Shown here: positions 1-64,000 of the stretch, piece by piece
How the letters are laid out: each line of letters starts with the position of its first letter
How positions within the stretch are numbered: the first letter of the stretch is position 1
Assembly (NCBI RefSeq): GCF_015169395.1
Contig: NZ_CP063458.1
Coordinates: forward strand, 434,001 to 498,000
Reading direction: 5' to 3'
Length of the DNA stretch: 64,000 nucleotides
From: Humisphaera borealis
Lineage (GTDB): Bacteria > Planctomycetota > Phycisphaerae > Tepidisphaerales > Tepidisphaeraceae
Made by a program: the position numbers and the translations under genes
The notes under the pieces: generated by a model
Database searches by the model: none
Seen by the model: only the letters and a program-made list of their open reading frames with translations
What the model was told of the DNA's origin: nothing

Positions 1-236
1 TCGTTGGTCGTCGACACCGGGATGTCCACTTGCCCCAGTTGATACCGCATGAACGCCAGACCCGACTCGGCCGCAAGCTGCGCATCTGCCGACACGCGCT
101 CGTTACGGGCTACCTGTGCCGACATGTTCGAACTGGCGTAGAACCCGATCGCCAGAACAGAGAAAAGAATAAGAAACAGCATCGCCAGCATGGAAGCGAC
201 GCCTCGACGACGATTTGACATGTGTGCACGACGCAT
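1..236 (-). CDS. PilX-like pilus assembly protein, N-terminal part (cut by window edge)
   Basis: The reverse strand opens with ATG at 236 and stays open to the window edge, giving 78 residues of a longer protein. The start MRRAHMSNRRRGVASMLAML is an arginine-rich cytoplasmic stub followed by one hydrophobic helix (about residues 16-32) and then an extracytoplasmic region with MSAQVARNERVSADAQLAAE, the arrangement of PilX-type minor pilin N-termini, in which a single anchor helix is followed by the 'ARNERxxADAxLAAESGL' type segment. It is the last visible gene of the pilus operon, 57 bp after the PilV-like prepilin. The PilX assignment rests on this short segment and on context; a general secretion pseudopilin-associated membrane protein is the alternative. 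Confidence 0.7.
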   Translation of the reverse strand, partial: MRRAHMSNRRRGVASMLAMLFLILFSVLAIGFYASSNMSAQVARNERVSADAQLAAESGLAFMRYQLGQVDIPVSTTN

Positions 237-293
237 AGTGGCACCGTTCTGTGTCGATCCTTCCCGGGTCGCAACGTCCGACGCGCTGCGCTG

Positions 294-803
294 TCATCCG
301 GGGTTCGGAGCGACAACCAGCCAGCTCATCTCGTGAACCTGCTTGTTGTTCTGGAGAATTTTTACAGTGACACGTGCGGTGGCGGTGGTGGCGTTGTTCG
401 GCCGGACGGATGGAACTGCATCGGGTGCCACCGACTGCACGGTGACCGTTTGCTTCCAGCTGGTGAGGTCGGCAATGGGCTGACGCCGGACATCCAGAGG
501 AGGGCTGAAGCTCGTCCCATCCAGATCCAGGACGTCGTCGTAGGAGGCAACCGACGCCTCCTTGGTCGCCCAGGTGACCGGCTGCTCGGGGTCGTTGAAC
601 GGCAGTCCGAGCGCAATTTCGCGCATGTTGTTGGCCAGGTTGACCGCCGTCGTCATCTGGTTGCCATTGGCATTGACGACGGTACCGGCGGCGAGCAGTT
701 CGAGCATTGCTACCGCTCCGATACCTACGATCACGGTCACCCATGCCGCTTCAATGAGGGTAAAGCCTTTGCGTCGAGATTGGACGGTGATAATACGCAT
801 CAC
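294..803 (-). CDS. PilV-like type IV prepilin
   Basis: 169 residues with a class III prepilin signal: a short basic leader ending in the cleavage motif RKG|FTLIEAAWVTVIVGIG, where the Phe would become the N-methylated mature residue and Glu at +5 is conserved, followed by the hydrophobic assembly helix. The remainder contains no recognisable domain; it looks like a small periplasmic beta-rich head. It lies between pilC and the PilX-like gene on the same strand, so it is likely a minor pilin of this system. The ATG at 803 is used because it sits directly before the leader; the second ATG one codon later is equally possible. Confidence 0.85.
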   Translation of the reverse strand: MMRIITVQSRRKGFTLIEAAWVTVIVGIGAVAMLELLAAGTVVNANGNQMTTAVNLANNMREIALGLPFNDPEQPVTWATKEASVASYDDVLDLDGTSFSPPLDVRRQPIADLTSWKQTVTVQSVAPDAVPSVRPNNATTATARVTVKILQNNKQVHEMSWLVVAPNPG

Positions 804-897
804 AACCTCATATCGGATTGAGACATTGACCCGTCAACCGCCAGAACGGATCGCCGGAAATTGAAGGCCCGCCAATCGGCGGACTGTGCCAATGAGG

Positions 898-929
898 ACG
901 GCCATGACGACTGTCGTCGTCATGGCCGT
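898..929 (-). terminator. Perfect 14-bp hairpin after pilC
   Basis: Arms 898-911 and 916-929 are perfectly complementary with a 4-base loop (tgtc). It lies in the 156-bp spacer after the pilC stop and before the PilV-like gene. There is no clear T-run on the operon strand, so it may be an attenuator or mRNA-stabilising stem separating the motor genes from the pilin genes rather than a full terminator. Confidence 0.55.
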
Positions 930-959
930 TTGCGTTGGCTATGTCGATTATCCGACAGA

Positions 960-2174
960 CTACTTGACGATCTGGCTCAGCTTGAAGATTGGCAGGATGA
1001 TGCTCATGGCGATGAAGCCGACCATGCCACCCATCAGCACGATCATCAGCGGCTCGATCATCGCCGTTACGCTCTTGATGACGCTCTTGAGCTCGCGGCT
1101 GTAGAACTCGGCGACCTCATCGAGCACCTCGCCGAGCTTACCCGACTCCTCACCTGCGTTGACCATCTGCACGACCGCCTTGGGCAGCAGCGGGCTTTTC
1201 TGCAGCGGATGACTGATCTTCTTACCCTGCTTCACGGAGGAATAGACGTTCTTCCACATCCGCTTATAGAGAACGTTGCCGCTGATATCCGCGGTGATGC
1301 TGATCGTGTCCAGGATCGGCACGCCGGCGTTCACCAGCTGGCCCATCGTGTGCAGGCCGCGGCTGATGTACATGGCGCGGAACATCTTCTTGAACAGTGG
1401 TACCGACAGCTTGGCCTTGTCGAACCAGGTGCGGCCCCAGTCGGTCTTGATCGTTAGGACAAAGCCCCAGATCGCAACGACCAGGCCGATCAGGATGATG
1501 TACCAGTAGCCGGTCATGAACTTCGACATAGCCAGCAGGAACTTGGTCGGCGCCGGCAGGGCGGCTTCCTTGCCTTCGAAGATCTTCATGAACCGCGGCA
1601 GCACGAACACCAGCAGGAAGACGGTGGTGCCCATCGCCATAGTGCCGATGATCGCGGGGTAGATTGCGGCACCGATGACCATCGCCTTGGTCTCGATCTG
1701 CTGCGCGAGGTAGGTCGCGATACGGTCAAGCATCTTGGAAAAGCCGCCGGAGAGCTCCGACGCCTTGACCATGTTGATATAGAGCGGGCTGAAGTACTTG
1801 GGGTAACGCGAAAGTGCGTCGGAGAACTGCTTGCCGCTCTCGACGTCCTTCTTCATCTGCGTCAGCATCGCCTTGAACTTGACGTTGGTCGTCTGGTCGG
1901 CGATGCCTTCAATCGCGGCGCGGATGCTGATGCCGGCGCGAATCATGACCGAGAGCTGGCTGGTGAATGCCTGGATGTCCTTCGCGCCCGGACCAAAAGA
2001 TACGGAGAAGTTCAGCCCCGATTTCTTCGACGGACCGTCTGCCGGCGCAAGCTGCACGATGTACTCGCCACGGGCGCGAACCTGTGCCGAAGCCGCGCCG
2101 AGATCAGCGGCCTGGATCGTACCGGTGGTGATCTTCCCGGCAGCGTTGCGAGCTTCGTAGCGGTAGTTGGGCAT
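960..2174 (-). CDS. pilC: Type IV pilus / type II secretion inner-membrane platform protein PilC (GspF family)
   Basis: 404 residues, the family's usual length. It forms the inner-membrane platform that couples the PilB/PilT motors to pilin assembly. The N-terminus MPNYRYEARNAAGKITTGTI is the typical GspF opening, and two cytoplasmic GspF domains alternate with transmembrane segments (around residues 170-195, 220-245 and the C-terminal 375-400, ending IILPIFKLSQIVK). The signature segment with GEESGKL near residue 340 is present. It follows pilT on the same strand. The whole pilT-pilC spacer is an inverted repeat, and no convincing ribosome binding site is visible upstream of the ATG at 2174. 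Confidence 0.95.
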   Translation of the reverse strand: MPNYRYEARNAAGKITTGTIQAADLGAASAQVRARGEYIVQLAPADGPSKKSGLNFSVSFGPGAKDIQAFTSQLSVMIRAGISIRAAIEGIADQTTNVKFKAMLTQMKKDVESGKQFSDALSRYPKYFSPLYINMVKASELSGGFSKMLDRIATYLAQQIETKAMVIGAAIYPAIIGTMAMGTTVFLLVFVLPRFMKIFEGKEAALPAPTKFLLAMSKFMTGYWYIILIGLVVAIWGFVLTIKTDWGRTWFDKAKLSVPLFKKMFRAMYISRGLHTMGQLVNAGVPILDTISITADISGNVLYKRMWKNVYSSVKQGKKISHPLQKSPLLPKAVVQMVNAGEESGKLGEVLDEVAEFYSRELKSVIKSVTAMIEPLMIVLMGGMVGFIAMSIILPIFKLSQIVK

Positions 2175-2183
2175 ACGTCTTGT

Positions 2184-2271
2184 CAGTAGGCAGTACGTAG
2201 TAAGCAGTACGCAGTTAAGGCCAAAAGAGGCACTGTTCTACTGCGTACTGCTTACTGCGGACTGCTTACTC
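2184..2271. repeat. Inverted repeat of the AGTA/CAGTACGCAGT family
   Basis: Left arm 2184-2215 and right arm 2240-2271 are 32 bases long and match at 28 positions. The arms are built from degenerate units such as GCAGTACGCAGT. It occupies almost the entire pilT-pilC spacer and lies where the pilC ribosome binding site would be expected. The same word family recurs at 5352-5455 and, in a related form, at 44757-44847. Confidence 0.85.
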
Positions 2272-2274
2272 CTC

Positions 2275-3333
2275 CTAGGCTGCCAAGGCTCGTTCCAGCT
2301 TCTCAGGATGCGCCGCCTGGGCGACGGCATCTTCTCGGCTGATGTACCCGTTGATGTACATCTGCTTGATCGAGTCATCCAGCGACTGCATGCCCAGCGC
2401 ACGGCTGGTCGCGATGATGTTGGGGATTTCGAAGATTCGGTTCTCGCGGATGCAGTTTCGAACGGCCGGCGTGCAAAGCATGATCTCGACGCCGGGAATC
2501 ATGCCCGGCTGGTCGGACCGCTTGAACAGCGTCTGGCTGATGACCGCCTGAAGCGTGTTGGCGAGCATCGAGCGGATCTGGTTCTGCTCGTCCGACGGGT
2601 AGATGTCGATGATGCGTTCGATCGTCTGGGGCGCGTTGACGGTGTGCAGCGTGCTGAACACCAGGTGGCCGGTTTCGGCGGCAGTAATTGCGGCGCTGGT
2701 GGTTTCCAGATCGCGCATTTCGCCGACCAGGATTACGTCCGGGTCCTGGCGCAGCGCGTGCCGCAGACCGCCGGAGAAGTCGGGGACGTCGGCGCCGACT
2801 TCGCGCTGCTCGATTGCCGACTTATTGCTGACAAATGCGTATTCGATCGGGTCTTCGAGCGTGATGATGTGGCCCTGCTCGCGCCGGTTGATCGAGTCGA
2901 TCATCGCCGCCAGCGTGGTGCTCTTGCCCGAGCCGGTGGGACCGGTGACGAGCACCAGGCCGCGGGGCATGTAAGTCAGTTTGTTGCAGATATCTGGCAG
3001 GAACAGCTGCTCGATCGGCCGGACCTTGTCATTGATGGTACGGATGGAGAGCGCGACGCTGTTGCGCTGATAGTGCGCGTTGACACGAAAGCGGCTCACG
3101 CCGGGGATCTCGTAGGAGAAGTCCGCGTCGCGGTGCTTCTCGAAGTCGGTCCAGCGCTTCTCGTTCATCATCTCTTTCGCCAGGCGAATCGCCCCTTCGG
3201 GCGTCACCATGGGGAAGTCGCTGTGCTGAACGATCGTGTGAATCCGGTAGAGCGGCGGAGCGCCGACCATGATGTGGACGTCGGACGCCTTGGCCTGGAC
3301 GGCGTTGCGGAGAATGTCGTTGAGAATGCTCAT
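2275..3333 (-). CDS. pilT: Type IV pilus retraction ATPase PilT
   Basis: 352 residues. PilT is the hexameric ATPase that depolymerises the pilus. The Walker A motif GPTGSGKST is at about residue 130, followed by the Asp-box and Walker B (DPDVILVGEMRD) and His-box (STLHTVNA) of secretion ATPases. Near the C-terminus AVRNCIRE matches the AIRNLIRE retraction motif, which separates PilT from PilB. The ATG at 3333 (MSILNDILRNAV) is chosen over a longer frame from 3360 because GGAG lies 6 bases upstream and because the extra nine residues come from a dispersed palindrome. It sits between pilB and pilC in the operon. Confidence 0.94.
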   Translation of the reverse strand: MSILNDILRNAVQAKASDVHIMVGAPPLYRIHTIVQHSDFPMVTPEGAIRLAKEMMNEKRWTDFEKHRDADFSYEIPGVSRFRVNAHYQRNSVALSIRTINDKVRPIEQLFLPDICNKLTYMPRGLVLVTGPTGSGKSTTLAAMIDSINRREQGHIITLEDPIEYAFVSNKSAIEQREVGADVPDFSGGLRHALRQDPDVILVGEMRDLETTSAAITAAETGHLVFSTLHTVNAPQTIERIIDIYPSDEQNQIRSMLANTLQAVISQTLFKRSDQPGMIPGVEIMLCTPAVRNCIRENRIFEIPNIIATSRALGMQSLDDSIKQMYINGYISREDAVAQAAHPEKLERALAA

Positions 3334-3347
3334 GGTTCTCCAGTGCT

Positions 3348-3374
3348 TCGCGTCCGCCAAGGCGGACCCTACAA
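3348..3374. repeat. Dispersed short palindrome GTCCGCCAAGGCGGAC, copy 1
   Basis: The core GTCCGCC-AA-GGCGGAC is a perfect palindrome with flanks TCGC and CCTACAA. Nearly the same word occurs at 16551-16577 and 22540-22563 in this window. This copy is just upstream of the pilT ribosome binding site. Confidence 0.85.
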
Positions 3375-3378
3375 AGAT

Positions 3379-3497
3379 TGACGAATGACGAAATCAGAAT
3401 GGCGAATGAATGACCAATGCTCGAATGTTCAAGCTTTGACGTTTTTGGGCATTCGAGTTTTGAGCTTCATTCGCCATTCTGATTTCGTCATTCGTCA
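3379..3497. repeat. Perfect 31-bp-arm inverted repeat in the pilB-pilT spacer
   Basis: Arms 3380-3410 and 3466-3496 are perfectly complementary over 31 bases and extend by one more pair. They consist of degenerate GAATGACGAA/GGCGAATGAA units. A smaller nested pair (CTCGAAT 3420-3426 with ATTCGAG 3451-3457) lies in the loop. A related element is found at 30224-30331, indicating a dispersed family. Confidence 0.9.
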
Positions 3498-3507
3498 TTC
3501 AGCCGCG

Positions 3508-5343
3508 TCACGCGGCCTCGGTGACTCTTAGAATCTCGTCAACCGTCGTAAGTCCCTTAACCACTTTGCGGAAACCGTCTTCGCGCAGAGTGACGAGCCC
3601 CTTTTCGCGGGCAAGTTTGCGCAACACATTGACGTCCGGATTGCTGGTAACGATGTCTCGCATCGAGTCATCCATCACCATCAGCTCGTAAACACCTAGC
3701 CGTCCGGTGTAGCCCGTCTTACGACACTTGTCGCAGCCGGCACCCTTATAGGTCGTGACTTCGCCGAACCCCTGCATGGTCAGAAACTCCTGCATCTCCT
3801 CGGTCGGCTTGAACTCGGTCTTGCAGGTCTGGCAGATCTTGCGGACGAGGCGCTGGGCGAGAATGGCGTTCACCGCCGCGGCAATGAGGTACGGCTCGAC
3901 ACCGATGTTAATCAGCCGGGTGACCGACGCCGGTGCGTCGTTCGTGTGCAGTGTGCTGAGCACCAGGTGGCCGGTGAGGGCGGCCTGGACTGCGATGCGG
4001 GCGGTCTCGGCGTCGCGAATTTCACCGAGCATCACGACGTCGGGGTCCTGACGCAACAGCGATCGCAGCGCGGCCGAGAACGTCATGCCGATCTTGTCGT
4101 AGACCTGCACCTGGGTAGCACTGCCGAGGTGGTATTCGATCGGGTCTTCGACGGTGCTGATGTTGAGCTTGTTGCCGTCCAGAACCCGCAGCGACGAGTA
4201 GAGCGTGGTCGTCTTACCCGAGCCTGTGGGGCCGGTGACCAGCAGAATGCCGTGCGGCATCTCGATCTGGTTCTTCCAGATGGTGAACTGGTCTTCGCCG
4301 AATCCCAGATCCTCGAGCTTCACGTTGATCGAGCGGTTATCGAGAATTCGCATGACCACCTTCTCGCCGTAGGGCGTTGGAAGGGTGGACAAGCGAAGGT
4401 CGACCTTGCGTCCGTGCACGACGGCTCGGACACGGCCGTCCTGCGGCAAACGCCGCTCGGCGATGTCGAGATTCGCCATGATCTTCAGACGGCTGCAGAT
4501 GCTCGCCGTCATGCTGTGCGGCGGATTCATCGCCTCGAAGAGAATGCCGTCGATGCGGTAGCGGATTTTGAGCGCCTTCTCCTTGGGCTCAATATGAATA
4601 TCGCTGGCACCCTGTTTGATCGCGTCGAAGATGAGGTAGTTCACGAACCGAATGACGGGCGACTCGTTGCCCATCTTTTCCAGGTCCGTGACGTCATCTT
4701 TCTCGGTTTCCTTGACGACCTGGACGTCGTCATCGGACATGTCCTTGATGATGTCGTCGACCTTCATGTCGGAGTTGCCCGACGTGAGGGATTCGCACAG
4801 CCGGCCGACATCGGCCGCGGTGATGACGACGATCTTCAGTTCCTTCTTTGTCTTTCGCCGGACTTCATCAACGAGGAAGACGTTGTTGGGGTCGGCCATG
4901 CCGACGACGAGGATGCGGCAGTTCTCGTCTTCAAACCGCATCGGCAGAACTGCGTGCTTCCGGATGTAATCCATCGGCAGCAGTTCGAACGCACGCGTGT
5001 CGATCTTGCCCTTGTCCGGCGATTCGAAAGGCAGGTTCAGTGTCTCGGCGAGCGCCGACAGAATCTGCCCTTCGCTCGCGGCCTGCATCGACAGCAGGAT
5101 GTGCGTGAGCGATTTGCCCTGGGTCTGGGTCGAAACCTGCCGGGCCTGGACGAGATGCGATTCGGTGATCTGGCCGCGCTCCAGCAGGAGCTGTTCGACC
5201 GTCTTGCGGACCGATGTCTTCCCCGGCGACCAGAGGTCGGCGAGCCCGCCGACGTCGTCGTCGTGCTCTTCGACGGCCGGGGCCGTAGGACGCTGCGGGG
5301 GCGGCTCGGTAACGATCGAGGTTGAATTGCGGCGTCCGAACAT
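3508..5343 (-). CDS. pilB: Type IV pilus extension ATPase PilB (GspE family)
   Basis: 611 residues, slightly longer than typical PilB. It is the hexameric ATPase that powers pilin polymerisation. An N-terminal MshEN/GspE-II type domain (about residues 45-200) is followed by the secretion ATPase core: Walker A GPTGSGKTTT, Asp-box, Walker B DPDVVMLGEIRD and His-box STLHTNDA. A four-cysteine zinc module follows (CQTC ... CDKC), as in PilB/GspE and not in PilT. The first 30 residues are a Pro-rich extension (EPPPQRPTAPAVEEHDDD). No ribosome binding site is visible upstream of the ATG at 5343, where the spacer is repeat sequence. Confidence 0.95.
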   Translation of the reverse strand: MFGRRNSTSIVTEPPPQRPTAPAVEEHDDDVGGLADLWSPGKTSVRKTVEQLLLERGQITESHLVQARQVSTQTQGKSLTHILLSMQAASEGQILSALAETLNLPFESPDKGKIDTRAFELLPMDYIRKHAVLPMRFEDENCRILVVGMADPNNVFLVDEVRRKTKKELKIVVITAADVGRLCESLTSGNSDMKVDDIIKDMSDDDVQVVKETEKDDVTDLEKMGNESPVIRFVNYLIFDAIKQGASDIHIEPKEKALKIRYRIDGILFEAMNPPHSMTASICSRLKIMANLDIAERRLPQDGRVRAVVHGRKVDLRLSTLPTPYGEKVVMRILDNRSINVKLEDLGFGEDQFTIWKNQIEMPHGILLVTGPTGSGKTTTLYSSLRVLDGNKLNISTVEDPIEYHLGSATQVQVYDKIGMTFSAALRSLLRQDPDVVMLGEIRDAETARIAVQAALTGHLVLSTLHTNDAPASVTRLINIGVEPYLIAAAVNAILAQRLVRKICQTCKTEFKPTEEMQEFLTMQGFGEVTTYKGAGCDKCRKTGYTGRLGVYELMVMDDSMRDIVTSNPDVNVLRKLAREKGLVTLREDGFRKVVKGLTTVDEILRVTEAA

Positions 5344-5351
5344 GGGAAGAT

Positions 5352-5455
5352 TAGGCAGAAGGCAGTAAGCGGTACGCAGTGAAGAGAAGAATCGCAGCCG
5401 TCTGAATAGGCGTCGGCATCTTTCTGCCTACCTCCTACTGCGTACTGCCTGCTTC
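5352..5455. repeat. Nested imperfect inverted repeats in the pilP-pilB spacer
   Basis: TAGGCAGAA (5352-5360) pairs with TTCTGCCTA (5422-5430), and GGTACGCAGT (5371-5380) pairs with ACTGCGTACT beginning at 5437. The words are the same AGTA/CAGTACGCAGT family as at 2184-2271. The spacer of 115 bp contains little else. Confidence 0.75.
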
Positions 5456-5458
5456 TTT

Positions 5459-6106
5459 TCACCTTTGCATCTTCAACTCGAACCGGTACACGCCGGATCG
5501 CACGATGACCGAGTCGGCAGTGATCTTTTCGACCGTGAAGCCGTCGATCTCGCCGCCTTCCTGGACCAGCTTGTTGTTCATCAACGCCGCCCGCTGCGCG
5601 CCGAAGAGAACCGACTGCAGCTTGATCGATTGGACGGCGGCGACGGCCGCGGCGCGCTCTTCTTCGCGGCGGCGTCGCGACGCATTGTTGTCTTCGGTAC
5701 CGACCGGCGTTTTCGGTGCGGTCTCCATCTGGAACGGATTGGTCTGCAGCTTCTCCAGGGGCACCTGTGACTGGGCCGTGGTCTGGCGGAAGCGGAGAAC
5801 GACCTTGTCAGTCTCCTTAAGCATCTGCTTCATCAGCGACACGTGCTTCTCACCGTCGGCAAGGAAGCTGTTGATCGTTTGAGCAGTGCTTGCATCGGCG
5901 GCATTGGCCTGCTGCGGGCCGCCGCGGAGGTACATGAAGTATGTTCCCCCGGCGCAGATCGCGAGCAGCCCGAGCATACCGATGGTGCCGCCGCTGACCT
6001 GCTTCTTCGCGCCTTCGGCGACGAACGTGGTCTCGCCCTGTTCCAGAGACGCGTTGAGATCCTGGTTCTCTGACGAGTCCTGTTCCTGTCCCGGGATGAA
6101 GTTCAT
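5459..6106 (-). CDS. PilP-like type IV pilus alignment protein
   Basis: 215 residues: a cytoplasmic acidic N-terminus, one membrane helix at about residues 42-60 (GMLGLLAICAGGTYFMYL), then an extracytoplasmic region with a charged coiled stretch (RRRREEERAAAVAAV) and a small C-terminal beta domain containing QEGGEIDGFTVEKITADSVI. That C-terminal pattern (an inhibitable, 'G-x-x-V-x-x-I-x-x-D-x-V' strand set ending in a short basic tail) resembles the HR-type domain of PilP/GspC proteins. It holds the pilP position after pilM, pilN and pilO. Unlike classical PilP it is membrane-anchored, not a lipoprotein. The assignment is from position and weak domain likeness. Confidence 0.65.
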   Translation of the reverse strand: MNFIPGQEQDSSENQDLNASLEQGETTFVAEGAKKQVSGGTIGMLGLLAICAGGTYFMYLRGGPQQANAADASTAQTINSFLADGEKHVSLMKQMLKETDKVVLRFRQTTAQSQVPLEKLQTNPFQMETAPKTPVGTEDNNASRRRREEERAAAVAAVQSIKLQSVLFGAQRAALMNNKLVQEGGEIDGFTVEKITADSVIVRSGVYRFELKMQR

Positions 6107-6189
6107 GGCTCACCTCTGCATTGCTGGCATTCGTGTTACTACGATCGGACGGCCGGTCCTCAACCACAGGCGATGGGCCTGTGCTGGGT

Positions 6190-6747
6190 TTACTGCGCGC
6201 TGCTGACGGCCACGCCGGTGTCAGGTTCGAAATAGATGCTCATCGTGAGCGACGCCTGCATCTCGCCGTCCTTGTCGGTGATCTTGGTCAGATTCATCTT
6301 GGTGACCTTGGTCAGCCGGGGGAGCTTTTCGAGCTGCAACATGAACTCGTAGAACCCCTTGAAATCGCCGGCCAGGTTCAACTCAAGCATCTGTTCGCTG
6401 TAACCGGCCATCTTGACGCTGCGGGGGGTCTTGACGGTCTGGGTTCGCAGTCCGTTGGCGTCGGCGAGCTGCCAGATTTCCTTGAGGACCTTGTCCATCT
6501 CCTTGGCCTGCGGCAGCTTCGATTCGAAGAACGCCGTCGCGGCCTGGAGCTCCTTGATCTTTTTGTCCACGTCATGAACGCTCGCGGTGGCGCGGTCGAG
6601 TTCGTGGAGCGCGGCGCGCTTGGTGTCGCGCTGCTGCACCTTGTCGGACCGCTTGGCGTCCTGCTTGGTGAAGACCAGGAAGTACGACGCGGCGAGGAGG
6701 CCGAGCATCGCAACAACGAACAGCATTTCTCGCATGCCCAGTTTCAT
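6190..6747 (-). CDS. pilO: PilO-like type IV pilus alignment protein
   Basis: 185 residues with one N-terminal membrane helix (residues 8-25, MLFVVAMLGLLAASYFLV), a coiled coil (residues 30-90, rich in Lys/Asp/Glu heptads) and a ferredoxin-like periplasmic domain. The segment LELNLAGDFKGFYEFMLQLE near residue 122 is the conserved PilO strand-helix. PilO forms a heterodimer with PilN in the inner-membrane alignment complex. It follows the pilN-like gene by 57 bp. Confidence 0.85.
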   Translation of the reverse strand: MKLGMREMLFVVAMLGLLAASYFLVFTKQDAKRSDKVQQRDTKRAALHELDRATASVHDVDKKIKELQAATAFFESKLPQAKEMDKVLKEIWQLADANGLRTQTVKTPRSVKMAGYSEQMLELNLAGDFKGFYEFMLQLEKLPRLTKVTKMNLTKITDKDGEMQASLTMSIYFEPDTGVAVSSAQ

Positions 6748-6804
6748 TGGAACTCCGGGAGAACGTACGCAAATACTCCGCTACTCGATCACTCCACGAC
6801 CTCT

Positions 6805-7500
6805 TCACTGTGCTGCGGCCGCTGCGTCCTGCACTTCGGCGGCAGGGTTGATCATCATTTCCAGCTGGAATCGCCGCAGCGTCGATTCGTTGTTCTTGTC
6901 TTTGCTGAAGGTGTCGGTGATCACGAGGTTGACTTCCTTGAGCAGCTTGGACCGGTTCAGCTTTGTGATGAACTGCGACACCTGTATGTCGTTCTCAGCG
7001 ACACCCGTCAGCTTGATGTACACGTCGTACTTGGGTGCTTCGGGTGCTGCGTTCTTCTTGGTGGCAACGGCGGCGGTCGCCTTGCGATCGAATGCCGTTG
7101 CGGCCTGAGCGGTCGGGTTCACCTTGGGCTTGGCTTCGAGCGCCAGGTCCAGCAGCGAGACGCCCGCCGGCAGCGAGTTCGTAAACTCCGCCAGGACGTT
7201 GCTCCGCGGGACGCGTTCGACCAGCGCCGCGGCCAACTCGGCGTGTTGGACGATCTGCCGCTGCTTGGCGTGCATCTGTTTGACGGCCTCGATCTGGCTG
7301 GCCGCCTGCGCGTACTTGGATTCGACGTCCGCCAGCTCGTTGTCGAGGCCGCGCATGGAGCGTTCGCTCAGGGCGAAGGCGCTGCCGATGGTGCCCATGA
7401 CGATGATCGAGAGTGCACCGCAGAGGAGGTTGGCGCGCTTGCGTGCCTTACGCTCCAGGTAGTCCTCGGGAAGGAAGCTCAGTTCATTGGGCGAGCTCAT
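6805..7500 (-). CDS. pilN: PilN-like type IV pilus alignment protein
   Basis: 231 residues. The cytoplasmic stub MSSPNELSFLPEDYLERKAR carries the 'NLLP-x-x-Y' type motif by which PilN inserts into PilM, here as SFLPEDYL. A membrane helix (residues 25-45) and coiled coil (50-85) follow, then a periplasmic domain containing an Ala/Pro-rich linker and a VYIKLTGVAENDIQVSQF segment. The ATG at 7500 is chosen because GGAG precedes it by 7 bases and a longer frame adds only a basic, non-conserved extension. It lies directly after pilM. Confidence 0.85.
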   Translation of the reverse strand: MSSPNELSFLPEDYLERKARKRANLLCGALSIIVMGTIGSAFALSERSMRGLDNELADVESKYAQAASQIEAVKQMHAKQRQIVQHAELAAALVERVPRSNVLAEFTNSLPAGVSLLDLALEAKPKVNPTAQAATAFDRKATAAVATKKNAAPEAPKYDVYIKLTGVAENDIQVSQFITKLNRSKLLKEVNLVITDTFSKDKNNESTLRRFQLEMMINPAAEVQDAAAAAQ

Positions 7501-7513
7501 GGGTACTCCGTCT

Positions 7514-7539
7514 CTCAAATCTGGAATCCCAGATCTGAG
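7514..7539. repeat. Small hairpin in the pilM-pilN spacer
   Basis: CTCAAATCTGG (7514-7524) pairs with CCAGATCTGAG (7529-7539) around a 4-base loop. The single mismatch is A-C on the plus strand, which is a G-U pair in the minus-strand pilus transcript. It is followed by repeated ATCTGAG words. Confidence 0.7.
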
Positions 7540-7570
7540 ATCTGAGAATTCGAGTTCGTTTTCGTCGCGT

Positions 7571-8851
7571 TCACGCTTTCGCCGCCGTGGCCGTCGCTGC
7601 CGCCGGAACACCTTGCGGTCCCATTGAAAGACCCAGTGCAACGGCCCAGTCCGGCTGCGGAAGCCGTCGGTCGATACCGCTCTCCGGGCCGACGTCCGTC
7701 GTGCGGGCCATCCGCACCATCGGGTCGCCGACCTGCGCTGCCAGGTCCATCTCCCGTGCGATCGTCTGGCAGAGGCTTCGATGCCGCGCCTCGCCGCCGA
7801 CGAAGATCAGGCGGGTGATGTGTGCGTTGGGGAACGTCGCCTCGTGGTACCGGCGGCAGAGATTGAGCTCCTGCACGAGTCGGCCGACCGGCTCGGCGCA
7901 TGCGAGATTGACCCGTTCCGCATCGCGACAATCACCGGCGTTGGAATCCTGGGGGGCGTCGGCGTCGCAGGACGGGGACTCTGCCCCGAACCGCGAGCCG
8001 ACGCCCGAAATGTCGTTTTCGCCGCGAATGTTGCGCCCTTCGGCAACCGGTGCCGGCGTGGCCGCGGACCGGTTCAACTCCGTCTGAAGCTGAGCGTGGC
8101 AAAGCTTTGCCCGAAGGATGCGGGCGTCCTCGGCGTTGATCTTGAGATGGTTCGCAACGGCGCGGGTGAAGTGCTCGCCTCCGACCTGGATTGCCCGGGC
8201 GAACAGGATGTCGCCGGCCCTGGCGACGACCGCCCGGGTCGCATGAGCGCCGATGTCGACAAACAGGTTGACGCTTTCCTGGTCGCTCTTGCGGCGATAG
8301 ACGTGCGAGAAGCAATCGATCAGGGCCTTGGGCTCGACATTCATCCCGACGACGTCGAGCTTGGCCTTGGCGGCCGCGGCGAGGAACTGGTTCACCCATT
8401 CACGCTGGGCTGCCATCACGATCACTTCAGACTTCTGTTCGCCGTCGGCAAATACTTCCCCGGCAACGATGTGCCGCATGAGCGCGTGCGACGGGTCGTA
8501 CGGCAACTTGCCACGGCATTCCCATGGCAGCGCCGACTTGAGCGCCGCTTCGTCCATTTTCGCCATCCGAAGATGCTGGATGCTCATCGCCGAGGCGGGC
8601 ATCGACAGCACAACACGGCGGCCACGGAAATTGCCTTGAGTCAGCAACTCCCGCACGTTCTCGGTGAAGAACGAAAGCTTGCCGGCGGGGTCTGATTTCA
8701 GATGGGCGGGGACGTCGGTGCGGGCGGCGGCGACGAGCTTGAACTCTCCGCCGGTGCTGTCCACCTGCGCCAGCCGCAGCGAATCGCTGCCGAAGTCGAC
8801 GCCGATGGGATTGGCGGTCGGGGCGAACCAGCTTTGTACAAACGACAGCAT
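7571..8851 (-). CDS. pilM: Type IV pilus actin-like ATPase PilM
   Basis: 426 residues. PilM is a cytoplasmic actin-fold protein that recruits PilN. The phosphate-1 loop IGVDFGSDSLRLAQV is at residues 17-31, the phosphate-2 region VDIGAHATRAVV is near residue 200, and the adenosine-side glycines FVGGEAR are near residue 350. The family is usually about 350 residues; the extra length is an insertion at about residues 260-320 (NRSAATPAPVAEGRNIRG...) with no predicted structure. A good GGAGG precedes the ATG by 7 bases. It is the first gene of the operon. Confidence 0.9.
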   Translation of the reverse strand: MLSFVQSWFAPTANPIGVDFGSDSLRLAQVDSTGGEFKLVAAARTDVPAHLKSDPAGKLSFFTENVRELLTQGNFRGRRVVLSMPASAMSIQHLRMAKMDEAALKSALPWECRGKLPYDPSHALMRHIVAGEVFADGEQKSEVIVMAAQREWVNQFLAAAAKAKLDVVGMNVEPKALIDCFSHVYRRKSDQESVNLFVDIGAHATRAVVARAGDILFARAIQVGGEHFTRAVANHLKINAEDARILRAKLCHAQLQTELNRSAATPAPVAEGRNIRGENDISGVGSRFGAESPSCDADAPQDSNAGDCRDAERVNLACAEPVGRLVQELNLCRRYHEATFPNAHITRLIFVGGEARHRSLCQTIAREMDLAAQVGDPMVRMARTTDVGPESGIDRRLPQPDWAVALGLSMGPQGVPAAATATAAKA

Positions 8852-9240
8852 TGCACCGCCTCCACAGGGTTCCGGCGGCCGGTCGGGCCGACGCGGAAGG
8901 TCTTCCGCGGTCGATCCGTCTTAGCGCCGTCACCGACCTTGGAACTACGATTCGCCACAGGCTGGGTCAAACGGGGCAAGTCACGACACGTGGAGAGGAC
9001 CGGCGGTGGCTTGACGCGCCTGAGGCGACTGCTGGGTGTATCGACAGCGCGTGTGGCGACGTTTAGTCGGGAACCGCGTGGGGAGGTGAATTATCGGCGG
9101 GCCGTTGTGGTGCGGCCGTCCCGGCATGAATTGCATGCAGGGCGCCAGCACTACAAAAGCTGAATCCCCTACCAAATCCGAAGCGGCGTTCTGTGAATGG
9201 GCGACAAGCAATGTGGAACGATCATCCGATGGATCGCGTT
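8852..9240. other. Gene-free spacer upstream of the pilus operon
   Basis: About 390 bp between pilM and the end of hemW without a credible coding frame. It presumably holds the pilus operon promoter; apart from the weak candidate at 8942-8970 no structured element stands out. Confidence 0.5.
8942..8970 (-). promoter_or_regulatory. Weak candidate promoter for the pilus operon
   Basis: On the reverse strand TTGACC (8970-8965) and TAGTTC (8947-8942) are separated by 17 bases, about 90 bp upstream of the pilM start. The -35 fits well and the -10 poorly. This is only a spacing match and has no independent support. Confidence 0.25.
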
Positions 9241-10398
9241 TCACGTCGCTCGAAGAAGTTCCCCTGCAAGCGCATCGGCAACATCCCACCCTCTTCCGGA
9301 CAGTTTTGCGGACGTGGCAGTCACTTCCAGGAGACCCAGCTTGCCGTACCGATCAAACTCGGCGGCGAACAACTGGCGGGCGTCATAACCGGTTCGATCG
9401 GCAAAATCGGCAAACTCGATCCCGGATGTCAGCCGAAGGCGCAGCATGGCAAGTTCGCCGGCCCGTTGCTCGGGCGTCAGTTGCTCGGCATCTGTCGTGG
9501 GTAGTCTGCCTTCGGCGATGGCCGACTCCCACTCACCAAGGTGAGGTCGGTTCCTCCAGCGGGTGCCCTGGACGTGCGATGAGCCGCTCGGTCCCAGGGC
9601 GACGTAGTCGTCGCCTTGCCAGTAGGCGAGATTGTGCCGGCACTCGGCAGCGGGGCGCGCGTAGTTGGATACCTCGTAGGCCGGCATTCCCAACGCCGCC
9701 AGACGATCCCGGGTGTGATGAAACATCTGTAGATCGGTGTCGTCGCCGGTGGGGACGACCTGTCCCAGCCGCTTCCTGACGGCCATCGGCGTATTGGATT
9801 CGTAGGTCAGGCTGTAGCACGAAAGATGTTCGGTACCGAGCGCGATTGCCTGTTCGAGCGAATCGGCCCAGCTCGAAAGCGTTTGTCCGGGTACACCATA
9901 GATAAGGTCGGCATTGATTCTCGCAAAGCCGGCGGCCCTGGCGGCCTCGATGCTTGCCGGCACATCGTCCGGGTTGTGGTGCCTTTCAAGAATCTTCAGG
10001 TCGGCGGGGTTAAAGCTCTGTGCCCCGAAACTCAGTCGGCCCACGCCCGATTCGAAAAGCATCGCCAGGTAGTCGCGACCGTAGGCCTCCCGGACCGTCG
10101 CCGGGTTGCATTCGCAGGTCCATTCGGTCACCTCCGCCAGGTCGAATCGGCGGTGGAGCCCCTGGATCAGCCGTCGCATCAGGTCTGGCGGCAGCAGGCT
10201 CGGGGTGCCGCCGCCGAAGAACACCGTTTTCGGGACCGGTGTCGGGCCGGGTTTCTCTGCCGACCAGAGCTCGGCTTCGGCAAGAAGCAGATCAACGAAG
10301 CGGGCCATCCGGTCTTCGCCTTGGCGTGTGATGGAGTAGAAGTCGCAGTAATGGCACTTATGGAAGCAGAACGGAATATGAACATAAAGCGCCGGCAC
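9241..10398 (-). CDS. hemW: HemW-like radical SAM protein (coproporphyrinogen III oxidase-like)
   Basis: About 385 residues. The radical SAM cysteine motif is CFHKCHYC (CxxxCxxC) right after LYVHIPF, which is the HemW opening, followed by FFGGGTPSLL (SAM glycine motif) and the family segment SFGAQSFN. HemW is a haem chaperone related to HemN. The frame is open upstream to a GTG at 10557, but the extra 53 residues show no likeness to the family; GTG at 10398 just before PALYVHIP gives the usual length, though no ribosome binding site is evident there. The start is therefore uncertain. Confidence 0.88.
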   Translation of the reverse strand: MPALYVHIPFCFHKCHYCDFYSITRQGEDRMARFVDLLLAEAELWSAEKPGPTPVPKTVFFGGGTPSLLPPDLMRRLIQGLHRRFDLAEVTEWTCECNPATVREAYGRDYLAMLFESGVGRLSFGAQSFNPADLKILERHHNPDDVPASIEAARAAGFARINADLIYGVPGQTLSSWADSLEQAIALGTEHLSCYSLTYESNTPMAVRKRLGQVVPTGDDTDLQMFHHTRDRLAALGMPAYEVSNYARPAAECRHNLAYWQGDDYVALGPSGSSHVQGTRWRNRPHLGEWESAIAEGRLPTTDAEQLTPEQRAGELAMLRLRLTSGIEFADFADRTGYDARQLFAAEFDRYGKLGLLEVTATSAKLSGRGWDVADALAGELLRAT

Positions 10399-10702
10399 GA
10401 CGACGCCACGCTGGGATGCGGGTGTGATCGACGGCGGTGTCAGGACACTGAGGGGCAATTGGGGGTTCCGTAGAGGCTGTAGGGTGTGCGGCGACAGCCC
10501 GCCGAGCCGGATCGTAGAAGGGACACGCCGCGGCCAATTAGGAAAGGTTGATGACACCGCGGCAGGTATAATCTCCTTGCCCGGCCGCGGATTCTACGAT
10601 AGCCTCCCACGCGTCGTCAGTGCGGCGGAACGAGGACTTCGATTTTTCACCTCCGGTCTCCTGCCGATCTCATTCAGACTCCAGCCCCAAGGTAAACCCG
10701 CT

Positions 10703-11710
10703 ATGCAGGCTGTGCTTGTGATGTTCCGTTCCGACGGAGAGCGGCGAAGCTTCTCGATCACCCGCGACGTCACGGTCATCGGGCGTCGCGAAGATTGCGA
10801 CCTGCGCATTCCCCTCGGCGATATCTCGCGTAAGCACGCGCGACTGATCAAGGAAGACGGGCAACTGCGGCTGGAAGACCTGGGCAGCTCCAACGGCACG
10901 CACCTCAACGGGCAGCGGATCGAACGCGACGCCGTGCTTCAGGCCGGCGACAGCATTCAGGTCGGGCCGGTGGTGTTCGTGCTGCAGATGGATGGTTATC
11001 CGGCCGACGACGAGCTGAACCCGATTACCGCCGAGTCCGCCGCGGCGGCGGCGATGTTCGCCCCGTCGGCGTTGCCGACGGCGCCCGGCGCACCCCTTGC
11101 AGAAGACCCAACGCTTGACCTCGGCGGGTACGAGCAGGGCGGTGAAGAGAGCCCGGCCGAGTTTGCCGAGGAAGAGCAGTACGCACAGGCCGGCGAACTG
11201 GAAGGTCTGGACGAACTTCCCGCCGCCGAGCCGAACGCCGAAGAGTTCGAGCCGCTGTCGCTCGACGACGCCGCGTCTTTGGAACTGGAAGAGCCGGCGA
11301 CCGACGAAGAACCCTTGGAGTTTGAGGAAAGCGAATCGCCCGTCCCTCTGCACACGCCGGCGTTGTCGCCCGCTCCGGAACCTGAAGCGCCGACAGACGA
11401 ATTGCCGCTGGCCCTCGACGACGAAGAGCCCATGGGGCTCGCCCCGGAGGAGCCGTTGGCCCTGGCTGATGAGGAACCACTCGCGCTGGCCGACGAAGAG
11501 CCGCTGGCGCTGGCCGACGATGAACCGCTGGCCTTGGCCGACGAAGAACCCCTCTCACTGGTGGTTGAAGAGAATCCGCTCGAGCTGGCTGACGAAGACC
11601 CCCTCGGCGTCGCCGACGACGGCAGCCTGGAACTGCTCGAAGATCCCGACGCGCCGCAACCGGTCGAAGAAGAGCTGATGATCGATTTTGACGAGCCCGA
11701 GAAGAAGTAG
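10703..11710 (+). CDS. FHA-domain protein with acidic repeat tail
   Basis: 335 residues. Residues 1-95 form a forkhead-associated phosphothreonine-binding domain: VIGRREDCDLRIP, SRKHARL and LGSSNGTHLNGQRI are the canonical conserved loops. After residue 100 the protein is very acidic and low in complexity; from residue 241 it carries six near-exact copies of an 8-residue unit (EEPLALAD) followed by degenerate copies, ending in DFDEPEKK. No membrane segment is seen. The ATG at 10703 is chosen because AAGGT precedes it and the FHA fold starts there. Its partner Ser/Thr kinase is not in the window. Confidence 0.9.
   Translation: MQAVLVMFRSDGERRSFSITRDVTVIGRREDCDLRIPLGDISRKHARLIKEDGQLRLEDLGSSNGTHLNGQRIERDAVLQAGDSIQVGPVVFVLQMDGYPADDELNPITAESAAAAAMFAPSALPTAPGAPLAEDPTLDLGGYEQGGEESPAEFAEEEQYAQAGELEGLDELPAAEPNAEEFEPLSLDDAASLELEEPATDEEPLEFEESESPVPLHTPALSPAPEPEAPTDELPLALDDEEPMGLAPEEPLALADEEPLALADEEPLALADDEPLALADEEPLSLVVEENPLELADEDPLGVADDGSLELLEDPDAPQPVEEELMIDFDEPEKK
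11423..11566 (+). repeat. Six tandem 24-bp units encoding EEPLALAD
   Basis: Codons 241-288 of the FHA protein repeat an 8-residue unit: EEPMGLAP, EEPLALAD three times, DEPLALAD, EEPLSLVV. The synonymous codons differ between copies, so the repeat is not a very recent slippage product. Confidence 0.9.
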
Positions 11711-11779
11711 CGTCAGCTGGGCAGGCCCGACCGACCTCCGCCCGCCTATTTGATGGCCATCCAGTCGAAGGAGTGCTTG

Positions 11780-12742
11780 ATGCGTGTCACCCCGTTGTTC
11801 GTCCGGGCGCTGGTTGTCGTTTGCATCGCCTCTACCGCATTGGCCCAGACGCCGGTGTCACCACCGGCGTCGCCTACGGCTAAACAGGAATCGCCCACTG
11901 GCATCACCCACGCCTTGCTGGCCCTTGGCAACGCCACCTACATCCTGAACGCCGACGGCAAGATCGCATGGACCTATCCTGCCGGAACGCGCGATGGGTT
12001 TGTCCTGCCCGACGGCAACATTCTCTTGGCGTTGAGCAAGAACAAGGATTACCCGTCGGGCGGAGCGATCGAAGTAACGCGTGACGGTAAGGTCGTCTGG
12101 TCGTTCAAAGGATCGCAGGCGGAAGTCAACACCGTTCAGAAGCTAGGCGACGGCCGCTACATGGTCACCGAGGCCGGCGCTGAGCCACGCATTCTTGAGG
12201 TCGATCGCGACAGCAAGGTTGTCAGCCAGACCGCCATTGCGGCCCAGACGAAGAACACGCATCTGCAGTCGCGGATGTCGCGCAAGCTGCCCAACGGCAA
12301 CTACCTCGTGCCGCAACTGCTGGACAAGGTCGTCCGCGAGTACACCCCGGCCGGCAAGATCGTCTGGGAAGCAAAGACGCCCGAAACACCGGCCGAATGC
12401 TGGCCCTTTACGGCAATTCGCCTTCCCAACGGCAACACACTGTCCACGCTCACCCATGGCGCGATGGTCGTGGAGTTTGACGGTCAGGGAAAAATCGTCT
12501 GGCAGTTGAGCAACGCCGACCTTCCCACGCCGCTGCTGAAAGACCCGTGCGGCGCACAGCGATTGGCCAACGGCAATACCGTCATCACCAGTTACGGCCA
12601 GGGCAAGCCCGGCGAAGTCAAGATGCTGGAGGTGACGCCGGACAAGAAGCTGGTCTGGACGCTGCGTGACGACCGCAAGCACGGCATTCACGAGTTCCAG
12701 ATCCTGGACGAAAAAGGGAAACCGGCCACCGACCTGAAGTAG
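11780..12742 (+). CDS. Secreted beta-propeller protein (PQQ-like repeats)
   Basis: 320 residues. The N-terminus is a Sec signal peptide (MRVTPLFVRALVVVCIAS, cleaved after ALAQ). The mature part has repeated blades with the pattern LPNGN-x-L ... G-x-x-VW (for example LPDGNILLALS, RLPNGNTLSTL, RLANGNTVITSY, each followed by KIVW or KLVW). This is the pattern of PQQ-like and arylsulfotransferase-like propellers. AAGGAG lies 7 bases before the ATG at 11780, which is preferred to an ATG ten codons upstream. It follows the FHA gene by 69 bp. The substrate is not recognisable. Confidence 0.75.
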   Translation: MRVTPLFVRALVVVCIASTALAQTPVSPPASPTAKQESPTGITHALLALGNATYILNADGKIAWTYPAGTRDGFVLPDGNILLALSKNKDYPSGGAIEVTRDGKVVWSFKGSQAEVNTVQKLGDGRYMVTEAGAEPRILEVDRDSKVVSQTAIAAQTKNTHLQSRMSRKLPNGNYLVPQLLDKVVREYTPAGKIVWEAKTPETPAECWPFTAIRLPNGNTLSTLTHGAMVVEFDGQGKIVWQLSNADLPTPLLKDPCGAQRLANGNTVITSYGQGKPGEVKMLEVTPDKKLVWTLRDDRKHGIHEFQILDEKGKPATDLK

Positions 12743-12907
12743 TTCTCGCAGGGTCTCAATCGAAGCCATCCAATAACAACAGCGAACGCCAGGTTCGCGA
12801 AACACGCTGTCTGAACATCCGTCCCATCGGGGTGGGACAGGGGACCCGGCGTATTTGCGCGACCTGGCGTTCGCGATGATTCGTCTCGGCCAATACTTCT
12901 CGTCGGA
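12743..12907. other. Short gene-free spacer
   Basis: Between convergent genes. No coding frame, hairpin with T-run, or repeat was recognised here. Confidence 0.4.
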
Positions 12908-13234
12908 CTACTTCGATCTAGCAGCGCCGCGGCCGTGTGATCGACTTCCGCCGATTCGGCCTCCCTTGCGCGAGGCGATATTATTCGAAGACTTGCCGCG
13001 ACCCGAGCCACTCTTCTTGCCGCCGTGGTCTTCTTTATTCACCGTGGCCCAGGCGCGTCGCGCGGCCTCTTTTGTCGAGGCACCACGCTTCTTGTAGCCC
13101 TCTTCGATGTGCTCGGCCTTTCGCTTTTGCTTGTCCGTGTAGGCCGACTTGTCTCCGCGGGGCGTGGATACCTTCGAAGTGCCTTCGCTTCGGTGGCACG
13201 GGCATGAAAAAACTGCGCGTGCCACGCGAAGCAT
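12908..13234 (-). CDS. Small basic KQKRKAEHIEEGY-type protein (often annotated plasmid stabilisation)
   Basis: 108 residues if the ATG at 13234 is used. The core PRGDKSAYTDKQKRKAEHIE and following EEGYKKRG / AARRAWATVNKE / GGKKSGSGRGK segments match a widespread family of small, very basic bacterial proteins usually labelled 'plasmid stabilisation protein'; the biochemical role is not known. The first 21 residues before the conserved core are encoded by a palindromic repeat, and no start codon exists directly before STPRGDKS (the codons there are GTA TCC ACG), so the native start may have been lost or displaced. It is the third gene of a three-gene small-protein cluster. Confidence 0.7.
   Translation of the reverse strand: MLRVARAVFSCPCHRSEGTSKVSTPRGDKSAYTDKQKRKAEHIEEGYKKRGASTKEAARRAWATVNKEDHGGKKSGSGRGKSSNNIASRKGGRIGGSRSHGRGAARSK
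13187..13232. repeat. Inverted repeat overlapping the start of the small basic gene
   Basis: GCTTCGGTGGCACG (13187-13200) pairs with CGTGCCACGCGAAGC (13218-13232), with one unpaired base. It contains the GTGGCAC-GGGCATG words of the family found around tsf and at 51473-51620. Confidence 0.75.
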
Positions 13235-13270
13235 GTGTCATTGCCGCGCCTCGGGTGCTTGGCTTGAGCC

Positions 13271-13384
13271 TCAGGTGCTTCGCTTGAAAGGAGTGTCGAC
13301 CCCACCCGGTCGGGCAGGCGATTTGGGCCGCGTGGCCTTCCAATCGGTGGCAACAGCTTGTCCGGGTCGTTCTTTTTGCGTCAT
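13271..13384 (-). CDS. Very small hypothetical protein (37 residues)
   Basis: An ATG at 13384 is preceded by GAGGAGG at 9 bases, one of the best ribosome binding sites in the window. The product starts MTQKERPGQAVATDWKATRP and is basic and disordered-looking, with no recognised family. It lies 25 bp after the 48-residue gene and 36 bp before the larger basic gene on the same strand, which suggests a small operon. Its last residues approach the palindromic repeat. Confidence 0.5.
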   Translation of the reverse strand: MTQKERPGQAVATDWKATRPKSPARPGGVDTPFKRST

Positions 13385-13409
13385 ATTTTTGGCCTCCTCT
13401 GGATTTGTT

Positions 13410-13556
13410 TCAGCGGGACTTTCGGCAGGATCCCTTGCTATAAGGCTTCTTTCCGGGAACCGGTTCATAGCCCTTCCAGCACCGCTTTTGCGATTTGGTC
13501 CCGCCGGCGGCAGGCTTCCCAGTGGATTGGCGATTGGCTTTGACGGTTGAACTCAT
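13410..13556 (-). CDS. Small basic Cys-containing protein (48 residues)
   Basis: The reverse strand reads ATG at 13556 to TGA at 13410. The product begins MSSTVKANRQSTGKPAAGGT and continues with CWKGYEPVPGKKPYSKGSCR, a pattern (two Cys flanking a Gly-Tyr/Pro-Gly-Lys-Lys-Pro-Tyr core) that I recognise as a recurring small-protein motif but cannot name. GGGAG lies 6 bases before the ATG. It is the first of three consecutive small basic genes (13556 to 12908). Confidence 0.65.
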   Translation of the reverse strand: MSSTVKANRQSTGKPAAGGTKSQKRCWKGYEPVPGKKPYSKGSCRKSR

Positions 13557-13691
13557 TGCATCTCCCGCTACTCTTTGACGGAATCATTACAGGCGCGGAT
13601 GAGCCGGCCATGAAACGGTCGTGAATCGCCGGACTTTTTCCGCGGTTTCTCAAGCCCTTTCCGCCTTTTGCACAGCGACAGGAACGAAACG

Positions 13692-14762
13692 ATGAATATC
13701 GCGGTCATGCCCGGCGACGGCGTCGGCAAGGAAGTCGTCCCCGAAGGCCTCAAGGTTCTCAAAGCCGCCAGCGAAAAGTTCGGCTTCAAGTACACCACCA
13801 AGGACTTCCCCCACGGCGCGGAACACTACCTCGCCACTGGCATCACTCTGCCTGAGGCCGACCTGAAAGAACTCGGCTCGTTCGACGCGATCCTGTTTGG
13901 TGCCGTCGGTGCCGATCCTCGCGGCAACGCACGCATTCCCCAAGGCCTGATCGAAACCGACATCCTGCTGAAGATGCGGTTCGAACTCGACCAGTACATC
14001 AACCTGCGTCCGACCCGCCTGATGCCCGGCGTGCCGACACCGCTGGCCAACATCGGCCCCGGCGATATCGACATGATCATCGTCCGCGAGAACACCGAAG
14101 GGCTGTATTGCCAGAACGGCGGCTTTCTTTACAAGAACACGCCGCACGAAGTTGCCAACCAGATCGAAGTCACGACGCGTCACGGCGTCGAGCGGGCCAT
14201 CCGCTATGCGTTCGAGTACGCGAAGCAGTACAAGCGCAAGAAAGTGACGCTGGTCGCCAAGACCAACGTATTGCGATATGCGCACAATCTCTGGATGCGG
14301 GCCTTCGAGGAAGTGAAGAAGGAATACACCGGCATCGAAACCGACTACCACCATGTCGACGCCTGCACCATGTACATGGTGACCAAGCCTAAGATTTACG
14401 ACGTGGTCGTGACGACGAACATGTTCGGCGACATCATCACCGACTTGGGCGCGGCGATTCAGGGCGGCATGGGCATGGCCGCCAGCGGCAACCTCAATCC
14501 GACGCGCAAGTATGCGAGCATGTTTGAGCCCGTCCACGGCAGCGCCCCGGACATCGCCGGCAAGGGCTACGCCAACCCGATCGCGACGTTCCTGAGCGTG
14601 GCGATGATGCTGGACTTCCTGAACCAGCCGGCCGCGGCTGCAGCGATCAACAAGGCCTGCAAGGACGTGGTCGCCGACAAGGCCAACCACACGCGCGACC
14701 TCGGCGGGACCGCGAGCACGTCGCAGGTTGGTGACGCGGTGAAGAAGCTGGTGGCGTCGTAG
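13692..14762 (+). CDS. Isocitrate/isopropylmalate dehydrogenase family protein
   Basis: 356 residues, full length for NAD-dependent beta-decarboxylating dehydrogenases. MNIAVMPGDGVGKEVVPEGL is the N-terminal family signature; RENTEGLYCQ near residue 137, the Lys/Tyr region and the metal/nucleotide segment NMFGDIITDLGAAI followed by FEPVHGSAPDIAGKG are all present. The enzyme oxidatively decarboxylates a 2-hydroxy acid such as 3-isopropylmalate, isocitrate or tartrate; I cannot decide the substrate, and there are no leucine genes nearby. AGGAA precedes the ATG at 13692 by 8 bases. Confidence 0.9.
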   Translation: MNIAVMPGDGVGKEVVPEGLKVLKAASEKFGFKYTTKDFPHGAEHYLATGITLPEADLKELGSFDAILFGAVGADPRGNARIPQGLIETDILLKMRFELDQYINLRPTRLMPGVPTPLANIGPGDIDMIIVRENTEGLYCQNGGFLYKNTPHEVANQIEVTTRHGVERAIRYAFEYAKQYKRKKVTLVAKTNVLRYAHNLWMRAFEEVKKEYTGIETDYHHVDACTMYMVTKPKIYDVVVTTNMFGDIITDLGAAIQGGMGMAASGNLNPTRKYASMFEPVHGSAPDIAGKGYANPIATFLSVAMMLDFLNQPAAAAAINKACKDVVADKANHTRDLGGTASTSQVGDAVKKLVAS

Positions 14763-14798
14763 GTTTCGATCGCCGTCCCCGCGTTGAAAACAATAAAC

Positions 14799-14961
14799 CG
14801 TGGAGGATGGACATTCTTGTCTGTCACTCGGGACCAAGACACCGCATCGAACGTCAGGGAGCGTTCCGAGTCCCCAGAAAAAACGCGGAAACGCAGAAGG
14901 TTCCCGTCCTTCGTGAGCCGGTTTTGCCCCGAGTGACAGACAAGAATGTCTGTCCTCCACG
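14799..14961. repeat. 34-bp-arm inverted repeat upstream of trxB
   Basis: Arms 14799-14832 and 14928-14961 match at 32 of 34 positions. Both mismatches are G-T on the plus strand, hence G-U pairs in the plus-strand transcript running from the dehydrogenase gene to trxB. The right arm also contains its own palindrome GACAGACAAGAATGTCTGTC. The 95-bp interior shows no other feature. Confidence 0.9.
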
Positions 14962-15002
14962 CGTGTTCGCCGATCGAACACGTGATTTACAGAGTGAACC
15001 CC

Positions 15003-15980
15003 ATGGCAGAAAAAGTCATCATCATCGGTTCCGGCCCCGCCGGGTGGACGGCGGCGATTTACGCGGGCCGCGCGAATCTTAAGCCGCTCGTCATTGAGGG
15101 CGCAATCTCGGAAGACAACCGCCTGGCGGGCACGCTGCCGCTGGGCCAGCTCAACCTGACCACCGAGGTCGAGAACTTTCCCGGCTTCCCCAAGGGCATC
15201 ATGGGCCCGGAGCTGATGGTCTCCATGCGGGAGCAGGCGGAGCATTGCGGGGCGACGATCGTCACCGAAGATGTCGTCGATCTGGACCTGTCGAAGCGGC
15301 CGTTCAAGGTCACCGACACCAACGGCGATGTGCGCTATGCCGACGCGATCATCATCGCGACCGGTGCCTCGGCGAACTACCTGGGACTTCCGTCGGAAGA
15401 GAGATTCAAGAACCGCGGCGTGTCGGCGTGCGCGGTCTGCGACGGCGCCCTGCCACGCTTCCGCAACAAGCCCCTCATTGTCGTCGGCGGCGGCGACTCG
15501 GCCGCCGAAGAGGGCTCCTACCTCTGCAAGTTCGCCAGCAAGGTTCACCTGGTCTACCGCAAGACCAAGGACAAGATGCGGGCCAGCCCGGTCATGGTCG
15601 ATCGCATCACCGGTAACCCCAAGGTGCAGCCGGAGTGGAACACGGTCGTCGATGAAGTGCTCGGCGACGACGAGCGCGGCATGACCGGCGTCCGCCTGAA
15701 GAACACGCAGACCGGCGTGACATGGGAAGTCGAAGCGGCCGGCATGTTCGTCGCGATCGGGCATACGCCCAATACGAAGTTCCTCAAAGGCCAGCTACAG
15801 ACGGATGACAAAGGCTTCCTGGTCCTCAAGGACGGCGCACGGACGATGACGAGTGTGGAAGGTGTCTTCGCTGCCGGCGACGTGGCCGACCCGATCTACA
15901 AGCAGGCCATCACCGCCGCCGGCATGGGGTGCAAAGCAGCGCTCGACGCCGAGCGCTGGCTGGAAGCGCAGCACGGATGA
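15003..15980 (+). CDS. trxB: Thioredoxin reductase
   Basis: 325 residues, the usual length for the low-molecular-weight FAD enzyme that reduces thioredoxin with NADPH. FAD-binding [16 protein letters not shown] is at residues 10-25, the redox-active CAVC near residue 143, NADP-binding [14 protein letters not shown] near 160, and the second FAD motif GVFAAGDV near 287. The ATG at 15003 is chosen because the FAD fold begins within five residues; the upstream frame from 14946 is repeat sequence. Confidence 0.95.
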
Positions 15981-15992
15981 ACGCCTCTCGCT

Positions 15993-16173
15993 CCCTCTCC
16001 CCTGTACTCAGGGGAGAGGGCTGGGGTGAGGGGCCGAGCGTCAGGCGTCGTTATTCGGCTTGAACTACAATTTCGGCCGAATGCCCTTTCCAGAAACGAG
16101 TTTGGACCGTGGGAAAGACCCCGCACGTTCGGCCCCTCACCCCAGCCCTCTCCCCTGAGTACAGTGGAGAGGG
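15993..16173. repeat. 49-bp-arm inverted repeat between trxB and rnpA
   Basis: Arms 15993-16041 and 16125-16173 match at 47 of 49 positions and contain CCCTCTCC/GGGGAGAGGG blocks that are themselves palindromic. The right arm lies inside the rnpA reading frame and encodes the residues LTPALSPEYSGEGA. A single copy of the same 49-base arm (46 of 49 identical) occurs alone at 54901-54949. Confidence 0.92.
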
Positions 16174-16588
16174 GGCAATCACCCGCCTCAACCTCCCGAG
16201 AAAGCTCCATCTCCGCTCCAAGGCGGATTTCGATTCGGTCTTTGATGCCCGAACGCGCGAGATTCGCGGGCCGATCGCCGTCCACGCCCGGCCGAACGGG
16301 TTAACGCATCACCGCTTCGGAATGAGCGTCAGCCGCAAGGTGGGCATCGCCGCCAAGCGCAACGTGATCCGCCGCCGGCTGCGCGAGGCGTATCGGCTCT
16401 TGCAGCACGACCTGCCGACGCATTTCGACCTGGTGGTTGTCGTCCGTCCGCATCCGCCGTTGATGTTGGCGGAGTATCAGAAGCTATTGAGCGGGGCGAT
16501 GGTGAAGCTACATGCGGTGTGGGGGAAGCGAGTCCCCCTTCCGGTGCCCGTCGCGTCCGCCAAGGCGGACCCTACAATCTCGCCGTGA
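16109..16588 (+). CDS. rnpA: Ribonuclease P protein component
   Basis: 159 residues; typical RnpA is about 120. The core (residues 28-140) carries the family's conserved FGMSVSRKVGIAAKRNVIRR followed by RRLREAYRL, the RNA-binding RNR-like motif, here KRNVIRRRLRE. RnpA assists the RNase P RNA in maturing tRNA 5' ends. The only available start before the core is GTG at 16109, so the first 24 residues are encoded by the palindromic repeat arm, and the last ten (SAKADPTISP) by another dispersed palindrome. The stop TGA overlaps the GTG start of yidD. No rpmH gene is found upstream, where it is commonly located. Confidence 0.9.
   Translation: MGKTPHVRPLTPALSPEYSGEGAITRLNLPRKLHLRSKADFDSVFDARTREIRGPIAVHARPNGLTHHRFGMSVSRKVGIAAKRNVIRRRLREAYRLLQHDLPTHFDLVVVVRPHPPLMLAEYQKLLSGAMVKLHAVWGKRVPLPVPVASAKADPTISP
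16551..16577. repeat. Dispersed short palindrome GTCCGCCAAGGCGGAC, copy 2
   Basis: Identical over 27 bases to the copy at 3348-3374. Here it lies inside the 3' end of rnpA and immediately before the yidD start. Confidence 0.9.
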
Positions 16589-16791
16589 CCCGCGTTCTGA
16601 TTTTCCTCGTCCTCCTCTACCGCGTCACGCTCGGCAGGCTGCTCGGCGGGCATTGCCGGTACGAGCCGTCGTGCAGCCAGTACGCGATCGACGCGGTCAA
16701 CAAATACGGCCCGCTCAGCGGAAGCTGGCGGGCCGTGAAGCGTATATGTCGTTGTCACCCGTGGGGCGGGCACGGGCATGACCCGGCGTGA
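16585..16791 (+). CDS. yidD: Membrane protein insertion efficiency factor YidD
   Basis: 68 residues. The signature is GGHCRYEPSCSQYAIDAV followed by KYGPLSGSWRAVKRICRCHP, with the conserved cysteines of the YidD family. A short amphipathic N-terminal helix (VTRVLIFLVLLYRVTLGRLL) associates with the membrane near YidC/Sec. GTG at 16585 is chosen because it overlaps the rnpA stop as GTGA, a common coupling arrangement in rnpA-yidD pairs; an upstream frame would add repeat-encoded residues. yidC is not downstream here. Confidence 0.92.
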   Translation: MTRVLIFLVLLYRVTLGRLLGGHCRYEPSCSQYAIDAVNKYGPLSGSWRAVKRICRCHPWGGHGHDPA

Positions 16792-16795
16792 GGAT

Positions 16796-16888
16796 AAGGA
16801 TGAAGGCAGAAGGATGCAGGATGAACCGAACGGCCGAGCGTTCACTTCAGCTTCCGTTTTCATCCTTCATCCTTCGATATTCATCCTT
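16796..16888. repeat. Imperfect inverted repeat (AAGGATGAA family) between convergent genes
   Basis: Arms 16796-16825 and 16859-16888 match at 25 of 30 positions, made of degenerate AAGGATGAA units. It lies between yidD (plus) and the LEPR-XLL-like gene (minus), whose stop codon falls at the end of the right arm, so it may serve as a bidirectional terminator. Confidence 0.8.
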
Positions 16889-17411
16889 ACCCAAAGAACG
16901 GGTGATTCTGCTGTGCGACTGACATTGTCAGGAACGGTGCCATCGCGCCGCCCAGGGTGCGGCCGGTGGAGAACACCGGTTCGCCTTTGTCGGCGTCACG
17001 GGCGGCGGCAATTTCCGCGTCGCTGGGGATCGGCTGCGGCTCGAAACGGCCTCGGCGGTCGTGCAGCGCGTTGCCGAACAACGCCCAGGGCGTGTCGTCG
17101 ATCGACGATTCGCTGAACGTCGCTCCGTTGGTTTCGGGCTTGAGCTCGAACTGGTGTGGCGTCGTCTGGCGGGCGAGCGTAGTCGCCGGATCGACGATCA
17201 CATCGGCATCGTCGGCGCCGCCGATCGTGGTGTTCGACCAGGGTGAGACGGCATGGTCGGACGCAGGAACGTCCACCAGCTGCTTGATATCGAGGACGCC
17301 GTCATGGGCCGACGCGGTGAAGAGGCTGCGGCCTTCCAGCACATCGACGAACGGGTGCATGGTAAGCAGACCACGCGACGGCGTTTTGATTCGCTTGAGA
17401 CTGAACGACAT
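16887..17411 (-). CDS. LEPR-XLL-like N-terminal, otherwise unknown protein
   Basis: 174 residues. Residues 15-35 include FVDVLEGRSLFTASA, which resembles the planctomycete 'LE(P/G)R-x-L(L/F)(S/T)A' motif found near the N-terminus of many exported proteins in this phylum. The remainder is Asp/Ala/Pro-rich, with no recognised domain, and ends NHPFFG. GGGAG lies 6 bases before the ATG at 17411. It is separate from lpxD by 320 bp. Function unknown; the motif suggests export or surface location. Confidence 0.6.
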   Translation of the reverse strand: MSFSLKRIKTPSRGLLTMHPFVDVLEGRSLFTASAHDGVLDIKQLVDVPASDHAVSPWSNTTIGGADDADVIVDPATTLARQTTPHQFELKPETNGATFSESSIDDTPWALFGNALHDRRGRFEPQPIPSDAEIAAARDADKGEPVFSTGRTLGGAMAPFLTMSVAQQNHPFFG

Positions 17412-17731
17412 ACCTACTCCCACTTCTAAAGGGCCTGCAACGGATCCAGCCACGGGTTCCATCCGTGAAGGTCGGGCTGACCGCGATTACAGGCGGCACT
17501 GGGAGAAGATTTACGATTTGTCACTCAAGCCCGGCAAACGCCGGGACGGCGCGCAACGAAAGGTCCGAATAGAATCACGATTGGCTCAACGCCGATGCCG
17601 TTTCGGGCGGTTTCGGAATTGAAAACAAAGATGCAAGTGGGGCGGGTTTGGCGGGGCAGGAAACGAAAAGTCAACGCGGAGGCGGGGGGACAGGGACGCA
17701 CGGAGGGTCTCTGCGGTGCTCTTTTCCCCGC
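17412..17731. other. Gene-free spacer between lpxD and the LEPR-XLL-like gene
   Basis: 320 bp with no credible coding frame on either strand and no strong hairpin. It probably holds the promoter of the LEPR-XLL-like gene and the end of the lpxD transcript. Confidence 0.4.
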
Positions 17732-18799
17732 TCAAGCCACAGGCGTCGTCGCGAGCGACTTACGGAGGGCTTCGAGCTCTTCCTGAAGCTTGCGGACCTG
17801 GGTGCGCAAGTCCGGTAAATCCCGGAGGGCGGCCTGTTCGCGGAGCATCTGTCGGTGGGGGATCGCGGGCAGGCCGCTGACGACCTGTTTGGCGGGCACG
17901 TCGTCCATCGCGCCCGAGCAGCCGGCGAGCATCGCGCCGTCGCCGAAGCTGACGTGATCGCGTACCGCGCTCTGGCCTCCCAGAACAACGCCGGTGCCGA
18001 TTGTCACGCTGCCGGCCAAGGCTGATTGTCCGGCCATGATGCAATGAGGACCGGTGCGCGAGTTGTGACCGACCTGTACGAGATTGTCGAGCTTGGTTCC
18101 CCTGCCGATGCGGGTTTCGTCGAACTTCGCCCGGTCAATGCAGGCACAGGAGCCGATCTCGACATCGTCTTCGATGACGACGGTGCCGATCTGCGGAATC
18201 TTCGCGTGCTGTCGGCCGTCCCATCGGTAACCGAAGCCGTCGGTGCCGATGACACTGCCGGCATTCACGATGACGCGGTTGCCGAGCGTGATACGCTCCC
18301 GGATGACGACATTGGGGTAAAGCTCGCAGTCGTTGCCGATGACCGTGTCGTCACCGATGAACGTGCCCGGGTGAACGACACAGCGTTCGCCGAGCGCGAC
18401 GCGTTCGCCGATGACGACGAACGGGCCGATTCGGCAATCGGCCCCGATGGTGGCCGTTGCGGCGACGCGGGAGAGCGGGTCGATGCCGACGGCGGGGCGG
18501 GGCACCGGCGGGGCGAACAAGCCCAGCACCTTGGCCATCGCCAGGTCGGCGTCGTCAACGACAATCAGCGGTACGCCTGCCGGCACTTCGACGCCCGCCA
18601 GGCGGACCTTTCGATGAACCAGCACCGCGGCGGCGCGGGTTGAGGGAAGCTGCTTCACGAACTTGTCAGTGGCGAGAAAGCTCAGTTCATCGCCGTCGGC
18701 CCTGGTCAACGTATTGAGGCCGCGGATGACCTTCTCGCCGTTAATGCCGGAGGGGAGCGGGACGCCCAGAAGCTCGACGATCGTGGAGAGTTTATGCAT
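17732..18799 (-). CDS. lpxD: UDP-3-O-acylglucosamine N-acyltransferase LpxD
   Basis: 355 residues, the usual length. It adds the second hydroxyacyl chain in lipid A synthesis. An N-terminal uridine-binding domain (residues 1-100) precedes a left-handed beta helix of hexapeptide repeats (ATIGADCRIGPFVVIGERVA and following), the catalytic His region LVQVGHNSRTG, and a C-terminal helical extension that is a coiled coil (LRTQVRKLQEELEALRKSL). ATG at 18799 (MHKLSTIVELL) begins the family's N-terminal helix. It follows ompH by 138 bp, a common gram-negative order. Confidence 0.95.
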   Translation of the reverse strand: MHKLSTIVELLGVPLPSGINGEKVIRGLNTLTRADGDELSFLATDKFVKQLPSTRAAAVLVHRKVRLAGVEVPAGVPLIVVDDADLAMAKVLGLFAPPVPRPAVGIDPLSRVAATATIGADCRIGPFVVIGERVALGERCVVHPGTFIGDDTVIGNDCELYPNVVIRERITLGNRVIVNAGSVIGTDGFGYRWDGRQHAKIPQIGTVVIEDDVEIGSCACIDRAKFDETRIGRGTKLDNLVQVGHNSRTGPHCIMAGQSALAGSVTIGTGVVLGGQSAVRDHVSFGDGAMLAGCSGAMDDVPAKQVVSGLPAIPHRQMLREQAALRDLPDLRTQVRKLQEELEALRKSLATTPVA

Positions 18800-18937
18800 G
18801 AACACCGAGCTACGAAGCCGACCGGGCGGACGATCTGCTGGCACGGGTCGCCGGTACCCCGGCGACCCGTGCTGAAAATTGACGTGGGCTGGAGTCTGCG
18901 GCGTATCGCCAACCCGTGGCACTGAGCGCCAGTGCGT

Positions 18938-19597
18938 TTACTTCGGTGCGACCGGGTTGACCATCGCAGCCGGCGGGCCGCCGGACTTGTAGTCGGCATC
19001 GAGCTGCAACTGCACGGCGGCGGTGATGTCCAGGCCCTGCTTGGCGGATACGAAAAGCACCGTCTTCTTCAGGATCGCGTCATTGAGCTGCGCCATGTTC
19101 ACGCCGTCGAGATCTTCAGGGAGCTTGGCACCGATGTCGGCGATGACCAGGTCGATGCCGTCGCGCTGGGCGACCTTGGCGACCGTCTGGGTGATCTTGT
19201 CGAACATCGAGCGCATCTGGTCCTTCTGGTTCCATTCGGCGCGGATCTGCTCGGACTGCTGCCACACCTTGAAGTCGGCGGTGGCGCGAATCAGCTTGTC
19301 GTTGGCGGCCTTCCACTGGTCGGTACCCTGCCTGAACTCATCCCGGCCGGCTTTGAGCCGCTTGAGCTCCTCCACCTTGCCGGTGCCTTCGGCCTGGATG
19401 CGCTTCTGGTCCTCTTCAAACTTCTTCTTCAGAGCCTGGGTCTCGGCGGCGTCGTTGAAGACCTTGGCCGGGTTGACCACTGCGACCCGCACGGTCGACT
19501 GGGCCTGCGCGCCGGAAGGCGTCAAGACCAGCGCGGAGACAGCCATCGAAAGCATCAGAAGAGGTTTAAGGAGAGAGGCTCGGGCGCGCGACTTCAT
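18938..19597 (-). CDS. OmpH/Skp-family periplasmic chaperone
   Basis: 219 residues. A Sec signal peptide (cleaved after AQAQ, about residue 33) is followed by a strand VRVAVVNPAKVF and a long helical tentacle region (residues 48-150) rich in Lys/Glu/Gln, then a return strand IDLVIADIGAKL. This is the Skp trimer architecture; Skp carries unfolded outer membrane proteins across the periplasm. It sits between bamA and lpxD as in many gram-negative genomes. AAAGGAA precedes the ATG at 19597 by 8 bases. Confidence 0.9.
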   Translation of the reverse strand: MKSRARASLLKPLLMLSMAVSALVLTPSGAQAQSTVRVAVVNPAKVFNDAAETQALKKKFEEDQKRIQAEGTGKVEELKRLKAGRDEFRQGTDQWKAANDKLIRATADFKVWQQSEQIRAEWNQKDQMRSMFDKITQTVAKVAQRDGIDLVIADIGAKLPEDLDGVNMAQLNDAILKKTVLFVSAKQGLDITAAVQLQLDADYKSGGPPAAMVNPVAPK

Positions 19598-19758
19598 CGT
19601 TGAGGTTCCTTTCATGGATAGATCACCCGGAGCGAGAACGACATCCCGGGACGTAAAGGTTATCGGACGCAGGCGGGCGATACCATCGAAGTTTTCCCGC
19701 CGGGGCGTCCGGATCGGGCCTAGCTGGCGTGCGAATCATCCTAACTGGTTGTCAGCAC

Positions 19759-22317
19759 TCACTGTATGAAACCGAAGGAGAAGCTGATGTACTGGACGTC
19801 GTCCTGGTTGTCCTTGGACAGGGGGTAGGCAAAATCCAATGCCAGGGGTGCCGAGCCCAGGAACGGAAGCACGATTCGCACGCCGGCACCGACACTGGCG
19901 CGGAAGGTGGAGAGCTCGAAATCCTGCTCGACGGTGCCAAAATCGCTGAAGACGACACCGCGGAACTGGTCGGCGACGATCGGGAAGCTGAGTTCAACGG
20001 TGCCGGTGGCGAAGAAGTCACCGCCGATGGGGTCTTCCTCGAGGCCGGACCGCGGGCTTACCCCGCGGAACTTGAAGCCACGAATGCTGCCGAGGCCGCC
20101 GCCATAAAACCGTTCAAAGAACGGTGAGGCACCGGCGATATAGCCGGCGTTGCCACGGAAGCCGAGGACCGACTTGCGGTCCAGGAGATCTTCGGAAACG
20201 GTCTGGTAGGCCTCGAAGCCGAGGGTGTACTTGTAGAAGTCGTAGTCGCCGCCGAGGGCACCGTAGGCTTCCACGCGGCCGGTGGTGATGGTCCCACGGG
20301 TCGGGAACAGGCCGGGGTCAGTGGTGTCGTGTCGCAGTGTCAGGGCGACGCTGGTCAGGATCGATTTGCCAGCGCCGTCGACGATCTCTGGTGCCCGCAG
20401 TTTCGGGTCTTCGATGTTCTTGATGTTGACCTGTTCGCCGCGGAAGCTGACCACGGCGCTGGTCTCGTAGTTGAACCGGTGTCCGAAGCTGACGGTGTCG
20501 CCCACCCGGCGGTCGTCGTAGCCTTCCCGGATGCGCGTGCGGAGGTACAGCTCGTTGGAGAAACTGAACGGCTGGTCGAAGAGGTAAGGCTCGCTGAACC
20601 GAAGGTAGGCACTGGTCTGACGGGTGCCGGGTTCGAACGAAGCGCGAAAGTTCTGTCCTGCGCCGGTGAATGCCCGCTCCGAGAAAACGTCGCCGAAACT
20701 GGCCGGCCAGTTGCCGATATCAAAGTTCCGCTGCTCGTAGGTTAGGTTACCGCCGATGCCGCCGTTGGAGTTCACGCCGGCACCGACATTGAACGACGCC
20801 GTCCGCTGCTCCGTCACCTCGACCAGAAGGTCGCGAACCCCGGGTTGTTCGCCGATGGGCGTTACGCTGACGTTGCCAAACGCGGGTTCACGTCGCAGGC
20901 GTTCCGAGGCGTCCTGCAACTCGGCCGAATTGAATCGCTCGCCCGGCGTAAGGTCGCGGAACTGCCGCAGGACCAGCTTGTCCTGGCTCTTGTAGTTCCC
21001 CTTGACGTAGATATTGCCGACCGAGAACTCCTTGCCTTCGTGGATCTGGTAAACCAGTTCCACCTTGCCCGGCTCCCGACGGAAAACGGTTTTGTTGTCG
21101 ACGCGGAGATAGTCCGGGTCGCTGCTGCCCGGAAGGTAGATGTAACCGTACTTCTTGCTGTAGGCCCGGACGACTTCGCGGACGTCGCGCTGGAGGGCCT
21201 CGTTGTCGTACGCTTCCCCTTCGACCAGCTTAAGCTTTTCGCGTATCTCCGATTCCTTAACGCCCAGCTCGCTTGCCGGGGCAATGACATCTCCCTGAAC
21301 GCGCTGGAACGTCACCTTATCGATGACATACCGGGGTCCTTCGTCGATGAGGAAGTCAATCTGCAGTTCGCTCAAGTCGGGAGACCAGACAAGCTTTCGG
21401 CCGACCTTGGCGTCGAAAAAGCCCTTGCTCTCGTAGAAGCGTCGCAACGCGGCAACATCCTCTTCGATCTGTTCCGGGCTGTACTTGCCGGGTCGGAAAA
21501 CGAAGAGGTACGTATTGGTTTTGATCTGGTCGGACAGCTTGCCGTCGGTGAAGCTCTTTGCTCCGACGAACTGAATGTTGCGAATGCGGACCTGCGGCCC
21601 TTCGACGATGTTGAACTGAACGACGCCTTCGCGGGCCAGCAGGTCTTCGTCGACCGTCACGTGGGCCAGGGGGTAGTTGTCGTCCTTGTACGCCGACTCG
21701 ATGGACGTGCGGGCGAGGGAGATACGAAACGAATCGATCGCTTCGCCCCTCTTGATATCGAGCGTACCGATCAGCTTCGACTCTTCCAGACGAACGTTGC
21801 CCCTGGTTCTGATGGCGGTGATCTGCCGCTGCTCGGTCACGACGAAGACGACATTCACGCCCAGTGCCGTCGGTTCCACCTTCGCTTCAACGTTGGCGAA
21901 CTTACGCAGGCCGAATACACGCTGGTAGTCTTCACTGACGGTCGCCGGATCGAAGGCATCGCCGACGCGGGTGCGGATGAGGTTACCGATGACGTTCGAT
22001 GAAACCTGCGTGTTACCGCGGATGAAGATGGCCTCGACACGGCGGCCCTTGAGTTCCGACGAGATTCCCAGATCGACTTCGCTCGACCGGGCCGGAAGCG
22101 TGGCCGGTTTACCCGTCTGTCCGAACACTACCGGCGAGCCGGCGAGCACGGCCGCGATAAACAGACCTCTGGCGACGCCTTGAATGGCGCAGGTGAGTCG
22201 GCTCGACGCGAATGCGGAAACCTGAGCCGCTTTGGGCGGCGTGGGGCGGGAGAAGACGGCTTCGTTTGGCACGTCCGGACTCCGCCGGCGATGCCTGAGC
22301 TGATGCGTTTCGTTCAC
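19759..22317 (-). CDS. bamA: Outer membrane protein assembly factor BamA
   Basis: About 852 residues. After an N-terminal region with a hydrophobic segment (GLFIAAVLAGSPVVFGQ) there are repeated POTRA domains (from RRVEAIFIRGNTQVSS onward, about residues 90-460) and a 16-strand surface-antigen barrel. The barrel contains GFRGNAGY and the lid motif GGLGSIRGF, and the final strand ends ISFSFGFIQ. BamA folds and inserts outer membrane proteins. GTG at 22317 is preferred, as a purine-rich GGAAGAGAG precedes it; a longer frame from 22353 cannot be excluded. It heads the bamA-ompH-lpxD cluster. Confidence 0.95.
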   Translation of the reverse strand: MNETHQLRHRRRSPDVPNEAVFSRPTPPKAAQVSAFASSRLTCAIQGVARGLFIAAVLAGSPVVFGQTGKPATLPARSSEVDLGISSELKGRRVEAIFIRGNTQVSSNVIGNLIRTRVGDAFDPATVSEDYQRVFGLRKFANVEAKVEPTALGVNVVFVVTEQRQITAIRTRGNVRLEESKLIGTLDIKRGEAIDSFRISLARTSIESAYKDDNYPLAHVTVDEDLLAREGVVQFNIVEGPQVRIRNIQFVGAKSFTDGKLSDQIKTNTYLFVFRPGKYSPEQIEEDVAALRRFYESKGFFDAKVGRKLVWSPDLSELQIDFLIDEGPRYVIDKVTFQRVQGDVIAPASELGVKESEIREKLKLVEGEAYDNEALQRDVREVVRAYSKKYGYIYLPGSSDPDYLRVDNKTVFRREPGKVELVYQIHEGKEFSVGNIYVKGNYKSQDKLVLRQFRDLTPGERFNSAELQDASERLRREPAFGNVSVTPIGEQPGVRDLLVEVTEQRTASFNVGAGVNSNGGIGGNLTYEQRNFDIGNWPASFGDVFSERAFTGAGQNFRASFEPGTRQTSAYLRFSEPYLFDQPFSFSNELYLRTRIREGYDDRRVGDTVSFGHRFNYETSAVVSFRGEQVNIKNIEDPKLRAPEIVDGAGKSILTSVALTLRHDTTDPGLFPTRGTITTGRVEAYGALGGDYDFYKYTLGFEAYQTVSEDLLDRKSVLGFRGNAGYIAGASPFFERFYGGGLGSIRGFKFRGVSPRSGLEEDPIGGDFFATGTVELSFPIVADQFRGVVFSDFGTVEQDFELSTFRASVGAGVRIVLPFLGSAPLALDFAYPLSKDNQDDVQYISFSFGFIQ

Positions 22318-22539
22318 TCGACTCTCTTCCCGTCGTGGAGCCGGCGGAGGCAACGCCTGACGGACGATACCCTTCCTCGCCGATGGGTTGGAAGTTTAGC
22401 GGTGGCGGGGGGGTTGTCAAAACGAAGGGAGCCTGCGGCCCTGCGGCAATCACCTACGACGGCATTTCATCGAGGCCCAAACAGCGGTCCGCGGTCCTGC
22501 ACGTCTCTTCGAAGCTGGGAGCGCCTACGTCACCGTCCG

Positions 22540-22563
22540 TCGCGTCCGCCAAGGCGGACCCTA
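22540..22563. repeat. Dispersed short palindrome GTCCGCCAAGGCGGAC, copy 3
   Basis: 24 bases identical to the copies at 3348 and 16551. Its outer edge CCCTA supplies the TAG stop codon of the minus-strand Uma2 gene. Confidence 0.9.
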
Positions 22564-23166
22564 GTCGGCGATCAAATCTCGAACGGGAACCGTGCCACAT
22601 TCCATTCCATCGATCCTGATCGGCACGTCATCACCAAATGCATAGACCTTGAGGTCGCGGTAGAGCGCCTCAGGGCCTGCAACTGGTAGGGTGAACACCT
22701 CCACCTGCCGCTCGCCAAGATTGATCACCCAGTAACAGCTGAATCCTGCCCGGGCGTATAGCCGTCCTTTGTCGCGGCGATCCAGCAGAAGCGACGTCCC
22801 AGAGACCTCGACCAGCATCGCGATGTCGGCAGCGCCGGGATGGTGATGGGTGCGCGTCCGCGGTGAGCCGCGGACGATGGCCAGGTCGGGCTCCGGCTCG
22901 CTGTCGTCGGTGGTGATCGCCGACTGCACGCGAACACGCCAACCCGTGGGCAGCCGAGCGGACAAGGCTTCATCGGTCAATTCGATCGTGGCGTCGTGAC
23001 GGGCGTCTCGCGGCATTTTCGGGATGATCCACCCTTCCAGCAGTTCGACCGGCTCATCCTCGGCCAAGACCCCCGTTTCGATCATGCGATGATACTCGGC
23101 AACAGAGAATCGCCGAACGGGGACCGGCGGCAGTGCGGGCGAAAGTGGTTGAAACGACAGCAGCAT
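22561..23166 (-). CDS. Uma2-family putative endonuclease-fold protein
   Basis: 201 residues, typical for Uma2 (DUF820). The fold is a PD-(D/E)xK-like restriction endonuclease core. The N-terminal segment RRFSVAEYHRMIETGVL with ELLEGWII, the acidic EPEPDLAIVRG and the later VEVSGTSLLLDRRDKGRLYA match the family's conserved blocks (Glu, Asp, Glu-x-Lys-like). Function is unknown in vivo; the family is greatly expanded in cyanobacteria and planctomycetes. The stop codon is the TAG of a dispersed palindrome. A second, more AT-rich homologue lies at 27738-28352. Confidence 0.9.
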   Translation of the reverse strand: MLLSFQPLSPALPPVPVRRFSVAEYHRMIETGVLAEDEPVELLEGWIIPKMPRDARHDATIELTDEALSARLPTGWRVRVQSAITTDDSEPEPDLAIVRGSPRTRTHHHPGAADIAMLVEVSGTSLLLDRRDKGRLYARAGFSCYWVINLGERQVEVFTLPVAGPEALYRDLKVYAFGDDVPIRIDGMECGTVPVRDLIAD

Positions 23167-23204
23167 GAGGACGTCAGTTATCGTACCTCAGTGAGCGAGA
23201 AGGT

Positions 23205-24434
23205 TCACGCGATATGCGCCTTCTTCTTCCGGCCCGACAGGTAGCTTTCCATGATGCAGTTCGCCAGTTCGCCGCTGCTGGTGTAGAACGCCAGACCTTT
23301 GGTGAGCCGGGCGAGCTGGTCGACGAAGCCGACCCAGTCCATGCCCCAATAGTCTTCAATTAGTGCGAAAGTCGCGATCCGGCAGTTTTCGCGGACGGCC
23401 AGGACGGCTTCCTTCAGGGTCGCCGCGGTGCTGCGCGGGTCGGGCGGGTAGAGCAGCAGGACGTTGTCGCCTTCGACGTGCGCCGTCGGCTGGCCGTCGG
23501 TGATGATGAAGATCTGCTTGTTCTCGCTCGCCCGCTTTCGCAGGATGCGCCGGGCCATCTGCAGGCCCATGTGCAGGTTGGTGAAATGCTGCGGGGCCTT
23601 GTCCAGCTGGTCGATCGGCACCTTCAGCCGCACCTGATAGTCGTAGATCGTGACGGGTTTGGGCATCGCCAGCGGCAGCGCGATCTCGGGGATCTTCGCC
23701 GCGCCGGAGTAGAAGCCGACGAAGTCGATCGAATCCTGCGGGAATGATTGGCGGACCAGCGCCTGCATCGCCATCGCGACTTTCTTGGCCGACAGAAATC
23801 GGCCGTAGCGCATCATGGAGCCGGACATGTCGAGCAGGACGACCGTTGAGCAACTGGTAACGCCTTCGTGCAGGTGAAGTTCGAAGTCTTTCTCGGAAAA
23901 GTCGATTTTGGCGCGCGGTCGACCGGCCGCGTTCGGGGACCCAGGCACGAAGGCATCAGAGGACGGGGAGTGGCCCTTCGTTCCTTCCTGCCTTCGTGCC
24001 TCCGTGGCTCGCTTCATCGCATTGCTGAGCGTCGCGTGCAGATCGAGTTCGCTGACCGGATCGCCGAACTCATAAGCCTTGGTGCCTTCGATGCGTTCTC
24101 CGCCGGATCCGGGGGTAACTTTCTCGTGGCCTTCGCGCTGGCCCTGCTTGAGGTTGGCGAAGACCTCGATCAGGGCTTTGCGCTGCATGCGGCCGATGGC
24201 GCGGGGCGTGAGCCGCAGCCGGCCTTTACCGTCTTTGTCGAGGATGCCGTCTTTCAGCAGTTGTTCCAGCAGTTCAGACTGGGCGTCGTCCTTGGGGTTC
24301 TCCATCATCTGCTGGAGGGCCTTGAGGGCCTGATCGCCGTACTGAAGGATAAAATCCATCAGGTTGTCGAAACCAAAGAGCTTGTCCTGCGTCGGGAACT
24401 CTTCGCCGTCGAACTCGCCATAGAAGTACTTCAT
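23205..24434 (-). CDS. VWA-domain protein
   Basis: 409 residues. The N-terminal third (1-150) is helical, and the C-terminal part (about 195-395) is a von Willebrand A domain with the metal site DMSGSMMRYG, a threonine (NLHMG region) and FIITDGQPTAH. The linker at about residues 145-172 (RRQEGTKGHSPSSDAFVPGS) is encoded by an inverted repeat of the CACGAAGG family, suggesting an in-frame insertion. Such proteins often act with MoxR-type AAA ATPases, but none is adjacent here. No membrane segment was seen. Confidence 0.88.
   Translation of the reverse strand: MKYFYGEFDGEEFPTQDKLFGFDNLMDFILQYGDQALKALQQMMENPKDDAQSELLEQLLKDGILDKDGKGRLRLTPRAIGRMQRKALIEVFANLKQGQREGHEKVTPGSGGERIEGTKAYEFGDPVSELDLHATLSNAMKRATEARRQEGTKGHSPSSDAFVPGSPNAAGRPRAKIDFSEKDFELHLHEGVTSCSTVVLLDMSGSMMRYGRFLSAKKVAMAMQALVRQSFPQDSIDFVGFYSGAAKIPEIALPLAMPKPVTIYDYQVRLKVPIDQLDKAPQHFTNLHMGLQMARRILRKRASENKQIFIITDGQPTAHVEGDNVLLLYPPDPRSTAATLKEAVLAVRENCRIATFALIEDYWGMDWVGFVDQLARLTKGLAFYTSSGELANCIMESYLSGRKKKAHIA
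23944..24000. repeat. CACGAAGG-family inverted repeat inside the VWA gene
   Basis: GGCACGAAGGCA (23944-23955) pairs perfectly with TGCCTTCGTGCC (23989-24000). The intervening sequence also carries CTTCGTTCCTTCC words. The same family forms the spacer element at 47298-47491. Confidence 0.85.
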
Positions 24435-24538
24435 CGGGCGTTATTGTAGGGCACGGAAACGGCAGAACCTCCAAATGAATTTCCACAACCGCTTTCACGG
24501 GATGCCTTGTGCACCGGCGTTGGTTTACGGCTGCGTAT

Positions 24539-25294
24539 TCAATTGTTCTTAAGGCCGCGGGCGAGTGCCGGGGCGAATGACGAGTCCGACGCGCCTGGCA
24601 GAGGGGTCTGACCGCTGTCGATGGGCTGCTCGGCCGGGAAGTCTTCATCGATCGCCCACTTGGCGGCGGCATCGCCACTTTCGCGGATGTGCTCGGCCAT
24701 CAGCCGCCGGGCGTTCTGGGAATCTCCGTCTCGCAAGGCTTCGATGATCCGCATGTGCGCCCGCAGCGCCGCTTCGAGAGCGCCGTGCCCTTCGCCGACG
24801 CGGAAGCGGACGAGCTGAACGAGACCGTGGAGCCGCTCGATTTCGAGCCGCAACAATGGATTGCCACAGCGGAGTGCGATCAGGCCGTGCAGTTCGAGAT
24901 CCAGACGGTGACAGGCTTCCTGGTGGTGGGTGGCGCCGCGTGGCGGGACGTCGGCCAGCAGCCGTTCGAGTCGGTCGAAGTCGTCGTTTGTCATCCGCCC
25001 GCAGGCCAGCTCGGTCGCGAGTGCTTCCAGCGCCTCGCGGACCTGGAATACCTGTCGGATCTGTTGCGGGCCGAAATGGCGTACGACGGTGAGTTTGCCG
25101 CGGGTTTCGACAATGCCGTGCGACAGCAGCCGCCAGAACGCCTCACGGACCGCGGAGCGCGATACCGAGAGGGTCATCGCCAGCGCGTGTTCCTGCAGCG
25201 ACTGCCCGACCGGAATGCGGCCGGAGAGGATCTCACGCAGCAGGTGCTGGTAGACCTCGTCGCTGATGGTTCTCCGTTCGATCATCACGTGCAT
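24539..25294 (-). CDS. GntR-family transcriptional regulator with FCD ligand domain
   Basis: 251 residues from the ATG at 25294 (AGGA 8 bases upstream). A winged helix-turn-helix (residues 8-75, containing EVYQHLLREILSGRIPVGQ and VSRSAVREAFWRLLSHGIV) is followed by an all-helical FCD domain (about 85-215) with FQVREALEALATELAC and the metal-binding Asp/His pattern (RLDLELHGLIA, AHMRIIEALRDGD, MAEHIRES). These regulators typically respond to carboxylic acids such as sugar acids or lactate. Target genes are not evident from the neighbours. Confidence 0.9.
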   Translation of the reverse strand: MHVMIERRTISDEVYQHLLREILSGRIPVGQSLQEHALAMTLSVSRSAVREAFWRLLSHGIVETRGKLTVVRHFGPQQIRQVFQVREALEALATELACGRMTNDDFDRLERLLADVPPRGATHHQEACHRLDLELHGLIALRCGNPLLRLEIERLHGLVQLVRFRVGEGHGALEAALRAHMRIIEALRDGDSQNARRLMAEHIRESGDAAAKWAIDEDFPAEQPIDSGQTPLPGASDSSFAPALARGLKNN

Positions 25295-25381
25295 GGGTGC
25301 GGGTCCTGATGTCGCTACCATCGCGACGGGCAGAGCGTTGTCGTCGGTGGTGGTGTTTCACGCGGATCGACTCCCTGTCGG

Positions 25382-25789
25382 ATGTCCCCGCGACCGCGTA
25401 TAACGACGGCCGCGATGGGCTGGCTTTACCTTTTGGGCGCACTGGTTTTTCCGCCGGTGTTCATTCTCTGGCGGCCGCGGACACCTGTTCCGCCGGCCCG
25501 GCTGAAGCTGCGCTTCGCGGCTGCGATCGTGGTGGTCTGGATGCTCCTGATGCTCTGGAGTGTGCGAGCCTCGTTCGCCGACGACGAACTGATCGAAACC
25601 GCGGGACTGGCCTCCACGCAGGAGTCATCGGCGTTCTCGACGGAGGCGCCAGCGGAATCGACCCTGATCGTTGTCCTGGGTTGGGTGCCCGGTCTGGTTT
25701 ACGCGGGACTTCTTTCACTCGCCCGCAAGGCACTTGAGCGGCCGGCGCAGGAGATCATCGAAACGGCCGAATGGCGCAATGTCGATTGA
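25382..25789 (+). CDS. Small two-helix membrane protein, unknown
   Basis: 135 residues with hydrophobic helices at about residues 12-30, 44-60 and 93-113 (AIVVVWMLLMLW; TLIVVLGWVPGLVYAGLLSL) separated by an acidic loop. No family is recognised. The start is uncertain: ATG at 25382 or the ATG at 25415 just before the first helix; neither has a clear ribosome binding site. It is divergent from the GntR gene and convergent with the PQQ protein gene. Confidence 0.55.
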   Translation: MSPRPRITTAAMGWLYLLGALVFPPVFILWRPRTPVPPARLKLRFAAAIVVVWMLLMLWSVRASFADDELIETAGLASTQESSAFSTEAPAESTLIVVLGWVPGLVYAGLLSLARKALERPAQEIIETAEWRNVD

Positions 25790-25804
25790 ACTGGTCGTCA
25801 TGCG

Positions 25805-27739
25805 TCACCTGGGCAGTGCAAAGGCGTAGAACGTGTCGCCGCTCGGCGTTCGCGGCTTGCCTCCGCCGCCGGCGGCGATGACCACATACTGCCGTTCACC
25901 GGCAACGTACGTGCAAGGCGTGGCGTAACCGCCGGCCGACAACTGGAACTCCCAAAGCGTCTTCCCGGTGCCGCTGTCGATGGCGCGGAACTTCGCGTCC
26001 TTCGATCCGCCGATGAACACCAACCCGCCGGCAGTGACGATCGTGCCGCCGAAGTTCTCAGTGCCGGTCTTGCCGTAACCTTTGGCGGCGAGCTCGGGGA
26101 AGTCTCCGAGGGGCACCTGCCAGGCGAACGTGCCGCGTGAGACGTCAACCGCGGTCACGAGTCCCCATGGTGGCTTGATCGCGGGGTAGCCGTCGGGATC
26201 GAGAAAGTAGCTGTAGCCCATCGGGGCATAGCTGCCGTCGGCGAGTTTCTTCACACCCTGGATGTAGGGCGCGTTGTTCGTGTTCACGTAGAGCAGGCCG
26301 GTCGAGGGATCGAAAGAAGCTCCCGACCAGGTGGCCCCGCCGTGGAAGCCGGGGATGTTGACTGTCCCTCGTTCGCTCGGCGGGTCGGCGAAGCCGCCGT
26401 AGTTGATCGTCTTGAGCCTTTCCAGCACGGCCTGGCGGGCCTCGGGCGTGCGGTCGGTGACGTCGTCCTCCGTAAATCGCAGTTTCGCCAGCGGCGGCGG
26501 GGCGACGGGCATCGGCTGCGTGGGGTTCGCCTGCTCGCCGGGTACGGTGCTGGCGGCAACGGGGACTTCGTTCACGTCGAACAGCGGCTTGCCGGTTTTG
26601 CGATCCAGCACGTAACAGAAGCCGGTCTTGGTGACCTGGGCGACGGCATCCAACTTTTGGCCATCCCGGGTGACCTGGCAAAGCACCGGTGGGCAGGGGT
26701 TGTCGTGATCCCACAGGTCATGGTGCGTCGTCTGGAAGTGCCAGAGGCGTTGCCCCGTGCGGGCGTCGAGGGCCAGCACACAGTTGGCGTAGAGGTTCGC
26801 ACCGTGACGGTCGGCACCGTAGAAGTCGGCGCCGGCGGACCCGGTACCCATGAATACGATGCCGGCCGATTCGTCGACCGTGAAGCCGCCCCACGGATTG
26901 GCACCGCCGCGACCCTTCCAGTAGTTGTCGTTCTTCGGCCAGGTTTCACTGCCCGGCTCGCCGGGACGGGCGACTGTGTGGAATCGCCAGAGTTCTTTGC
27001 CCGTATGGAGGTCGAACCCGCGCGGATCGCCCGGGGCTGCGGGGTGGCCTTCGCCAGTCGAGCAACCAATGACGATGACACCGTTGCAGACCGCCGGCGG
27101 GGAGGTCATGCCGTAGGGCTCATTGGTCAGGTCGCGTTCGGTGATGCCTTTGCGAAGCTCGACGATGCCGCTGTTGCCGAAGGCCGGGTCGGGCTTGCCG
27201 GTGCGGGCGTCGAGGGAGATGAGCCGGCCATCGGAGGTGCCGAGAATGACCCGCCGCGCGCCAGTGGGCAGGCCGTCGGACCAGTACGCGACGCCACGGT
27301 TGACGCCGCCACTGGCGCGAATCCATTTTGCCTTGCCGCCCTGGGCATAGGGCTCACCGTAGGGGTCGAATGTCCATTTGGGTTGGCCCGTGGCGGCATC
27401 GAGCGCGACGACCTTGGTGCGGACGGTCGTGAGGTAAAGCGTTCCCTCGTGGACGATCGGCGTACATTCGATCGTCGTGTTCCTGGCGGGGTCGGCGTCG
27501 TCGACTTTGTAGGTCCAGGCGACCTGCAGTTTCGCGACGTTGCCCCGGTTGATCTGGTCGGCGACGGAATAGCGCGAGCCGCCTTTGTCGTTGCCGGGAT
27601 TGGGCCAGTCGGCGACGGGAGCCGAAGTGCCACAGCCGACGAAAAACGCCGATAGAAATACCGCCGCAATCGCCTGGCATGGACGATACAATCCCACGGC
27701 GAGAGTCGGTCGGTTCCGGAGCGATTGAAGGATTCCCAT
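25805..27739 (-). CDS. PQQ-dependent dehydrogenase-like lipoprotein
   Basis: 644 residues. The N-terminus has a lipoprotein signal ([14 protein letters not shown], Cys as the lipid site). The mature part starts [14 protein letters not shown], the quinoprotein dehydrogenase opening ('W-x-x-(Y/N)G-x-D-x-x-x-x-RYS'), and carries tryptophan-docking blade motifs such as [23 protein letters not shown]-like sequence (here with WDHDNP), [19 protein letters not shown] and [16 protein letters not shown]. This is the eight-bladed propeller of glucose/alcohol dehydrogenases that oxidise substrates with PQQ. No cytochrome domain is fused; substrate unknown. Its ATG overlaps the ATG of the divergent Uma2 gene. 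Confidence 0.9.
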   Translation of the reverse strand: [644 protein letters not shown]

Positions 27740-28352
27740 GACGTTGGCACCTACCTATCGAAGGCCCCCTGATCCGGTGAAGATCACCGTTGATCAATAT
27801 CACCGGATGATTGATGCAGGCATTTTGCAATCCAGCGATCGAGTCGAACTGCTAAGAGGATATCTCGTTAAGAAGGACCGCAGTGACGCGGGGGAGGATC
27901 CATTGAGTGTCGGAAAGCGGCACGCACGGGGGATTGAGCTTCTGACAGACCTTAATCCGAAGCTGAAGAGATTGGGATTTTATATACGGATCCAGTTACC
28001 TGTCACGCTCTCCGGCTTTGACGAACCGGAGCCCGACGGCGCGATCGTCCGGACGGTGAAGGAAGGCTATTCTGATCGCCATCCTGAACCCGGCGATATT
28101 GCCTGCCTCATTGAAGTCGCTGATAGCTCGCTTGGCATTGATCGATCTGTGAAGCAGCAGACTTACGCAGACGCCGGCGTGAAGCAGTATGTCATCGTTA
28201 ATCTCTCGGACGATGTCGTCGAAGAATACTCCGAACCGGAAATTGGGCAGGGTCGATATGCCAGGGTGACCCCGTATTCGCGACGGATGCGGATCGAATT
28301 GCGGCTTGGCTCCAAGACCTTGTTGGTTTCAGTATCGGCACTACTGCCATAA
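27738..28352 (+). CDS. Uma2-family putative endonuclease-fold protein
   Basis: 204 residues. Conserved blocks are KITVDQYHRMIDAGIL, VELLRGYLV, EPEPDGAIVRT and EVADSSLGIDRSVKQQTYA, matching Uma2. Its codon use is visibly more AT-rich (TAT, AAG, GAT, ATT) than the genes around it, consistent with more recent acquisition. GAAGGA precedes the ATG by 6 bases. The start codon overlaps by two bases the start codon of the opposite-strand PQQ lipoprotein gene in the palindrome CATG, so the two genes' ribosome binding sites lie inside each other's coding sequence. Confidence 0.9.
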   Translation: MTLAPTYRRPPDPVKITVDQYHRMIDAGILQSSDRVELLRGYLVKKDRSDAGEDPLSVGKRHARGIELLTDLNPKLKRLGFYIRIQLPVTLSGFDEPEPDGAIVRTVKEGYSDRHPEPGDIACLIEVADSSLGIDRSVKQQTYADAGVKQYVIVNLSDDVVEEYSEPEIGQGRYARVTPYSRRMRIELRLGSKTLLVSVSALLP

Positions 28353-28444
28353 GTAGTGCGGGGCGATCTCCGGCTGCTTTTCGAGCAAGGGATGCCACTT
28401 CGCTACGGCTTGAAATGTAAGCTTTGGCCAGTTGGCGGGCTCAG

Positions 28445-29530
28445 CTACTTCTTCGTCTCCACGCCGGCCGTTTCCTTGGAGCCTTTCTTGACGGCTTCCT
28501 TCGGGGCCAGTTCCAGCGCCCGCAGGTAGCTCTTGGTTTCCGTATCGCGCGTCTTGAAGACGATCGGCGTTCCGGGCTTGGCCTTTTTCGCGAAGGCCAG
28601 CATGCCGAAGTCCGTCGTCCACTTCTTGCCGACAAGCTTGCCGGGAAGAACCAAGGTGAGTGTTTTGCCGCCTTCGTCGACTTCGATCGCCTGGCCCTTG
28701 TTGCCGTCGATATCGGCATCGACGAGCTTATTGAGGATTCCGGTACGGGGAGCCTGGTATGCGTCCAGTGACGTTACAAAGAGGTAGTCCCCCTGCGGAT
28801 TGATCGTCGCTTCGATCACCGCTTTCGAGGCCTTCTTCTCCTTGCCCTTTTCCTTCTTCATCAGTTCATCGCCGATCGCCATGATCGCGGGGTCTGGGAC
28901 CATCTTCTTGCCGTCATTGATCATCGGGGCGAGGCACTTGAACACGCGGCCGAGCTTGATGAGTTCGATCGAGTAGACCTCGATCTTCTGGCCATCGACC
29001 GCCAGGTCGTCGAGGAAGGCGCCGTCGAAGACGAACGTTCCCGGCTCCGTCTCATGCTCGGAGATCAGGTAGCCTTCGGCCTTATCGAGCCATTCGACCG
29101 GGGCTGGGGCATTGTTGTTGCGGCCGTAGCCGCCGGAGGACGAGGTGTTGCCGTAGGTCGCGCCGCCCCAGCGTCCGGAGGGGGCCTTGGGCTCGACTTT
29201 CAGGAACTCCCCGGGCTTGACCTTGTCGAGGTTCTCCTTGATGCGCGGATTGGGCGCGTACTTGGGAGGATCCTTCGGGTTCTGCGGACGCTCGTTCTCA
29301 ACCGCGAACACCCGCTTCTGACCCGACAACGGCTCGGTGCCGGTCACCAGCAGTACATCTTCGCCCATGTGCTTGCCCTTCTGGGCCGACTCAAGCTTGA
29401 TAACCAGCGGATCGGGCTTCTTCGGGGGCTCGGGCTTCTTGGCTTGCCCGAGGACGGAGGCACTGCCCGAAAGAAGTAGCGCCGTCATCAGGACGGCGGC
29501 CGTGAAGGTGCGAATCATTCCGCTGGACAT
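28445..29530 (-). CDS. Secreted hypothetical protein
   Basis: 361 residues from the ATG at 29530 (AGAGG 8 bases upstream). A Sec signal peptide (MIRTFTAAVLMTALLLSGSA, cleaved near VLGQ) is followed by a Lys/Pro-rich stretch (AKKPEPPKKPDPL), a Ser/Gly/Tyr/Asn-rich linker (GNTSSSGGYGRNNN) and beta-rich sequence with many Lys. I recognise no family. It is followed on the same strand side by the cytochrome b562-like gene upstream (183 bp apart). Confidence 0.65.
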   Translation of the reverse strand: MSSGMIRTFTAAVLMTALLLSGSASVLGQAKKPEPPKKPDPLVIKLESAQKGKHMGEDVLLVTGTEPLSGQKRVFAVENERPQNPKDPPKYAPNPRIKENLDKVKPGEFLKVEPKAPSGRWGGATYGNTSSSGGYGRNNNAPAPVEWLDKAEGYLISEHETEPGTFVFDGAFLDDLAVDGQKIEVYSIELIKLGRVFKCLAPMINDGKKMVPDPAIMAIGDELMKKEKGKEKKASKAVIEATINPQGDYLFVTSLDAYQAPRTGILNKLVDADIDGNKGQAIEVDEGGKTLTLVLPGKLVGKKWTTDFGMLAFAKKAKPGTPIVFKTRDTETKSYLRALELAPKEAVKKGSKETAGVETKK

Positions 29531-29712
29531 GGTCTGGACCTCTCTCGGGATCAACGGGTGCATATGTACTGGTTCATATGTGCCGGATGCCGGGTAGCGA
29601 TCGGCGTCCGCCGTCGCTGCCCAGCACCCGGAACAGTTCGCGTTACATCGGTGGCAGTTCGCGGGGCAACTGCCCCTCGATTCACGCCACGTCGAAGACC
29701 ACGGATCGAAGA

Positions 29713-30144
29713 CTACGGATTGTAGACTTCGTGGCCTTTTTCCTCGAGGTCGTGCAACGCCTTGAGCGTCTCGACCGCTTCTTCGTTCTTGCCTTCAACG
29801 AGCTGAATTTCCAGCTTGCAGTAGGTCGCAATAACTTCGGCCATCGCCTTGCGGTATCCGGCGATCAGCTTGGCCTTGTCGCCGGCGGCGGCCTTTTCGA
29901 TCACCTTGGGCATGTGCTGCTTGCTGATGATCGCGGCCGCGAGCGACTTATCGATCAGCGCAAGGCTATCGGCGTTCTTGGCAGGGTCCTTAATGATCTT
30001 CTTGAGCGCCTTGTAGTGGTCGCCCATCTCCTCCATCGCCTTGGCGAGGGGGGTGTCTTCGGCCCGGGCAACGGGGACGGAAACAAACGAAACGGCCAGC
30101 AAAGCGGCCAGGACAACGGGTAGGGTGGTTCGAGTACGGAACAT
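29713..30144 (-). CDS. Cytochrome b562-like protein
   Basis: 143 residues: a Sec signal peptide (MFRTRTTLPVVLAALLAVSF, cleaved after ARA) and a four-helix mature domain of about 115 residues. The mature N-terminal helix has a Met in the haem-ligand position (LAKAMEEMGDHYKALKK) and the last helix ends with a histidine (LEEKGHEVYNP), the Met/His pair used by cytochrome b562. The middle repeats helix patterns seen in planctomycete members (DPAKNADSLALIDKSLAAAI). Role likely periplasmic electron carriage; the assignment is by pattern only. Confidence 0.7.
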   Translation of the reverse strand: MFRTRTTLPVVLAALLAVSFVSVPVARAEDTPLAKAMEEMGDHYKALKKIIKDPAKNADSLALIDKSLAAAIISKQHMPKVIEKAAAGDKAKLIAGYRKAMAEVIATYCKLEIQLVEGKNEEAVETLKALHDLEEKGHEVYNP

Positions 30145-30223
30145 GGGTCTCCTCTTTATACGGATAAGTCGATCGAGGATTAGAGAGTCGGGGAAATTGG
30201 GTCTGGGGTTAGAAGCGGAAGCA

Positions 30224-30331
30224 CGAATGACGAAACACGAACGGCGAATGAAACTCCAAAGTTCACTGTCCGAATCAACTCTCGATCTTTGAACCTTCGA
30301 GTTTCACGCACCATTCGCATTTCGCCATTCG
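30224..30331. repeat. 33-bp-arm inverted repeat with wobble-type mismatches
   Basis: Arms 30224-30256 and 30299-30331 match at 26 of 33 positions. Six of the seven mismatches become G-U pairs if the element is read from the minus strand, the strand on which both neighbouring genes are transcribed. It belongs to the CGAATGACGAA family also seen at 3379-3497. Confidence 0.88.
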
Positions 30332-30347
30332 CCCTTCACTGGCGGTC

Positions 30348-31703
30348 TCACGCCTTCTTGGCGGCGAGGACCTGCGTCTTGCCGGGCATGGCACAGGCGT
30401 AGAGCCCGTCGGCACCGGGCTTGACGGGGGTTGCGCCGTCCCACTTGTAATCACGGGGCATCAGCTCTTCGCCACGCTCCAGGGCGTCGCTGTACTTGAC
30501 GACCTGGCCGCTGTAGGTGGCCATGCGGCCCAGGATGGCGGTCATGCTGCTGCTGGCGCCGTAGTCGCCTTCGTTGTAGGGCGTGTTGTTGCGGATGGCA
30601 GCCGCGAGGGTGTCGTGCTCGACCTGGTACGGGTCGGGGTCGCCGCCACGGCCCTTCTTGCCGCCTTCGCCGGGCGCCGCCTGGTACTTCCATTCCGGTC
30701 GGCCGTCGTTGAACGTGATGCGACCGCCGGAGATGTCGGCCGTGCCCTTGGTGCCGTGTGCGTATTCGCTGACGGCGTTCCAGCAGCCGGGTTGATGGCG
30801 GCACATGCTGAGCATCTTCGCGCCGCTGGCGTAGGTGTACTCAAGCATGTGGTGGTCGAAGATTTCGCCCTGGTCCGAACCGAACGGCAGCTGCCGCCCG
30901 CCGGCACCCTGAGCCTCGACCGGGGGACCCTTCATGACCCAGTTGGCCACGTCCAGGTTGTGAATGTGCTGTTCACAGATGTGGTCGCCGCACAGCCAGG
31001 TGAAGTAGTACCAGTTGCGCATCTGGAACTCCATTTCGGTCATGCCCTCGGTGCGCTTGCGCACCCAGGGGCGTGTGCCGTTCCAGTAGACGCGCAGCAG
31101 CACGATGTCGCCGATCTCGCCGTCGTGAATCTTCTTGATCGTGTCAATGTACTTCTGCTGATGGTGGCGCTGCAGGCCGACGCCGACCTTGAGATTCTTC
31201 TTCTTCGCTTCTTCGTTGGCGGCCAAGAGCCGACGGATGCCGGGGGCGTCGGAGCCGACCGGCTTTTCCATGAAGATGTTCTTCCCGGCTTGGACGGCTG
31301 CCTCGAAGTGCATCGGGCGGAAGCCCGGCGGGGTCGCCAGGATCACCATGTCCAGCTTCTGGTCGAGCACCTTCTTGTAGGCGTCGAAGCCGGAGAACGT
31401 GGTGGCCGCGGTCGCCGCGATCTGGCCCGGGCGGTCCTTCTTGAAACGATCGACGGCCGACTTGGCCTTGTCTTCGAACGCGTCGGCCACCGCGACCAGC
31501 GAGACGGCGTTGCTGGTGTTGAGCGCCTGCGCCGTAGCGCCGCTGCCGCGGCCGCCCGCGCCGACCAGGCCGATCTTCAGCTCATCGCTGCCGGCGGCGT
31601 AGGCCATCCGGCTGGCAACGACATTTGCCGACAACGCTACGCCGGCTGCAACGGCCGACGTCTTCAGGAAGTCTCGCCGCGTGGAGCCAATGGAATCAGT
31701 CAT
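30348..31703 (-). CDS. Tat-exported Gfo/Idh/MocA-family oxidoreductase
   Basis: 451 residues. A twin-arginine signal (STRRDFLKTSAVAAGVAL) is followed by an NAD(P)-binding Rossmann fold (KIGLVGAGGRGSGATAQAL) and the family motif EKPVG at about residue 150. The C-terminal alpha/beta domain includes FTWLCGDHICEQHIHNLDVA. These periplasmic oxidoreductases are expanded in planctomycetes and act on sugars or cyclitols. ATG at 31703 with GGAG 8 bases upstream is chosen. A paralogue lies at 34894-36237, and the SUMF1-like gene lies 139 bp upstream on the same strand. Confidence 0.93.
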   Translation of the reverse strand: MTDSIGSTRRDFLKTSAVAAGVALSANVVASRMAYAAGSDELKIGLVGAGGRGSGATAQALNTSNAVSLVAVADAFEDKAKSAVDRFKKDRPGQIAATAATTFSGFDAYKKVLDQKLDMVILATPPGFRPMHFEAAVQAGKNIFMEKPVGSDAPGIRRLLAANEEAKKKNLKVGVGLQRHHQQKYIDTIKKIHDGEIGDIVLLRVYWNGTRPWVRKRTEGMTEMEFQMRNWYYFTWLCGDHICEQHIHNLDVANWVMKGPPVEAQGAGGRQLPFGSDQGEIFDHHMLEYTYASGAKMLSMCRHQPGCWNAVSEYAHGTKGTADISGGRITFNDGRPEWKYQAAPGEGGKKGRGGDPDPYQVEHDTLAAAIRNNTPYNEGDYGASSSMTAILGRMATYSGQVVKYSDALERGEELMPRDYKWDGATPVKPGADGLYACAMPGKTQVLAAKKA

Positions 31704-31842
31704 CTCGTTTTCTCCGAAAGAAGTTGAGGCGTGGAAATGCTCGAAAACAATTTTGTGACGATGGTCGAGCGTCGATGGTGGACTGTCGGCATTCGTACCG
31801 AACCAACTCCGACAATCCACACCCGACGGTCGATAATCAAAG

Positions 31843-33027
31843 CTACTTGGGTGCCTTGGGGCCCGTGATCTCCTCGACCAACTGCCGAATCTCACGGTCG
31901 CGCTTCAGCACGTCGGCGGTCGACTCGTTATCGACGTTCCAGAACTTGTTCTTTTCCTCGGCCGACGGTTCCTTTACCGGCGACACGACGCGGAACCCGA
32001 TGCTGAAACCTTCGGTCCACCAATAGGGGCTCTTGGGAATCTGCGGGTCTTTTTTGTTGTCGTTGACGGTGATCTTCTGGCGGGCGGCCGAGCGGCAGTT
32101 CTCGACATCGGATTCGTAACCGCCGCCCCGGGCCAGCCGCGGGTACTGCGAATCCGGCCAGCGAAGGGCCTCGCGCCACCCGACCTTCTTGCCGGCAAAC
32201 TTGGCGTACCAGGCGTCGTCGTACTGATCGACCACGATCTCGGCGACGTTGCCGTAGATGTCGTACAGGCCGAACGGGTTGGGCTTCTTGCCGCCGACCT
32301 TGTGATAGCCGACTTCGCCGTCGCTCAACGCGGAGTTGTCGTAGTGCCAGGCGTAGTCGTCGAGCTTCTTGGCGTCATCGCCGAAGAAGTAAGCGGTCTT
32401 GGTGCCTGCGCGGGCGGCGAACTCCCATTCGGCTTCGGTCGGCAGCCGGTAGAAGCGTCCGGTCTTGGCGCTGAGCCACTTCGTAAATTGCTTGGCCGCG
32501 AACTGCGACATGATCACCGCGGGCAGCTTGCCTTCGCGGCCGCCCATTCGCTGAAGAGCGGGGCCGGCTTCGATGTCGTAAATCGGGGTGGGGTAGCTGA
32601 CCGCGTCGGCCTGCTTCTCGAACGGGATCGTCTTTCCCTTGCCTTCGCCGAGAATCGGGTACTGGGCGAGGTACTCGTTGTAGATATCCCAGGTCATCTC
32701 GTACTTGCCCATGTAGAAGGGCTCGACTTCGACGTCGAACTGGGGGCCTTCGGCCTTGTTTCGCTTCTTTTCCGATTCGGGCGAGCCGACCGTCACGGTG
32801 CCGCCGGGGATTGGCACCATGTCGAAGGTCGCGGCCAATCCGACGATGGACTGGGTGAACGGCTTCATGTCCGCCGGGACGGCCGGGGTTTCGGCGCGGG
32901 CCGGTGCGGGAGAGACGGCCAGCGGCAGGGCGGCCGCGGCGGCTGCAACGGCGAGCGCTGCACAAGCGGCACGGCCGAGCCATGCCTTGGAGAGCGGATT
33001 CGAACGCTTCGACGACAGTCGGGTCAC
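31843..33027 (-). CDS. Exported SUMF1/formylglycine-generating-enzyme-like protein
   Basis: 394 residues from a GTG at 33027 (AAGGA 8 bases upstream). A signal peptide with a long Ala-rich core (ALAVAAAAAALPLAV, cleaved near ARA) precedes a FGE-sulfatase fold: FDMVPIPGGTVTVGS, YEMTWDIYNEYL, RLPTEAEWEFAARAG, FGLYDIYGNVAEIV and the terminal GFRVV. The two catalytic cysteines of true formylglycine-generating enzymes are not evident, so it is probably a structural or carbohydrate-binding relative. It probably shares a transcript with the downstream Gfo/Idh/MocA gene. Confidence 0.88.
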   Translation of the reverse strand: MTRLSSKRSNPLSKAWLGRAACAALAVAAAAAALPLAVSPAPARAETPAVPADMKPFTQSIVGLAATFDMVPIPGGTVTVGSPESEKKRNKAEGPQFDVEVEPFYMGKYEMTWDIYNEYLAQYPILGEGKGKTIPFEKQADAVSYPTPIYDIEAGPALQRMGGREGKLPAVIMSQFAAKQFTKWLSAKTGRFYRLPTEAEWEFAARAGTKTAYFFGDDAKKLDDYAWHYDNSALSDGEVGYHKVGGKKPNPFGLYDIYGNVAEIVVDQYDDAWYAKFAGKKVGWREALRWPDSQYPRLARGGGYESDVENCRSAARQKITVNDNKKDPQIPKSPYWWTEGFSIGFRVVSPVKEPSAEEKNKFWNVDNESTADVLKRDREIRQLVEEITGPKAPK

Positions 33028-33399
33028 TTGGGGGATCCTTTCAGCGTGGCGAGACGGCACCTGCGAAGTTACGTCCCTCCACCGGGACTCCTTACACCGC
33101 CGTCCATGATCGGGGACGCTCACAACAACAACAGGTTAGCAGGAGATTCTAGCGGGCGGGGAAAGCGTTACGCAATTGAAAGAAGACGACTCGCGACCGA
33201 AACAACCGAAACAATGATCACGCCGACATTGATCGTCACCAGGCCTTGAGAACGTCCAAGGCCCTGGATTCTTCCCATTGTGCCGCCGGGAGCCCGCCAG
33301 CTTCCTGCCGTGGGCGAAGTTGCGTCTCGCGCCGCTCCTTTCTACCGTTAGCGTCGTCGAAAGTTGAGGGCGTCTGACAGGGGAATTGGAGGACAGGTT
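33028..33399. other. Divergent spacer with promoters expected for both sides
   Basis: 372 bp between two divergent genes, with a purine-rich, lower-G+C stretch (around 33120-33220, CAACAACAACAGG and GAAACAACCGAAACAATG). No coding frame or strong hairpin is visible, and I could not pick a promoter with confidence. Confidence 0.4.
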
Positions 33400-34578
33400 A
33401 TGAAACGGGATAACATGGGCATTTCAGGGGCATTGCGAGCCGCCCGACTCACCGGTCTGCTGGGGCTGATGGTCCTGGTGCTTACAGGCGGCTGCAAATC
33501 CGGGACAGCTTCGAATCCGCAGGTGTCGGCCGGTACCGGATCGGCCTCCAAGCCGGTCGACCTGGAGCGGTTCGAATACCACGGCATGAAGCTGGGGTCG
33601 GACTACAACCTCGTGCTCTACGCCCCGGACAAGACCTCCGCCGATGCCGCCGCCAAGGCCGCCGAGGCCGAGATCGATCGACTCGAAAACATCCTGAGCG
33701 ACTACAAGACAGACAGCGAGATCAGCCGTCTGTCAAAGATGACCGCGCAGGGGCCGATGCAGGCACCGGTCGCCATCAGCGATGATCTGTACGAAGTGCT
33801 CTGGGCCGCGCAGGTGCTGGCTTACGAAACCGAGGGCGCGTTCGACATCACTGTCGGGCCGTACGTGCAATTGTGGCGTCGGTCGCGGCGGCAACAGGAG
33901 TTGCCATCGCCCGAGCGGATTGCCGCCGCCTCCAAGAGCGTCGGCTACCAGAAGCTCAAGCTCGAACCTTGGGCTCACGACGATGAGGACGGTGGTTCGC
34001 TTCGCGAAGCCGGCCGAGAAACAACCCAGGTCACCAAGGCTCAACTCCTGGAAACGGGAATGCGGTTGGACGTTGGTGGGATCGCCACCGGCTACATTGC
34101 CGACCGCGTTCTGGTGGTGTTGCGGGAGCGTGGCATCGAATCGGCGATCTGCGACCTCAGCGGGGATCTGGCGATCGGAGATCCTCCGCCCGACCGCCAT
34201 GCCTGGCGCATTGCCGTCCGATCGCTGACCGAACCCGACAAGTTCGCCGAGTTTCTCGACGTCGCCAACTGCGGCGTTTCGACGTCCGGGGATACGTACC
34301 GATTCGTCGAGATCGAAGGCGTCCGCTACAGCCACATCCTGGATTCCAAGACCGGATTGGGGCTGACCCGGCGGATCGGCTCGACGGTGGTGGCCTCCAG
34401 CGGCATGGTCGCCGACGGGCTGGCAACCGTGATGTGCGTCACGGGCACCGAAAGAGGGATCGCCATCCTGGAATCGCAGGGCGCCGAGGGAAAGATTGTC
34501 GAATTGGTCGGTGATCAGGTTCAGATCCGCCCCTCCAAGCAGTACAACGCGATGAAGTCAACGACGCCAGCCGACTAA
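33400..34578 (+). CDS. apbE: FAD:protein FMN transferase (ApbE family) lipoprotein
   Basis: 392 residues. A lipoprotein signal (TGLLGLMVLVLTGGC) anchors it to the periplasmic face. The ApbE fold is marked by MKLGSDYNLVLY, the segment EGAFDITVGPYVQLW near residue 155, MRLDVGGIATGYIADRVL near 220, and SGDTYRFVEIEGVRYSHILD followed by a TVVASSGMVADGLATV block near 340. ApbE covalently attaches FMN to Thr in flavoproteins such as NqrB/NqrC or RnfG; no such target is in the window. GGAGG lies 8 bases before the ATG at 33400. Confidence 0.93.
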   Translation: MKRDNMGISGALRAARLTGLLGLMVLVLTGGCKSGTASNPQVSAGTGSASKPVDLERFEYHGMKLGSDYNLVLYAPDKTSADAAAKAAEAEIDRLENILSDYKTDSEISRLSKMTAQGPMQAPVAISDDLYEVLWAAQVLAYETEGAFDITVGPYVQLWRRSRRQQELPSPERIAAASKSVGYQKLKLEPWAHDDEDGGSLREAGRETTQVTKAQLLETGMRLDVGGIATGYIADRVLVVLRERGIESAICDLSGDLAIGDPPPDRHAWRIAVRSLTEPDKFAEFLDVANCGVSTSGDTYRFVEIEGVRYSHILDSKTGLGLTRRIGSTVVASSGMVADGLATVMCVTGTERGIAILESQGAEGKIVELVGDQVQIRPSKQYNAMKSTTPAD

Positions 34579-34602
34579 ACGAGAGGGAAGGTCACGTGTA
34601 GC

Positions 34603-34620
34603 CGGCGGGCTCGCCCGCCG
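34603..34620 (+). terminator. GC hairpin after apbE
   Basis: CGGCGGGC-TC-GCCCGCCG, a perfect 8-bp stem with a 2-base loop 25 bp after the apbE stop. No T-run follows, so it may be an RNA-stabilising stem or a repeat element rather than an intrinsic terminator. Confidence 0.45.
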
Positions 34621-34893
34621 TGCGTCCGCCCACCAGACATTTCACGTAACCGTCTGATGGTCGAAAGGATGGGTTCGCCGCCGGTGGTCTTGTGCGGGTC
34701 AGAATCCCTTGGACTCGCCGCACGTTCCGCTTTACAATCTTGCATTCGAAAGGGTCGTAACCAACATTGCCCGCCGGCGGTGTATTGAGTGTTGAAGGGG
34801 TCGGCGCACCAGATGTGCAGACCATTCAATACGGTTCGATCGGAACGATATAACCGTCTGTTTACCGGTTCCCAACCGCGGAGAGCGAAACCA

Positions 34894-36237
<1,344 letters not shown>

Positions 36238-36272
36238 CCCCAAAGGCGACGCGGTGGAACAGAACCAGAGAG

Positions 36273-36297
36273 AATGGCCCGATTCGTTCGGGCCATT
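36273..36297 (+). terminator. Intrinsic terminator after Gfo/Idh/MocA gene
   Basis: AATGGCCCGA pairs with TCGGGCCATT around the loop TTCGT, followed by TTCTTT. It starts 36 bp after the stop codon. Confidence 0.88.
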
Positions 36298-36320
36298 TTC
36301 TTTGGTAGATGGCCTCGATT

Positions 36321-36385
36321 AGCGGTCGCACCGAAGGTGCACGCTTCTCCTGCCGACGCAATCGTGCACCTTCGGTGCGACCGCT
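36321..36385. repeat. Perfect 23-bp-arm inverted repeat
   Basis: Arms 36321-36343 and 36363-36385 are exactly complementary (AGCGGTCGCACCGAAGGTGC...), each with an internal GCACC-GAA-GGTGC palindrome. It lies between the Gfo/Idh/MocA terminator and the DUF7674-like gene. Confidence 0.92.
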
Positions 36386-36449
36386 AAGCTGGGCGTTCTG
36401 GGCCTCGAGCCTTACGCCACACGGAACTGGCCGGGATGAACAACTTGTT

Positions 36450-36809
36450 ATGCCGCTTACGCCTCAACAGATTCTCGAACGCCTCGTGGAGATTGTGCCC
36501 GGGTTCCACACGTACTGGGAATCTCCAGAGGCGTGCTTTCATGAAGACAACGGGGAGTTCACTTGCTGTGGCGTCTTTGGTGACTGCTCTCATTTCGTCC
36601 GGGCCCAATACGAGCAGTTGTCGACAGTACAGCGCCGCCAACTCGCTGCCTTCGTAGTGGAATGCATGTCGTCGTCGGACAAGGAATTGGGGAACGCAGC
36701 CGCAACGTGCTTCTTAGAAAATCTCACGCACGAGCGTTTCTCCAAGGACTTCGAGAATTACCTTGCGGGCGACGCGCTCGACTTTTACAGGCGGTTCCAA
36801 GGTACCTAA
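36450..36809 (+). CDS. Small DUF7674-like protein, probably acquired
   Basis: 119 residues. The sequence has MPLTPQQILERLVEIVPGFH at the start, the central VFGDCSHFVRAQYEQL, and ELGNAAATCFLENL near residue 85, a pattern I associate with the DUF7674 family of small proteins (possibly immunity-like); this is recognition from memory, not a search. Codon use is much less GC-biased than the neighbours. The start codon lies in AACTTGTTATGC and the stop codon in CCTAACCTGCC, followed by a hairpin, an arrangement reminiscent of a gene cassette. No usual ribosome binding site is present. Confidence 0.65.
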   Translation: MPLTPQQILERLVEIVPGFHTYWESPEACFHEDNGEFTCCGVFGDCSHFVRAQYEQLSTVQRRQLAAFVVECMSSSDKELGNAAATCFLENLTHERFSKDFENYLAGDALDFYRRFQGT

Positions 36810-36835
36810 CCTGCCGCTAAACGGCAGAGGCGTTA
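36807..36835 (+). repeat. Hairpin starting at the stop codon of the DUF7674-like gene
   Basis: TAAC (36807-36810) and CTGCCG (36811-36816) pair with CGGCAG (36822-36827) and GTTA (36832-36835), with a four-base bulge (AGGC). The first three bases are the stop codon. It could be a terminator stem or a decayed recombination site. Confidence 0.5.
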
Positions 36836-36931
36836 TCGGACCGAATTCCGACCCCTCCAGATTTTCCAGCCAGATTCTGCAACCCACGCCGTACCCTGAT
36901 TAGTGCCCCCGAAGGCTAAGCCGCCTGCGGG

Positions 36932-36951
36932 AGGTACGATTTCACGTACCT
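36932..36951 (+). promoter_or_regulatory. 7-bp palindrome next to a ribosome binding site
   Basis: AGGTACG-ATTTCA-CGTACCT. Its right arm touches the GGAG that serves the gene starting at 36961, so it could be an operator or a small hairpin affecting translation. Confidence 0.4.
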
Positions 36952-36960
36952 GGAGAAATC

Positions 36961-38385
36961 ATGTTGCAGAGAACGAACCTTGCTCGGCTCTTCCTGTCCG
37001 TTATCGCCTGTTCTGTTGTGCTCGCGCCGGCGGCTGTCTTGCAGGCTCAATCGACACCGGCCTTCAGCGGTGAATTCACCAGCGAGAAGCTACGGCTGAC
37101 GCTCGCGCCGGCCGCCGACGGCCAGTCGTTCAGCGGAACGGTGACACTCGGCAGCAAGTCGTTTCCCGTGACGGCCAAAGCCAACGGCAACACGCTGACC
37201 GGCACGTTCACCAGCGGCGGCGAGTCGTTCGCGTTCACGGCGACTCGAAACGGCGACGTCGTGACCTTCCTGACCGGCCGCACGACCTACACGCTCAGCG
37301 CCGCGCCCGCCGGTCGTGTCGCCGCACCAGCGGCCGGTGCACGCTACGTCCGCATGACGCGGGTGAACGTTCCCGACCTGCTCTGCAAGCAGACCGCGTC
37401 CACGGTGCTAATCCCCTCCGACTGGAAGCTCGAAGGGGGCATCATCTGGCGGCAGAACGTCGCCTACCCGACCGCGGTCCACGGCCGCATCTTCAATCCG
37501 AAGGGGACCGAGCAGATGGGGTTCTACCCGTCGCTGCTGTTCAACGACGGCGTTCGGGAAAGTGCCGCCAACAATGCCCGCATTGCCGGCCCTGAGGCCA
37601 TGGCCGCCGCTGCCGCAGGCTTTCCGGAAGGCTCGATGTACATGGGCAACGAAGTCCGCCGGCTGAACGCCGATCCGGTCGCCGTGCTGAAAGAGTTCGC
37701 ATTGCCGCGCTACCGGAAGGACCTGGCCCAGGCCCGCATCATTGATGTAGTCAATCAGCCGGAGCTGGCCAAGCTCAAGTTCGAAGCACTCGGAAGCCCC
37801 CAGGGCGCGGAGGTGAAGGCGGTGCGGGTGCGGTTCGCCTATGACCTCAACGGCGTCGCGATGGAAGAGGACTTCCTCTGCTTCTGGGGATCGATGCCGA
37901 TCCTGCCGCCGATCGTCAGCTGGGGCATGGAGTTTCAGTCGTTCCGCGCCGAGAAGGGAAAGCTCGACGCGACCATGCCGCTGTTTCAGGCGATCAACCG
38001 TTCGGGCAAGGTGGATATGAAGTGGTTCGCGGGCGTGCTCGACGTGCAGGCCCAGATGCACCGCGACGGCATGCAGGCGATCGCCGACGCCGGCCGGCTG
38101 AGCAAGTACATCGCCGCCCGGAGCGACGAAGTGAACAAGATGATCACCGAAGGCTACTGGAAAGCGCAGCAGTCGAACGATCGGATTTATGACGGCATCA
38201 GCCAGTCGATCCGCGGCACGCAGCGATTCACCGACCCCTACGACCAGCGTCCGATCGAATTGCCCGGCGGCTACGATCACGCATACATGAGCCCCCGCGG
38301 CGAGGTCATCCTCACCAACGACCCGCTGTTCAATCCGGGGGTCGAGTTTAAGGAAGATTGGAAGGAACTGCCCAAGGCGCGATGA
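36961..38385 (+). CDS. Secreted hypothetical protein, 474 residues
   Basis: A Sec signal peptide (LFLSVIACSVVLAPAAVLQA, cleaved near QAQ) is followed by a Ser/Thr/Gly-rich beta domain (residues 33-120, FSGEFTSEKLRLTL and repeated FTSGGESFAFT-like strands) and a larger domain (about 135-470) containing YVRMTRVNVPDLL, GWKLEGGIIWRQ-like sequence (here WKLEGGIIWRQ) and many aromatic residues, ending FNPGVEFKEDWKEL. No family is recognised with certainty. GGAG precedes the ATG by 6 bases. Likely periplasmic or extracellular. Confidence 0.75.
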   Translation: MLQRTNLARLFLSVIACSVVLAPAAVLQAQSTPAFSGEFTSEKLRLTLAPAADGQSFSGTVTLGSKSFPVTAKANGNTLTGTFTSGGESFAFTATRNGDVVTFLTGRTTYTLSAAPAGRVAAPAAGARYVRMTRVNVPDLLCKQTASTVLIPSDWKLEGGIIWRQNVAYPTAVHGRIFNPKGTEQMGFYPSLLFNDGVRESAANNARIAGPEAMAAAAAGFPEGSMYMGNEVRRLNADPVAVLKEFALPRYRKDLAQARIIDVVNQPELAKLKFEALGSPQGAEVKAVRVRFAYDLNGVAMEEDFLCFWGSMPILPPIVSWGMEFQSFRAEKGKLDATMPLFQAINRSGKVDMKWFAGVLDVQAQMHRDGMQAIADAGRLSKYIAARSDEVNKMITEGYWKAQQSNDRIYDGISQSIRGTQRFTDPYDQRPIELPGGYDHAYMSPRGEVILTNDPLFNPGVEFKEDWKELPKAR

Positions 38386-38560
38386 GTGGTTGGCGGAACG
38401 GTCTTGGACCTCTTTTTGTGTGCTCTGATTGGGAGGTATAGCGAGGTGTTGAAGTCGTCCGGCGGGTTGGTTTATGATTCACCGCCACCCGCCGGACGAC
38501 GGTTTGCAGGCACGCGATCCGACCGGCACTGGGGAGCGCAATTCTAACAGGGGATTTCCA

Positions 38561-38986
38561 GTGAATCAGGCCAATTCCGAAGATCCGGCGATCGCCGCCG
38601 CGTACAAGTACATTCGAGAGGAGATGGCGCAGGGCGTCTCCGACGAGCAGATCGTGCTCACGATGGAGGACAACGGTTGGAATGCCACAACCGTAAGGGC
38701 GCTGTGCAAAAACGTGAGGGAGAGCACACCGGCGCCCACGCATTCGCTGAACTACGCGTCAATGTACCGGAACCCGTCCGCCAGACCGACGGTCTCCACT
38801 GGGGGCGGCGACGGTGGCGCGGACATGCTGGTCGGCGGACTCATCTGCGCGGTCGGACTGGTGATCACCATCGGCTCCTATGCGGCCGCCAGTAGTTCCA
38901 GTGGCGGCGGCGGCTACGTCGTGGCGTGGGGTGCCATCCTTTTCGGCGGGATTCGATTCTTCCGTGGACTTGCGGCCCGCGGGTAG
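38561..38986 (+). CDS. Small membrane protein, unknown
   Basis: 141 residues from a GTG at 38561 (AGGGG upstream). The first 60 residues are soluble and helical (EDPAIAAAYKYIREEMAQGV, DEQIVLTMEDNGWN), then a Pro/Ser/Gly linker, then two hydrophobic segments (ADMLVGGLICAVGLVITIGS; YVVAWGAILFGGIRFFRGL). The domain order (short helical domain, linker, two membrane helices) is seen in small proteins of unknown role. No family assigned. Confidence 0.65.
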   Translation: MNQANSEDPAIAAAYKYIREEMAQGVSDEQIVLTMEDNGWNATTVRALCKNVRESTPAPTHSLNYASMYRNPSARPTVSTGGGDGGADMLVGGLICAVGLVITIGSYAAASSSSGGGGYVVAWGAILFGGIRFFRGLAARG

Positions 38987-39096
38987 TTCGGGCGGGCGGC
39001 TTGTGCGGGTTTCGCCTGGGGGTTTCTCGATTCTCTAACTGTCGTCCCGTTTGCGTGTCGAATGAATGAGAGGTGTGGGGAACGGAGACGACGACA

Positions 39097-39903
39097 TTGA
39101 AGAAACTGCAATTGTTACTGATGGTTCCGCTGTTGCCTCTTGTGACCGCAGCCGATGCCGCCGCAGCCAGGCCGTCATCGACGGCTCCGGCAAGCCGGCC
39201 CGGGGCCGCGACGCTGATTGCCCGCGGGCACGCCGACGAAGCGGTGCCCTCCCTGAACAAGTCGAACGTTAACACGATGGACGCCTGGGGACAGACGCCA
39301 CTGCGCGCCGCCGTGCGCACCGGCGAGATTGAAGTCGTCAATGCGGTGCTTGCGGCCGGTGCTGATGTGCGGTTGCGCGCCGGCTTCGGATGGACCGCGC
39401 TGCATGATGCTGCCGCGACTGGCGAGATCGCGATTGTCGAACGGCTGCTGGCCGCCGGTGCCAGGGTCGATCAGACGGAAAACACTGGCGACACTGCGTT
39501 GCACATCGCCTGCCGGTTCGGGCGTGCGGAGGTCGCAAAGCTGCTGATCGAGAAGGGGGCGACCGTCCGCCGCAAGGACCAACTCGGCTGGACGGCGATG
39601 CACTACGCCGCCGCGTCGGGCAATACGGACGTCGTGAAGATGCTGCTGGATCGTAAGGTGTATCTCGACGAGGAGAACCGCGACGGTAACACCGCGCTGC
39701 ACCTGGCGGCGTTGGAGAACAAGGTCGACACGGTCGAGGCATTGCTTGACGCCGGTGCCAATGTTTTGGCCCGTAACGGCAAGGGCCGCACCGCACTCGA
39801 CCTGGCGATGCAAAGCCGCCACCGGGAAGTCGCCGATCGGCTGTCCGAGGCGGTCGGCAAAGCCAGGGCCGAGCGAGAGGCGAAGCTGAAACCTCAAGAA
39901 TGA
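39097..39903 (+). CDS. Exported ankyrin-repeat protein
   Basis: 268 residues if started at TTG 39097 (GGAG about 9 bases upstream), giving a signal peptide LKKLQLLLMVPLLPLVTAAD. Five ankyrin repeats run from about residue 55 to 255 with the hallmark GWTALHDAAATGE, GDTALHIACRFGR, GWTAMHYAAASGN, GNTALHLAALENK and GRTALDLAMQSRH. Ankyrin repeats mediate protein binding; the partner is unknown. An upstream GTG (39073) in the same frame is possible. The stop TGA lies inside the left arm of a 40-bp perfect inverted repeat. Confidence 0.88.
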   Translation: MKKLQLLLMVPLLPLVTAADAAAARPSSTAPASRPGAATLIARGHADEAVPSLNKSNVNTMDAWGQTPLRAAVRTGEIEVVNAVLAAGADVRLRAGFGWTALHDAAATGEIAIVERLLAAGARVDQTENTGDTALHIACRFGRAEVAKLLIEKGATVRRKDQLGWTAMHYAAASGNTDVVKMLLDRKVYLDEENRDGNTALHLAALENKVDTVEALLDAGANVLARNGKGRTALDLAMQSRHREVADRLSEAVGKARAEREAKLKPQE

Positions 39904-39988
39904 AGAATGCAAAACATGCAATGAAAAATGCAAAATGGAATGCTATTGCCATTTTGCATTTTTCATTGCATGTTTTGCATTCTTCATT
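39899..39988. repeat. Perfect 40-bp-arm AT-rich inverted repeat
   Basis: Arms 39899-39938 and 39949-39988 are exactly complementary with a 10-base loop. The arms are made of AATGAAGAATGCAAAACATG-type words and are strikingly AT-rich for this genome. It lies between the convergent ankyrin and hflX genes and overlaps the ankyrin stop codon, so it could act as a bidirectional terminator. Confidence 0.95.
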
Positions 39989-40072
39989 TCCCGGGCAACC
40001 GAAGCAACCTCCACCCTAACCCTCCCCGGAGTACCGGAGGAGGGGACCAGAAGTACCGAAAACGGGGACAAG

Positions 40073-41422
40073 TCACACCAGCGATTCGACCTTCTTCACT
40101 TCCACCTGGTCGTTCTTCTGCAAATCCGCGAGTGTGCGTTTGCCCATGATCGCCTTGAGCGTCACGCGGTTGTCGTCGAACTGGCGGTCGTGAATCCTGG
40201 TGTGGGATTCCAGGAACGACAGCAGCTTGCCGTTGGCGACATCGGCTTCGAGCGTGACATCCACCTGCGTGCCCCGAACCGCGCGGAGAACTTCAACCAG
40301 CAGATGCTCAAGGCCTTTGCCTGTTCTGGCGCTGATGGGGATCGCGTCCGGGTGCATGTTCCGCCAGAAGGGATAGTTCTCCTCGCCCTCGGGCGTGTCG
40401 GTCTTGTTCAGAAGCAGGATCTCGGGCTTGTCCTTCACCCCGATGTCATCCAGCACTTCGTGAACGCTCTTGAACTGCTGCTCGGCGTGCGGATGGCCGA
40501 CGTCGAGCACGTGCAGCAGCAGGTCCGCGTGGACCGCCTCTTCCAGCGTCGCCTTGAAGCTGGCGACGAGGTTATGGGGCAGATCGCGGACGAAACCGAC
40601 CGTATCCGACAGCATTACTTCCGTGCCGCGCTCCAGCTTCCACGACCGCGTCTTGGTATCCAGCGTCGCGAAGAGCTTGTCGTCGGCATAGGTGCCAGCG
40701 GCGGTCAGCGTGTTGAACAGCGTGCTCTTGCCGGCGTTGGTATAGCCGACGATGCAGACCGTGAAATGCTCCAGCGTGCGGGCCGCGACGATGCGGCTCT
40801 TGCGCTCCTGGATCTTTTCGATGTCCCGCCGAAGGGCCGAGATGCGATCGCGTACCAGTCGGCGGTCGCTCTCGAGCTGCGTTTCACCCGGGCCGCGCGT
40901 GCCGATGCCCATGCCGCCGCCCTGGCCGGCGATGCGCTCAAGGTGGCCCCACATCTTCATCAGGCGCGGGTAGGTGTACTGCATCTGCGCCAGCTCGACC
41001 TGAAGCTTGGCTTCGTGCGTGTGCGCACGGCTGGCGAAGATATCGAGGATCAGTTCCGACCGATCGAGAACCTTGATGCCCTCTTCCCCGCGCTTGGAAC
41101 CGGCGACCTCGTTGATGATCTTTTCCAGCGAGCCGATCTGACTAGGCGACAGGTCGTTGTCGAACAGAACGACGTTCGCCTTCTCCTTCATCGCCAGCAG
41201 CGCGATGTCGCTGGCCTTGCCGGAGCCGATGTAGGTGCCGGCGTCAGGGCTCTGCCGCTTCTGCAGAATCTGCCCGACCACGCGCGCACCGGCGGTCTTG
41301 GCGAGCGAGCCGAGCTCGCCCAGCGGATCGCGCGGATCGGCGGTTGAATCGGGAAGGATCACCCCTACAAGGACAGCCCGTTCCTGGTGAACCGAAAGTT
41401 CTGTGCGTTTGAGTTCTGCCAA
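40073..41422 (-). CDS. hflX: GTPase HflX
   Basis: 449 residues. The N-terminal HflX domain carries GTYIGSGKASDIA and NDLSPSQIGSLEKI, then GRGGMGIGTRGPGETQLE-like sequence (here GGGMGIGTRGPGETQLESDR), and the G domain has GYTNAGKST (G1), LSDTVGFVRDLP (G3), LNKTD (G4). HflX splits stalled or hibernating ribosomes. The start is TTG at 41422 (AGAGG about 10 bases upstream). The C-terminal domain (residues 355-449) is longer than in E. coli truncated forms and typical of the family. Confidence 0.94.
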   Translation of the reverse strand: MAELKRTELSVHQERAVLVGVILPDSTADPRDPLGELGSLAKTAGARVVGQILQKRQSPDAGTYIGSGKASDIALLAMKEKANVVLFDNDLSPSQIGSLEKIINEVAGSKRGEEGIKVLDRSELILDIFASRAHTHEAKLQVELAQMQYTYPRLMKMWGHLERIAGQGGGMGIGTRGPGETQLESDRRLVRDRISALRRDIEKIQERKSRIVAARTLEHFTVCIVGYTNAGKSTLFNTLTAAGTYADDKLFATLDTKTRSWKLERGTEVMLSDTVGFVRDLPHNLVASFKATLEEAVHADLLLHVLDVGHPHAEQQFKSVHEVLDDIGVKDKPEILLLNKTDTPEGEENYPFWRNMHPDAIPISARTGKGLEHLLVEVLRAVRGTQVDVTLEADVANGKLLSFLESHTRIHDRQFDDNRVTLKAIMGKRTLADLQKNDQVEVKKVESLV

Positions 41423-41493
41423 AGCTTGCGTGCCTCTTCACGGATACGGAACGATGTATTGTACGCTCGTTTTCAACGACGCGCCGCGATTCT

Positions 41494-41640
41494 GTGGCAT
41501 GGGCATGGACGGATGCCCGCGGCGGTAACCCAGCAGTCACACGAACCACGGGCACCGGCGTACCGCAGTCCATGGCACCCGGACATTGGGTCGCCGCAAC
41601 CCGAATCGCGGACACGGACAAGCATACTTGCCTATGCCAC
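41494..41640. repeat. GTGGCATGGGCA-family elements upstream of hflX
   Basis: One copy starts GTGGCATGGGCATGGACGGATGCCC at its left edge in shortened form (core GGGCAT-GGACGG-ATGCCC) at 41494-41518, and a degenerate inverted copy (GGACAAGCATACTTGCC, then TATGCCAC) ends at 41640. Both are related to the tsf-rpsB spacer element at 42544-42687. Confidence 0.75.
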
Positions 41641-41650
41641 AATCAAATAC

Positions 41651-41681
41651 AGAAGGGCAACCCGCAACGGGCTGCCCTTCT
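41651..41681 (-). terminator. Intrinsic terminator of the rpsB-tsf operon
   Basis: AGAAGGGCAaCCCG pairs with CGGGcTGCCCTTCT around CAA. The single mismatch is a G-U pair in the minus-strand RNA, giving a 14-bp stem, followed on that strand by GTATTTGATT. It begins 27 bp after the tsf stop. Confidence 0.85.
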
Positions 41682-41707
41682 GAATCGATGATTCGTCGAT
41701 CGATTTC

Positions 41708-42520
41708 TCAGGCCTGGCCGACTTCCAGCCGGACGTAGCCGGTCAGCTCGACGCCGCCTTGCTTGACGTACGCGGCGATGTTGCCCTTGAACACGCCGGC
41801 GTTGAAGAACTCCTGGTCGAGCAGGACGCGCTCGGCGAAGAACGAGTTCATCTTGCCCTCGGCGATCTTCTCGGCGATCTGCTGGGGCTTGCCGGTGGCC
41901 TTGGCCTGCTCGACGGCAAAGTCGCGTTCCTTGGCGACCAGGTCGGCCGGGACGGCGTCGCGGGTCAGGCCGGCGGGGCGGGCGAACGCGATGTGCCCGC
42001 CGAGCTGCTTGACCAGGTCTTCCGACGGGTTGCCCTTGAACGCCATGATCACACCGATTTTGCCGGTGATGCCGTAGAGGTAGAGGCCGACCTTGCCGCC
42101 GGCGGGGGCCGTCAGCCGGGCGGTCTTGCCCAGGCGGACGTTTTCACCGGTGGTCTGCGAAACCTTGGTCAGCTCGCCGGCGACTTCCGGCAGGGCGGCG
42201 ACGTCGCCTTCGGCCTTCAGCAGGGCGGCGGCGGCGATGGCACCGACGGCCGAGAGCGGCTCGCTCTTGGCGGTGAAGTCGGTGTTGCAGTTGACCTCGA
42301 CCAGTGCCGCGGCAGAGCCGTCGGCGGCGACCGCGCCAAGGACGCGGCCTTCGCTGGCGGCGCGCTCGGTCAGCGACGACTTCACGCCCTTCTTGCGGAA
42401 GTATTCGATCGCCTTTTCAAGATCTCCGCCCGTTTCCTGAAGGGCCTTCTTGCATTCCATCATCCCCTGGCCCGTCTTGGAGCGGAGGTCGTTGACGAGC
42501 TTTGCGGTGATTTCCGCCAT
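41708..42520 (-). CDS. tsf: Translation elongation factor Ts
   Basis: 270 residues. It exchanges GDP for GTP on EF-Tu. The N-terminal UBA-like domain has VNDLRSKTGQGMMECKKAL and the signature CNTDFTAKSEPL is near residue 80; the C-terminal dimerisation domain follows. ATG at 42520 with GGAG 8 bases upstream is used. rpsB lies upstream, separated by 193 bp that consist largely of palindromic repeat. Confidence 0.96.
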   Translation of the reverse strand: MAEITAKLVNDLRSKTGQGMMECKKALQETGGDLEKAIEYFRKKGVKSSLTERAASEGRVLGAVAADGSAAALVEVNCNTDFTAKSEPLSAVGAIAAAALLKAEGDVAALPEVAGELTKVSQTTGENVRLGKTARLTAPAGGKVGLYLYGITGKIGVIMAFKGNPSEDLVKQLGGHIAFARPAGLTRDAVPADLVAKERDFAVEQAKATGKPQQIAEKIAEGKMNSFFAERVLLDQEFFNAGVFKGNIAAYVKQGGVELTGYVRLEVGQA

Positions 42521-42543
42521 GATTGGTTCTCCAAAAGTAGCTT

Positions 42544-42687
42544 GTGGCATGGGCATGTACTCATGCCCGTGCGCGGATCGCGCTTCGTCACACGGGCGCT
42601 ACCACCCGTGATTCGGCTCGCGTCGGATGCCGTGGGACGCACTTTCTGCAAATCGAAGACACGGGCAAGAGTACTTGCCCATGCCAC
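42544..42687. repeat. Paired GTGGCATGGGCA elements in the rpsB-tsf spacer
   Basis: Left arm 42544-42571 and right arm 42660-42687 match at 26 of 28 positions. Each arm is also a hairpin on its own: GGGCATG-TACT-CATGCCC on the left and GGGCAAG-AGTA-CTTGCCC on the right. The two differences between the arms are exactly the two partners of one base pair of that hairpin. Confidence 0.92.
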
Positions 42688-42713
42688 CCACTAAATTAGT
42701 GCGAGACAAAAGT

Positions 42714-43556
42714 TCAGCCCGCGACAGCGGGTTCGGCGGCCGGGGCGGCGGTTGCCGGGGCTTCGCCGCCGACCGGGGCCGGTGCGCCCTCGTCGGCCTT
42801 GAAGCTCGACCGGGTGCTGCGGCGGCGGGGGCCGCCGGCCTGGCCGTCATCTTTCGCAGCCGGGCGGGTGCCCTTGGCTTCGATGATCGAATCAGCCAGC
42901 TCCTGCATGATGATCTCGACGGCCTTCATCGCGTCGTCGTTGCCCGGGACGGGCAGGTCGATCAGCTCGGGGTTGCCGTCGGTATCGATCAGCGCCACCA
43001 CCGGAACGCCCAGCTTCTTGGCTTCCTTGACCGCGATGTGCTCGCGGCGGGTGTCGATGATGAACATCGCGCCCGGCATCTTTTCCATCTTGCGGATGCC
43101 TTCGAGGTTGGCCTTGATCTTCTTCATCTCGCGGCCGAGCGTGCTCTTCATCTTCTTCGAGTAGGTCTCGATTTCACCGGTGGTGAAGAGTCCTTCGAGC
43201 TCGTCCAGGCGGTTGAGGCGGCGACGGATGGTCGCGAAGTTGGTCAGCGTGCCGCCAAGCCAACGCTCGCCGACGAAGTGCATGCCGCAACGCTTCGTCT
43301 CTTCTTCGACGGCGTGGCGGGCCTGGCGCTTGGTTCCGACGAAGAGGACGTCCTTGCCGTCGGCGACGATCTTGGCCAGGAACTTCTTGGCGCGGAGCAG
43401 ACCCTTCACGGTCTCCTTCACGTCAATAATGTGAATGTTGTTGCGCTTGCCGTGGATGTACGGTTCCATCTTCGGGTTCCACCGGCTGACGCGGTGACCG
43501 AAGTGAACGCCTGCATCGACGAGCTCTTTGACCAGTTCTGCGGGAGTGCGGGACAT
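42714..43556 (-). CDS. rpsB: 30S ribosomal protein S2
   Basis: 280 residues: a full-length S2 core of about 230 residues (LVDAGVHFGHRVSRWNPKM, FVGTKRQARHAVEEE, RWLGGTLTNFATI, DLPVPGNDDAM) plus a C-terminal extension rich in Ala, Pro and Gly (from KDDGQAGGPRRRSTRSSF to the end), a type of tail seen in planctomycete S2. The ATG at 43556 begins MSRTPAELVKEL; a longer frame upstream has no ribosomal likeness. It leads the rpsB-tsf operon. Confidence 0.95.
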   Translation of the reverse strand: MSRTPAELVKELVDAGVHFGHRVSRWNPKMEPYIHGKRNNIHIIDVKETVKGLLRAKKFLAKIVADGKDVLFVGTKRQARHAVEEETKRCGMHFVGERWLGGTLTNFATIRRRLNRLDELEGLFTTGEIETYSKKMKSTLGREMKKIKANLEGIRKMEKMPGAMFIIDTRREHIAVKEAKKLGVPVVALIDTDGNPELIDLPVPGNDDAMKAVEIIMQELADSIIEAKGTRPAAKDDGQAGGPRRRSTRSSFKADEGAPAPVGGEAPATAAPAAEPAVAG

Positions 43557-43982
43557 GCGAATACCACTTTTCCGAACGGAGCAGCCCGGGCGTCGCCGGT
43601 TGCCAAGAAGACCGGAGAGACCATGGGGCTTCATTCTCGCCGCCCGCTGCGGCCCACACGGGCTGCCGGGCGATCGAGATAAGTTGAGTCTACGCTTCCA
43701 GTTATCGCCGGTGGGTTGACGCGTGGCGTCCCTCGGAGAGATGGAGAACGTGCCCGGCCTTGGCGAGCCGAGACGAGCAAGGATACCGCGCCGGCTGAAC
43801 TCGTTCAAGGGCGGCTGAACCGTTGCGCTCGGCCGGACCGCCGGGCCGGTGACACCGGGCAGCCGTGAATAACCCCCTCCGATACACTTCAGCTGCCGAT
43901 GATACACCTATCGACCGGTTACCATGGACGAGGCTTCCACTGGTGCGTGATCTAATAGCGACCTGGTCCTCAGGAGACACTC
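43557..43982. other. Gene-free divergent spacer
   Basis: 426 bp upstream of rpsB (minus) and a lipoprotein gene (plus). It should contain the ribosomal operon promoter. I found no coding frame with a sensible start, no tRNA cloverleaf and no long repeat; two GATACAC words (at about 43876 and 43897) are the only notable repetition. Confidence 0.4.
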
Positions 43983-44516
43983 ATGCGAACGACTTCCATC
44001 GCCACGCTGATCGTAACTTGCTTGTCATTGTTGCTGTCCGGCTGCTTTGAAGCCGGTGTCGGCGACCCCGCCAAGGCGAAGATCGACCCGAAGCTGGTGG
44101 GTCTGTGGAAGGTCGAGGACGGCGAGATGATGCTCGTCAAAGTCTGGGACGATCGCACCTATATCATCAGCCAGATTGCCCCGGTCAAATCCGAGGACGG
44201 TGTCGAAAGGCTTGAGCCGACCGGCGGCTGTTTCCGTGCCTGGCTCGCGAACATCGGCGGGAAGACGTTTATCACGCTCGATCAGTCCATGCAGCGGCTG
44301 CACAAGATCGAACGCCCGTTCGTCGTTGCGCAGATCCGGGTGGAAGGTGAGAAGCTCGTCGTACAGGGTCTGGACCCGGAGTTTGCCGAATCGGCCCACA
44401 CCCCGGCGGAAATGGAAAAGCACATCCGCGACAACCTGAAAAACCCCAAGCTGCTCGTGAAGGAAGTGACGACCTATGTGCCGGTGCCCGAGGCGATCTC
44501 TGCAATGGTGAAGTGA
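43983..44516 (+). CDS. Small lipoprotein, unknown
   Basis: 177 residues. The lipobox is LSLLLSGC at residues 15-22. The mature part reads as a compact beta-barrel-like domain (LVGLWKVEDGEMMLVKVWDD, RTYIISQIA) of a kind seen in small calycin-like or YjeI-type lipoproteins, but no family is certain. AGGAG lies 6 bases before the ATG. It is convergent with the flagellar flbD gene. Confidence 0.75.
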   Translation: MRTTSIATLIVTCLSLLLSGCFEAGVGDPAKAKIDPKLVGLWKVEDGEMMLVKVWDDRTYIISQIAPVKSEDGVERLEPTGGCFRAWLANIGGKTFITLDQSMQRLHKIERPFVVAQIRVEGEKLVVQGLDPEFAESAHTPAEMEKHIRDNLKNPKLLVKEVTTYVPVPEAISAMVK

Positions 44517-44538
44517 TCGGGCTGCGACACGGCGATGC

Positions 44539-44733
44539 TCACTCCGTGATCGGTCGGCGGATGAGCCGGGCGTAATCGATCGCCCGCCGCATGACCTCCT
44601 GCAGCGTTTCGCGCACCATGACCTTTTCCCCTCCCTCGCAGCAGACGAGGGTGTCCGGCGTGCTCTCGACAAGCCGGATCTTCTCGGCGTTCATCAGGAA
44701 CCGCTGACCGTTGAGGCGTGTGAGTTGGATCAT
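44539..44733 (-). CDS. flbD: Flagellar FlbD/SwrD-family protein
   Basis: 64 residues, the normal size. MIQLTRLNGQRFLMNAEKIR followed by LVESTPDTLV and RETLQEVMRRAIDYAR is the SwrD/FlbD pattern. In Bacillus SwrD raises flagellar torque by increasing stator proteins. It follows flgE on the same strand, as in many fla/che operons. GGAG lies 9 bases before the ATG. Confidence 0.92.
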   Translation of the reverse strand: MIQLTRLNGQRFLMNAEKIRLVESTPDTLVCCEGGEKVMVRETLQEVMRRAIDYARLIRRPITE

Positions 44734-44756
44734 GTTTTTCAGCTCCGCTGAAAAGT

Positions 44757-44847
44757 AGTCGGTAGTCAGTAGTCAGTAGGAAGAAAACGAGGATTTGGAC
44801 GGCCAGATTTGCAACCTTCTCTGCCTACTGACTACTGACTACTGACT
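44757..44847. repeat. AGTAGTC-family inverted repeat between flgE and flbD
   Basis: Arms 44757-44780 and 44824-44847 match at 23 of 24 positions and consist of tandem CAGTAGT units. The one mismatch is G-T on the plus strand, here the non-transcribed strand. Confidence 0.9.
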
Positions 44848-44909
44848 TCCACAAGTTTATTGCCCCCGCGACAGCAGAATAACACCCTGCCGCGGGGGCT
44901 GGAGAATCG

Positions 44910-46634
44910 TTACCGTGCCGTGTTCAACAGCTCGGTGATTAACTGGTCGCTGGTCGAGATCACCCGGCTCGCGGCGGAAAAGCCGGTCGAGCTGATGATC
45001 ATGTTGACGAACTCTTTCGACAGATCGACGTTGCTCTGTTCCAGGGCGGCCCCGCGAACGGAACCCGCGCCCAGTTGCAGGGGCTCGCCGATGACCGGCA
45101 CGCCGCTGTCGGCACCGATGCCGAATTGGTTGCCGCCTTTGTCGATCAGGCCCTGGTTATTGGCAAAGGTCGCCAGGGCGACCTGCCCCAGCGCCTTGGA
45201 CTGCCCGTTGGAATACGCCCCGACGATGCGCCCGTCGGCGCCGATCGCGAAGCTGTTGAGCACGCCAACCTGGTAGCCGTCCTGCTGCGTCATCGCTACG
45301 GTCGAGTCGCGGGCGGTCAGCGACGTAATGCCTTCAAAGTCGATGTCGAACGCCAGCGGCTCCTTGGCGCCGGTGGCGTTTCGGTTGACGGTGATGCCGG
45401 TGTTGGTCGCTTCCTTCAGCAGGCCGCGGTTGTCGAATGTCAGCGTCCCGGTGGCGATCGCCGTGTCGACGTCGGTGTCGTCGCCGCTGGTCGCGAAGAA
45501 CCGCCAGACGTTGCCGGTATTGGCCTTGGATTCAAGAACCGCCGTCAGGTCGACCGACACCGGCGTGCCGAGCGAGTCGTAGACCACAAAGCTCGTGTGC
45601 ACGCTCTCGCCGGCGGGGTTCGAGGTGATGCCGGCGGCGTTTTCGCCGTCGATGAACGTGAACGGGGCGGTCCCGTCCTGCTTCGACAGCGACAGGCCGT
45701 CGAGGTTCAGCGCGTTGTCTTTGCCAAGGTTGCCGGTCAGCACCAGTCGGCCGGCCGTCAGCACGGTGCCGTCGGGCTCGAAGGCGCCGCCGGCGACGGG
45801 CGTCAGCGGGTTGCCGTCATCGGGCACCGTGGTGTTCACGCCCATGCCCTGCTGGAGGAACGTCGTCAGGTCGGCGACGGTGGTCGTGGCGGTGATTTCG
45901 AGTTTGCGTTCCGGCTGGACGCGGCCACCCTTTTTGCCGGCCAGGGTGAACTCGTCGCCGACAGCCAGCAGTGGCGTGCCGGGGGCGGTGTTGTCGGCCA
46001 GGTCGGTGAGCAGGGTGGCGCCCGTCGGGGCCGCGGCACCGCCGACCACCGTCAACAGCTGGCTGTTCAGAATGCTCGCCCCCGTCGCGATGGCACCGGA
46101 GGAGTCGAGGTTTCCCTGTAAATTGACGGCAGTCGTCGCCTTGGCGGTTGTGGCGGTGCCGAGCGGGACGGCCAGTTTCGTGAGCGAGCCGGGGATCACA
46201 TTTCCCTCGTCGTCCGCCGAGAAACCCTGCACGAAATCGCCGGACGTGGTCACCAGTTCGTTGTTGGCATTCAGGCTGAACGAGCCGTCGCGGGTGAACC
46301 GCTGCTCGGTTCCCTGCACGATGAAAAACCCCTCGCCGTCGATCGCCATGTCCGTGGCGCGGCCGGTGGGCTCGACGCTGCCATAGGAATAGTCTCGGTC
46401 GATCGCGGCGACGCTGGCACCCAAGCCACGCTGCGCCGGGTTGGTGCCGCCGAAGTCAGAATCCGGCGACGTGCCCGCCGAATCGGTCACGTAAAACTGC
46501 GGCTTGAACAACGCCCGGCTGCTCTTGAACGCGACGGTATTGGCATTGGCGATGTTGTTGCCGACAACACCCAGCCGAGCCTGGTTGACGTCGAGCCCCG
46601 AAAGTCCGGTGAACAGTGCGCTGGTCAGTGCCAT
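44910..46634 (-). CDS. flgE: Flagellar hook protein FlgE
   Basis: 574 residues. N-terminal rod/hook signature MALTSALFTGLSGLDVNQAR followed by VVGNNIANANTVAFKSSR, a variable central region with strand-rich hook domains (ALAGKKGGRVQPERKLEI-like, VHTSFVVYDSLGTPVSVDLT) and the conserved C-terminal helix LEQSNVDLSKEFVNMIISST ... SDQLITELLNTAR. FlgE polymerises into the hook joint. The central part is longer than in E. coli (402 residues), as common in other phyla. Confidence 0.95.
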   Translation of the reverse strand: MALTSALFTGLSGLDVNQARLGVVGNNIANANTVAFKSSRALFKPQFYVTDSAGTSPDSDFGGTNPAQRGLGASVAAIDRDYSYGSVEPTGRATDMAIDGEGFFIVQGTEQRFTRDGSFSLNANNELVTTSGDFVQGFSADDEGNVIPGSLTKLAVPLGTATTAKATTAVNLQGNLDSSGAIATGASILNSQLLTVVGGAAAPTGATLLTDLADNTAPGTPLLAVGDEFTLAGKKGGRVQPERKLEITATTTVADLTTFLQQGMGVNTTVPDDGNPLTPVAGGAFEPDGTVLTAGRLVLTGNLGKDNALNLDGLSLSKQDGTAPFTFIDGENAAGITSNPAGESVHTSFVVYDSLGTPVSVDLTAVLESKANTGNVWRFFATSGDDTDVDTAIATGTLTFDNRGLLKEATNTGITVNRNATGAKEPLAFDIDFEGITSLTARDSTVAMTQQDGYQVGVLNSFAIGADGRIVGAYSNGQSKALGQVALATFANNQGLIDKGGNQFGIGADSGVPVIGEPLQLGAGSVRGAALEQSNVDLSKEFVNMIISSTGFSAASRVISTSDQLITELLNTAR

Positions 46635-46708
46635 GTCTGGTTACCTTGAGTCTGTAAGCCGATCGCGGGGCCGGTTCGGTGGTCGAGCGTGCGAGTTCCG
46701 CAAGCCGT

Positions 46709-47161
46709 TCAGTTCACCGGTGTCGTGGTCGTCGCTGCGCCCGTCGGCGACAAAGTCGCGATGGCGGTCACCCGCCCGAGCGCCAGCGCCTGCCCGCTGT
46801 CGAGCTCGAGGTTGACGTCGTCGCCGTCCACGCGGACCGACGTCACCAACCCCGAGATCGGATTGTTCTCGGCATCAAGCCCCTTGACCGTCTTGCCGAT
46901 CAGGCCCGCCGCCGAGCCGATCTGGCTCTGCTGTGTAAGGCCCTTGAGGCTCGTCTGCAGATCGGTGCTCGACTGCAGCTGCCCAATCTGGCTCATCTGC
47001 GCGAGCAACTGATCGTTCTTGGCCGGCTCCATCGGGTCCTGGTTCTGGAGCTGGGTGATCATCATCTTGACGAAGTCTTCGGCCTTGAGCGCCAGCTTGT
47101 TGGTCGAGTTGGGCATCTTGTTGCCCGTGTTCACCGGCGTCGATTGCGTGGGGCTGACCAT
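46709..47161 (-). CDS. flgD: Flagellar hook capping protein FlgD
   Basis: 150 residues, short compared with E. coli FlgD (231). The N-terminal capping segment FVKMMITQLQNQDPMEPAKN and the following QMSQIGQLQSSTDLQTSL are diagnostic; the C-terminal FlgD Tudor-like/FnIII part is reduced to one small beta domain (VKGLDAENNPISGLVTSVRV). FlgD caps the growing hook. ATG at 47161 is the start closest to the conserved part; no strong ribosome binding site is visible. It precedes flgE by 74 bp. Confidence 0.92.
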   Translation of the reverse strand: MVSPTQSTPVNTGNKMPNSTNKLALKAEDFVKMMITQLQNQDPMEPAKNDQLLAQMSQIGQLQSSTDLQTSLKGLTQQSQIGSAAGLIGKTVKGLDAENNPISGLVTSVRVDGDDVNLELDSGQALALGRVTAIATLSPTGAATTTTPVN

Positions 47162-47297
47162 GACGATCAATTCGGCCGGCAGGCGTGCGAAGGATGAAGA
47201 AACCGACCAGGCAAGATGCGCCCCGGCAACTGCTGCGCATGACCCCCGGCAGGAATTGCGCAGGCCTGTCGTCGATTGAGAGCTACCCCGCGGAAGG

Positions 47298-47491
47298 AAG
47301 AGAACACGAAGGCGCGAAGGCTCGAAGTAAACACGAAGGAACTCAACCCGCAGACGAGCTTTGATCCGCACCAAGAACCACAGAGCCCGGCGCATGCACA
47401 TCATGGGATTCGTCGCCGACGGACGGCGTTTGATGACTATCTCCCATGACCTTCGTGCTTCCTTCGTGTCTTCGCGCCTTCGTGTTCTCTT
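47298..47491. repeat. CACGAAGG-family inverted repeat upstream of flgD
   Basis: Arms 47298-47319 and 47470-47491 are exactly complementary over 22 bases. The pairing resumes after an 11-base insertion in the left arm (ACACGAAGGA at 47331-47340 with the bases before 47470). The 150-bp interior has no coding frame. Confidence 0.88.
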
Positions 47492-47523
47492 GGCCCCCCA
47501 GCACAGAAGCACTACGACACCGG

Positions 47524-47799
47524 CTAGGCGTTCGCCGACTGGAGCTGCTTCGCCGCCGCCCGGGCCGCGGCGAAGTGTTCGGACAGCGTCTCCACCCGCC
47601 GCCGCAGCTTTTCGATCTGTACTTCAAGCTCGGACGGGTCGAGGTCTCCGTGGCTCCAGTGCCCATCAAGATGCTGCCCTTGTACGTGTGTGTGGGCCGC
47701 GTGGCTTCTCTCCAGCCGATGGAGCGCGTGCGCGTGTCGCGCCCGCAGATCGGCCAGCGCAAGAATGCTTTCGACAAGGTCGGCGGTGGTCGGTTCCAT
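47524..47799 (-). CDS. Small coiled-coil protein, unknown
   Basis: 91 residues. GGAG lies 7 bases before the ATG at 47799. The product is helical and rich in His, Ala and Leu (ESILALADLRARHAHALHRL; ELEVQIEKLRRRVETLSEHF), ending in a coiled coil. It lies upstream of flgD on the same strand, where fliK would be expected, but it shows no FliK likeness. Function unknown. Confidence 0.55.
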   Translation of the reverse strand: MEPTTADLVESILALADLRARHAHALHRLERSHAAHTHVQGQHLDGHWSHGDLDPSELEVQIEKLRRRVETLSEHFAAARAAAKQLQSANA

Positions 47800-48048
47800 G
47801 GATGGTCTCCATCAACGCGGACACACCTTGTGGATTCGACACGAAGTGTTGTTTCTCAGGCGGCGGGTATCGAATCGGCGTTCGCCAGCTCGATGCCCGC
47901 AGGTATCCTACCTACTCTCCTGACGCGGCCGCCATCGCCGACTGTTCAGATTTAAAGCGGAATTCCGTTTGCTGCCCGGCGGACTGCCAACAAAATGCAC
48001 CCAGGCGTGTTCTTCTGATGACGACTCGGCTCACCCGATCTGATCACC

Positions 48049-49527
<1,479 letters not shown>

Positions 49528-49554
49528 GGGGACGACTTGGGCACGTGGTCAATT

Positions 49555-49691
49555 GTAGGGTGGGCGTACTCGCCCACGCGGGTCCGTAACCCGTTCATGC
49601 GGCACGGCCAGGCGTGGGCGAGTACGTTGCCCACGGTTTACCCGTCTCTCGCGACCTCACCGTCCCGCGTGGGCGAGTACGCCCACCCTAC
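49555..49691. repeat. GTAGGGTGGGCG-family elements between DUF1501 gene and ridA
   Basis: Arms 49555-49582 and 49664-49691 are exactly complementary over 28 bases; each contains its own palindrome GTGGGCG-AGTA-CGCCCAC. A third degenerate unit (GTGGGCGAGTACGTTGCCCAC) lies between them at about 49614. The ridA stop codon is inside the right arm. Confidence 0.93.
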
Positions 49692-50086
49692 GATTTCGGC
49701 GGGATGCGGGCGATTACCTTGATCTCGAACTGAAATCCCGACAGCCACGTCACGCCGACCGCTGTCGCGTTGGGCTTGGGCTCGCGGGGAAAAGCCTTGG
49801 CCAACGCGGCGATCATCAGGCCGGCAGACGCCTCGGGGTCGACGAGAAACATCGTCAGGTCGATCACGTCATCGAACGTACAGCCGGCCTTGGTGAGCAC
49901 CGCTTCCAGGCTGTCGAAGGCGAGCTGAATCTGGGCATCCAGGACGGGCTCCGGCGTTCCGTCTTCGCGGGCGCCGACCATGCCGGAGACGAACAGCAGG
50001 TCACCGGACTGAATGGCGGGGGAGTAGCCATGCTGTTTGTACAGGGCGTGCGGACGGTCGGGGAAGATGGCGTGGCGGGTATGCAT
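49688..50086 (-). CDS. RidA-family reactive enamine/imine deaminase
   Basis: 132 residues. Conserved blocks are YSPAIQSGDLLFVSGMVGA, QIQLAFDSLEAVLTKAGCTF and DVIDLTMFLVDP, with the C-terminal VAVGVTWL-type strand and EIKVIARIP. RidA proteins hydrolyse reactive 2-aminoacrylate and related intermediates; the invariant catalytic Arg of the RidA subgroup is not clearly present (the region reads PNATAVGV), so it may belong to a different Rid subgroup. AAGGA lies 9 bases before the ATG at 50086. The TAG stop is the edge of a palindromic repeat. No threonine deaminase is adjacent, although one lies 3.5 kb away. Confidence 0.85.
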   Translation of the reverse strand: MHTRHAIFPDRPHALYKQHGYSPAIQSGDLLFVSGMVGAREDGTPEPVLDAQIQLAFDSLEAVLTKAGCTFDDVIDLTMFLVDPEASAGLMIAALAKAFPREPKPNATAVGVTWLSGFQFEIKVIARIPPKS

Positions 50087-50113
50087 GGTTGGTTTGTCCT
50101 TCGGCGTTTGTCG

Positions 50114-50151
50114 TTCGTAGGGTGGGCGTACGTCGCCCACGGTTCAGCGTG
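50114..50151. repeat. GTAGGGTGGGCG element upstream of ridA
   Basis: 38 bases identical to 50736-50773. It starts 28 bp upstream of the ridA ATG and contains the palindrome GGGCGTAC-GTCGCCC. Confidence 0.9.
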
Positions 50152-50179
50152 CCGCAATGCCGAGAAACTTGCTCCCGAG

Positions 50180-50683
50180 CTAGACCGCAAAGTAGTGGAT
50201 GTATCGCAACGTGCCGTCCGACGCGCACTCCGCGGTGATGTCGAACAGACCTAGATTGAACGTCCAAACCGGTTCGCTCCGGCCGTCGGTCCGGCCGTTG
50301 CCCACTGCAGTATTAAGGGTGTCGACATGCGATCCCGGCACCAACTCGCAGTAACCGTTCTGGCCGATGACATCACACCGCCGAGCGGGTGGACCGTCAC
50401 CGCCCGAGTCGATCAAGCAAACGCCGACATCACACACTCGGCCGTCGCGGTCGAGCCAGAACATCGCGCCTAGCGTGTTGTAGCGCACGACCTTCTCGAT
50501 AAAGGAATGTCGGTTCGATGGTCTGCCAATTGTGCGGAGTTGCGCGGGGTCACAAGGCAGGCGCACGTCGCAAACCGTCTGGACGGTTGTGTCAATGACA
50601 ATGTGGTTGGCCCGTGGTAATGGCCAGTCCGCAACAGGGTCTTGACCGAGTTTGCGGAAGAACTTGGTTACGCCGTTAAACAT
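50180..50683 (-). CDS. Hypothetical protein in accessory cluster
   Basis: 167 residues from the ATG at 50683 (MFNGVTKFFRKLGQDPVADW). No membrane segment or signal. It contains IEKVVRYNTLGAMFWLDRDG and many Asp/Cys residues, and looks like a compact soluble domain, but I recognise no family. The gene lies between two identical palindromic elements. Its base composition is less GC-biased than that of the core genes, and it belongs to a run of small accessory genes. Confidence 0.6.
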   Translation of the reverse strand: MFNGVTKFFRKLGQDPVADWPLPRANHIVIDTTVQTVCDVRLPCDPAQLRTIGRPSNRHSFIEKVVRYNTLGAMFWLDRDGRVCDVGVCLIDSGGDGPPARRCDVIGQNGYCELVPGSHVDTLNTAVGNGRTDGRSEPVWTFNLGLFDITAECASDGTLRYIHYFAV

Positions 50684-50735
50684 GAAGGTTCTTTCAGCGG
50701 GGTCGCTCGCGCTCCCATACACGAGACTTCTTAGC

Positions 50736-50819
50736 TTCGTAGGGTGGGCGTACGTCGCCCACGGTTCAGCGTGTCACGTGGACGAAGCGTGTCACGTGGG
50801 CGACATACGCCCACCCTAC
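50736..50819. repeat. Inverted pair of GTAGGGTGGGCG elements
   Basis: A 38-base copy at 50736-50773 is identical to 50114-50151. An inverted 27-base copy (50793-50819) pairs with it, with one mismatch that is a G-U pair on the minus (transcribed) strand. The TAG stop codon of the adjacent immunity-type gene is inside the inverted copy. Confidence 0.93.
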
Positions 50820-51307
50820 CTCGGCCCCGCCCGCTTCATGCGGTCGGTTTGCAGGGCGGCGATGACCAGGTCGCTCACCTCGGCGGGAAGACGCTCGATC
50901 TGCCATGACCTTTCCGCGGCGACATCCTGGCCGGCGGCGTGGACCGCCTTGAGAGCATAGACGGCCGCGCCCAAGCTGTGATCGGCAAAATGGGCGGTCG
51001 CGACGGCGTGGCCGGCGGACCTTGCGGCGGCAACCGCCGAGGGGTCGCTCCCGGCGGCGATGCATTGCCTGGCGGCGGCGTGCGACGCGACGGCCGCCTT
51101 CTGGGCGACGCCCACCCGAACCTCGCCCCGGGCCCACGCCCGGGCGGTGTCGATCGCGCGTCGCGGCCGGTCGTCGCCGGTGGCATGGGCCAGGAACAGC
51201 GGCAGCACATGCTCGCCACAATCCGCCGCCCAGGCCGACAACAGTTGGTGGTGCCGCCGGGCCAGCGGCCCGCCACGATGTTCGGCGATGAATCGGCGGT
51301 CCCGCAT
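50816..51307 (-). CDS. Putative immunity protein (Imm-5-like)
   Basis: 163 residues. MRDRRFIAEHRGGPLARRHH at the start, the repeated RARAWARGEVRVGVAQKAAV and the central ARSAGHAVATAHFADHSLGA followed by AVYALKAV match a family annotated 'putative immunity protein', an all-helical fold with repeated HAAA/GHAVATAH motifs. Such proteins normally protect against a polymorphic toxin, but no toxin gene is nearby. The TAG stop codon is part of a palindromic element. No signal peptide. Confidence 0.75.
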   Translation of the reverse strand: MRDRRFIAEHRGGPLARRHHQLLSAWAADCGEHVLPLFLAHATGDDRPRRAIDTARAWARGEVRVGVAQKAAVASHAAARQCIAAGSDPSAVAAARSAGHAVATAHFADHSLGAAVYALKAVHAAGQDVAAERSWQIERLPAEVSDLVIAALQTDRMKRAGPR

Positions 51308-51373
51308 GATCGACGATCACTGTCGTCGATCTCGGGGCGGATGTCAGCGCGTCTTTGGCGCGCAAATGATAGC

Positions 51374-51401
51374 TCGTAGGGTGGGCGTACGTCGCCCACG
51401 G
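51374..51401. repeat. GTAGGGTGGGCG element upstream of the immunity-type gene
   Basis: 28 bases identical to the copies at 50114 and 50736 and in the same orientation, 66 bp upstream of the start codon. The similarity fades after GCCCACGG. Confidence 0.88.
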
Positions 51402-51472
51402 CTCGCCATCCCGCGTGAGCGATGACGCCAAGCCTGCCGCTACCGCCGGTGGCATGTTCACAGAAATCTCGG

Positions 51473-51620
51473 GTGCCATGCCCACGCCGCTCAACAGCTC
51501 TGGAACTTCGCGAACGTCTCCCGCGTGGGCATGCGACTCGGGGACCCGCGACGTCCGCCCCATGCCCACGCGGGACGGTCTTTTACGTTCGAGAGCCATC
51601 GCGCTGCGTGGGCATGGCAC
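51473..51620. repeat. Nested GCGTGGGCATG inverted repeats
   Basis: Outer arms GTGCCATGCCCACGC (51473-51487) and its exact complement (51606-51620) enclose a second exact pair, CCCGCGTGGGCATG (51520-51533) with CATGCCCACGCGGG (51561-51574). The 375-bp spacer between the immunity-type gene and the next gene consists mainly of these elements. Confidence 0.9.
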
Positions 51621-51683
51621 ACATCGTCGTCCGTCGAGACGCCACCCGCCCATTTCGCGCTCTCGGTCCGTTCAAGCGCGCGG

Positions 51684-51977
51684 TTATGCCACGCCGGTCT
51701 TCCGTAGAAGCTCGATTGCCTTGCGTCGCTCGTGTGCAACAAGATCGTCGTACTCGTCGAGTGCGGCAACCCGCTTCAGGTGAGCGACTGCCTCAGGCAC
51801 TCGATCCAATTCAACCAGCAACTTGCCCAGGCACAATTGCGCGGTTGATTGCAACGCTAAGTCTTCGGCTCGCTCCGCGGCATCGAGCACTTGACGAAGG
51901 AGGGCTTCCCCACGTTCGACCTCACCCCGGTCGAGCAGGTAAAGGGCCTTCTGAAAATGCTGGTCGTCGCGAGGCAT
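51684..51977 (-). CDS. Small TPR-like protein
   Basis: 97 residues from the ATG at 51977 (MPRDDQHFQKALYLLDRGEV). It reads as two to three helical hairpins of TPR type: RGEVERGEALLRQVLDAAER, LQSTAQLCLGKLLVELDRVP, EAVAHLKRVAALDEYDDLVA. Single small TPR proteins are common accessory genes; the partner is unknown. No good ribosome binding site is visible. Confidence 0.6.
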   Translation of the reverse strand: MPRDDQHFQKALYLLDRGEVERGEALLRQVLDAAERAEDLALQSTAQLCLGKLLVELDRVPEAVAHLKRVAALDEYDDLVAHERRKAIELLRKTGVA

Positions 51978-52062
51978 AGCGGACTGACATTCACTGGCCG
52001 GCCCGGCACCGACCAGCACTCGAATCACTAGGACCGTTCCGCCGGGCCGGTACAGTGCAGGG

Positions 52063-52491
52063 TTATCCCACCGCCGCGCGGCCGCTGTATCGGCCCAGCT
52101 TGTTCCAGAAGAAGTTCAGGAGCGGGAACACTGCTTGGCCCAAGCCCTCGATCACGACTTCGCGCCCCTCGCGCAGTTCGAGGATCAAGCGGTGGAACTT
52201 CTCTGTCTTCAGCTTCGCGGCCGTCTCGTCATCCCTATCGATCCAAATGCACGCGGCTACGTCATCGAACCGGACAAGCGCCTGGCCGCTCTGAATAAGG
52301 CGAACGTCCGTGAGCAGCAGCGGGTCCGACGCCGCGACTAGCGCGACCCACGCGATCGGCGACTCGCCCGGCTCCAATGCGATGCCCGCGTCTTGGCCGG
52401 GCGCGACAAGTGTGACGTTCGGCGTGTACCCTTTGACGACCCAGTGGCCGAACTTCCAGCGAAGGTAGTTCTCGTTCGTTCTCGCCAACAA
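52063..52491 (-). CDS. Hypothetical protein
   Basis: 142 residues, possibly from a TTG at 52491 (no strong ribosome binding site; the true start may lie further on). It contains WKFGHWVVKGYTPNVTLVAP and IWIDRDDETAAKLKTEKFHR, and the region VIEGLGQAVFPLLNFFWNKL near the end is hydrophobic. No family recognised. It ends the accessory stretch of small minus-strand genes. Confidence 0.5.
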   Translation of the reverse strand: MLARTNENYLRWKFGHWVVKGYTPNVTLVAPGQDAGIALEPGESPIAWVALVAASDPLLLTDVRLIQSGQALVRFDDVAACIWIDRDDETAAKLKTEKFHRLILELREGREVVIEGLGQAVFPLLNFFWNKLGRYSGRAAVG

Positions 52492-53635
52492 GCCAATCGC
52501 AAGTCCGCGAGAAGACTATCGAGTTGTCCCTGAACAGAAATACTGCCCTCAATGCGCCGACCCCCTCGAACGGCTTGATCGGGCTTGCCGGATGGCTCCT
52601 CTGGGCGGCTCCGCCGGACGGCGGGGCTTCCGCGGCGTGGCGCAACGCCTCCAGTTTCCAGGCGGGCCGGCGGGGCTGGGTGGTCACGGGCGTACCGAGG
52701 ACTCCTGGCGGCCGGGCCGATTTCGGATGGCATGGCGACGGTGCCCTTTGCCCGGGACGGGCGTCGGTCGGCGATCGCCACGGGCAAGCGGGTACGCTTG
52801 CCCATGCCACCCGGAATCCGAACGACTGGCGCCGGGCGGATTTCGCTTGTATTCCAAGGCCGCGTACCTAACATAAATAAAACAATATTCGGCGTCGCCC
52901 TGGGACGGGCGGCGCCCTTCCTCCATGCGCCGGTCCGCGGGTGTGATCCGTCGGCCTTCAGCGTGTACTCCGTGGAGATGGCCGTCCCTGGACGATCGGT
53001 GTCGGTCGGGCTGGGGTGGTGGTGTTGGTGTGTTGGAGAAGCGGAGACTTGGAGACGCGAGAGACGACGTGGGCAGGCTGATCGATCACTTGGGTTCGTT
53101 CGGCGATATCGCGCGAACGCTCCGCTCCGCGTCGCGGCTAACCATCTTCGTGGGATGGAACGAACCCTGCACGCGCTCCGCGACGACGGTTGTGCACTTG
53201 CGACGACGGGTTATGTGCTTCCGGCGATGGGTTAGCCGCGACGCGAAGCGGAGCGTCCCCGGGCGGGTTGGTCGCCCTGATCGAGCGTCGTCCGACCACG
53301 CCGGGTTCGTTCGGCGCGGGACGGAACGTCGGACGGCGGGAACATCGCCGGTGGTCTACGGGGTGCGGTGGGGTGAACCCCACCCTACGGTCGCCTCGGG
53401 TTCATTCGGCGCGGTTGCGCCGGGTTCGTTCGGCAATCTGCGCTTGCCGATTCGGTGTTCGATGTTGGGTGTTCGATGTTCGATGTTCGCCTTCGGCCTC
53501 GGGTTCGTTCGGCCATCTTGCGCCGGGTTCGTTCGGCGAAGCCGAGTGGCGACCGATCGTTCCCGACAGGCCCATCAACAACCGTCGACCTTCGCCAATC
53601 GACAATCCGCCTTCAACCTTTCACAATCCCGCACC
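52492..53635. other. Gene-free, repeat-rich kilobase upstream of ilvA
   Basis: 1.14 kb with no credible gene. It contains a GTGGCATGGGCA-family hairpin (GGGCAAGCG-GGTA-CGCTTGCCC at 52782-52803), a GGTGGGG-TTCA-CCCCACC element at about 53368, six dispersed copies of GGGTTCGTTCGGC and a run of tandem GTTCGATGTT words near 53458-53490. The long plus frame into ilvA through this stretch has no protein-like composition. Confidence 0.6.
53092..53537 (+). repeat. Six dispersed copies of GGGTTCGTTCGGC
   Basis: Copies at 53092, 53303, 53398 (one substitution), 53422, 53501 and 53525, all in the same orientation and preceded by C/T-G or CC. Spacing is irregular (211, 95, 24, 79, 24 bases), so it is not a tandem or CRISPR array. 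Confidence 0.9.
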
Positions 53636-54838
53636 ATGACCACCGTGACGCTCGCCGACATTCAGGCCGCCCGCACCCGGCTGGGGGATGACATCTACCA
53701 CAGCCCGTGTCCTTACTCGCTGTCGCTGTCGCGGCTGACGGGGGCGGAGATCTACTGCAAGCTGGATCACTTGCAGCACACCGGGTCGTTTAAGGAACGC
53801 GGGGCGCGGAACAAGTTGCTTCTGCTGACACCAGAAGAGAAAGAGCGCGGCGTCATCTGCGCTTCGGCCGGGAACCATGCCCTGGGGCTGAGCTATCACG
53901 GGCAGTTGCTTGGCGTGAAGGTGACAGTCGTCATGCCGAAGTGGGCGCCGCTGGTGAAGGTGTCCAACTGCCGGGCCAACGAGGCCGAGATCATTCTGCA
54001 CGGCGAGTCTTACGACCAGGCGAAGAAGCACGCGCTGGAGCTGTCGGCGTCCACCGGCAAGACCTACATCCCCGGGTTCGACGATCCGGCGATCATCGCC
54101 GGCGCGGGGACGATGGGACTGGAAATCCTCGAAGACGTGCCGGATGTGGATGCGGTGATCATCCCGGTCGGCGGCGGGGGACTGGTGGCGGGGGCGGGGC
54201 TGGCGATCAAGGCGATCAAGCCGTCGGTGCGGGTGATTGCGGTGGAGACGGAGAACGCGCCGACCTTCAAGGCGAGCCTGGACGCCGGCCGGGTCGTCCG
54301 GATTGATACCAGGCCCACGCTCGCCGACGGCCTGGCGATCGCCGAGATCGGCAAGCTGCCGTTCGAGATTGCCCGGAAGGTGATCGACGAACTGGTGATG
54401 GTGGACGAGGAGCAGGTGGCGCGGGCGATCCTTCGGCTGATGGAGCACGAGAAGCTGGTCGTCGAAGGGGCCGGCGCGGTGCCGCTGGCGGCGGTCATGC
54501 GGCGACCGCACGGGCTGGAGGGGAAGAAGGTCGTGCTGTGCCTGTGCGGCGGGAACATCGACGTGACGGTGATCGGCCGGATTATTGAACGCGGCATGGC
54601 CGCCGACGGCCGGCTGTGCCGGATCGTCGCGAGCATCGACGACCGGCCGGGTGGCCTGGTAAGGCTGCTGAACGTCATCGCCGCCGCCGGCGCGAGCGTG
54701 AAGGAGGTCGAGCACGACCGGCACTTCGGGCCGGCGGATATCGCCAAGGTGACGGTGCGCGTGGTGATGGAAACGCGCGACGCGCAGCACGTCGCCGAGG
54801 TTCACGAGGCGATCCGGCAGGCGGGGATCGGGGTGTGA
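53636..54838 (+). CDS. ilvA: Threonine ammonia-lyase (ACT-domain, short type)
   Basis: 400 residues. It converts threonine to 2-oxobutyrate. The PLP lysine motif is GSFKERGARNK at about residue 46, the phosphate-binding glycines are PVGGGGLVAGAG at about 180, and a single C-terminal ACT-like domain (about 330-400) follows RIVASIDDRPGGL. Length and one ACT domain fit the TdcB/IlvA1-type enzyme rather than the long IlvA with two regulatory modules. The ATG at 53636 (MTTVTLADIQAAR) is the family start; the upstream frame is repeat sequence. Confidence 0.94.
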   Translation: MTTVTLADIQAARTRLGDDIYHSPCPYSLSLSRLTGAEIYCKLDHLQHTGSFKERGARNKLLLLTPEEKERGVICASAGNHALGLSYHGQLLGVKVTVVMPKWAPLVKVSNCRANEAEIILHGESYDQAKKHALELSASTGKTYIPGFDDPAIIAGAGTMGLEILEDVPDVDAVIIPVGGGGLVAGAGLAIKAIKPSVRVIAVETENAPTFKASLDAGRVVRIDTRPTLADGLAIAEIGKLPFEIARKVIDELVMVDEEQVARAILRLMEHEKLVVEGAGAVPLAAVMRRPHGLEGKKVVLCLCGGNIDVTVIGRIIERGMAADGRLCRIVASIDDRPGGLVRLLNVIAAAGASVKEVEHDRHFGPADIAKVTVRVVMETRDAQHVAEVHEAIRQAGIGV

Positions 54839-54900
54839 ACGGCTGCGCAACGAGGGATGAAGATGACAATCGTCGCGTTAACAGCAAACTAAGACGCCCG

Positions 54901-54949
54901 ACGTTCGGCCCCTCACCCCAACCCTCTCCCCCGAGTACGGTGGAGAGGG
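54901..54949. repeat. Solitary copy of the 49-base CCCTCTCC element
   Basis: 46 of 49 bases are identical to the right arm at 16125-16173. It lies between the convergent ilvA and kelch genes without its inverted partner. It keeps a self-pairing CTCTCCC / GAGAGGG core. Confidence 0.9.
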
Positions 54950-54966
54950 AGCAGAGGGCGGGCGGA

Positions 54967-56712
54967 TCATTTTGCCTCTGCCGCGTCCTTGCGTGCCACC
55001 GTCAGCGATTCGATCAGGTCCAGGTTTTCGCCGCGCATCGCGCCGCCGACGATCAGGATGTCAGGGCCGTGGGGGATCAGCCGGTGGACGATGCGAGGCG
55101 TTGCGACGCCGACTTTCTCCCAGGCTTTGCGGTCGGCGCTCAGTACGTACATCGTGCCGTCTGCGACGCTGACGTAGAGCCGGTCGTTATGTACGCAGGC
55201 GGCGGGTGAGAAGCCGTTGATGGTTTTGCCCGGCAGTTCCGGGCCGGTGGACCATTCGCCGGTCGCGGGGTTGAGGATGTCGACGTTCTTGCTGGTGTCC
55301 GAGTCTTCGTCGAGGCCGCCGATGACATACACCAAGCCTTCATGGACGGTGGCGATGAGTGCCCGGCGGATGAACGGTTGCTTGATCGGCTTCCACTGCG
55401 GCTTGTCGGATTTGAGATCGAGCGTGAGGGTGGTGTCGGACCAGGTGTTGCCGCTCTGGGCGTTCATGTTCCACCCGCCGACGACGACGAGCGTATCACC
55501 GACCGTGACGATGTCGTGCGACGAGCGGGGCTCGGGGAGCGAGGGCAGGGCGTCCCAGGTTTTGGTGGCCGGGTCGAAGCGGACGACATCGGCGACGGAA
55601 TAGAGCTGGGCCCTGGTGCCCGGGAAGTTGCGCGGGGCCATGCCGCCGACGCGGTAGATCTTGCCGCCGTGAGCGACCAGGTTCATGCCCTGGAGTCCGG
55701 GCCCGCCGGGGAGTGTTTCCCACTTGGCGGATTTGTCGGCGAGGTTGAGGCGGGCGAACTGTCCGGTGACTGCTTCGACGGAGTAGCTATGGGTGCGCGA
55801 GACATGCCCGCCGTAGTAGTACAGGAAGCCGTCGAGCGCCGCGGCACCGAAGCTGGAGGTCGCGATCGGCAACGCGGCGGGGTACCTGACGGCGTCGATT
55901 TTTGCCGGCGTCGCGGGCATGCCGGACAGCGCCATCCCGTGGCTGGGGATGCGCTGCGGCGCGGCCTTGGCGGTGTTGATCGCGGCGGCGGCCGGGGCAG
56001 CCGTGACGGCAGGGGCGGTGGTGTCCATCACCAGCATCGCGTAGCGGCGGACCTCTTCGTACTTGCTCCCGTTGTGCTCGCCGACGGCGGGCTCGGCGGT
56101 CTTGGTCCAGGCGCCGTAGCGGCCTTTGGCTTCGAACGATTCGGTCAGGCCGTCCTTGTCGGTCTTCGGCTTCCTGGTCGAGCCGTCTGGCAGGATCAGC
56201 GTGATCTCGGCGCCTTCGACAGGCTTGCCGGCAGCGACGAACTTCAGGCGGAGCTTGCCGCCGTCGTTTACGGGGATGAGCTCGACCGGCGACTTGTCGC
56301 CGAGGGTGGCCTTGGGGTCGAACGCGTCGCCGACGATGGTCTTGGGGTAGTACGCGAGCAGGTAGGGCTTGGCGTCGCCCTTCTGGCGGACGCCGAGCAT
56401 CGCCGACCCGAATACGACGCGGGTGCCCTGCCCCGGGAGGTCGATCAGGAACGCGGCTTCGACCTTGTTGTCGAGCGTCACCGGCGTCACGTCGCCGGCG
56501 GCGGTGAGGAGCGACAGCTTCGCGCCGGCGATGATGTCGATCTTGACCTCGGGATCGGGCGTGAGGTCTTCGGACATGATCACCTTCGCCTTGTCGCCGC
56601 CGGCTTCGGGGACGACGAAGATGAAGTGGGCGTGTGCCGCCGGGCCGAGCAGGAGGACGAGCGCCAGGGTGAGAACGGGCGTAACGATCGGGGCGAGGGT
56701 GCGATGAAGCAT
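54967..56712 (-). CDS. Secreted DUF4198 domain fused to kelch repeats
   Basis: 581 residues from the ATG at 56712 (GAGG 6 bases upstream). A signal peptide (TPVLTLALVLLLGPAAHA) is followed by HFIFVVPEAGGDKAKVIMSE, a DUF4198-type beta-sandwich domain (about residues 24-210) of the sort encoded near metal transporters, then an Ala-rich linker and a kelch beta-propeller (about 280-570) with blades such as LDGFLYYYGGHVSRTH, DTLVVVGGWNMNA and GLVYVIGGLDEDS. Kelch GG-doublets recur at each blade. The fusion is unusual. Role probably ligand or metal binding at the cell surface; unverified. Confidence 0.82.
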   Translation of the reverse strand: MLHRTLAPIVTPVLTLALVLLLGPAAHAHFIFVVPEAGGDKAKVIMSEDLTPDPEVKIDIIAGAKLSLLTAAGDVTPVTLDNKVEAAFLIDLPGQGTRVVFGSAMLGVRQKGDAKPYLLAYYPKTIVGDAFDPKATLGDKSPVELIPVNDGGKLRLKFVAAGKPVEGAEITLILPDGSTRKPKTDKDGLTESFEAKGRYGAWTKTAEPAVGEHNGSKYEEVRRYAMLVMDTTAPAVTAAPAAAAINTAKAAPQRIPSHGMALSGMPATPAKIDAVRYPAALPIATSSFGAAALDGFLYYYGGHVSRTHSYSVEAVTGQFARLNLADKSAKWETLPGGPGLQGMNLVAHGGKIYRVGGMAPRNFPGTRAQLYSVADVVRFDPATKTWDALPSLPEPRSSHDIVTVGDTLVVVGGWNMNAQSGNTWSDTTLTLDLKSDKPQWKPIKQPFIRRALIATVHEGLVYVIGGLDEDSDTSKNVDILNPATGEWSTGPELPGKTINGFSPAACVHNDRLYVSVADGTMYVLSADRKAWEKVGVATPRIVHRLIPHGPDILIVGGAMRGENLDLIESLTVARKDAAEAK

Positions 56713-56832
56713 GATCAACCTCAGTCATTGCCATCTGCCGCGGGCGTACGGGTGCCGGGCGGCAGCGGTCGGGTTTTTTCAGAGCGGACGATTGCAGGAG
56801 CTAGTAAAGGAGCCAGCGCGACAGATGTCGCG

Positions 56833-57669
56833 TCAGGGAAACTTCCACGCCGGATTATTGGTGCGGGCGGCCTCGTTCGACCAGCGGGTCATGTCGCGAA
56901 GTTCGTCGAGGCGAAGGGCCTCGGCGTGGCCGTCGAGCATGGCGCAGACGGCCCGGCCGCTCCAGCGGAAGTCGACGTAACCCCAGGCGGCGGGTTCTTC
57001 GGCTTCGTCGAACGCGTTGGGCGTCCAGCCGGTGGCGCTGTATCCGGAGGGGTGCGTCGGCGCGACGACGCGGAAGAACCCCTTCGTGCCGACGAATCGC
57101 GACGAAGCAAACGCCACCATCTGCGAGGGGCGGATGACCTGACTCAGGCGGGTGACGCAGCCGGGCGCGTTGTTCGCCGGGGCGGTCTGGTCGCCGCCGA
57201 GATGGAAGTAGTTCAGACCGAAGCTGGGATTGAGGCTGACGGAGTAGCCCCAGCCCGAGTCGGCGCGGTTGTTCATGAGGGCGTCGGACTGGTCGTTGAC
57301 CAAGAGGATGCCGTCGACACCGCCGCCGGTATAGACCGCAAGCCGCCAAGGCCAGCGCTTCCCGGCTTCCAGCGGAGTCAGCGGCTTGCCCTGATCGTCT
57401 TTCAGCTGGGGCGCGGTCGTCACGTGACCGGGCATGAGGCGGCCTTCGTTGGCGGCGGCGTAGGCGAGATAGGCTTGGCCGAGCGTTCGGGCGGCGGCGA
57501 CTTCGCGGACCAATCTGGCCTGCGATCTGGCCCGCCCGACCGCCGGCAGCAGGATGCTGGTCAGAACGCCCATGATGCCGACGACGACGAGCAGTTCGAT
57601 CAGGGTGAAAGCGGTGGGGCGGTGATGGGTAATCGGTGTTTGATGCTGAGAAAACAAGGGAGTTGGCAT
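56833..57669 (-). CDS. Prepilin-type N-methylation protein (DUF1559-like pseudopilin)
   Basis: 278 residues from the ATG at 57669 (CAGGAG 6 bases upstream). The leader ends PTAFTLIELLVVVGIMGVLT, the class III prepilin motif with Glu at +5, followed by VGRARSQARLVREVAAARTLGQA, typical of planctomycete pseudopilins. The rest (residues 60-278) contains WGYSVSLNPSFGLN and VDFRWSGRAVCAMLDGHAEA, the H-X9-DG-like end with a DGH segment. It is presumably processed by a prepilin peptidase and secreted by a type II/IV system. A much longer upstream frame into the PEP-CTERM gene is not coding. Confidence 0.85.
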   Translation of the reverse strand: MPTPLFSQHQTPITHHRPTAFTLIELLVVVGIMGVLTSILLPAVGRARSQARLVREVAAARTLGQAYLAYAAANEGRLMPGHVTTAPQLKDDQGKPLTPLEAGKRWPWRLAVYTGGGVDGILLVNDQSDALMNNRADSGWGYSVSLNPSFGLNYFHLGGDQTAPANNAPGCVTRLSQVIRPSQMVAFASSRFVGTKGFFRVVAPTHPSGYSATGWTPNAFDEAEEPAAWGYVDFRWSGRAVCAMLDGHAEALRLDELRDMTRWSNEAARTNNPAWKFP

Positions 57670-57698
57670 GGCGTGCTCCTGGCTGGTGAGAAGGGCGA

Positions 57699-58436
57699 TC
57701 ACAGGGCGGCAGGTCGGCTGTTTCGGCTGCGCCGGCGAAGCAAAGCGACAGTGCCGAGCAGCAGCGGCGCCAGGGCGGCCGGCTCGGGGACGGCAGTGAC
57801 CGTGTCGGATTGGTCGAGCCGCATCGCGTAGAGCTGCGTGTGCTGCGTGTTCGACCACTGCACGCCGTAGGAGGTGATGCCCGTGATGCCGGTCAGATCC
57901 CACTGGTAGAGCAATGTGGTCGTGGTGGCGGGATTGCCGTCGGGGTCGAGAGCGCCGATGCCGCCGTCGAGCTCGAGCTTTCGCGGCGTCGGGCCGGCGG
58001 TAATGCCGTTGTAGGTGAGGGTCGGCTCGGCGGTGAATCCGCTGCCGGAGCCGGGGCCGAGGTCGATCTGGAAGACGACTGTCTTGAGGTTGGCGACCGG
58101 AGAGGCATCGGTGACTGAAAGCGTGCCGGCGCCGGCGAAGTAGATGGTGGAGCTGGCGACGTAAGGGCCGGACGAGCCGCTGCCCGCGATACGGTTCAGG
58201 ACGGCGTCGCCGGAGCCGGCAAGGTTCGAACCGAGGGAGCCGGAACTCCAGGCACTGGCACCGGGATAGGTTCCGTAGCCGGGCATGGTGGTGGCGTTGA
58301 AGTTGCCCCAGCCGTCGTACTGGGCGACGCCGGTAAGGTTCAGAGGCTGCGGGGCGGCGACCGCCGGGGAACCGAGCAGTAGGGCAACAAGCGGTAGGGC
58401 GGAGCGAAAGAGCGTACGTGAGAGAACAACGGACAT
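57699..58436 (-). CDS. Secreted PEP-CTERM protein
   Basis: 245 residues from the ATG at 58436 (GGAG 7 bases upstream). A signal peptide (LVALLLGSPAVAA) leads to a beta-rich secreted domain with TGVAQYDGWGNFN and LTGITGITSYGVQWSN, and the protein ends AVPEPAALAPLLLGTVALLRRRSR, the PEP-CTERM tripartite anchor (PEP motif, hydrophobic helix, basic tail) recognised by exosortase. No exosortase gene is in the window. It immediately precedes the pseudopilin gene on the same strand. Confidence 0.9.
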   Translation of the reverse strand: MSVVLSRTLFRSALPLVALLLGSPAVAAPQPLNLTGVAQYDGWGNFNATTMPGYGTYPGASAWSSGSLGSNLAGSGDAVLNRIAGSGSSGPYVASSTIYFAGAGTLSVTDASPVANLKTVVFQIDLGPGSGSGFTAEPTLTYNGITAGPTPRKLELDGGIGALDPDGNPATTTTLLYQWDLTGITGITSYGVQWSNTQHTQLYAMRLDQSDTVTAVPEPAALAPLLLGTVALLRRRSRNSRPAAL

Positions 58437-59216
58437 CGGCGAACTCCAATGAACAGAAGGAGGTTTAAGAACTCGGAGGTTGAAGGGACTCGGCGGATCA
58501 GCCACCAGCGGAGGCGGATGCAGGCGGGTGGCGGTTGCAGTGAACGTTGGATGGCTGATTCGCGCTGGGTCCCTTTCGCCGTTTGGAAGGTCTGGCGGTG
58601 TCCGGAAGTCCTTCGACGAACGTCGAAAACCGCGCCCACACCCGACGTGAGGGCGCGGCGCAGAGGGCTCCGGGACACCGCGACGGAGTGCGAATCCGTC
58701 GGCGGATCACCGCCAGACCAGTTTCAGAGGTCGACCGTGAGCTGATGCCGCCCGGGAAGGGCAGATCGGTGAGCCGGATCGGGTCCGGCTGAATAGCCGG
58801 GCCGGCTCGAAGTCGCTCGCGCGGGGAGGCGGATCAAGGGCGGCGCCGGGAAACGGCGTTGCCCTAGAAAGCCGGCAGAGGGATACTCATTCCCGCGCGG
58901 CGACCTCGCGGTCGTCGCCAAACATCGGGCGGTCGGAAGAACTTTTGCAGAGGGCTCCGACCGCCCGTTTAACTTTCGGAGCAATCAATGAGACTGAGTC
59001 TCAGTTGCATATGGTTTACTGGTGCCCGTTGTGCCTGTCAATCCACCTGTGCGAATATTTCCCGGGTTTTTCTAGGAGAAGGCCGTCTTCGCCGCTCCTG
59101 CCCTCAAGGTCCGAGAATGTTTCGTCCGATAAGAAGTTCAGCGTGACGATCGGCGTTCGGGTGAATGGATTCGCCGGCCGGTCGGAGACGCCTGGACTTC
59201 TCACCACGGGGTGCCC
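58437..59216. other. Long gene-free spacer with an orphan terminator-like hairpin
   Basis: 780 bp between divergent genes without a credible coding frame on either strand. The 13-base word GCAGAGGGCTCCG occurs twice, at 58659 and 58946. An 11-bp hairpin with a T-rich tail on the plus strand lies at 58927-58966, yet no plus-strand gene precedes it, so an untranslated RNA or a long leader is possible. Confidence 0.45.
58927..58966 (+). terminator. Orphan terminator-like hairpin
   Basis: GGGCGGTCGGA (58927-58937) pairs exactly with TCCGACCGCCC (58956-58966), followed by GTTTAACTTT. No protein gene lies upstream on this strand for more than 2 kb. Confidence 0.6.
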
Positions 59217-59672
59217 ATGGCCCGAGTGATCATTTACGATCGTTGCGTATTGGCCGCCCGCGAAACCGCGTTGCGGCTGCGTCGCAGGCATCAACTGGAG
59301 GCGTCGGCCGTCCACGCGACCGATTTCGACCTGACGTTCGACGACGGACCGCACCCGTCGTTGGTCATCACCGAACTGCAGATGCCGATGTTCAGCGGGT
59401 TTGAACTGATCCGCAGGGTGCGGTCGGCGTACAAGTCGTCGGAACTGCCGATCATCGCGTACACGGCGATCGATGATGCGATCGCCTGGCAGCAGGCGCG
59501 TGATCTTGGCGCCGACCGGGTGATTTTCCGAAACAGCCAGGACGCGATGTTGCGGCTGGATGTGGCGGTGTCGGACCTGCTGCACGAGCCGGAGGTGGCA
59601 CGTCCGTCGCGCTCTCAGGGACGATTGCTGCGGTTTTTCCTGCCCGGCCGAGCGACCGCCGCCGCGGCCTGA
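59217..59672 (+). CDS. Receiver-domain protein lacking the phosphoacceptor Asp
   Basis: 151 residues with a single response regulator receiver domain and no output domain. The usual D-x-x-MP phosphosite region reads LVITELQMPMFSGFEL, so the phosphoacceptor Asp is replaced by Glu. The acidic pair near the N-terminus is reduced (VIIYDRCVL), the Thr switch is present (IIAYTA), and the conserved Lys is replaced by Arg (VIFRNS). It probably signals without phosphorylation or is locked in an active-like state. ATG at 59217 is used. It has its own terminator at 59717. Confidence 0.85.
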   Translation: MARVIIYDRCVLAARETALRLRRRHQLEASAVHATDFDLTFDDGPHPSLVITELQMPMFSGFELIRRVRSAYKSSELPIIAYTAIDDAIAWQQARDLGADRVIFRNSQDAMLRLDVAVSDLLHEPEVARPSRSQGRLLRFFLPGRATAAAA

Positions 59673-59716
59673 CTTCTGCCGTCTTGCGACGTTCGCTTTT
59701 GGAGATTGGAACAAGA

Positions 59717-59745
59717 CCCCGTCCGCTCGTGCGGACGGGGTTTTT
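59717..59745 (+). terminator. Strong intrinsic terminator
   Basis: CCCCGTCCGC-TCGT-GCGGACGGGG-TTTTT, a perfect 10-bp stem with a T-run 45 bp after the receiver gene stop. Confidence 0.95.
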
Positions 59746-59779
59746 CGCTTTGTGGGGGTTTGCGGATAGATTTCGGGGC

Positions 59780-60295
59780 ATGCCCCGCTTTTCCCGCACC
59801 CCCGAAAACTGGTTCCTCGCCGACAACGCCACCGTCTGCGGCGACGTGACGCTCGGTGAGTTATGCAGTGTCTGGTTTACGGCTGTCGTGCGGGGGGATG
59901 TCGCGCCTATCGTGCTGGGCCGGCGGGTGAACGTTCAGGACGGGGCGGTCATTCACTGCGACAGCGGTCTGCCGAACATCATTGGTAACGACGTGACGAT
60001 CGGGCACCGGGCGGTGGTGCACGGCGGTTCCGTCGGGGACGGAACGCTGATCGGGATGGGGTCGGTCGTGCTGAGTCGCTCTCAGATCGGCAGGGAGTGT
60101 CTGATTGCTGCCGGAGCGGTGGTGCCACCGGGGATGCAGGTCCCCGATCGCATGTTGGTTGCAGGGGTCCCCGGGAAAGTCCTACGTGAGGTCACGGAGA
60201 AAGATCTGGAATACATGCGGTGGTTGACGACGCACTATGTGGGTCTGGCCGAGCGGTACACGATCGAAGACGACGTTCGGCCGCGGAACCCCTGA
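59780..60295 (+). CDS. Gamma carbonic anhydrase family protein
   Basis: 171 residues, normal for the trimeric left-handed beta-helix enzymes. The three zinc histidines fall in VIHCDSG and TIGHRAVVHGGS, and the Arg/Asp of VVRGDVAPIVLGRRVN plus the C-terminal helix (VPGKVLREVTEKDLEYMRWL) are conserved. It interconverts CO2 and bicarbonate or acts as a scaffold in related roles. The start at ATG 59780 begins just before the first hexapeptide coil. It follows the terminator of the receiver gene by 34 bp. Confidence 0.92.
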   Translation: MPRFSRTPENWFLADNATVCGDVTLGELCSVWFTAVVRGDVAPIVLGRRVNVQDGAVIHCDSGLPNIIGNDVTIGHRAVVHGGSVGDGTLIGMGSVVLSRSQIGRECLIAAGAVVPPGMQVPDRMLVAGVPGKVLREVTEKDLEYMRWLTTHYVGLAERYTIEDDVRPRNP

Positions 60296-60605
60296 GCGGA
60301 TGTAAGGGCTCCAGCGTCCGGTAACATTATTGTCGCTTCCGACCGTCGTCTTTGCTATGGTTTTAGCGGAGAAGTTGCAGGCGGCGCGGTTCGGGCCGTC
60401 TGGCAGGCATGAGTTCGCAGGCGTGAGTTCGTTGCGCGGATGTGGCGAGAAGTCCGGCCCGGATCGGGACCGGTCAGTCCAGAACAAGTCAAGTTTTCGC
60501 GACCCACGGCGATGCCGTGTTGCAGTCTCGAACAGTGCCCGCCGTGGATTCTTTCCGCGCGGTCGTCACATCGGTGTGTGAAGGCGGTCCTCGGAGGAGC
60601 AGTAC
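60296..60605. other. Spacer upstream of the giant repeat protein
   Basis: 310 bp without a credible gene. A possible promoter is TTGTCG (60330) with GCTATG about 18 bases downstream, but the match is weak. Confidence 0.3.
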
Positions 60606-63600
60606 ATGTCAGTTCAAAGAGGCAGCGGTCGTGCACTTTTGTTTCGTACGCCTGTCCCTCCAATGGACAAGGGTCGCGGCTGTCGCGGCTGTCGACTTCG
60701 CAACCGGGTGCGTTCCGTACTCGCCGCCGCCGTCTCAGGGGCCGTGGTATTTTCAGGCGTCTCGGCGTCGGCCGACCCTGACCTGCAGTGGTGGGATTCC
60801 ACCGGCGTGGTCAGCAACGGCGTCATCGATAACGGCTCGGGCTTCTGGAACCTCCTTCCGGGCAACACCAACTGGGTCGATTTCGACGGCACAGGTAACC
60901 GGGTCTACAACAACACCGGCACGATTCTCGGGGACACCACCGGCTCGGATGTCTTCTTCGGACAGGGGACTGGCGGCGCAGCCGGGACTGTCACGCTCAA
61001 TGCCGGTACCACGATCAACGTCAATACGTTGAATTTCGATGATCGACCGAATTATGTCATCGCCGGGGCGACCAGCTCCGACAAGCTCAAGCTCAACTCG
61101 ATCACGCCCAACGTCTTTGCCAACGTGGACGCCACGATCAGCGTGACCCTGACCGGAACTGTCGGTTTGGGTAAGTACGGCATCGGAACGCTGTCGCTCA
61201 CGGGCACCAACGAGTTTGCCGGCGGAATACTGGTCGAAGAGGGAACGCTTGCGGCAAGCAGCGATGCGGCATTCGGTGCCGTTTCCAACCAGATCGTCCT
61301 CAACGACGTCCTGGCCGCGACCTCTGGTGCGGGGCTACGCGGCATCGCGACGTTCTCGACCGGCCGAACCATCCGCCTTGAGGCCGTCAACAATGCCGTC
61401 GAGGCGTCCGCCGGCAACGTCATGACGCTGACCTCCCCGTTCACCTTCTCGGCGGCGAGCAACACGCTGACGAAGAACAACAACGGCGTCGTCGAGATCA
61501 CCGCCAGCAATGCCGCGATGACCGGCGCGATCACTGTCAGCGGCGGTGGCCTTCGGCTGAGCAACAACCTCGCGGCGGGGACCGGCGCCATCGCCGTCTC
61601 GCCGGGTGCGGCGTCTGCGGGCGCGGCGCTTCAGCTGGCCAACAATGTCACCATCTCTAATCCGCTCAATCTCCAGGGCGTGAACAACGTCAGCTTCGGC
61701 GGGATTAACTTCGGCGGGCAGCTCCAGAGCGTTTCCGGTACCAACACCTACAGCGGCCAGATCACCCAGAACTTTGACGCCGCCATCGGCGCTGACGCCG
61801 GCAGCACGCTGAACATCACCGGCGGAATCGTCAACAGCACAGCGACGACACGCACGCTCTTTTTCACGGGCGGTGGCAACGTCAACATCAGCGGCACCGC
61901 GCTGGCCGGCGCGGCGGGGGGATTCTTCTCCATCCAGAAGTACGGGTCGGGCACGCTGACAATTCAGAACGCCAACACCGTAGCCCTCAGCGATGCGACC
62001 GGCTTGCGCGTCAACGCGGGTAAGCTCGCGCTCGCCGGTGCCGGAACCTTTACGGGCAGCCCCACCATTGGGGTTGTCGTGCAATCCACCGGCACGCTGG
62101 AACTGGACAACAGCACAACCAACCAGGCCAACCGCCTGGGCGGCCGGCCGATCACCATCGCCAACGGCACGCTGAACCTCATCGGCAGCGCCTCGGCGGC
62201 AAGCAGTGAGACATTCGGCGCGCCCACCTTCAACCGCGGCTACTCCATCGTCAACGTGACGGGTGGTGCCGGGCAGACGACAAGCCTGACGTTCACAGCC
62301 GCGGCGAACAACCCCGCGACAAGCCAGAACTCCGGTACGGCTCCCTCCGGTGCCAGTGTGCTGTTCCGTGCGGTCCCCGGTGCAGGCGGATCGGCGGCGA
62401 TCAACAGCACGGCCGGTGGATTCACCTTCGTCGGCCAGACCGGTGGCATCGGCACCAACAACAAGGGCATTCTTCCCTGGGCGCTTTTCGATAACACCGC
62501 CGGCGGCACCGGCCTGTCGTTCGCGACCGCCGATGCCAGCGTCGGCGTCCTGCGCGCGCTCAACCCGACGACGGAAATGGCGACGAACGCCGCTACCGCC
62601 AACGCCAACCTCAACCTGACGGCGGCGGGGCCGCTCGTGGTCGGTGCCACCGCGGGATTCAACGCCAACTCGATTACCTTCAGCGGTGGTGCCAACCTCA
62701 CGATCGGCAACCCCGGCACCCTTCAAACGCTGACCAGCAGCAGCGGCGGCATCCTCGTTCGCGACGGGTCGTCGACGATCAGCGGCGGCGTGATGGCGCA
62801 GACTTCAGGCGCAGTGCCGTTCAACGTCTGGACCCTCGGCAACCTCACGATCAGCAGCCTGCTCAACGGCGGCAACGGCACCGCCAGCGGGAACATCGGC
62901 TTTGTGAAGGCCGGCGTTGGCACACTCACCCTCAGCACGCCGCAGTCGGCGATTGCTGGCCTCGCGACGGGCGTCAACTCGATGTCGGGCCAGCTGGTCG
63001 TCAACGCCGGCACGCTGGTGCTCAACGGCGGCAAGAACACCATCCAGGCCAACAATTTCCTGAGCGTCATGGTCAATGGAACCGTCGATCTCGGCGGCAA
63101 CTCCCAGCAGGTTCGCGGACTTTTCAGCGACGGTAACATCACCGGCACCGTGGCGACACCGACCGGCGGGACCATCACCAGCAGCGTCGGCACCGGTAAT
63201 CTGGTCATCAATCAGGACAACAACGCCCGCGGCTGGGCTGGCACGATCAGCGGCAGCGTAAACGTGACACGCTCCGGCGAAAGCACGTTGTCCATCCACA
63301 CCCCGCAGACCTACACCGGCGCAACGCTGCTCAACGGCAATACAACGCTGCTGCGCGACTTCGGCGCGATCACGTCATCCTCCGCCGTCGCGGTTCAGTA
63401 TGCCACGCTGACCCTGGACAACGGTGCCAACCCGGGGACCGCCGGCAACCCGATCAACAGCACCACCAACATTGCCGACCGGATCGGCGACCCGATTCCC
63501 ATCACGCTCCGCGGCGGCACCTTCAACTACATCGGTCGCGCCCAGACCAACTCGACCGAGACCATTGGCAACGTGACGTTTGCCGACGGACTGAACCAGA

Positions 63601-64000
63601 TGCTCAACGCCGTCGGCGGCACGGGTTTCAATTCTGCGGTCCTGTCCGCGGGCAACCTGTTTCGCGCCGCAGGCAGTACCGGCGTGGTGCGATTTCAGGG
63701 CTCGAACGGCCAGCTCGGCAATACACCGCGGCTGACCTTCGCGACGATCAACGGGGTCTCCACGGCGACGGCGGGCGGCGGCCTGACGAACAACATCATC
63801 GGCGCCTGGGCCATCCAGGACCGCGAGTGGGCCAGCCACATCCCCACGCTGGGCATCGGCCAGTTAAACGCCGCCGGCTTCCCCGGCTACGCCACCACGA
63901 CCGCCAATACCGCTGCCGTCACGGACAACATTCGCTACAACACCAACGGCACCGCCAACCCCGCGCTGCTGACGGCCAACCGAACGATGAACACGTTCGC
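60606..64000 (+). CDS. Very large secreted autotransporter-type beta-strand repeat protein, 5' part
   Basis: Open from an ATG at 60606 (GGAGGAG 6-7 bases upstream) to the right edge: at least 1131 residues with no stop. The N-terminus is basic and then hydrophobic (VRSVLAAAVSGAVVFSGVSA), a signal peptide with an extended n-region; ATG at 60663 is an alternative start. The mature part opens LQWWDSTGVVSNGVID, and repeats autotransporter-associated strands such as GTNEFAGGILVEEGTLAASS and LTLTNGANTYSG-like turns, in Asn/Thr/Gly/Ala-rich sequence. It forms a right-handed beta-helix at the cell surface. In planctomycetes such proteins often end in a PEP-CTERM anchor, which lies outside this window. 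Confidence 0.88.
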   Translation, partial: MSVQRGSGRALLFRTPVPPMDKGRGCRGCRLRNRVRSVLAAAVSGAVVFSGVSASADPDLQWWDSTGVVSNGVIDNGSGFWNLLPGNTNWVDFDGTGNRVYNNTGTILGDTTGSDVFFGQGTGGAAGTVTLNAGTTINVNTLNFDDRPNYVIAGATSSDKLKLNSITPNVFANVDATISVTLTGTVGLGKYGIGTLSLTGTNEFAGGILVEEGTLAASSDAAFGAVSNQIVLNDVLAATSGAGLRGIATFSTGRTIRLEAVNNAVEASAGNVMTLTSPFTFSAASNTLTKNNNGVVEITASNAAMTGAITVSGGGLRLSNNLAAGTGAIAVSPGAASAGAALQLANNVTISNPLNLQGVNNVSFGGINFGGQLQSVSGTNTYSGQITQNFDAAIGADAGSTLNITGGIVNSTATTRTLFFTGGGNVNISGTALAGAAGGFFSIQKYGSGTLTIQNANTVALSDATGLRVNAGKLALAGAGTFTGSPTIGVVVQSTGTLELDNSTTNQANRLGGRPITIANGTLNLIGSASAASSETFGAPTFNRGYSIVNVTGGAGQTTSLTFTAAANNPATSQNSGTAPSGASVLFRAVPGAGGSAAINSTAGGFTFVGQTGGIGTNNKGILPWALFDNTAGGTGLSFATADASVGVLRALNPTTEMATNAATANANLNLTAAGPLVVGATAGFNANSITFSGGANLTIGNPGTLQTLTSSSGGILVRDGSSTISGGVMAQTSGAVPFNVWTLGNLTISSLLNGGNGTASGNIGFVKAGVGTLTLSTPQSAIAGLATGVNSMSGQLVVNAGTLVLNGGKNTIQANNFLSVMVNGTVDLGGNSQQVRGLFSDGNITGTVATPTGGTITSSVGTGNLVINQDNNARGWAGTISGSVNVTRSGESTLSIHTPQTYTGATLLNGNTTLLRDFGAITSSSAVAVQYATLTLDNGANPGTAGNPINSTTNIADRIGDPIPITLRGGTFNYIGRAQTNSTETIGNVTFADGLNQMLNAVGGTGFNSAVLSAGNLFRAAGSTGVVRFQGSNGQLGNTPRLTFATINGVSTATAGGGLTNNIIGAWAIQDREWASHIPTLGIGQLNAAGFPGYATTTANTAAVTDNIRYNTNGTANPALLTANRTMNTF

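Follow-up and report, generated by a model that had tools for sequence, protein, structure and literature searches.

The rpsB–tsf spacer and its two arms

The stretch of the Humisphaera borealis genome analysed here (64,000 nt, hereafter the window) contains rpsB and tsf, which both lie on the minus strand and are separated by an intergenic spacer of 193 nt, within which two inverted 28-nt arms enclose 88 nt. REPINs are inverted pairs of REPs, small imperfect palindromes that carry a GTRG-like foot (PMC3116915, PMC3733652, PMC8266576); these terms are used below for the features of the window, with RAYT standing for a REP-associated tyrosine transposase (C1 is the single contig of the genome).

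41494..41521, plus strand: degenerate REP of the ATG type, 28 nt, which opens a cluster of three REPs on the left
41547..41578, minus strand: degenerate GTGCC-type REP in the cluster, 3 mismatches away from the one flanking the RAYT at C1:1060208-1060777
41613..41640, minus strand: degenerate REP of the AAG type, 28 nt, which closes the cluster on the right
41708..42520, minus strand: tsf (EF-Ts), the downstream neighbour, whose 270-aa product served as query
42544..42571, plus strand: left REP arm, ATG type, 28 nt (foot GTGG and hairpin CATGGGCATG-TACT-CATGCCCGTG)
42572..42659: REPIN spacer, 88 nt (usual length 18-32)
42660..42687, minus strand: right REP arm, AAG type, 28 nt (foot GTGG and hairpin CATGGGCAAG-TACT-CTTGCCCGTG)
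42714..43559, minus strand: rpsB (ribosomal protein S2), the upstream neighbour (MSRTPAEL start within a longer ORF; upstream end approximate)
52779..52810, minus strand: single 32-nt REP, AAGCG-TACC-CGCTT

The two arms are 26/28 complementary (93%). Written in one orientation, their sequences are GTGGCATGGGCATGTACTCATGCCCGTG and GTGGCATGGGCAAGTACTCTTGCCCGTG, with mismatches solely at positions 13 and 20, which are the partners of one hairpin pair (that is, ATG-TACT-CAT versus AAG-TACT-CTT). Each arm has a fold of its own, ....((((((((((....)))))))))), comprising a 10-bp stem, a TACT loop and a single-stranded GTGG at the 5′ end, with folding energies of −9.8 and −9.7 kcal/mol (z = −4.5 and −5.3) that were equalled by 0 of 200 shuffles. 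A preliminary description of this DNA had claimed this arrangement (inverted 28-nt copies with two differences, each folding alone, the differences being partners of one stem pair) and had reported related stems elsewhere in the window; the alignment and the energies bear it out, and the related stems correspond to the three-REP cluster (41494-41640) and the single 32-nt REP. Taken in isolation, the whole strand folds into one long arm–arm hairpin of −47 kcal/mol, the two mismatches notwithstanding, and energy alone thus does not favour the single hairpins.

With a total length of 144 bp, the element is an outlier among the doublets of the genome. A search across the genome for homologues of its 88-nt spacer returned matches confined to REP arms, and the spacer is therefore probably a private insertion or extension. 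As the REPIN was absent from all readable rpsB–tsf spacers of family relatives, the insertion at this locus is lineage-specific. The three-REP cluster and the rpsB–tsf element were also considered as one duplicated long-spacer REPIN, an idea rejected on the poor alignment of their spacers. The segment of ~360 bp around the single REP (window ~52759-53119, L019) is 88% identical to C1:577938-578300 (L020), and more repeated blocks lie downstream of it.

A dispersed REP family and associated transposases

The REP foot GTGGCATGGGCA (at most one mismatch) occurs at 258 sites in the 7.19-Mb single-contig genome versus 44 for a reversed control, and the 28-nt form (at most three mismatches) in 66 copies versus 0, from which it follows that the repeat is not due to chance. 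Full hairpins fall into three sister subfamilies, that is, a short one (28 nt, with ATG or AAG ahead of the TACT loop), a long one (32 nt, AAGCG or AACGG) and a GTGCC subfamily (32 nt, TGCGG, TGGCG or TGACG; 56 copies around the TGCGG type). The 5′ tetranucleotide is GTGG in 158 of the 173 copies of the GTGGC family and GTGC, a variant, in 48 of the 50 copies of the GTGCC sister subfamily. The copies were recruited by pattern and fetched as small stretches, a sample biased to near-consensus copies; within it lie 96 inverted head-to-head pairs, whose lengths cluster at 74-81, 85-86 and 87-91 bp (long subfamily 85-86 bp, GTGCC 85-91 bp, short mostly 70-88 bp). The family thus combines an imperfect palindrome within the 20-40 nt range, dispersed in many copies, a GTRG-like foot and inverted doublets with characteristic spacing, as REPs and REPINs do. 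Within REPINs, the mean number of mismatches carried per arm is 1.5 for the short subfamily, 1.36 for the long one and 0.87 for GTGCC, values compatible with a greater age of the short subfamily and with continued service of the GTGCC subfamily by its RAYT.

This RAYT (C1:1060208-1060777) scores 88.6 bits to NCBIfam NF047646 (REP-associated tyrosine transposase; cutoff 80), shows HVH and GGGYDRN motifs in its translation, for the HUH motif and the catalytic Tyr region, and lies between two inverted 37-nt copies of the GTGCC sister REP that match perfectly. Its best relative (55% identical, 91.3 bits), in G015, a genome of the same taxonomic family but another genus, has the flanks GTGGCATGGGCAAGTACYCTTGCCCGTG and is bounded by GTGGCATGGGCAAGTACCCTTGCCCGTG and GTGGCATGGGCAAGTACTCTTGCCCGTG, the latter being the exact right arm at rpsB–tsf. 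A REP of the family therefore flanks a RAYT gene in both genomes, as the GTGCC sister REP here and as the exact 28-nt REP in G015. The solved TnpA_REP structure (PDB 4er8) is a distant sequence match to the RAYT of this genome (E = 0.0022).

In all, 11 Y1_Tnp genes were found in the genome, plus one more through a protein search, most of them with flanking inverted repeats of their own, and the exact 28-nt REP is carried at the gene ends by 0 of the 11 (PF01797). Given that G015 has a RAYT for the short subfamily and none was found here, this RAYT may have been lost from the genome, and the rpsB–tsf copy could then be a fossil. The genome as a whole contains at least 12 Y1/RAYT-like genes (L031-L041, L206), most of which have a different pair of inverted repeats at their flanks, and two of them lie within larger frames. 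In L034 (C1:3414568-3417792, minus strand), a helicase ORF of the DinG/YoaA type, reported as 935 aa, is interrupted in frame by a RAYT-like domain together with its 48-nt flanking inverted repeats, and matches to the helicase continue beyond the insert. In L041 (C1:928940-932101, plus strand), the C terminus of a thiamine phosphate synthase continues in frame into a RAYT-like domain (594-aa frame), the two being joined via a repeat translated as VGQTFLSAD.

Within the taxonomic family, exact GTGGC REPs occur only in this genome, G015 and G023. The last has 32-nt REPs, with the long pair types also present there as a heterodimer, and a clear homologue of the C1:1060208-1060777 RAYT was not found in its 86%-complete assembly. 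The nearest named records with the repeat are MAGs of Phycisphaerales and other Planctomycetota.

Covariation and the origin of the paired change

Among 72 short copies, 36 have T:A at pair 13/20, 31 have A:T and 5 have something else. In the 41 distinct short sequences, the structure is paired in 94% of cells, and the covariation score is 0.171 versus 0.091 for shuffled alignments (none of 500 reached it) and no more than 0.079 for slid controls. Comparison of 223 copies with their nearest master type gave 11 compensated double changes (0.75 expected; maximum of 6 in 2,000 simulations) and 2 uncompensated ones (0.74 expected; simulation maximum of 5), counts that are not independent events given that the copies share descent. 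One-sided stem-breaking changes number 59 against a simulation mean of 81, a shortfall that may partly reflect how the copies were recruited. Because compensated doubles exceed chance and one-sided breaking changes are nevertheless present in such number, the single-REP hairpin is conserved among the source elements or lineages that spread, and individual copies decay after insertion.

The preliminary description had taken the paired difference at rpsB–tsf as direct evidence that the hairpin is maintained. Maintenance holds for the family, the genome-wide copies of which covary, but a compensatory event at this locus does not. It had also reasoned that the change would be chance if unpaired stem changes were as frequent as paired ones, and this comparison, taken literally, goes against it among individual copies (59 versus 11). 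The 31 A:T copies are not 31 independent covariations but a few founder events multiplied by copying, which serves as a warning that part of any covariation count on dispersed repeats has this source.

Given that the ATG/AAG combination recurs at 381087-381167 and 7036673-7036753, plus about a dozen decayed others, and that the AAG type occurs alone in other genera, the rpsB–tsf arms are two pre-existing REP types, and the change did not arise at this locus. The AAG type forms homodimers in G015 and in the B14T1B10 MAG, and an exact-pattern scan did not detect the ATG type outside this genome; AAG is thus the likelier ancestor and ATG the likelier derived type, which reverses the T:A to A:T direction assumed at the outset. 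Derivation of one arm type from the other by simple inversion of the hairpin apex does not work on inspection.

How the arm types themselves originated is a separate matter from the identity of the element. By template switching inside the quasi-palindrome, a mechanism put forward for RNA hairpins (PMC8794818), one half of a stem would be copied onto the other, so that paired changes would stem from mutation and functional selection would be unnecessary. The paired changes do cluster at the apex of the stem (columns 13-15), a possible site for a patch templated by the hairpin; however, the same process would erase the T–G wobble at pair 7, which is kept in nearly all copies, and the 59 unpaired changes imply that any such correction is inefficient. 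We consider this origin rather unlikely.

Heterodimeric arms and the REPIN reading

In all three subfamilies there are pairs in which compensatory changes distinguish the two arms. Heterodimers make up 19 of 30 pairs in the short subfamily (14.4 expected; P = 0.08, an excess that is not significant), 32 of 42 in the long (20.1 expected; P = 0.0001) and 21 of 21 in the GTGCC subfamily (10.8 expected; reached in 0 of 20,000 shuffles). The preference itself is already known: Di Nocera et al. (2013) described it with “no obvious explanation” and suggested escape from SbcCD (PMC3733652).

One conceivable cause, proposed there in general terms and an addition to the REPIN reading more than an alternative, is that the arms were selected to weaken arm–arm pairing and so to escape cruciform- or hairpin-cleaving repair, with the REP hairpins left intact. 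The whole-element fold is less stable in heterodimers than in homodimers by ~6 kcal/mol (short) or ~15 kcal/mol (long and GTGCC), single-arm energies are about equal across types within a subfamily, and AACGG/AACGG and TGCGG/TGCGG pairs are lacking among the inverted pairs counted. Yet a few heterodimeric founders and their descent would give the same bias and explain the data as well, 10 AAGCG/AAGCG and 11 short homodimers persist, and G015 and the B14T1B10 MAG carry AAG homodimers. Escape from repair is thus unlikely as the cause, and we are equally doubtful of the broader proposition that selection keeps the arms different (that is, that apical paired changes either weaken arm–arm pairing or mark left and right ends for the RAYT) and so produced three parallel heterodimeric subfamilies.

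Taken together, repeat number, pairing, geometry, covariation, association with RAYTs and absence from relatives’ spacers point to the rpsB–tsf feature being a REPIN, a non-autonomous element composed of two REP hairpins in inverted orientation, which entered the spacer in this lineage (probability roughly 0.93). Each REP consists of GTGG at the 5′ end followed by an imperfect 10-bp hairpin with the loop TACT, as recognised by RAYTs (TnpA_REP) on single-stranded DNA, and the REPINs of this superfamily are usually heterodimers of two REP types with compensatory differences at apical pairs. Before amplification, each REP may have been selected for hairpin recognition; a RAYT then probably copied the heterodimeric unit to sites across the genome, and neutral decay of the copies may have followed insertion. 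Against the REPIN reading stand the RAYT flanked by the exact 28-nt REP, known only from another genus, the G023 REPs without a clear RAYT homologue, the non-significant heterodimer excess of the short subfamily, the atypical spacer and the long hairpin as best fold. A local RNA regulator of the rpsB–tsf transcript (an attenuator, processing site or mRNA-stabilising hairpin, with the change selected at the locus) is highly improbable and was rejected: strong hairpins do lie in the intergenic spacer of a co-directional pair, a loose scan rates the rpsB-proximal arm as terminator-like and in several relatives this spacer contains a hairpin of its own and then a T-run, but the same arms occur in the same combination at other genome sites, the element is absent from the readable spacers of family relatives, no Rfam family matches at the site (elsewhere only weak, sub-threshold miRNA matches) and the terminator-like tail TTCGATTTGC is weak, shuffles yielding 0.7 matches.

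The REPIN reading makes the element a well-formed representative of a known type of bacterial repeat, from a REPIN family specific to its lineage, and not a new gene-control element. In Pseudomonas fluorescens SBW25, doublets are better kept than singlets and compensatory changes occur in the spacer hairpin (Bertels and Rainey 2011, PMC3116915); the elements described here share with these REPINs the dispersed inverted REP pairs, the fixed spacing and the link to RAYTs, but their arms usually differ at apical pairs whereas those of SBW25 are mostly two identical REPs, their host is a planctomycete and their foot is GTGG or GTGC. Heterodimeric dimers are known from GTAG-3 of Enterobacteriaceae and GTAG-24 of P. 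aeruginosa, the latter differing at stem residues 12 and 13 (PMC3733652). These are likewise head-to-head dimers of REPs with different stems or loops, but they belong to other sequence families and another phylum, and here the habit is common to three sister subfamilies of one genome. The y and z REPs of E. coli BIMEs also combine two different types in inverse orientation, and E. coli TnpA_REP acts on single-stranded REP hairpins with a 5′ tetranucleotide (PMC8266576); E. coli REPs, however, have a bulge and GTAG, and the RAYT here is related only distantly by sequence to the solved TnpA_REP. The present genome thus documents a REPIN/RAYT system with heterodimeric arms for a phycisphaeral planctomycete that has three sister REP subfamilies together with an identifiable RAYT, and the co-occurrence of homo- and heterodimers of the same subfamilies makes the published heterodimer puzzle (PMC3733652) testable within a single genome.

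Two further kinds of repeat were noted along the contig. Perfect or near-perfect 36-bp palindromes (GTGGCATGGGCA...TGCCCATGCCAC) occur at C1:642468-642503, 1366508-1366543, 1529937-1529972, 1883883-1883918, 3368442-3368477 and 4758455-4758490, among others, and look like REPINs collapsed via deletion between direct repeats that lie within the two arms. Another REP family, GTGCCACGGGTCGGCGGTACTCCGCAGACCCGTG, which has a TACT loop too, is present at C1:2123832, 2455309, 3542072 and 3542155 and sometimes adjoins GTGGC REPINs.

Follow-up and report, generated by a model that had tools for sequence, protein, structure and literature searches.

How do genes come to end exactly on the edge of a palindromic repeat? 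The question is raised by a window of 64,000 nt from the genome of Humisphaera borealis, in which the minus-strand stop codons of ridA (TAG 49690-49688) and of an Imm5_like gene (TAG 50818-50816) lie within GTAGGGTGGGCG, and that of a Uma2 gene (TAG 22563-22561, also minus strand) lies within TAGGGTCCGCCTTGGCGGAC. The original prediction had placed the stops of ridA, an immunity-type gene and a Uma2 gene at these positions, and all three TAGs are indeed inside repeats. Two repeat families were also said to share the edge TAGGGT. This common edge is real: in both families it corresponds to GTAG, the conserved tag of REPs, and a short GC-rich hairpin comes next; the Uma2 copy, however, reads CTAG instead of GTAG. 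The copies and the genes ending on them are as follows.

3349..3372 (-): GTAG REP of the larger (GGTCCGCC) family, unfused to a stop
16552..16575 (-): GTAG REP of the larger (GGTCCGCC) family, unfused to a stop
22541..22564 (-): larger-family REP with CTAG instead of GTAG; its TAG at 22563-22561 is the Uma2 stop codon
22561..23166 (-): Uma2-family gene, 201 aa, ending on the REP tag (PF05685, E 2.2e-22)
49555..49579 (+): GTAG REP of the smaller (GGTGGGCG) family
49667..49691 (-): GTAG REP of the smaller family, paired in inverted orientation with 49555-49579; the TAG at 49690-49688 is the ridA stop
49688..50086 (-): ridA-type gene, 132 aa, ending on the REP tag (PF01042, E 7.2e-23)
50117..50141 (+): GTAG REP of the smaller family, before the ridA start, unfused
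50739..50763 (+): GTAG REP of the smaller family, unfused
50794..50819 (-): GTAG REP of the smaller family, paired in inverted orientation with 50739-50763; the TAG at 50818-50816 is the Imm5_like stop
50816..51307 (-): Imm5_like gene, 163 aa, ending on the REP tag (PF21805, E 5.6e-39)
51376..51400 (+): GTAG REP of the smaller family, unfused

The TAG of the copy at 49555..49579 begins 31 nt after the start of the TGA stop of a DUF1501 gene (48049-49527).

Both repeats belong to the GTAG-type REP elements. Within the window alone, the 3 matches to TAGGGTCCGCC, the larger family, lack significance, since 6 of 100 shuffled sequences contain at least 3; near-matches to TAGGGTGGGCG, at 8 against 1.09 expected, exceed chance. 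The source genome (G000; 7.19 Mb, single contig) contains 247 copies of TAGGGTCCGCC, compared to 3 for a reversed-pattern control, and 15 exact copies of GTAGGGTGGGCG, the smaller family, compared to 3 for its own reversed control. High, dispersed copy number is thus a property of the larger family; the smaller one has only its 15 copies, six of them packed into 1.9 kb of the window (49555-51400). GTAG stands at one end, outside the paired stem, and is complete in 242 of the 247 larger-family copies, the G being absent in only 5, including the Uma2 copy. Both hairpins fold better than their own shuffles, and their length of 24-26 nt fits the 20-40 bp of short REP palindromes. Inverted pairs are frequent, with 26 exact pairs among the first 100 of the 247 copies, and GTAG is found at both outward ends of paired copies, whether fused to a stop or not. 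At one locus (L132, about 3000-3234), three GTAG repeats follow each other in the same orientation with a 117-nt spacing and similar sequence in between.

The window segment that holds the smaller-family cluster, ridA and the Imm5_like gene (49555-51400) is perhaps an acquired stretch. The ridA product shares 80-81% identity with homologues from Polyangium and Armatimonadota, and of 61 genomes searched only 3, counting its own, have a match to the Imm5_like gene. Between two of the repeats, a minus-strand ORF of 180 codons (50180-50722) gives no Pfam match.

To what extent do such fusions recur? We surveyed the surroundings of the first 100 of the 247 larger-family copies (0-3.03 Mb), with gene ends assigned by a hexamer coding model of our own, for which 196 long ORFs served as training set, and a greedy choice of ORFs rather than by a published gene finder. 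A gene 3' end lies on the outward side of the tag in 68 of these 100 copies, and in 35 the tag's TAG, the codon usually called amber, is the stop codon itself. The other gene-facing copies comprise 14 located 1-33 nt past the stop, 14 further off and 5 called as overlapping a gene. Of these five, one (L164, -379) has a coding score in the TAG frame and is probably one more fusion, outside the 35 counted; the remaining four have no coding signal there. When the 150 nt preceding each of these 100 repeats were scored, the coding frame entering the repeat was the TAG frame in 37 cases, and the two remaining forward frames accounted for 2 and 1 cases, respectively; 29 copies showed coding on the opposite strand and 31 no coding. 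In the smaller family, 3 of 15 copies are fused (ridA, Imm5_like and a gyrA-like gene). In a genome of the same genus (G001), the TAG frame carries a coding signal at 6 of 13 copies. In G024, all 14 copies were called non-coding, a result of little weight since the model was trained on G000; two of them have open frames of 331 and 397 codons running into the TAG. At locus L124 (3068-3133), one inverted pair gives stops to both of its convergent neighbors, a DUF1501 and a DUF58 gene.

Positions at stop codons make up 36 of 87 repeats (41%), compared to 62 of 390 (16%) ordinary GTAG sites outside gene interiors, the latter drawn from loci chosen for holding repeats (p 6e-7). The original prediction depended on genome-wide copies being enriched at stop codons, and enrichment is strong by fusion count (35/100), by frame (37:2:1) and by this comparison (36/87 vs 62/390). 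As the search pattern itself contains TAG and might favor survivors, we repeated the search with the hairpin alone, which yielded 238 exact hairpins in the genome. In a hairpin-anchored subset of 99, GTAGG is present on 86 and 34 are fused, indicating that survivorship bias is small.

A further control is provided by a third family, GGGGCAGRCATTCTTG, which has 34 genome copies; 30 of them were read, and 29 of these carry the tag GTGG. Thirteen of the 30 have a gene 3' end on the tag side; none of the 13 lies at a stop or less than 10 nt after one, and one sits inside a long fused frame (thiE/RAYT-like). Fusion is thus 0/13 in the GTGG family versus 35/68 in the larger GTAG family (p 4e-4). Since GTGG cannot supply a TAG and none of its 13 gene-facing copies is fused, the effect belongs to TAG and not to gene-end hairpins in general. 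An explanation in which hairpins are kept right after genes to end or protect transcripts, whatever their tag, could invoke E. coli REPs, where copies within 15 nt of stops are described as affecting translation (PMC12306157, in the part consulted). However, a GTGG hairpin family that stays away from stops is hard to accommodate in that explanation, and both the frame bias and the exact fusion concern TAG rather than the hairpin. We regard it as very unlikely.

For repeats of this kind the phenomenon is known: the effect is already stated in the available part of Di Nocera et al. 2013 (PMC3733652), according to which GTAG REPs often supply TAG stops to flanking ORFs and which names Planctomycetes among the hosts. 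As far as the consulted text of that report describes them, its REPs resemble ours in the GTAG at one end, the short palindrome, the inverted pairs, the location near gene 3' ends and the use of TAG as an ORF stop; in contrast, the strings GGTCCGCC and GGGTGGGC are absent from its main text. Among other described REPs, an H. influenzae element, GTAGGGTGGGCTTcAGCCCACC, listed in Table 1 of Nunvar et al. 2010 (PMC2817692, the part consulted), has a start resembling that of our smaller family. The portion of PMC3733652 consulted says 'often' and gives no count, whereas here a count (35/100) is accompanied by the frame test and the GTGG control. In the titles and abstracts surveyed, mostly of open-access papers, we found no count of REP stop fusion or comparison of tags. 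With TAG serving as the neighbor's stop in about a third of the copies examined, the case is stronger than the earlier report for such repeats, and a passing remark of the REP literature becomes a counted effect with a within-genome control. A genome with about a third of copies fused also offers a clean system in which to study the survival of short mobile repeats where genes are densely packed.

We then considered what fusion does to the proteins. Among Pfam matches for the 38 fused proteins, 3 of which have no match, no C-terminal domain is cut off. The profile ends 2-5 residues from the stop in FlgC, FlgK, hopene cyclase, 6PGD, a DUF1501 protein, a PDZ peptidase, PhoH and RidA. FlgC terminates at the same residue in 20 of 21 other genomes; its length equals that of the G001 protein, whose stop is TGA. 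Relative to G001, RNase III lacks 6 residues and 6PGD lacks 25; the position of the G000 TAG in 6PGD is occupied by CAG in G001. Of 22 6PGD orthologues, 3 are shorter, 2 equal and 17 longer, and one further orthologue ran off its contig; in two other genera (G016 and G006), 6PGD ends in AAG TAG without a repeat. All nine hopene cyclase orthologues are longer, by 1-6 residues. PhoH and RidA are not clearly shortened. Of 21 PhoH orthologues, 10 are shorter, 3 equal and 8 longer; of 81 RidA orthologues, 27 are shorter, 8 have equal length and 46 are longer, and the two closest ones are shorter by a single residue. Imm5_like has one usable orthologue, 10 residues longer at 41% identity. Taken together, the lengths of orthologues and of the G001 proteins indicate no gross truncation and some trimming of tails. 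The idea that repeats cut genes short and left damaged proteins behind could draw on the 25 and 6 residues missing from 6PGD and RNase III relative to G001; with all C-terminal domains uncut and the ends of FlgC, PhoH and RidA in the normal range, it is scarcely credible.

Comparison of C-termini had been suggested as a means to separate target choice at stop codons (equal length) from truncation (shorter length). On this criterion FlgC, at equal length, would fit target choice, and RNase III and 6PGD some trimming; the invariant end of FlgC also counts in favor of a supplied stop. As for the two alternatives themselves, a supplied stop is the better reading, but without the strong truncation originally attached to it, since genes keep their natural end or lose a short tail. 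The supplied stop is preferred because the TAG belongs to the tag of the element, as seen at both ends of pairs, on fused and unfused copies alike, and at an orthologous pair in the sister genome.

We therefore favor, with a probability of roughly two in three, a model in which the in-frame stop arrives with the repeat itself, and copies survive where a gene ends naturally or its end is dispensable. TAG being a stop codon, and the larger-family hairpin having no stop in the other two forward frames, the element, an unpaired GTAG tetranucleotide followed by a short GC-rich hairpin, would close a reading frame exactly at its own edge whenever a copy falls in the correct frame at a gene 3' end. 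In-frame copies would keep the natural end of the protein or trim a dispensable tail and would be tolerated; out-of-frame copies would append a hairpin-encoded tail, and they are rarely seen. We infer that the pattern was made by selection acting on inserted copies and not by a preference for existing TAG stops as targets. Fusion, its frequency, the frame bias, the dependence on TAG revealed by the GTGG control and near-normal protein lengths are direct observations. One count goes against this model: 35 copies at a single position versus 14 over the next 33 exceeds what even insertion and a frame filter would give for proteins, such as FlgC, in which no trimming is tolerated, and calls in addition for an insertion bias towards gene ends or for better retention there. 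Further points against it are the lack of clear shortening in PhoH and RidA, the repeat-free AAG TAG ends of 6PGD in two other genera, and the absence of a RAYT flanked by exact copies of either family among 11 Y1_Tnp loci.

The single-base peak at the stop would be natural if the gene's TAG came first, that is, if repeats insert at or beside a (G)TAG that was already present, stops being the sites where this is harmless. The near absence of out-of-frame copies would follow as well, as would the end of FlgC precisely at the ancestral residue; and the AAG TAG ends of 6PGD without a repeat in G016 and G006 suggest that the TAG may predate the repeat in that gene. However, GTAG is present on both ends of pairs, so that at least one must be element-borne, and the single L124 pair supplies the stops of two convergent genes. 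From ordinary GTAG sites outside gene interiors, 16% on stops would be expected and not the observed 41%, and the same-genus genome has TGA as its FlgC stop and CAG in 6PGD. We consider such a choice of target rather unlikely.

Returning to the supplied stop, better retention of fused ends could be the factor missing behind the single-base peak. Once the tag is a stop codon, loss of the REP would cause read-through, so that the fused half of a pair would be protected while its free partner decays. We put this forward tentatively, as a possibility clearly less likely to be right than wrong. Among intact ends, 10 of 53 are fused when the partner is exact, compared to 13 of 26 when it has decayed and 12 of 21 when there is none (p 0.0076 and 0.0004); the same gradient would be expected if single REPs simply insert at stops. 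The Uma2 copy, in which the G of the tag is missing and TAG is present, is also consistent with such protection. If it holds, GTAG would serve both recognition by the transposase and a safe, sticky landing at gene ends.

Comparison of G000 and G001 at the FlgC, 6PGD, RNase III and L152 sites gave no clean empty site: genes there share about 70-83% DNA identity, and the stretch from the stop to the next gene cannot be aligned. The window near 14870, considered as an empty site for a G001 repeat (L179:2401), was rejected, as the sequences are unalignable there. One REP pair does occupy the same place in both genomes, between an aldolase-type gene and its neighbor (L131:3055-3161 in G000, L180:1364-1460 in G001), with flanking genes at about 80% alignment identity. 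The two genomes have identical hairpins at the fused end; the far hairpin differs by 1 base and the spacer is scrambled. The aldolase gene takes its stop from the tag in both genomes, with one extra codon in G001. Unless the two pairs arose by independent insertions, at least one fusion is older than the split between G000 and G001, and hairpins last longer than their own spacer. The spacers of 36 pairs, nearly all unrelated among copies, fit the latter view. REPINs, as the consulted part of Bertels and Rainey 2011 describes them (PMC3116915), also consist of inverted REP pairs whose ends are conserved and whose spacer is less so; unlike in those, spacers here are essentially unrelated between copies, and between the two genomes at the one orthologous pair.

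What moves these elements? In the parts of PMC8266576 consulted, GTAG is required for binding and cleavage by the E. coli REP transposase and is used in cleavage by other REP transposases. By analogy, a RAYT/TnpAREP would recognize GTAG in our two families, and we infer that a RAYT moves both. In contrast to RAYT/REP systems as presented in the consulted part of PMC2817692, none of 11 Y1_Tnp loci contains an exact copy of either GTAG family, no RAYT flanked by such copies was found among them, and the GTGG family flanks one RAYT-like gene; the GTAG families may have a divergent or unlisted transposase. At the GTGG locus (L011:37-1791; G000:C1 near 930440-930601), thiE reads in frame through a GTGG hairpin into the RAYT-like gene, forming a frame of 584 codons. 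The RAYT-like gene scores 77.7 bits against NF047646, under the cut-off of 80, and its transposase part is flanked by inverted GTGG hairpins.
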